From assembly GCA_027443745.1 (NCBI GenBank), contig DAIAZB010000517.1, positions 1 through 10,457 of the forward strand: a DNA stretch of 10,457 nt, written 5' to 3'. Source of the stretch: Thiomonas sp. (GTDB taxonomy: Bacteria > Pseudomonadota > Gammaproteobacteria > Burkholderiales > Burkholderiaceae). Numbering within the stretch: position 1 is the stretch's first letter; each line of letters begins with the position of its first letter. The translations under genes and the position numbers were made by a program. The notes beneath the pieces were generated by a model. The model searched no databases. It was not told the origin of the DNA and saw only the letters and a list, made by a program, of their open reading frames with translations. Positions 1 to 10,457 of this stretch are shown piece after piece.

Positions 1-981
1 ATCGGCGGCGTGCTGCTGGCGCTGCGCATGAAGGGCGAGAGCGCCGAGGAACTCGAAGGCTTCACCCGGGCCGTGCGCGCCTCGCTTCCGGCCATCACAC
101 CGGGGCGGCCGGTGGTGGTGGTGCCCAGCGTGAACGGCGCGCGGCGCCTGCCCAACCAGGTTCCGCTGCTGGCCCTGTTGCTGCGCCAGCACGGCATCGC
201 GGTGCTGGTGCTCGGCACCGAGCAGAACGACGGCCGGTTGCACACGGCACGCATCTGGAGCGCGCTGGGCCTGCATCTCGCGGGAACCAGCATCCAGGCA
301 CAAGCGTTGCTGAATGCAGGCGAGGCGGTCTATCTCGACCTCGGCTGCATCAGTCCGCAACTGGCCGCGCTGCTGCAATGGCGCAGCGTGCTGGGCGTGC
401 GCAACGCCGGCCACAGCGTGGTGAAGTTGCTGGCTCCCGTCGCCGGTCCGAGCCTGCTGCTCGCCAGCTACACCCACCCGGAATACGCCGTGCTGATGCG
501 CGACGTGCTGCAGCGCCTGGGCCAGCCCGCGCTGCTGATGCGCGGCTGCGAAGGCGAGGCGGTGGCCCACCCGCACCGTGCGGGTGAACTGCTCTACATC
601 GACGCCGCCGGCGGGCTGCGCATGGAGCCGGCCACGGAGGCAACGCCAGCCGAAACCGCCCTGCCGCTCTGCGGTACCGACCTGGCCGCCACCCTGGGCT
701 GGATTGCCGATGTGCGCGCCGGCCGCAAGCCGGTGCCGAGACCTCTGGCGCGCCAGGCCGAGAGCATTGCCGCGGCCCTGCAGCCGGCACGGGCTGGCGG
801 CTCGGCAGGCATGGGCGCTTGCGGCGCCTCCGCCGGTGACGGCAGGGACGACCCGGAAACCCACCCCGCGCCCATCCGGGGCATCAGCAGCTCGCCTGCC
901 GGGACCGGGTCATCGCCTGCCGCCGGTCAAGCCGATGATGCCGGTCGCGCCGGTCCGGCCGCGCCCCTCCTGCAAGCCTGA
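1..981 (+). CDS. ybiB: YbiB/TrpD2-like DNA-binding protein, 5'-truncated
   Basis: The reading frame is open from base 1 with no start codon of its own, so the gene begins outside the window; by comparison with E. coli YbiB about 40 N-terminal residues are missing. The visible start (IGGVLLALRMKGE) is the end of the helical N-terminal domain shared with anthranilate phosphoribosyltransferases. It is followed by YbiB-type blocks: VPSVNGARRLPNQ, VRNAGHSVVKLLAP, SYTHPEY and LLMRGCEGE. YbiB proteins are TrpD paralogues that bind nucleic acid and are not thought to be tryptophan biosynthesis enzymes. The recognisable fold ends near base 780. The last 60 or so residues are Gly/Ala/Pro/Ser-rich, low in complexity and unlike the E. 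coli C-terminus. cobA follows after 25 bases, consistent with one transcript. Family assignment is firm; the cellular role is not known from sequence. Confidence 0.88.
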   Translation: MGGVLLALRMKGESAEELEGFTRAVRASLPAITPGRPVVVVPSVNGARRLPNQVPLLALLLRQHGIAVLVLGTEQNDGRLHTARIWSALGLHLAGTSIQAQALLNAGEAVYLDLGCISPQLAALLQWRSVLGVRNAGHSVVKLLAPVAGPSLLLASYTHPEYAVLMRDVLQRLGQPALLMRGCEGEAVAHPHRAGELLYIDAAGGLRMEPATEATPAETALPLCGTDLAATLGWIADVRAGRKPVPRPLARQAESIAAALQPARAGGSAGMGACGASAGDGRDDPETHPAPIRGISSSPAGTGSSPAAGQADDAGRAGPAAPLLQA

Positions 982-1006
982 ATCCTGGAGCCGCACCTTG
1001 CACGAC

Positions 1007-1933
1007 ATGCCCACCACAACAGACTTCGCAGCTGCGGGTTCAACCCGCGACACCGCACCCCGGGTTCACCTCGTCGGCGCCGGCCCCGGCGACCCGGAAC
1101 TGCTCACCCTCAAGGCGGTGCGCGTGCTGCAGCAAGCCAGCGTTGCGCTGGTGGACGATCTGGTCCACGACGGTTGCTTGCGGCATCTGCCCGCCTCCTG
1201 CCGCGTCGTGCATGTGGGCAAACGGGGCGGCTGCGCCAGCACGCCGCAGGTCTTCATCGAGCGCCTGATGGTGGCCGAAGCGTGGCGCGGCGAGCGCGTC
1301 GTTCGCCTCAAGGGCGGCGACCCGCTGCTGTTCGGTCGCGCCGGCGAAGAAATCGCCGCGCTGCGCGCCGCCGGCATCGCCGTGGAGGTGGTGCCCGGCA
1401 TCACCGCCGGCGTTGCCGCCGCGGCGGCGTCCGCGGTCTCGCTCACGCACCGCGACCACGCCTGCGGCGTGGCCTTCGTCACCGGTCATCCCGCAGCCGG
1501 CAACGGCGTGGACTGGGTCGCGTTGGCGCGTAGCGGATTGACCCTGGTGATTTACATGGGCGTGTCCACCGCCGCAGCCATCCAGCAGGCATTGCTCGAC
1601 GGCGGCCTGCCGGCGTCGACACCGGCTCTGCTGGTGCAGTCCGCCAGCAATCCGGACGCGCGGCGGCTGCGCACCCGCCTGGGCACCCTGGCCACAAGCC
1701 TCGCCGCCAGCGGCCTGGCCAGCCCCTGCGTGATGATCATCGGCAACGTCGCCGAGGGGCTGATGCAGGTCGATGCACAACCGCGAAGTCACGCGGCGGC
1801 TGGGCAACAGCCTGGAAACCGGGCCCGGTCCGAGCCGCCGCGCGGCCGGCTGCCAGAGCCGCTGGACGAACCATTGCATGCATCACTGGACGAGCCGCAA
1901 CGCCAAACGCGCCGCGCGAGCCGGGTCGCTTGA
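1007..1933 (+). CDS. cobA: Uroporphyrinogen-III C-methyltransferase (SUMT)
   Basis: This enzyme transfers two methyl groups from S-adenosylmethionine to uroporphyrinogen III, giving precorrin-2 for siroheme or cobalamin. Visible family marks, numbered from ATG 1007, are the SAM-binding loop GAGPGD (residues 24-29), VRLKGGDP (99-106), the VPGITAG block and the C-terminal MIIGNVAEG. It is a stand-alone SUMT without the CysG dehydrogenase/chelatase domain. TTG 998 is an alternative start: it lies 7 bases after GGAG (987-990), a better spacing than ATG 1007 has (16 bases). The conserved fold ends near residue 255. The last ~50 residues are an Arg/Pro/Glu-rich tail that includes a 36-bp segment duplicated, in another reading frame, in the next gene. 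Position next to ybiB suggests it supplies siroheme for an upstream assimilatory nitrite reductase, which is inference. Confidence 0.93.
1781..1816 (+). repeat. 36-bp exact direct repeat, copy 1 (in cobA 3' end)
   Basis: The 36 bases starting CCGCGAAGTC and ending GCCTGGA recur exactly at 2070-2105, 289 bp downstream. In the cobA frame this copy encodes residues from about Pro259 ([12 protein letters not shown]). In a different frame it reads [12 protein letters not shown], the same peptide the activator gene encodes at residues 41-52. The second reading is part of a conserved GAF-domain helix, so copy 2 is probably the original and this copy the derivative. Confidence 0.97.
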
Positions 1934-1950
1934 TCGGCCCACAATCCACA

Positions 1951-3660
1951 ATGCAGTCGGCCGCAACCGCAGCGTTGGAACATCCACTCGAGCCTTCGAC
2001 GGCTGCCCCGGCCGCAGCCTTCCTGCGCCTTGGCATGGAACGGCTGGACTCGGCCGAAAAGCTGCTGTTCCGCGAAGTCACGCGGCGGCTGGGCAACAGC
2101 CTGGAGCCGATGCTGGTGCTGCGCGAAATGCTGCACCTCATGTCCGAGCTGCTGGGCCTGAACCGTGGCCGCGTGCTGCTGCCCGAAGCCGATGGCACGC
2201 TGGCCATTGCCTGCGCCTACGGCCTACGCACGGAAGAAATTGCACGCGGACGCTACGCCCCGGGCGAGGGTATCAGCGGCCGGGTGATGCTGCGCGGCGA
2301 AATCGCCATCGTGCAGGACATCGACACCGAGCCGCTGTACCTGGCGCGCGCCGTACCGCGCGAGCGCCTGCCGCAGGAAACCGTGTCCTACATCGCCCTG
2401 CCCATTCCCGGCGAAGTCCGGCCTGCGGGTGTGCTGGCGGTACACCGGCTGCGCCGGCGCCAGCGCTCGCTGGCCGAAGACCTGGCGGTGCTCGACTCCA
2501 TCGCCACCCTCATCGGCCAGGTGTTGCGGCTCAACCGCCTGGTGGCCGAGCGCACCGCGCGGCTGGAGGCCGAGAACACCGAACTCAAGCTGGCGCTGCA
2601 GAGCCGCGCGACGAATGTGGCGTCCTACGGCATCGTCGGCCAGGCGCCCAGCCTGCTGCGCGCGGTGCGCAAGCTGGAGCAGGCCGCCGCAACCGACGCC
2701 ACGGTGCTGCTGCTGGGCGAGTCGGGCACTGGCAAGGAGCTGTTCGCCCGCGCCATCCACCAGCAGAGCGCGCGCCGCGACGCGCCGTTCGTGCGCGTAA
2801 ACTGCGCCGCCATTCCCGATACCTTGTTCGAGGCCGAGCTGTTCGGCCACGAGAAGGGCGCCTATACCGGCGCGACCAGCGCGCGTGCCGGGCGCTTCGA
2901 GCAGGCGCACCATGGCACGCTATTCCTCGACGAGATTGGCGATCTGCCGCCAGCGATGCAGGTGAAGTTGTTGCGCGTGCTGCAGGAGCGCGTGATCGAG
3001 CGCCTGGGATCGCAACGCGAAATTGCGGTGGACGTGCGCATCGTCGCCGCCACCCACCAGGACCTGCAGGGACTGATGGCCGCGCGGCGCTTTCGTGAAG
3101 ACCTGTATTTCCGGCTGAACGTGGTGCCCATCGTGCTGCCCGCGCTGCGCGAACGGCCCGATGACATACGCCATCTGATCCGGCATTTCCTGTTCCAGCT
3201 CAACGAGCGCCACCAGCGCAGCGTGCGCCTGGCGCCGGCCGGCATGAACAGCCTGGCGGCCTACCCCTGGCCGGGCAATATCCGTCAGCTCTACAACGTG
3301 CTGGAACGCATCGTCGTGCTGTGCGAAGCCGACCTCGCGGATGAAGCCCTGGTGGACGGCGCGCTCATCAGCGAGGTGCAGGGCCAGGTGCTGGAGGCCG
3401 TGCCAGCGCGTGACGCACGGCGCACCGGCGCCACGCTGGCGGACATGCACGCGGCGGCGGCCGGCGGGCAAAGCGACGCCGGTTCCACCATCCGCCCCTA
3501 CCACGCGGTGATGCAGGACGAGCGCGAGGCCATCGCCGAGGCCATTCGGCGCACCGGCGGCAACAAGTCACAAGCGGCACGGGTGCTGGGACTGACCCTG
3601 CGCCAGCTCAACTACCGGCTGGCCCGCTTCGGCATGGCTGGCAGCCTGACAAAGCGTTGA
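1951..3660 (+). CDS. Sigma-54-dependent activator, GAF-AAA+-Fis HTH (NifA/CynF-like)
   Basis: This is an enhancer-binding protein that uses ATP to open sigma-54 RNA polymerase promoters. From ATG 1951 (569 aa) it shows an N-terminal GAF sensor domain (~35-200) resembling that of NifA, including [12 protein letters not shown]; a short coiled-coil-like linker ([19 protein letters not shown]); and a AAA+ domain with Walker A GESGTGKE (256-263), GAYTGA (303-308, Tyr in place of the usual Phe of the sigma-54 contact loop) and Walker B FLDE (Asp327-Glu328). A Fis-type helix-turn-helix lies at 538-558 ([20 protein letters not shown]). There is no phosphoreceiver domain, so control is likely by a ligand or partner acting on GAF. 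The CxxxC linker of oxygen-sensitive NifA proteins is not seen. TTG 1930 overlaps the cobA stop and ATG 2035 lies further in; no strong Shine-Dalgarno decides between them. It sits directly before a sigma-54 promoter and a cyn operon, as cynF does in Pseudomonas pseudoalcaligenes, so it probably controls those genes. Confidence 0.93.
2070..2105 (+). repeat. 36-bp exact direct repeat, copy 2 (in activator gene)
   Basis: This is the second copy of the element at 1781-1816. Here it encodes residues 41-52 of the activator ([12 protein letters not shown]), which lead into the first helix of the GAF domain and fit NifA-type proteins. The block contains CGCG-N6-CGCG, a weak dyad, but nothing else suggests a protein-binding site. 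Confidence 0.97.
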
Positions 3661-3688
3661 CACATTGTTGACAAATGGTGAGGACATG
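3656..3688 (+). promoter_or_regulatory. Putative upstream activator site: tandem GTTGACA repeats
   Basis: GTTGACA occurs at 3656-3662 and again at 3667-3673, exactly 11 bp apart (one helical turn). Each is followed by a similar MATK-like tail (CATT, AATG), and a degenerate third unit, GTGAGGACATG, occupies 3678-3688 in the same register. The block is centred about 70 bp upstream of the sigma-54 promoter, a suitable place for an enhancer-binding protein. The first unit overlaps the activator's stop codon. The NifA consensus TGT-N10-ACA was not found, so the bound protein is assigned by position only. Confidence 0.45.
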
Positions 3689-3705
3689 TTTTCCTTGAAA
3701 AAGCA

Positions 3706-3718
3706 TAAGCTCATGATT
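3706..3718 (-). promoter_or_regulatory. IHF-like site
   Basis: On the minus strand the 13 bases read AATCATGAGCTTA, matching the IHF consensus WATCAANNNNTTR except at one position. The site lies in the most AT-rich part of the window, between the tandem repeat block and the sigma-54 promoter, where IHF commonly bends DNA in sigma-54 systems. Short consensus matches occur by chance, so support is mainly positional. Confidence 0.35.
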
Positions 3719-3735
3719 TAAAAGTATTTTTCTCC

Positions 3736-3751
3736 TGGCATGAATGCTGCC
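3736..3751 (+). promoter_or_regulatory. Sigma-54 (-24/-12) promoter
   Basis: TGGCATGAATGCTGCC fits the sigma-54 consensus TGGCAC-N5-TTGCW with the invariant GG and GC in exact register; the differences are outside those pairs. Counting from the -12 C at 3750, transcription should begin near 3762. That predicts a leader of about 116 bases before the OsmC-like gene and rules out the in-frame ATG at 3755 as its start. The gene for a sigma-54 activator lies immediately upstream, and an AT-rich spacer precedes the element. Confidence 0.82.
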
Positions 3752-3801
3752 TAGATGATGTGTCCCTCAAGGAAACGCAAGGCCACCCCAAGTTTTCTTG
3801 A

Positions 3802-3839
3802 CCCCCACGAGGGGCGGGTCGGCAAGCCGACCCTGGGGG
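3802..3839 (+). promoter_or_regulatory. Leader with mutually exclusive hairpins
   Basis: The leader contains a perfect 7-bp stem, GGGTCGG (3816-3822) with CCGACCC (3827-3833), closed by a CAAG loop. The C run at 3802-3806 can pair either with GGGG at 3811-3814 (ACGA loop) or with GGGGG at 3835-3839, which would enclose the 7-bp hairpin in a larger structure. The two pairings of the C run exclude each other. No U tract follows, so this is not an ordinary intrinsic terminator. The ribosome binding site (3865-3870) lies 26 bases beyond. Whether the RNA switches is unknown. Confidence 0.4.
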
Positions 3840-3877
3840 CACTCAACACCCACAAGCCAACACCAGGAGAACGCTTC

Positions 3878-4432
3878 ATGAGCCAGACCGCCACGCAGAA
3901 AGTCACCTGCCTCTATCCCGATCTGCTGCGCCCCATCGACAAGGATGGCCTGGGCCTGTTGGCCACCAAGGGCCGGGCCAACCCGAAAAACATCGTCACG
4001 CTCAAGGCCAGAACGGTGTGCGAAGGTCAGTTCCGCAACCTCACCTACATCCGCAATCTGCCGGCCTACGTCATCGACGAACCGCCGCATCTGCTAGGCG
4101 AAGACACCGCACCGAACCCGTCGGAGGCGACACTGGCTGCGCTCGGCGCCTGCCTCTCGGTGGGTGTCCATGCCAACGCCACGTCGCGTGGCGTGGCGTT
4201 GTCCAAACTGGAGTTAGAGCTTGAAGGCGACATCAACGTCACCGCCGTATGGGGCGTGGGCGATCTGGACCCGGCAAAGAAGCTGGGCTTCACCGACATT
4301 CGCGTAAAGATCACTGCCGAGGGCGATGCGCCGCGCGAGGTGCTCGACGCCATCATCGCCAGCGCCGACCACTGGTCGCCGGTGGCCAACACCCTGCGCA
4401 ATCCGGTGAACGTGGCCGTGACGGCGGCCTGA
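3878..4432 (+). CDS. OsmC-like protein, single-cysteine type
   Basis: A 184-residue protein of the OsmC/Ohr fold, beginning at ATG 3878 with AGGAGA (3865-3870) 7 bases upstream. The central helix carries the first family cysteine (GACLSVGVHANA, Cys92) and the C-terminal block reads HWSPVANTLRNPV. In true OsmC and Ohr peroxidases this second block holds the resolving cysteine (CPVS or CPYS). Here Ser167 stands in its place, so a two-cysteine thiol peroxidase reaction is unlikely. No signal peptide or membrane segment is seen, so it should be cytoplasmic. It is the first gene after the sigma-54 promoter, with an ACAD-like flavoprotein 38 bases downstream. Family placement is solid; the substrate is unknown. 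Handling of a reactive sulfur or organic intermediate would suit the neighbours but is speculation. Confidence 0.9.
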   Translation: MSQTATQKVTCLYPDLLRPIDKDGLGLLATKGRANPKNIVTLKARTVCEGQFRNLTYIRNLPAYVIDEPPHLLGEDTAPNPSEATLAALGACLSVGVHANATSRGVALSKLELELEGDINVTAVWGVGDLDPAKKLGFTDIRVKITAEGDAPREVLDAIIASADHWSPVANTLRNPVNVAVTAA

Positions 4433-4470
4433 GGCTGCAGCGTTCAAGCCTCGCTTCCAGGAGACCGCCC

Positions 4471-5676
4471 ATGACCACCTTGACCCTGGCACGCCCCCAG
4501 GCTGCCACCATGCCGCTGCTGCCCCTTGCCGAGCAGTCTCCGCAGCACCCGCTGGATGATGGGCTGAGTGCCCTGCAGCAACTCGTGACCCAGGTGCTGG
4601 CGCCGCAGGTTCTGGCCATCGATCTGGCAGCCGCCTACCCGGAAGCCTTCCTGCACGCCATGGGTGATGTCGGCGGCTTTCGTGGCACTGTGCCAACCGA
4701 GTTCGGCGGCAACGGCAGGGGGCTGCCGCAGGTGATCGAGGCCATGGCGCTGGTGTCGCAAACCTGTCTGTCCACCGGCTTCCTGGTGTGGTGCCAGACC
4801 GCCTGCGCTCGCTACATCGCCATGAGTGACAACGCCGAGTTGAAGCGCACGCTGTTGCCGCGCATCGCCAGCGGCACATTGCTGGCGGGAACCGGCTTGT
4901 CGAACACGGTGAAGTCGTGCGATGCGGTGGAAGATTTCCGCCTCTCGGCCAAGCGTGTGGATGGCGGCTATGTGGTGAATGGCGTGCTGCCCTGGGTGTC
5001 CAACCTAGGGCCTGACCATGTGTTCGCCACCGGCTGCCCGGTGGAAGGAGCGGGTCCTGGCGACGACGGCCTGGCCTTCCTGCTGGTGGAGTGCAAGGCC
5101 CCCGGTTTCAAGCTGGTGGACTGCGCCCATTTCATGGCCATCGACGGCACCCGCACCCTGGCCTGCCACTTCAAGAGCACCTTCGTGGCCGATGGCATGG
5201 TGCTGTCGCACCCCGGCCAGTCCAAGGCCTATGTGCGGCGCATCAAGCCGGGCATGATCCTCGGCCAGATGGGCATGTGCCTGGGCCTGACGCAAGCCTG
5301 CATCGGCTTGATGCGCCAGTCCAACCGCACCCACGCGCATGTGAACCGCTATCTCGACGACCAGGAGGACGAACTCGCCGCCGAACTCGCGGTGCTGCGC
5401 GCCGGCACCACTGCTGCCGCGCAGACGCTGCAGGCCAACCCGCTGGCCGACATCGTGCTCGACATCCTGAAGCTGCGGCTGGCCGGCGGCGAGCTGGCGC
5501 TGCGCGCGGCGCAAAGCGCGCTGTTGCACCTGGGCGCCAAGGGTTACCTGCAAAAAAGCCCGGCGCAACGCCGTGTGCGCGAGGCGTATTTCGTGGCCAT
5601 CGTCACCCCGGCGACCAAGCATCTGCGGCGCGAAATCGCCCGGCTGGAAAGTGATCAGGCCGTATGTGCTGCCTGA
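4471..5676 (+). CDS. Acyl-CoA-dehydrogenase-like flavoprotein, atypical active site
   Basis: A 401-residue protein with the overall layout of acyl-CoA dehydrogenases: an N-terminal helical domain, a beta domain with the flavin-side block GGYVVNGVLPWVSN, and a C-terminal four-helix domain ending GAKGYLQKSPAQRRVREAYFVAIVTPATKHLRREI. The start at ATG 4471 has AGGAG (4459-4463) 7 bases upstream. The position that holds the catalytic glutamate in many ACADs (IYEGTSEIQR) aligns by eye with IVTPATKHLR, placing Thr379 there. The protein may therefore not dehydrogenate an acyl-CoA; the same fold serves flavin-dependent monooxygenases such as the DszC/SfnC group. It lies in an operon with a rhodanese, a rubredoxin and a cyanate transporter, which suggests oxidation of a small S- or N-containing compound. 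Neither FAD nor FMN use nor the substrate can be decided here. Confidence 0.87.
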   Translation: MTTLTLARPQAATMPLLPLAEQSPQHPLDDGLSALQQLVTQVLAPQVLAIDLAAAYPEAFLHAMGDVGGFRGTVPTEFGGNGRGLPQVIEAMALVSQTCLSTGFLVWCQTACARYIAMSDNAELKRTLLPRIASGTLLAGTGLSNTVKSCDAVEDFRLSAKRVDGGYVVNGVLPWVSNLGPDHVFATGCPVEGAGPGDDGLAFLLVECKAPGFKLVDCAHFMAIDGTRTLACHFKSTFVADGMVLSHPGQSKAYVRRIKPGMILGQMGMCLGLTQACIGLMRQSNRTHAHVNRYLDDQEDELAAELAVLRAGTTAAAQTLQANPLADIVLDILKLRLAGGELALRAAQSALLHLGAKGYLQKSPAQRRVREAYFVAIVTPATKHLRREIARLESDQAVCAA

Positions 5677-5800
5677 CTTTGCCACCTGAAACTGCACTCT
5701 CCACCCACAAAGCCCGACAACGCATCCGCCCCACGGCACGCCCCATTGCACCCACGGCATGCCACTTCCCTGCCGTCCCGAGTCAACCCAGGAGTCCATC
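5677..5800 (+). other. C-rich intergenic spacer with short imperfect repeat
   Basis: This 124-base gap is the longest inside the operon. By hand count its first ~113 bases have roughly three C for each G. A 13-mer recurs 21 bp apart with one mismatch (CCCACGGCACGCC at 5730, CCCACGGCATGCC at 5751). No stem-loop terminator, convincing sigma-70 promoter or sigma-54 element was found. Such C-over-G stretches resemble Rho loading regions. The end of the gap carries the rhodanese ribosome binding site AGGAG (5790-5794). Confidence 0.5.
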
Positions 5801-6670
5801 ATGAGCGAACGCATTCTGATTTCCCCCACCGAGCTGAGCACCGCGATGCAGGCCGAAACCATGGTCATCATCGACACCCGCGACCCCGAGGCCTACACCA
5901 AGGGCCATCTGCCGGGCGCGGTGAATCTGCGTGACATCTTCACCTATCTGGCCACCTCCACACCCGAGGGCCGCAAGGAACTGGAGCAGCGCTTCGCCGA
6001 TGAGTTCGGCGCTGCCGGCCTGTCGGGCGCGGAGACCGCCGTGCTGTACGAGGAGTCGATGAACAGCGGCTTCGGCCAGTCGTGCCGCGGCTACTTTCTG
6101 CTCACCTACCTCGGCTACCCCAAGGTGAAAGTGCTGCATGGCGGCTACGCGGCCTGGATTGCCGCTGGGATGCCGGCGAGCTTGGACGTTCCGGCTCCCA
6201 AGGCCGCGAGTTTCCCGCTCAAGTCCAGCGCAGCCTCGGTGATGATCGACAAGCAGCAGATGCTGGCCGCGCTCGGCGACCCATCCATCGTCATCCTCGA
6301 CGTGCGCGACGTGGACGAATGGGTCGGCACCAGCTCCTCGCCCTATGGCAAGGACTACTGCCCGCGCAAGGGCCGCATTCCCGGCGCGCGCTGGCTGGAG
6401 TGGTACCGCATGATGAAGCCTTCGCAGCAGGGTCAGATGTTCAAGGAGCCGGAAGAGATTCTGGCCGAGTGCGCCACCGTGGACATCACGCCCCAGTCCA
6501 CCGTCTACCTCTACTGCTTCAAGGGCGCGCGCGCTTCCAATACCTACCTGGCCTTGCAACAAGCCGGTGTGAAGCAGGTGAAGATGTATTTCGGCTCGTG
6601 GAACGAATGGTCGCGCGACCCGTCGCTGCCGATCGAGTCCGGCATGCCGGACATGGCAGCCGCCGCTTGA
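5801..6670 (+). CDS. Two-domain rhodanese-like sulfurtransferase
   Basis: A 289-residue tandem rhodanese that moves sulfane sulfur between donors and acceptors. ATG 5801 has AGGAG 6 bases upstream. Domain 1 (~6-130) has [19 protein letters not shown] and VLHGGYAAW, but its active-site position reads YEESMN (around Glu84-Glu85) with no cysteine, so it should be inactive, as in classical two-domain rhodaneses. Domain 2 (~150-280) has LDVRDVDEW, a short insert with [13 protein letters not shown], and the active loop CFKGARA with catalytic Cys239. Lys241 and Gly242 match the CRKGVT loop of thiosulfate sulfurtransferases more than the CGSGVT loop of mercaptopyruvate enzymes. No export signal is evident. 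Rubredoxin follows after 13 bases. Classical rhodaneses make thiocyanate from cyanide and thiosulfate, so a link to cyanate metabolism through thiocyanate or cyanide is reasonable but unproved. Confidence 0.92.
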
Positions 6671-6683
6671 GTCAGGAATGCCC

Positions 6684-6902
6684 ATGAACCTCGAACCAAC
6701 GCCAACTGCAGCCCTGGCCGAATCCGCCGCCAGCGCCGCGCAGCCATGGGTCTGCATGGTCTGCGGGCTGGTCTACGACCCGGCCCTGGGCCTGCCCGAT
6801 GACGGCATTCCCGCCGGCACACGCTTCGAGGACATTTCAGACGACTGGTACTGCCCCGACTGTGGCGTAACAAAGGCGGACTTTGAGCCGCTGGTGTTTT
6901 GA
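6684..6902 (+). CDS. Rubredoxin
   Basis: A 72-residue one-iron electron carrier. The two iron-binding pairs are CMVCG (Cys24, Cys27) and CPDCG (Cys57, Cys60), with the family's GLVYDP and DDWYCPDCG blocks. ATG 6678 is also in frame, but the only Shine-Dalgarno-like sequence (CAGGA, 6673-6677) directly touches it, while ATG 6684 lies 6 bases away, so 6684 is preferred. About 20 Ala/Thr/Pro-rich residues precede the rubredoxin core and have no visible function. No rubredoxin reductase is encoded in the window. In this operon it could pass electrons to or from the ACAD-like flavoprotein; that is inference from position. Confidence 0.95.
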
Positions 6903-6950
6903 GCCGAGCCACGTTCTTCACCCCTCCCTGTGACGCCAAGCCCGACCGCC

Positions 6951-8324
6951 ATGAGCCATCACGACGACCCATTCGATTCCGCTTCACACTTCGGGCCCTG
7001 CGGCTGCGGTCGCCACGCCAACCAAGCCGAACACGCGGCTGCCACGACCGCCATCAACCCCTGCGATGCCGAGCAGCTCACACTTCGCACGCTGGAGACA
7101 GCGGTGATGCGCGCGATCTTTCCCGACGACTCGCAACGCCGTCGCTTCTTGCGTGCGATCGGACGCAACACCGCGCTTGCGGCGCTGGCGCAAGTGGTTC
7201 CGTTCGGCGCCTTGCAGGCCATGGCGCAGGAAGGCGGCGGCGCGCTGGAGAAAACGGACCTGAAAATCGGCTACCTGCCCATCACCTGCGCCAGCCCCAT
7301 CATCCTCGGCCAGGCCAATGGCTATTTCGCGCAGGCCGGGCTGAAGGTCGAACTGCTGAAAACACCAGGCTGGGCACTGGTGCGCGACAAGCTCATCAAC
7401 GGCGATTTCGACGCCTCGCAAATGCTTGCGCCCATGCCGCTGGCCATCAGCATGGGCGCAGGCTCGCAGCCCGCCGAGACCTATGCCGCCTCGATGGACA
7501 ACCTCAACGGCAGCGCCATCACCCTGAGCATGAAGCACAAGGACAAGCGCGACCCGCGGCTGTGGAAGGGCTTCCGGCTGGCCATTCCGTTCGACGCCTC
7601 CATCCACAACTTCCTGCTGCGCGCCTATCTCGTCCAGCATGGCGTGGACCCAGACCGCGACGTGCAACTGCGTGTCATGGCGCCGCCCGACATGCTGGCC
7701 AATCTGGCGGGCGGCAACCTCGACGGCTTCATCGTCGCCGAGCCGTTCAACCAGCGCGCGGTGTACGAGGGCATCGGCTTCATCCATCTCCTGACCTTGG
7801 ACCTGTGGCGCGGCCACCCCTGCTGCGCCTTTGCCCTGAAAGGCGATTTCGTGCGACAGAATCCGAACACCTTTGCCGCGCTGTACCGCGGCATGCTCAA
7901 GTCGGCCACTTTTCTCAACGCCCCCGCCAACCGCAATGCGGTGGTCAACACTTTGTCGGCGCCGCAATACCTCAACCAACCCCAGATCGTGGTCAAGCAG
8001 GTGCTCACCGGCACCTATGCCAACGGCCTTGGCGTGGTGAAAACTGCGCCCGACCGCATCGCCTTCCAGCCCTTTCCCTGGCCGTCGATGGCGGTGTGGA
8101 TTCTGACGCAGATGAAACGCTGGGGCTATGTGAAGAGCGAGGTGAACTACAAGGGCATCGCAGAAAAAGTCTTCCTCGCCACCGACGCGCGCAATGCCAT
8201 GCGCGCGCTGGGCATGGCGGCACCGGCGCACGATATGGAGGACGCCACCATCCTCGGCCAACACTTCGACCCACACCAGCCGGCTGCCTATCTCAAGAGC
8301 CTTCCCACCGTGTCCAAGACCTGA
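6951..8324 (+). CDS. cynA: Cyanate/nitrate-type ABC transporter substrate-binding protein, Tat-exported
   Basis: A 457-residue periplasmic binding protein of the NrtA/CmpA/SsuA group. From ATG 6951 it has a short Cys/His-rich leader with CGCGRH (Cys17-His22), then VMRAIFP, then a twin-arginine signal RRRFL (63-67) followed by a hydrophobic stretch to FGALQAMA. The mature part begins near LKIGYLPITCASPIILGQANGYF. Blocks such as HPCCAFAL and QVLTGTYANGLG are typical of NrtA-like proteins. GTG 6930 and ATG 7107 are possible starts; 7107 has a good GGAGA (7094-7098) and would give a compact Tat signal. I chose 6951 because, from memory, the CxCGRH leader is conserved in proteobacterial relatives. 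Substrate is taken as cyanate because the operon ends in cynS, as in known cynABDS clusters; nitrate, bicarbonate or thiocyanate cannot be excluded. Confidence 0.88.
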   Translation: MSHHDDPFDSASHFGPCGCGRHANQAEHAAATTAINPCDAEQLTLRTLETAVMRAIFPDDSQRRRFLRAIGRNTALAALAQVVPFGALQAMAQEGGGALEKTDLKIGYLPITCASPIILGQANGYFAQAGLKVELLKTPGWALVRDKLINGDFDASQMLAPMPLAISMGAGSQPAETYAASMDNLNGSAITLSMKHKDKRDPRLWKGFRLAIPFDASIHNFLLRAYLVQHGVDPDRDVQLRVMAPPDMLANLAGGNLDGFIVAEPFNQRAVYEGIGFIHLLTLDLWRGHPCCAFALKGDFVRQNPNTFAALYRGMLKSATFLNAPANRNAVVNTLSAPQYLNQPQIVVKQVLTGTYANGLGVVKTAPDRIAFQPFPWPSMAVWILTQMKRWGYVKSEVNYKGIAEKVFLATDARNAMRALGMAAPAHDMEDATILGQHFDPHQPAAYLKSLPTVSKT

Positions 8325-8333
8325 GACCGCGCC

Positions 8334-9185
8334 ATGCCTACCCTGCCTTCCCGCGCGTTCTGGGCGTCGACCCTGCTCAGCCTGGTGCTGTTCGCCGCCC
8401 TGCTCGGCGTCTGGCAACTCGCCACGCTGCCCAAAGCGTCGAGGCTGCCCGCTGGGGTCAGCGCACAATACGCCGCGCTGATGGGCCAGGGTGCGGTGAA
8501 GTCCGGCGGCTTCCCGACGCCGGCGCAAGTGGGCGCCACGTTCGTGAAGGAACTGCGCAACCCGTTCTACGACCACGGCCCGAACGACAAGGGCATCGGC
8601 CTGCAGTTGGCGTATTCCCTGGAGCGGGTGGTGGCGGGCTTCGGCTTGGCGGTGCTGGTGGCGCTGCCGCTGGGCTTCCTCATCGGCATGGTGCCGCTGC
8701 TGCAGCGGGCGCTCAACCCGTTCATCCAGGTGCTCAAACCCATCTCGCCGCTGGCGTGGATGCCCATTGCGCTCTACACCCTGAAGAACGCCAACGTTTC
8801 GGGCGTGTTCGTCATTTTCATCTGCTCCATCTGGCCCATACTGGTGAACACTGCCTTCGGCGTGGCCTCGGTGCGGCGCGACTGGCTGAACGTGGCGCGC
8901 ACGCTGGAAGTGGGCGGCCTGCGACGGGCCTTCCAGGTGGTGCTGCCGGCAGCGGCGCCCACCATCCTCACCGGCATGCGCATTTCCATGGGCATCGCCT
9001 GGCTGGTGATCGTCGCGGCCGAAATGCTGGTCGGCGGCACCGGCATCGGCTATTTCGTCTGGAACGCGTGGAACAACCTTGCCCTGTCCAGCGTGGTGTT
9101 CGCCATCGTGCTCATCGGCGTGGTGGGCATGCTGCTGGACCTGCTGTTCGCGCGTCTGCAGCACCTCGTGACGTATGCGGAGTGA
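8334..9185 (+). CDS. cynB: ABC transporter permease (CynB/NrtB type)
   Basis: A 283-residue inner-membrane permease with an N-terminal membrane segment (~9-29) and a core of about five more, fitting the SsuC/NrtB family. The EAA loop that docks the ATPase is at 186-205 (NVARTLEVGGLRRAFQVVLP), with the conserved glycine and terminal LP. The start ATG 8334 is 9 bases after the cynA stop and has no clear Shine-Dalgarno sequence, suggesting translational coupling. The insert between the first and second membrane segments (~30-85, including PAQVGATFVKEL) is usual in NrtB proteins. It should form the membrane channel for the binding protein encoded upstream and the ATPase downstream. Confidence 0.92.
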   Translation: MPTLPSRAFWASTLLSLVLFAALLGVWQLATLPKASRLPAGVSAQYAALMGQGAVKSGGFPTPAQVGATFVKELRNPFYDHGPNDKGIGLQLAYSLERVVAGFGLAVLVALPLGFLIGMVPLLQRALNPFIQVLKPISPLAWMPIALYTLKNANVSGVFVIFICSIWPILVNTAFGVASVRRDWLNVARTLEVGGLRRAFQVVLPAAAPTILTGMRISMGIAWLVIVAAEMLVGGTGIGYFVWNAWNNLALSSVVFAIVLIGVVGMLLDLLFARLQHLVTYAE

Positions 9186-9189
9186 TGCG

Positions 9190-10188
9190 ATGACCCTGTC
9201 TTTCCTCCGCGTTGAAGGCCTGGCGAAGCAGTATGTCGACACCAACGGCAAGCCCGGTCCAATTGTGTTCGACGATGTTTACTTCACCATGGCGCGCGGC
9301 GAGTTCGTCGCCATCATCGGCCATTCCGGCTGCGGCAAGACCACCATCCTCAATGTCCTCGCCGGGCTGGAGCAGGCCAGTGGCGGCGCCGTGTTCATGG
9401 ACGGGCGCGAGCTGAGCGGCCCCTCGCTCGACCGCGGCGTGGTGTTCCAGAGCCACGCGCTCATGCCCTGGCGCACGGTGCTGGGCAATGTGACCTTGGC
9501 CGTGGCCTCACGCTGGCCGCAGTGGAGTCGCGAACAGGTGCGCGAGCACAGCCTGAAGTTTCTCGACATGGTGGGCCTGGCCGCAGCCGCCGAGAAGAAG
9601 CCACACCAACTCTCGGGCGGCATGAAGCAGCGCGTGGGCATCGCCCGCGCCTTCGCTATCAGGCCCAAGATGCTGCTGCTCGACGAACCCTTCGGCGCGC
9701 TGGACGCACTCACGCGCGGCACCATCCAGGACGAACTGCTGGCCATCGTGCGCGCCACGCAGCAGACCGTGTTCATGATCACGCACGACGTGGACGAAGC
9801 CATCCTGCTGGCCGATCGCATTCTGCTCATGAGCAACGGCCCGCATGCCAAGATTGCTGAGATGGTGGCCATCACCATGCCGCGCCGCCGCAGCCGCGAA
9901 ACCCTGCACCACGACCCGCAGTACTACCGCATCCGCAACCATCTGGTGGACTTCCTCATGCACCGAGCGAAGACGCCACCACAGTCGCTGCCGGGCTACG
10001 GCCCGCGCCAGGTGCCACTGCTCAGCCCGGGAATGGATGAGGCCATGTCCGCTGCCACCGCTGCTGCGGTGCAGGATGCGGACCACCCGCTACACGGCCA
10101 CCCAACGAGCGGCCAGGCAGCCAGCGGCATGCCCATGGCCGCGCTGCATCTGGTGCCCGCCGCCGCGCATCAAGCGCGCGTGGCATGA
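9190..10188 (+). CDS. cynD: ABC transporter ATP-binding protein (CynD/NrtD type)
   Basis: A 332-residue ATPase that energises the importer. All core motifs are present: Walker A GHSGCGKTT (44-52), Q-loop FQSHALMPW, signature LSGGMKQ (141-147), Walker B LLLDEP (162-167), D-loop ALD and switch His199 (ITHDVDEA). ATG 9190 has GGAG (9179-9182) 7 bases upstream and lies 4 bases after the cynB stop; the in-frame ATG 9175 would overlap cynB and lacks a ribosome site. The NrtD-like core ends near residue 257. A tail of about 75 residues follows, rich in Pro, Ala, His and Gly, with no recognised fold; it is not the NrtA-like regulatory domain found in NrtC. Confidence 0.93.
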   Translation: MTLSFLRVEGLAKQYVDTNGKPGPIVFDDVYFTMARGEFVAIIGHSGCGKTTILNVLAGLEQASGGAVFMDGRELSGPSLDRGVVFQSHALMPWRTVLGNVTLAVASRWPQWSREQVREHSLKFLDMVGLAAAAEKKPHQLSGGMKQRVGIARAFAIRPKMLLLDEPFGALDALTRGTIQDELLAIVRATQQTVFMITHDVDEAILLADRILLMSNGPHAKIAEMVAITMPRRRSRETLHHDPQYYRIRNHLVDFLMHRAKTPPQSLPGYGPRQVPLLSPGMDEAMSAATAAAVQDADHPLHGHPTSGQAASGMPMAALHLVPAAAHQARVA

Positions 10189-10238
10189 ATTTTGCACTCG
10201 GCGACACACGCAGTTTCCCCATCGACCCAGGAGCCCCC

Positions 10239-10457
10239 ATGACCCGCAATGACGTGACCGAAGCCATCATCGCCGCCAAGATTGCCAAGGGCCTGAGCTG
10301 GGCCGACGTGGCCAAGACCGTGGGCCAAAGCAAGGAATGGGTCACGGCCGGCTGCCTCGGCCAGATGACCTTCGACGCCGGGCAGGCCGCCATCATCGGG
10401 AGGTTGTTCGACCTGCCGGCGGACGCGGTGAAGCTGCTGCAGGTGGTGCCGTACAAG
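10239..10457 (+). CDS. cynS: Cyanase (cyanate hydratase), 3'-truncated
   Basis: Cyanase decomposes cyanate with bicarbonate to carbon dioxide and carbamate, which breaks down to ammonium and CO2. The window holds the first 73 residues, the helical DNA-binding-like N-terminal domain, with the characteristic blocks KGLSWADVAKTVGQSKEWVTA, CLGQM and LLQVVPYK. A full-length enzyme is about 150 residues; the catalytic Arg, Glu and Ser lie in the missing C-terminal half, so intactness cannot be checked. ATG 10239 has AGGAG (10229-10233) 5 bases upstream. It lies 50 bases after cynD with no terminator between, so it is probably the last step of the same operon. Confidence 0.95.
   Translation, partial: MTRNDVTEAIIAAKIAKGLSWADVAKTVGQSKEWVTAGCLGQMTFDAGQAAIIGRLFDLPADAVKLLQVVPYK

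Follow-up and report, generated by a model that had tools for sequence, protein, structure and literature searches.

A redox and sulfur gene module inside a cyanate operon of Thiomonas sp.: a candidate route from thiocyanate to cyanate

Introduction

The closest described counterpart of the locus studied here is the cynFABDS cluster of Pseudomonas pseudoalcaligenes CECT5344, which likewise comprises a sigma-54 activator, an ABC cyanate importer, and a cyanase (PMC6627978). The initial annotation of our locus had placed cynF directly before cynABDS in that organism; this needs correction, as cynF is divergent and lies 268 bp upstream of cynA (PMC6627978). In the available part of that source, none of the additional genes discussed below is described for the CECT5344 cluster, and acyl-CoA, rubredoxin, and OsmC are not mentioned. 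In the TcDH cyanate pathway of Thioalkalivibrio, as the available parts of the sources present it, thiocyanate gives cyanate and sulfane sulfur, followed by cyanase, by means of a copper enzyme that passes its electrons to cytochrome c (PMC5328954, PMC5778177). The route that we propose would share this net reaction but would use an ACAD-fold (acyl-CoA dehydrogenase-fold) flavoprotein supplied by NADH and rubredoxin.

An NADH reductase and a rubredoxin, as in NorW-like rubredoxin/NADH:rubredoxin reductase chains, are also found in relatives of our module, where the proposed acceptor of the rubredoxin electrons is, unlike in those chains, an ACAD-like protein. DszC and SfnB, which are ACAD-fold flavin monooxygenases, share with the module the fold, the organosulfur theme, and the proposed use as an oxygenase, but monooxygenases of this type use a flavin reductase, whereas rubredoxin is proposed here. 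Our search of the open-access literature found no paper on this gene set, and a match that it returned concerned dibenzothiophene.

Results and Discussion

Gene organization

The window (the whole stretch of 10,457 nucleotides of Thiomonas sp. DNA that was analysed) contains the features below, with gene families assigned by Pfam and NCBIfam profile matches.

1930..3660, + strand: sigma-54 activator with GAF and AAA domains, NifA-like, and CynF-like by position (PF01590, PF00158, PF02954)
3736..3751, + strand: probable sigma-54 (-24/-12) promoter, TGGCATGAATGCTGCC, with the site TGGCATGAATGCTGC at 3736-3750, score 12.5 of 15
3878..4432, + strand: single-cysteine OsmC-family protein (PF02566)
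4471..5676, + strand: flavoprotein of the ACAD fold that lacks the usual catalytic base, a proposed rubredoxin-fed oxygenase (Pfam/NCBIfam)
5801..6670, + strand: two-domain rhodanese with active loop CFKGAR, Cys239 (PF00581, two stretches)
6684..6902, + strand: rubredoxin (PF00301)
6951..8324, + strand: cynA, NrtA/CmpA-like substrate-binding protein (PF13379; closest solved sequences NrtC, NrtA, and CmpC)
8334..9185, + strand: cynB permease, ntrB-like (TIGR01183, above cut-off)
9175..10188 (alternative start 9190), + strand: cynD ATPase, ntrCD-like (TIGR01184, above cut-off)
10185..10457, + strand: cynS cyanase, ending at the window edge (cyanase models match fragment residues 19-91, below cut-off)

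As first annotated, genes for an OsmC-family protein, an ACAD-like flavoprotein, a rhodanese, and a rubredoxin lie between the sigma-54 element and cynABDS, all co-directional and with gaps of 124 bases or less. From the OsmC gene on, the gaps are 38, 124, 13, 48, and 9 bases, followed by 4 bases or overlaps. The window holds both an NrtABC-like ABC importer and a cyanase gene, the pair that marks a cyn cluster; the cynS fragment scores below the cyanase cut-off because it is only a fragment, as expected, and the rest of the gene probably stands at the start of contig C96 of the same genome. CynA has what looks by eye like a Tat-like leader.

The module has relatives in the Alpha-, Beta-, and Gammaproteobacteria, and its recurrence beside cyn genes rules out a chance insertion of the four genes. 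At slightly less than even confidence, we read these genes as the window's version of a recurring module that would produce cyanate.

Regulator and promoter

The GAF and AAA activator is probably the regulator of the operon. It falls below the cut-off of the nifA model (477.6 of 528.85 bits), and a close relative of it (at least 400 bits) is encoded near the ACAD gene in 36 of 53 OsmC-type loci. Its gene is co-directional with cynABDS in the window, not divergent as in CECT5344. A sigma-54 activator with a -24/-12 promoter, a further mark of a cyn cluster, is present, with a promoter that is weak in the window sequence taken alone: a scan of the window with 2 mismatches allowed gave 17 matches against 20.1 expected, no excess over chance. 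Conservation nonetheless makes the promoter probable. The element begins 75 bases past the regulator gene, at the same offset as in Thiomonas delicata (L003), and a -24/-12 element was found at a shuffle frequency of 0.01 or less (300 base shuffles per region) in 29 of 34 regulator-downstream regions; the values above 0.01 came from the window (0.023), L007 (0.043), L004 and L005 (0.15), and L076 (0.97). On the divergent side, scans detected such an element in 8 of 12 regions; L057, L066, L067, and L076 gave none.

Association with cynS

Among 399 genomes of the order, cynS was present in all 14 typed genomes with an OsmC-type ACAD versus 76 of the 385 others (Fisher P = 4e-10, a value that ignores relatedness; nine genera are represented, with six genomes from one). 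The neighbourhood test that had been suggested for this locus, a search for module genes near cynS in relatives, was positive, with cynS within about 10 kb of the ACAD gene in 12 of these 14. A sample of the phylum gave cynS in 11 of 12 further OsmC-type genomes (within 10 kb in 8 of the 12), G591 being an OsmC-type genome without it, and 38 of the 53 OsmC-type loci have cynS within 9.5 kb. The AhpD-type relatives behave differently: cynS was found in 0 of 10 such genomes of the order and, in a further set, in 0 of 4, as against 7 of 7 cyn-type genomes in that set (both counts among the loci listed, 13 of 30). Cyanate is therefore not an obligatory product across the family, or the AhpD-type substrate differs.

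The ACAD is also present in Methylobacterium and Methylorubrum. In Methylobacterium, 5 of 20 ACAD genes lie within 10 kb of cynS and one more is beside a cynS in two pieces; since cynS is nearly universal in the genus (108 of 111), co-occurrence there is uninformative. At the level of the genus, a point for thiocyanate is M. thiocyanatum, for which a title cited in PMC5328954 gives thiocyanate or cyanate as sole nitrogen source. The available text of the same paper also holds that the presence of a cyanase is no proof of a cyanate route (PMC5328954).

These distributions bear on whether the ACAD could be a general scavenging flavoprotein for organosulfur or nitrogen compounds, merely co-regulated with the cyn genes under nitrogen limitation and taking no part in cyanate chemistry. 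Sigma-54 control would suit such a role, as would the AhpD-type members without cynS, the genomes in which the ACAD gene stands far from cynS (G005, G169, and 14 of 20 in Methylobacterium), and G591. We consider this unlikely, as co-regulation alone does not explain cynS in 14 of 14 genomes of the order, nor why cynS is kept next to a different importer in L085 and L107.

Importers and the likely substrate

The two loci just named have the orders SsuBAC-Reg-OsmC-ACAD-reductase-cynS (L085, where the SsuA-type match is below the family cut-off) and SsuBAC-OsmC-ACAD-rhodanese-cynS-reductase (L107). Because a sulfonate-type ABC importer here replaces cynABD beside cynS, the import step of the earlier suggestion, in which the cell takes up a precursor and makes cyanate from it, is favoured; as to the substrate, thiocyanate would fit best. 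CynA copies vary too: extra or solo copies stand beside the ACAD gene in L014, L021, L022, L065, and L067, a tandem occurs in L057, and L106 and L114 are further cases. In a midpoint-rooted CynA tree, the solo or second copies of L021, L057, L065, and L067 fall outside two large groups (the L021/L057 fork carries no star), whereas that of L014 is within a large group and that of L022 joins L008/L009; row L020 is a fused frame of 984 residues.

SsuA-like binding proteins, found in 8 of 53 OsmC-type and 10 of 17 AhpD-type loci (the four checked were all under the SsuA_fam cut-off), would also suit organic S-C-N compounds, such as isothiocyanates, organic thiocyanates, or thioamides, which the ACAD would desulfurise or cleave with cyanate as one downstream product. 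The AhpD-type relatives without cynS and the very distant similarity of the ACAD to the SfnB and DszC models point the same way. An NrtA-like CynA in 41 of the 53 OsmC-type loci suggests instead a small inorganic anion, and the minority of neighbour clusters that were identified include no recognisable gene for handling an organic remainder, which leaves organic substrates somewhat unlikely.

Oxygenases are known that oxidise cyanide to cyanate, and the ACAD could be one of them, with the rhodanese as a parallel cyanide sink. The cynS association would agree with this, but HCN diffuses, so that it accounts neither for the change of importer between loci nor for the additional copies of CynA. 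Rhodanese does act on cyanide (PMC5778177), whereas P. pseudoalcaligenes does not pass through cyanate when it uses cyanide, although the available text describes no such module there (PMC6627978). Cyanide, offered as an alternative in the initial annotation, thus fits less well than thiocyanate when taken alone, and we judge it decidedly unlikely as the substrate. A PF02979 search (NHase-alpha type subunit, thiocyanate hydrolase) had no match in the Thiomonas genome itself, and the control was equally silent.

The ACAD-like flavoprotein and its electron supply

The flavoprotein has the ACAD fold, and its best structural matches are dehydrogenases. Acyl-CoA dehydrogenases carry their catalytic Glu at the position of MCAD E376 or IVD E254. 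At both regions (257-268 and 374-384, located through alignment to five other dehydrogenases), Glu and Asp are absent from 73 of 73 ACADs, all of which have Thr379-Pro380, with Phe or Met at position 262. The missing base rules out an ordinary acyl-CoA dehydrogenase. The protein is also far under the cut-offs of the DszC and SfnB models (26.5 bits against 850 for DszC, 23.5 against 430.9 for SfnB), and no DszC-type row is among its best 50 matches, which is no proof of absence.

The rubredoxin retains four Cys, in two CxxC motifs, in 42 of 42 sequences. Many relatives have a gene for an NADH:rubredoxin reductase beside the module: 11 loci of the first set encode it separately, and in seven loci it shares one open frame with rubredoxin (L076, L084-L087, L114, and L115; Pfam-checked for L084, L085, and L087). 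This arrangement suggests that electrons probably run from NADH through the reductase and rubredoxin to the ACAD. The flavoprotein and rubredoxin, originally put forward as the oxidising pair, are kept as such, but many relatives add the reductase to the chain. The reductases fall short of the cut-off for NorW. In 14 of 53 OsmC-type loci, no rubredoxin or reductase was found within 9.5 kb of the ACAD gene; the reductase tally behind this count takes in a weak match of L003 that lies 9.1 kb away. The window has no reductase gene, and a search of its own genome gave two weak relatives only (33-35% identity). L114 continues with an MBL-fold protein that by eye resembles persulfide dioxygenases.

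OsmC and rhodanese

OsmC and AhpD are peroxidase-related families, which raises the question of a protection module, in which OsmC, rubredoxin, and reductase would detoxify peroxides or reactive cyanide species arising from cyanate use and the ACAD would have an unrelated role. The AhpD11 type was found in 0 of 53 OsmC-type loci, as though it substituted for OsmC, and in 8 loci a second AhpD-like gene is present along with OsmC. In all 34 OsmC sequences, however, Cys92 is invariant and the second-Cys position is Ser167 (L004 carries a Cys one residue earlier), which rules out a two-Cys peroxidase of the OsmC/Ohr kind. The ACAD is moreover the constant part of the module, partly by design since the search was seeded with it. 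Protection strikes us as highly improbable.

The rhodanese had been seen as a fixed member that takes the sulfur. It lies near the ACAD gene in only 18 of 53 OsmC-type loci, and we no longer count it as part of the core. Where present in the module, its active-loop Cys is kept (CFKGAR in 19 of 19, of the CxxGxR form), and identity outside the Thiomonas type is 64-71%. It also stands beside the ACAD gene without cynS in the stretch in L081, L082, and L105.

Proposed mechanism and implications

Taken together, the gene set fits an imported S-C-N substrate that would give sulfane sulfur and cyanate, thiocyanate being the simplest. For the substrate, the use of O2, the electron acceptor, and the flow of sulfur, we infer the following scheme. 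An S-C-N anion, most likely thiocyanate, would enter through a CynABD-type or sulfonate-type ABC transporter. A rubredoxin reductase, whose gene adjoins the module in many relatives but is missing from the window, would take electrons from NADH and pass them by way of rubredoxin to the flavin of the ACAD-like protein; this protein would activate O2 and cleave the C-S bond. CynS would turn the cyanate into NH3 and CO2, and the sulfur would go to thiol carriers, namely the single-Cys OsmC and the rhodanese; the latter, where present, could also turn stray cyanide back into thiocyanate. The operon would be expressed from the sigma-54 promoter under the GAF activator. It is possible, and we suggest it with real doubt, that the ACAD-like protein represents a new class of thiocyanate oxygenase, reduced by rubredoxin, that converts SCN- to cyanate and sulfane sulfur bound for OsmC and rhodanese.

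If true, this would be a new enzyme type for the formation of cyanate from thiocyanate, with a testable electron chain, and single-Cys OsmC proteins might then serve as sulfur carriers. It would explain the redox genes in some cyn clusters and would be relevant to the treatment of cyanide and thiocyanate wastes and to nitrogen and sulfur cycling.

Gene set of the window

The gene identities named in the initial annotation were borne out by reading of the window and by profile searches, with the coordinates below; two genes upstream of them are listed last:

1930-3660, sigma-54 activator
3878-4432, OsmC
4471-5676, acyl-CoA-dehydrogenase-like flavoprotein (ACAD)
5801-6670, rhodanese
6684-6902, rubredoxin
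6951-8324, cynA
8334-9185, cynB
9175 or 9190 to 10188, cynD
from 10185, cynS (cyanase)
upstream of the module, YbiB-like gene (PF02885; name given by eye)
upstream of the module, CobA-type tetrapyrrole methylase (PF00590)

From OsmC to cynB, the gaps are 38, 124, 13, 48, and 9 bases, and beyond cynB there are 4 bases or overlaps. The upstream order of YbiB-like and CobA-type genes is identical in Thiomonas delicata (L003), and the top named relative of the window's ACAD is a Thiomonas protein (89% identity).

Promoter elements

The initial annotation also placed a sigma-54 promoter ahead of the module. The window's site at 3736 alone is not significant (17 matches vs 20.1 expected), and the claim is instead supported by relatives: when up to 320 bases downstream of the regulator were scanned (for the window, 217), 29 of 34 regions showed −24/−12 elements at a shuffle frequency ≤0.01, at offsets of 64 to 135 bases. 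The regions above this frequency were those of loci L004, L005, L007, and L076 and the window itself (0.023). Of 12 regions scanned on the divergent side, such an element was also present in 8 (L058-L065) and absent from 4.

Distribution of ACAD loci and linkage to cyanase

A contig search seeded with ACAD gave a first set of 30 loci. ACAD occurred in 25 of 399 Burkholderiales genomes (E ≤1e-80) and in 16 of 398 Pseudomonadota genomes (E ≤1e-70; 4 already known from other searches), and a plasmid collection held 28 records, 18 of them from Pseudosulfitobacter; the stretches of 8 records were read. We summarized 73 loci, including the window and excluding L045 of genome G212, by counting genes ≤9.5 kb from ACAD; ACAD was the seed for every locus, many loci are akin to one another, and some contigs are truncated. 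Fifty-three loci carried an OsmC gene (OsmC-type), 17 an AhpD-like gene (AhpD-type), and 3 were untyped. The OsmC-type loci contained CynA in 41, cynS in 38, rubredoxin in 36 (rubredoxin or reductase in 39), the regulator in 36, rhodanese in 18, and an SsuA-like protein in 8. AhpD-type loci had rubredoxin in 10, an SsuA-like protein in 10, CynA in 1, and cynS within 9.5 kb in none.

In the Burkholderiales sample, where cynS was present in 90 of the 399 genomes, it occurred in all 14 typed OsmC-type genomes vs 76 of the remaining 385 (Fisher P = 4e-10, uncorrected for kinship; the 14 represent 9 genera, with six in one genus) and in 0 of 10 AhpD-type genomes. Untyped G212 had ACAD, CynA, and cynS. 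The proposed linkage of the module to cynS held in the neighborhoods, with ACAD and cynS within ∼10 kb in 12 of the 14 (G005 and G169 were unlinked; the window's genome was judged from the window, since its contigs break inside cynS). For 13 loci of the first set the genome was searched, and cynS was found in 7/7 cyn-type genomes, 0/4 AhpD-only genomes, and the one carrying both types. The new Pseudomonadota genomes, all OsmC-type, had cynS in 11 of 12 (8 within 10 kb); the genome search found none in G591. Co-occurrence in Methylobacterium is uninformative because cynS is in 108 of 111 genomes (ACAD in 20); ACAD lay within 10 kb of cynS in 5 of the 20, and one more adjoins a two-piece cynS match (G790:C1:885545-885741).

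AhpD-type relatives

In L023-L027, L031, L068-L070, and L074, the ACAD is of the second, AhpD-associated type within the family: an AhpD/CMD-like protein accompanies it, as does an SsuBAC-like importer, and no cynS lies nearby. CooS/CooC genes come next in L024, L026, and L027, and an O-acetylhomoserine sulfhydrylase is nearby in L024, L025, and L027 (both read by eye). Small genomes, Neisseria-like by eye, carry an AhpD-ACAD-rubredoxin set, with no cynS, CynA, or SsuA-like genes in the stretches (L071-L073, L075, L077, L078).

Sulfur and redox components

OsmC Cys92 was kept in 34 of 34 sequences, and all 34 had Ser167 at the position aligned to the second Cys of the peroxidase-like OsmC 9wo1; the L004 protein has a stray Cys one residue ahead. 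The rhodanese loop CFKGAR was present in 19/19. Identity to the window's rhodanese is 85% for the two copies of Thiomonas type and 64-71% for the 16 others, whereas the window's ACAD is about 38-43% identical to those of alphaproteobacterial plasmids. Rhodanese accompanied OsmC-ACAD with cynS in the stretch in L106-L112 and without it in L081, L082, and L105, the last from a genome (G682) with cynS elsewhere.

An NADH:rubredoxin reductase-like protein was found in 11 of the first 30 loci. The sole member scanned (L029) best matched the NADH:flavorubredoxin reductase NorW, at 299 of 392 bits, below the curated cut-off. Rubredoxin and reductase share a single open frame in seven loci (L076, L084-L087, L114, L115); for L084, L085, and L087, Pfam places the two domains in a single protein, and the start of this protein overlaps the end of ACAD. 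Upstream of the module in the Acetobacter locus (L084:1-1939) are a DUF1852 protein and methionine synthase pair. This proximity and fusion make NADH-reductase-rubredoxin-ACAD the likely electron path. The window contains no reductase gene of this kind, and a search of its genome turned up two weak relatives. At L114:10026-12477, an MBL-fold protein and a frame resembling TauE/SafE, the latter below cut-off, come after the fusion. Eight OsmC-type loci have a second, shorter AhpD-like gene between the OsmC and reductase genes (L008-L011, L013, L016, L017, L029).

Transport and the putative substrate

In L085 (a Marinobacter shengliensis plasmid) and L107, cynS is kept and SsuA-like transporters replace cynABD in the stretch; the L085 protein scored 94 of 163.5 bits against SsuA_fam. 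Extra or solo CynA proteins adjoin ACAD in L014, L021, L022, L065, and L067 and occur in L106 and L114, and two CynA-type binding proteins precede a single cynB in tandem at L057:12750-15663. Judged from gene content, the SsuA-like importers beside cynS and the additional CynA proteins speak for import of a compound other than cyanate.

Such a substrate would enter via an anion- or sulfonate-type importer and yield cyanate and sulfane sulfur, with reducing power and presumably O2 needed. Cyanide alone would not require the importer. Organic thiocyanates or isothiocyanates are possible substrates, especially for the AhpD-type relatives without cynS. Among the listed open-access papers that pair cyanase, cyanate, or thiocyanate with proteins of the module, none treats this gene set. 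ACAD is present in Methylobacterium and Methylorubrum, and M. thiocyanatum, a member of this group, reportedly grows on thiocyanate or cyanate as sole nitrogen source. Most simply, the substrate with such import, products, and needs would be thiocyanate.
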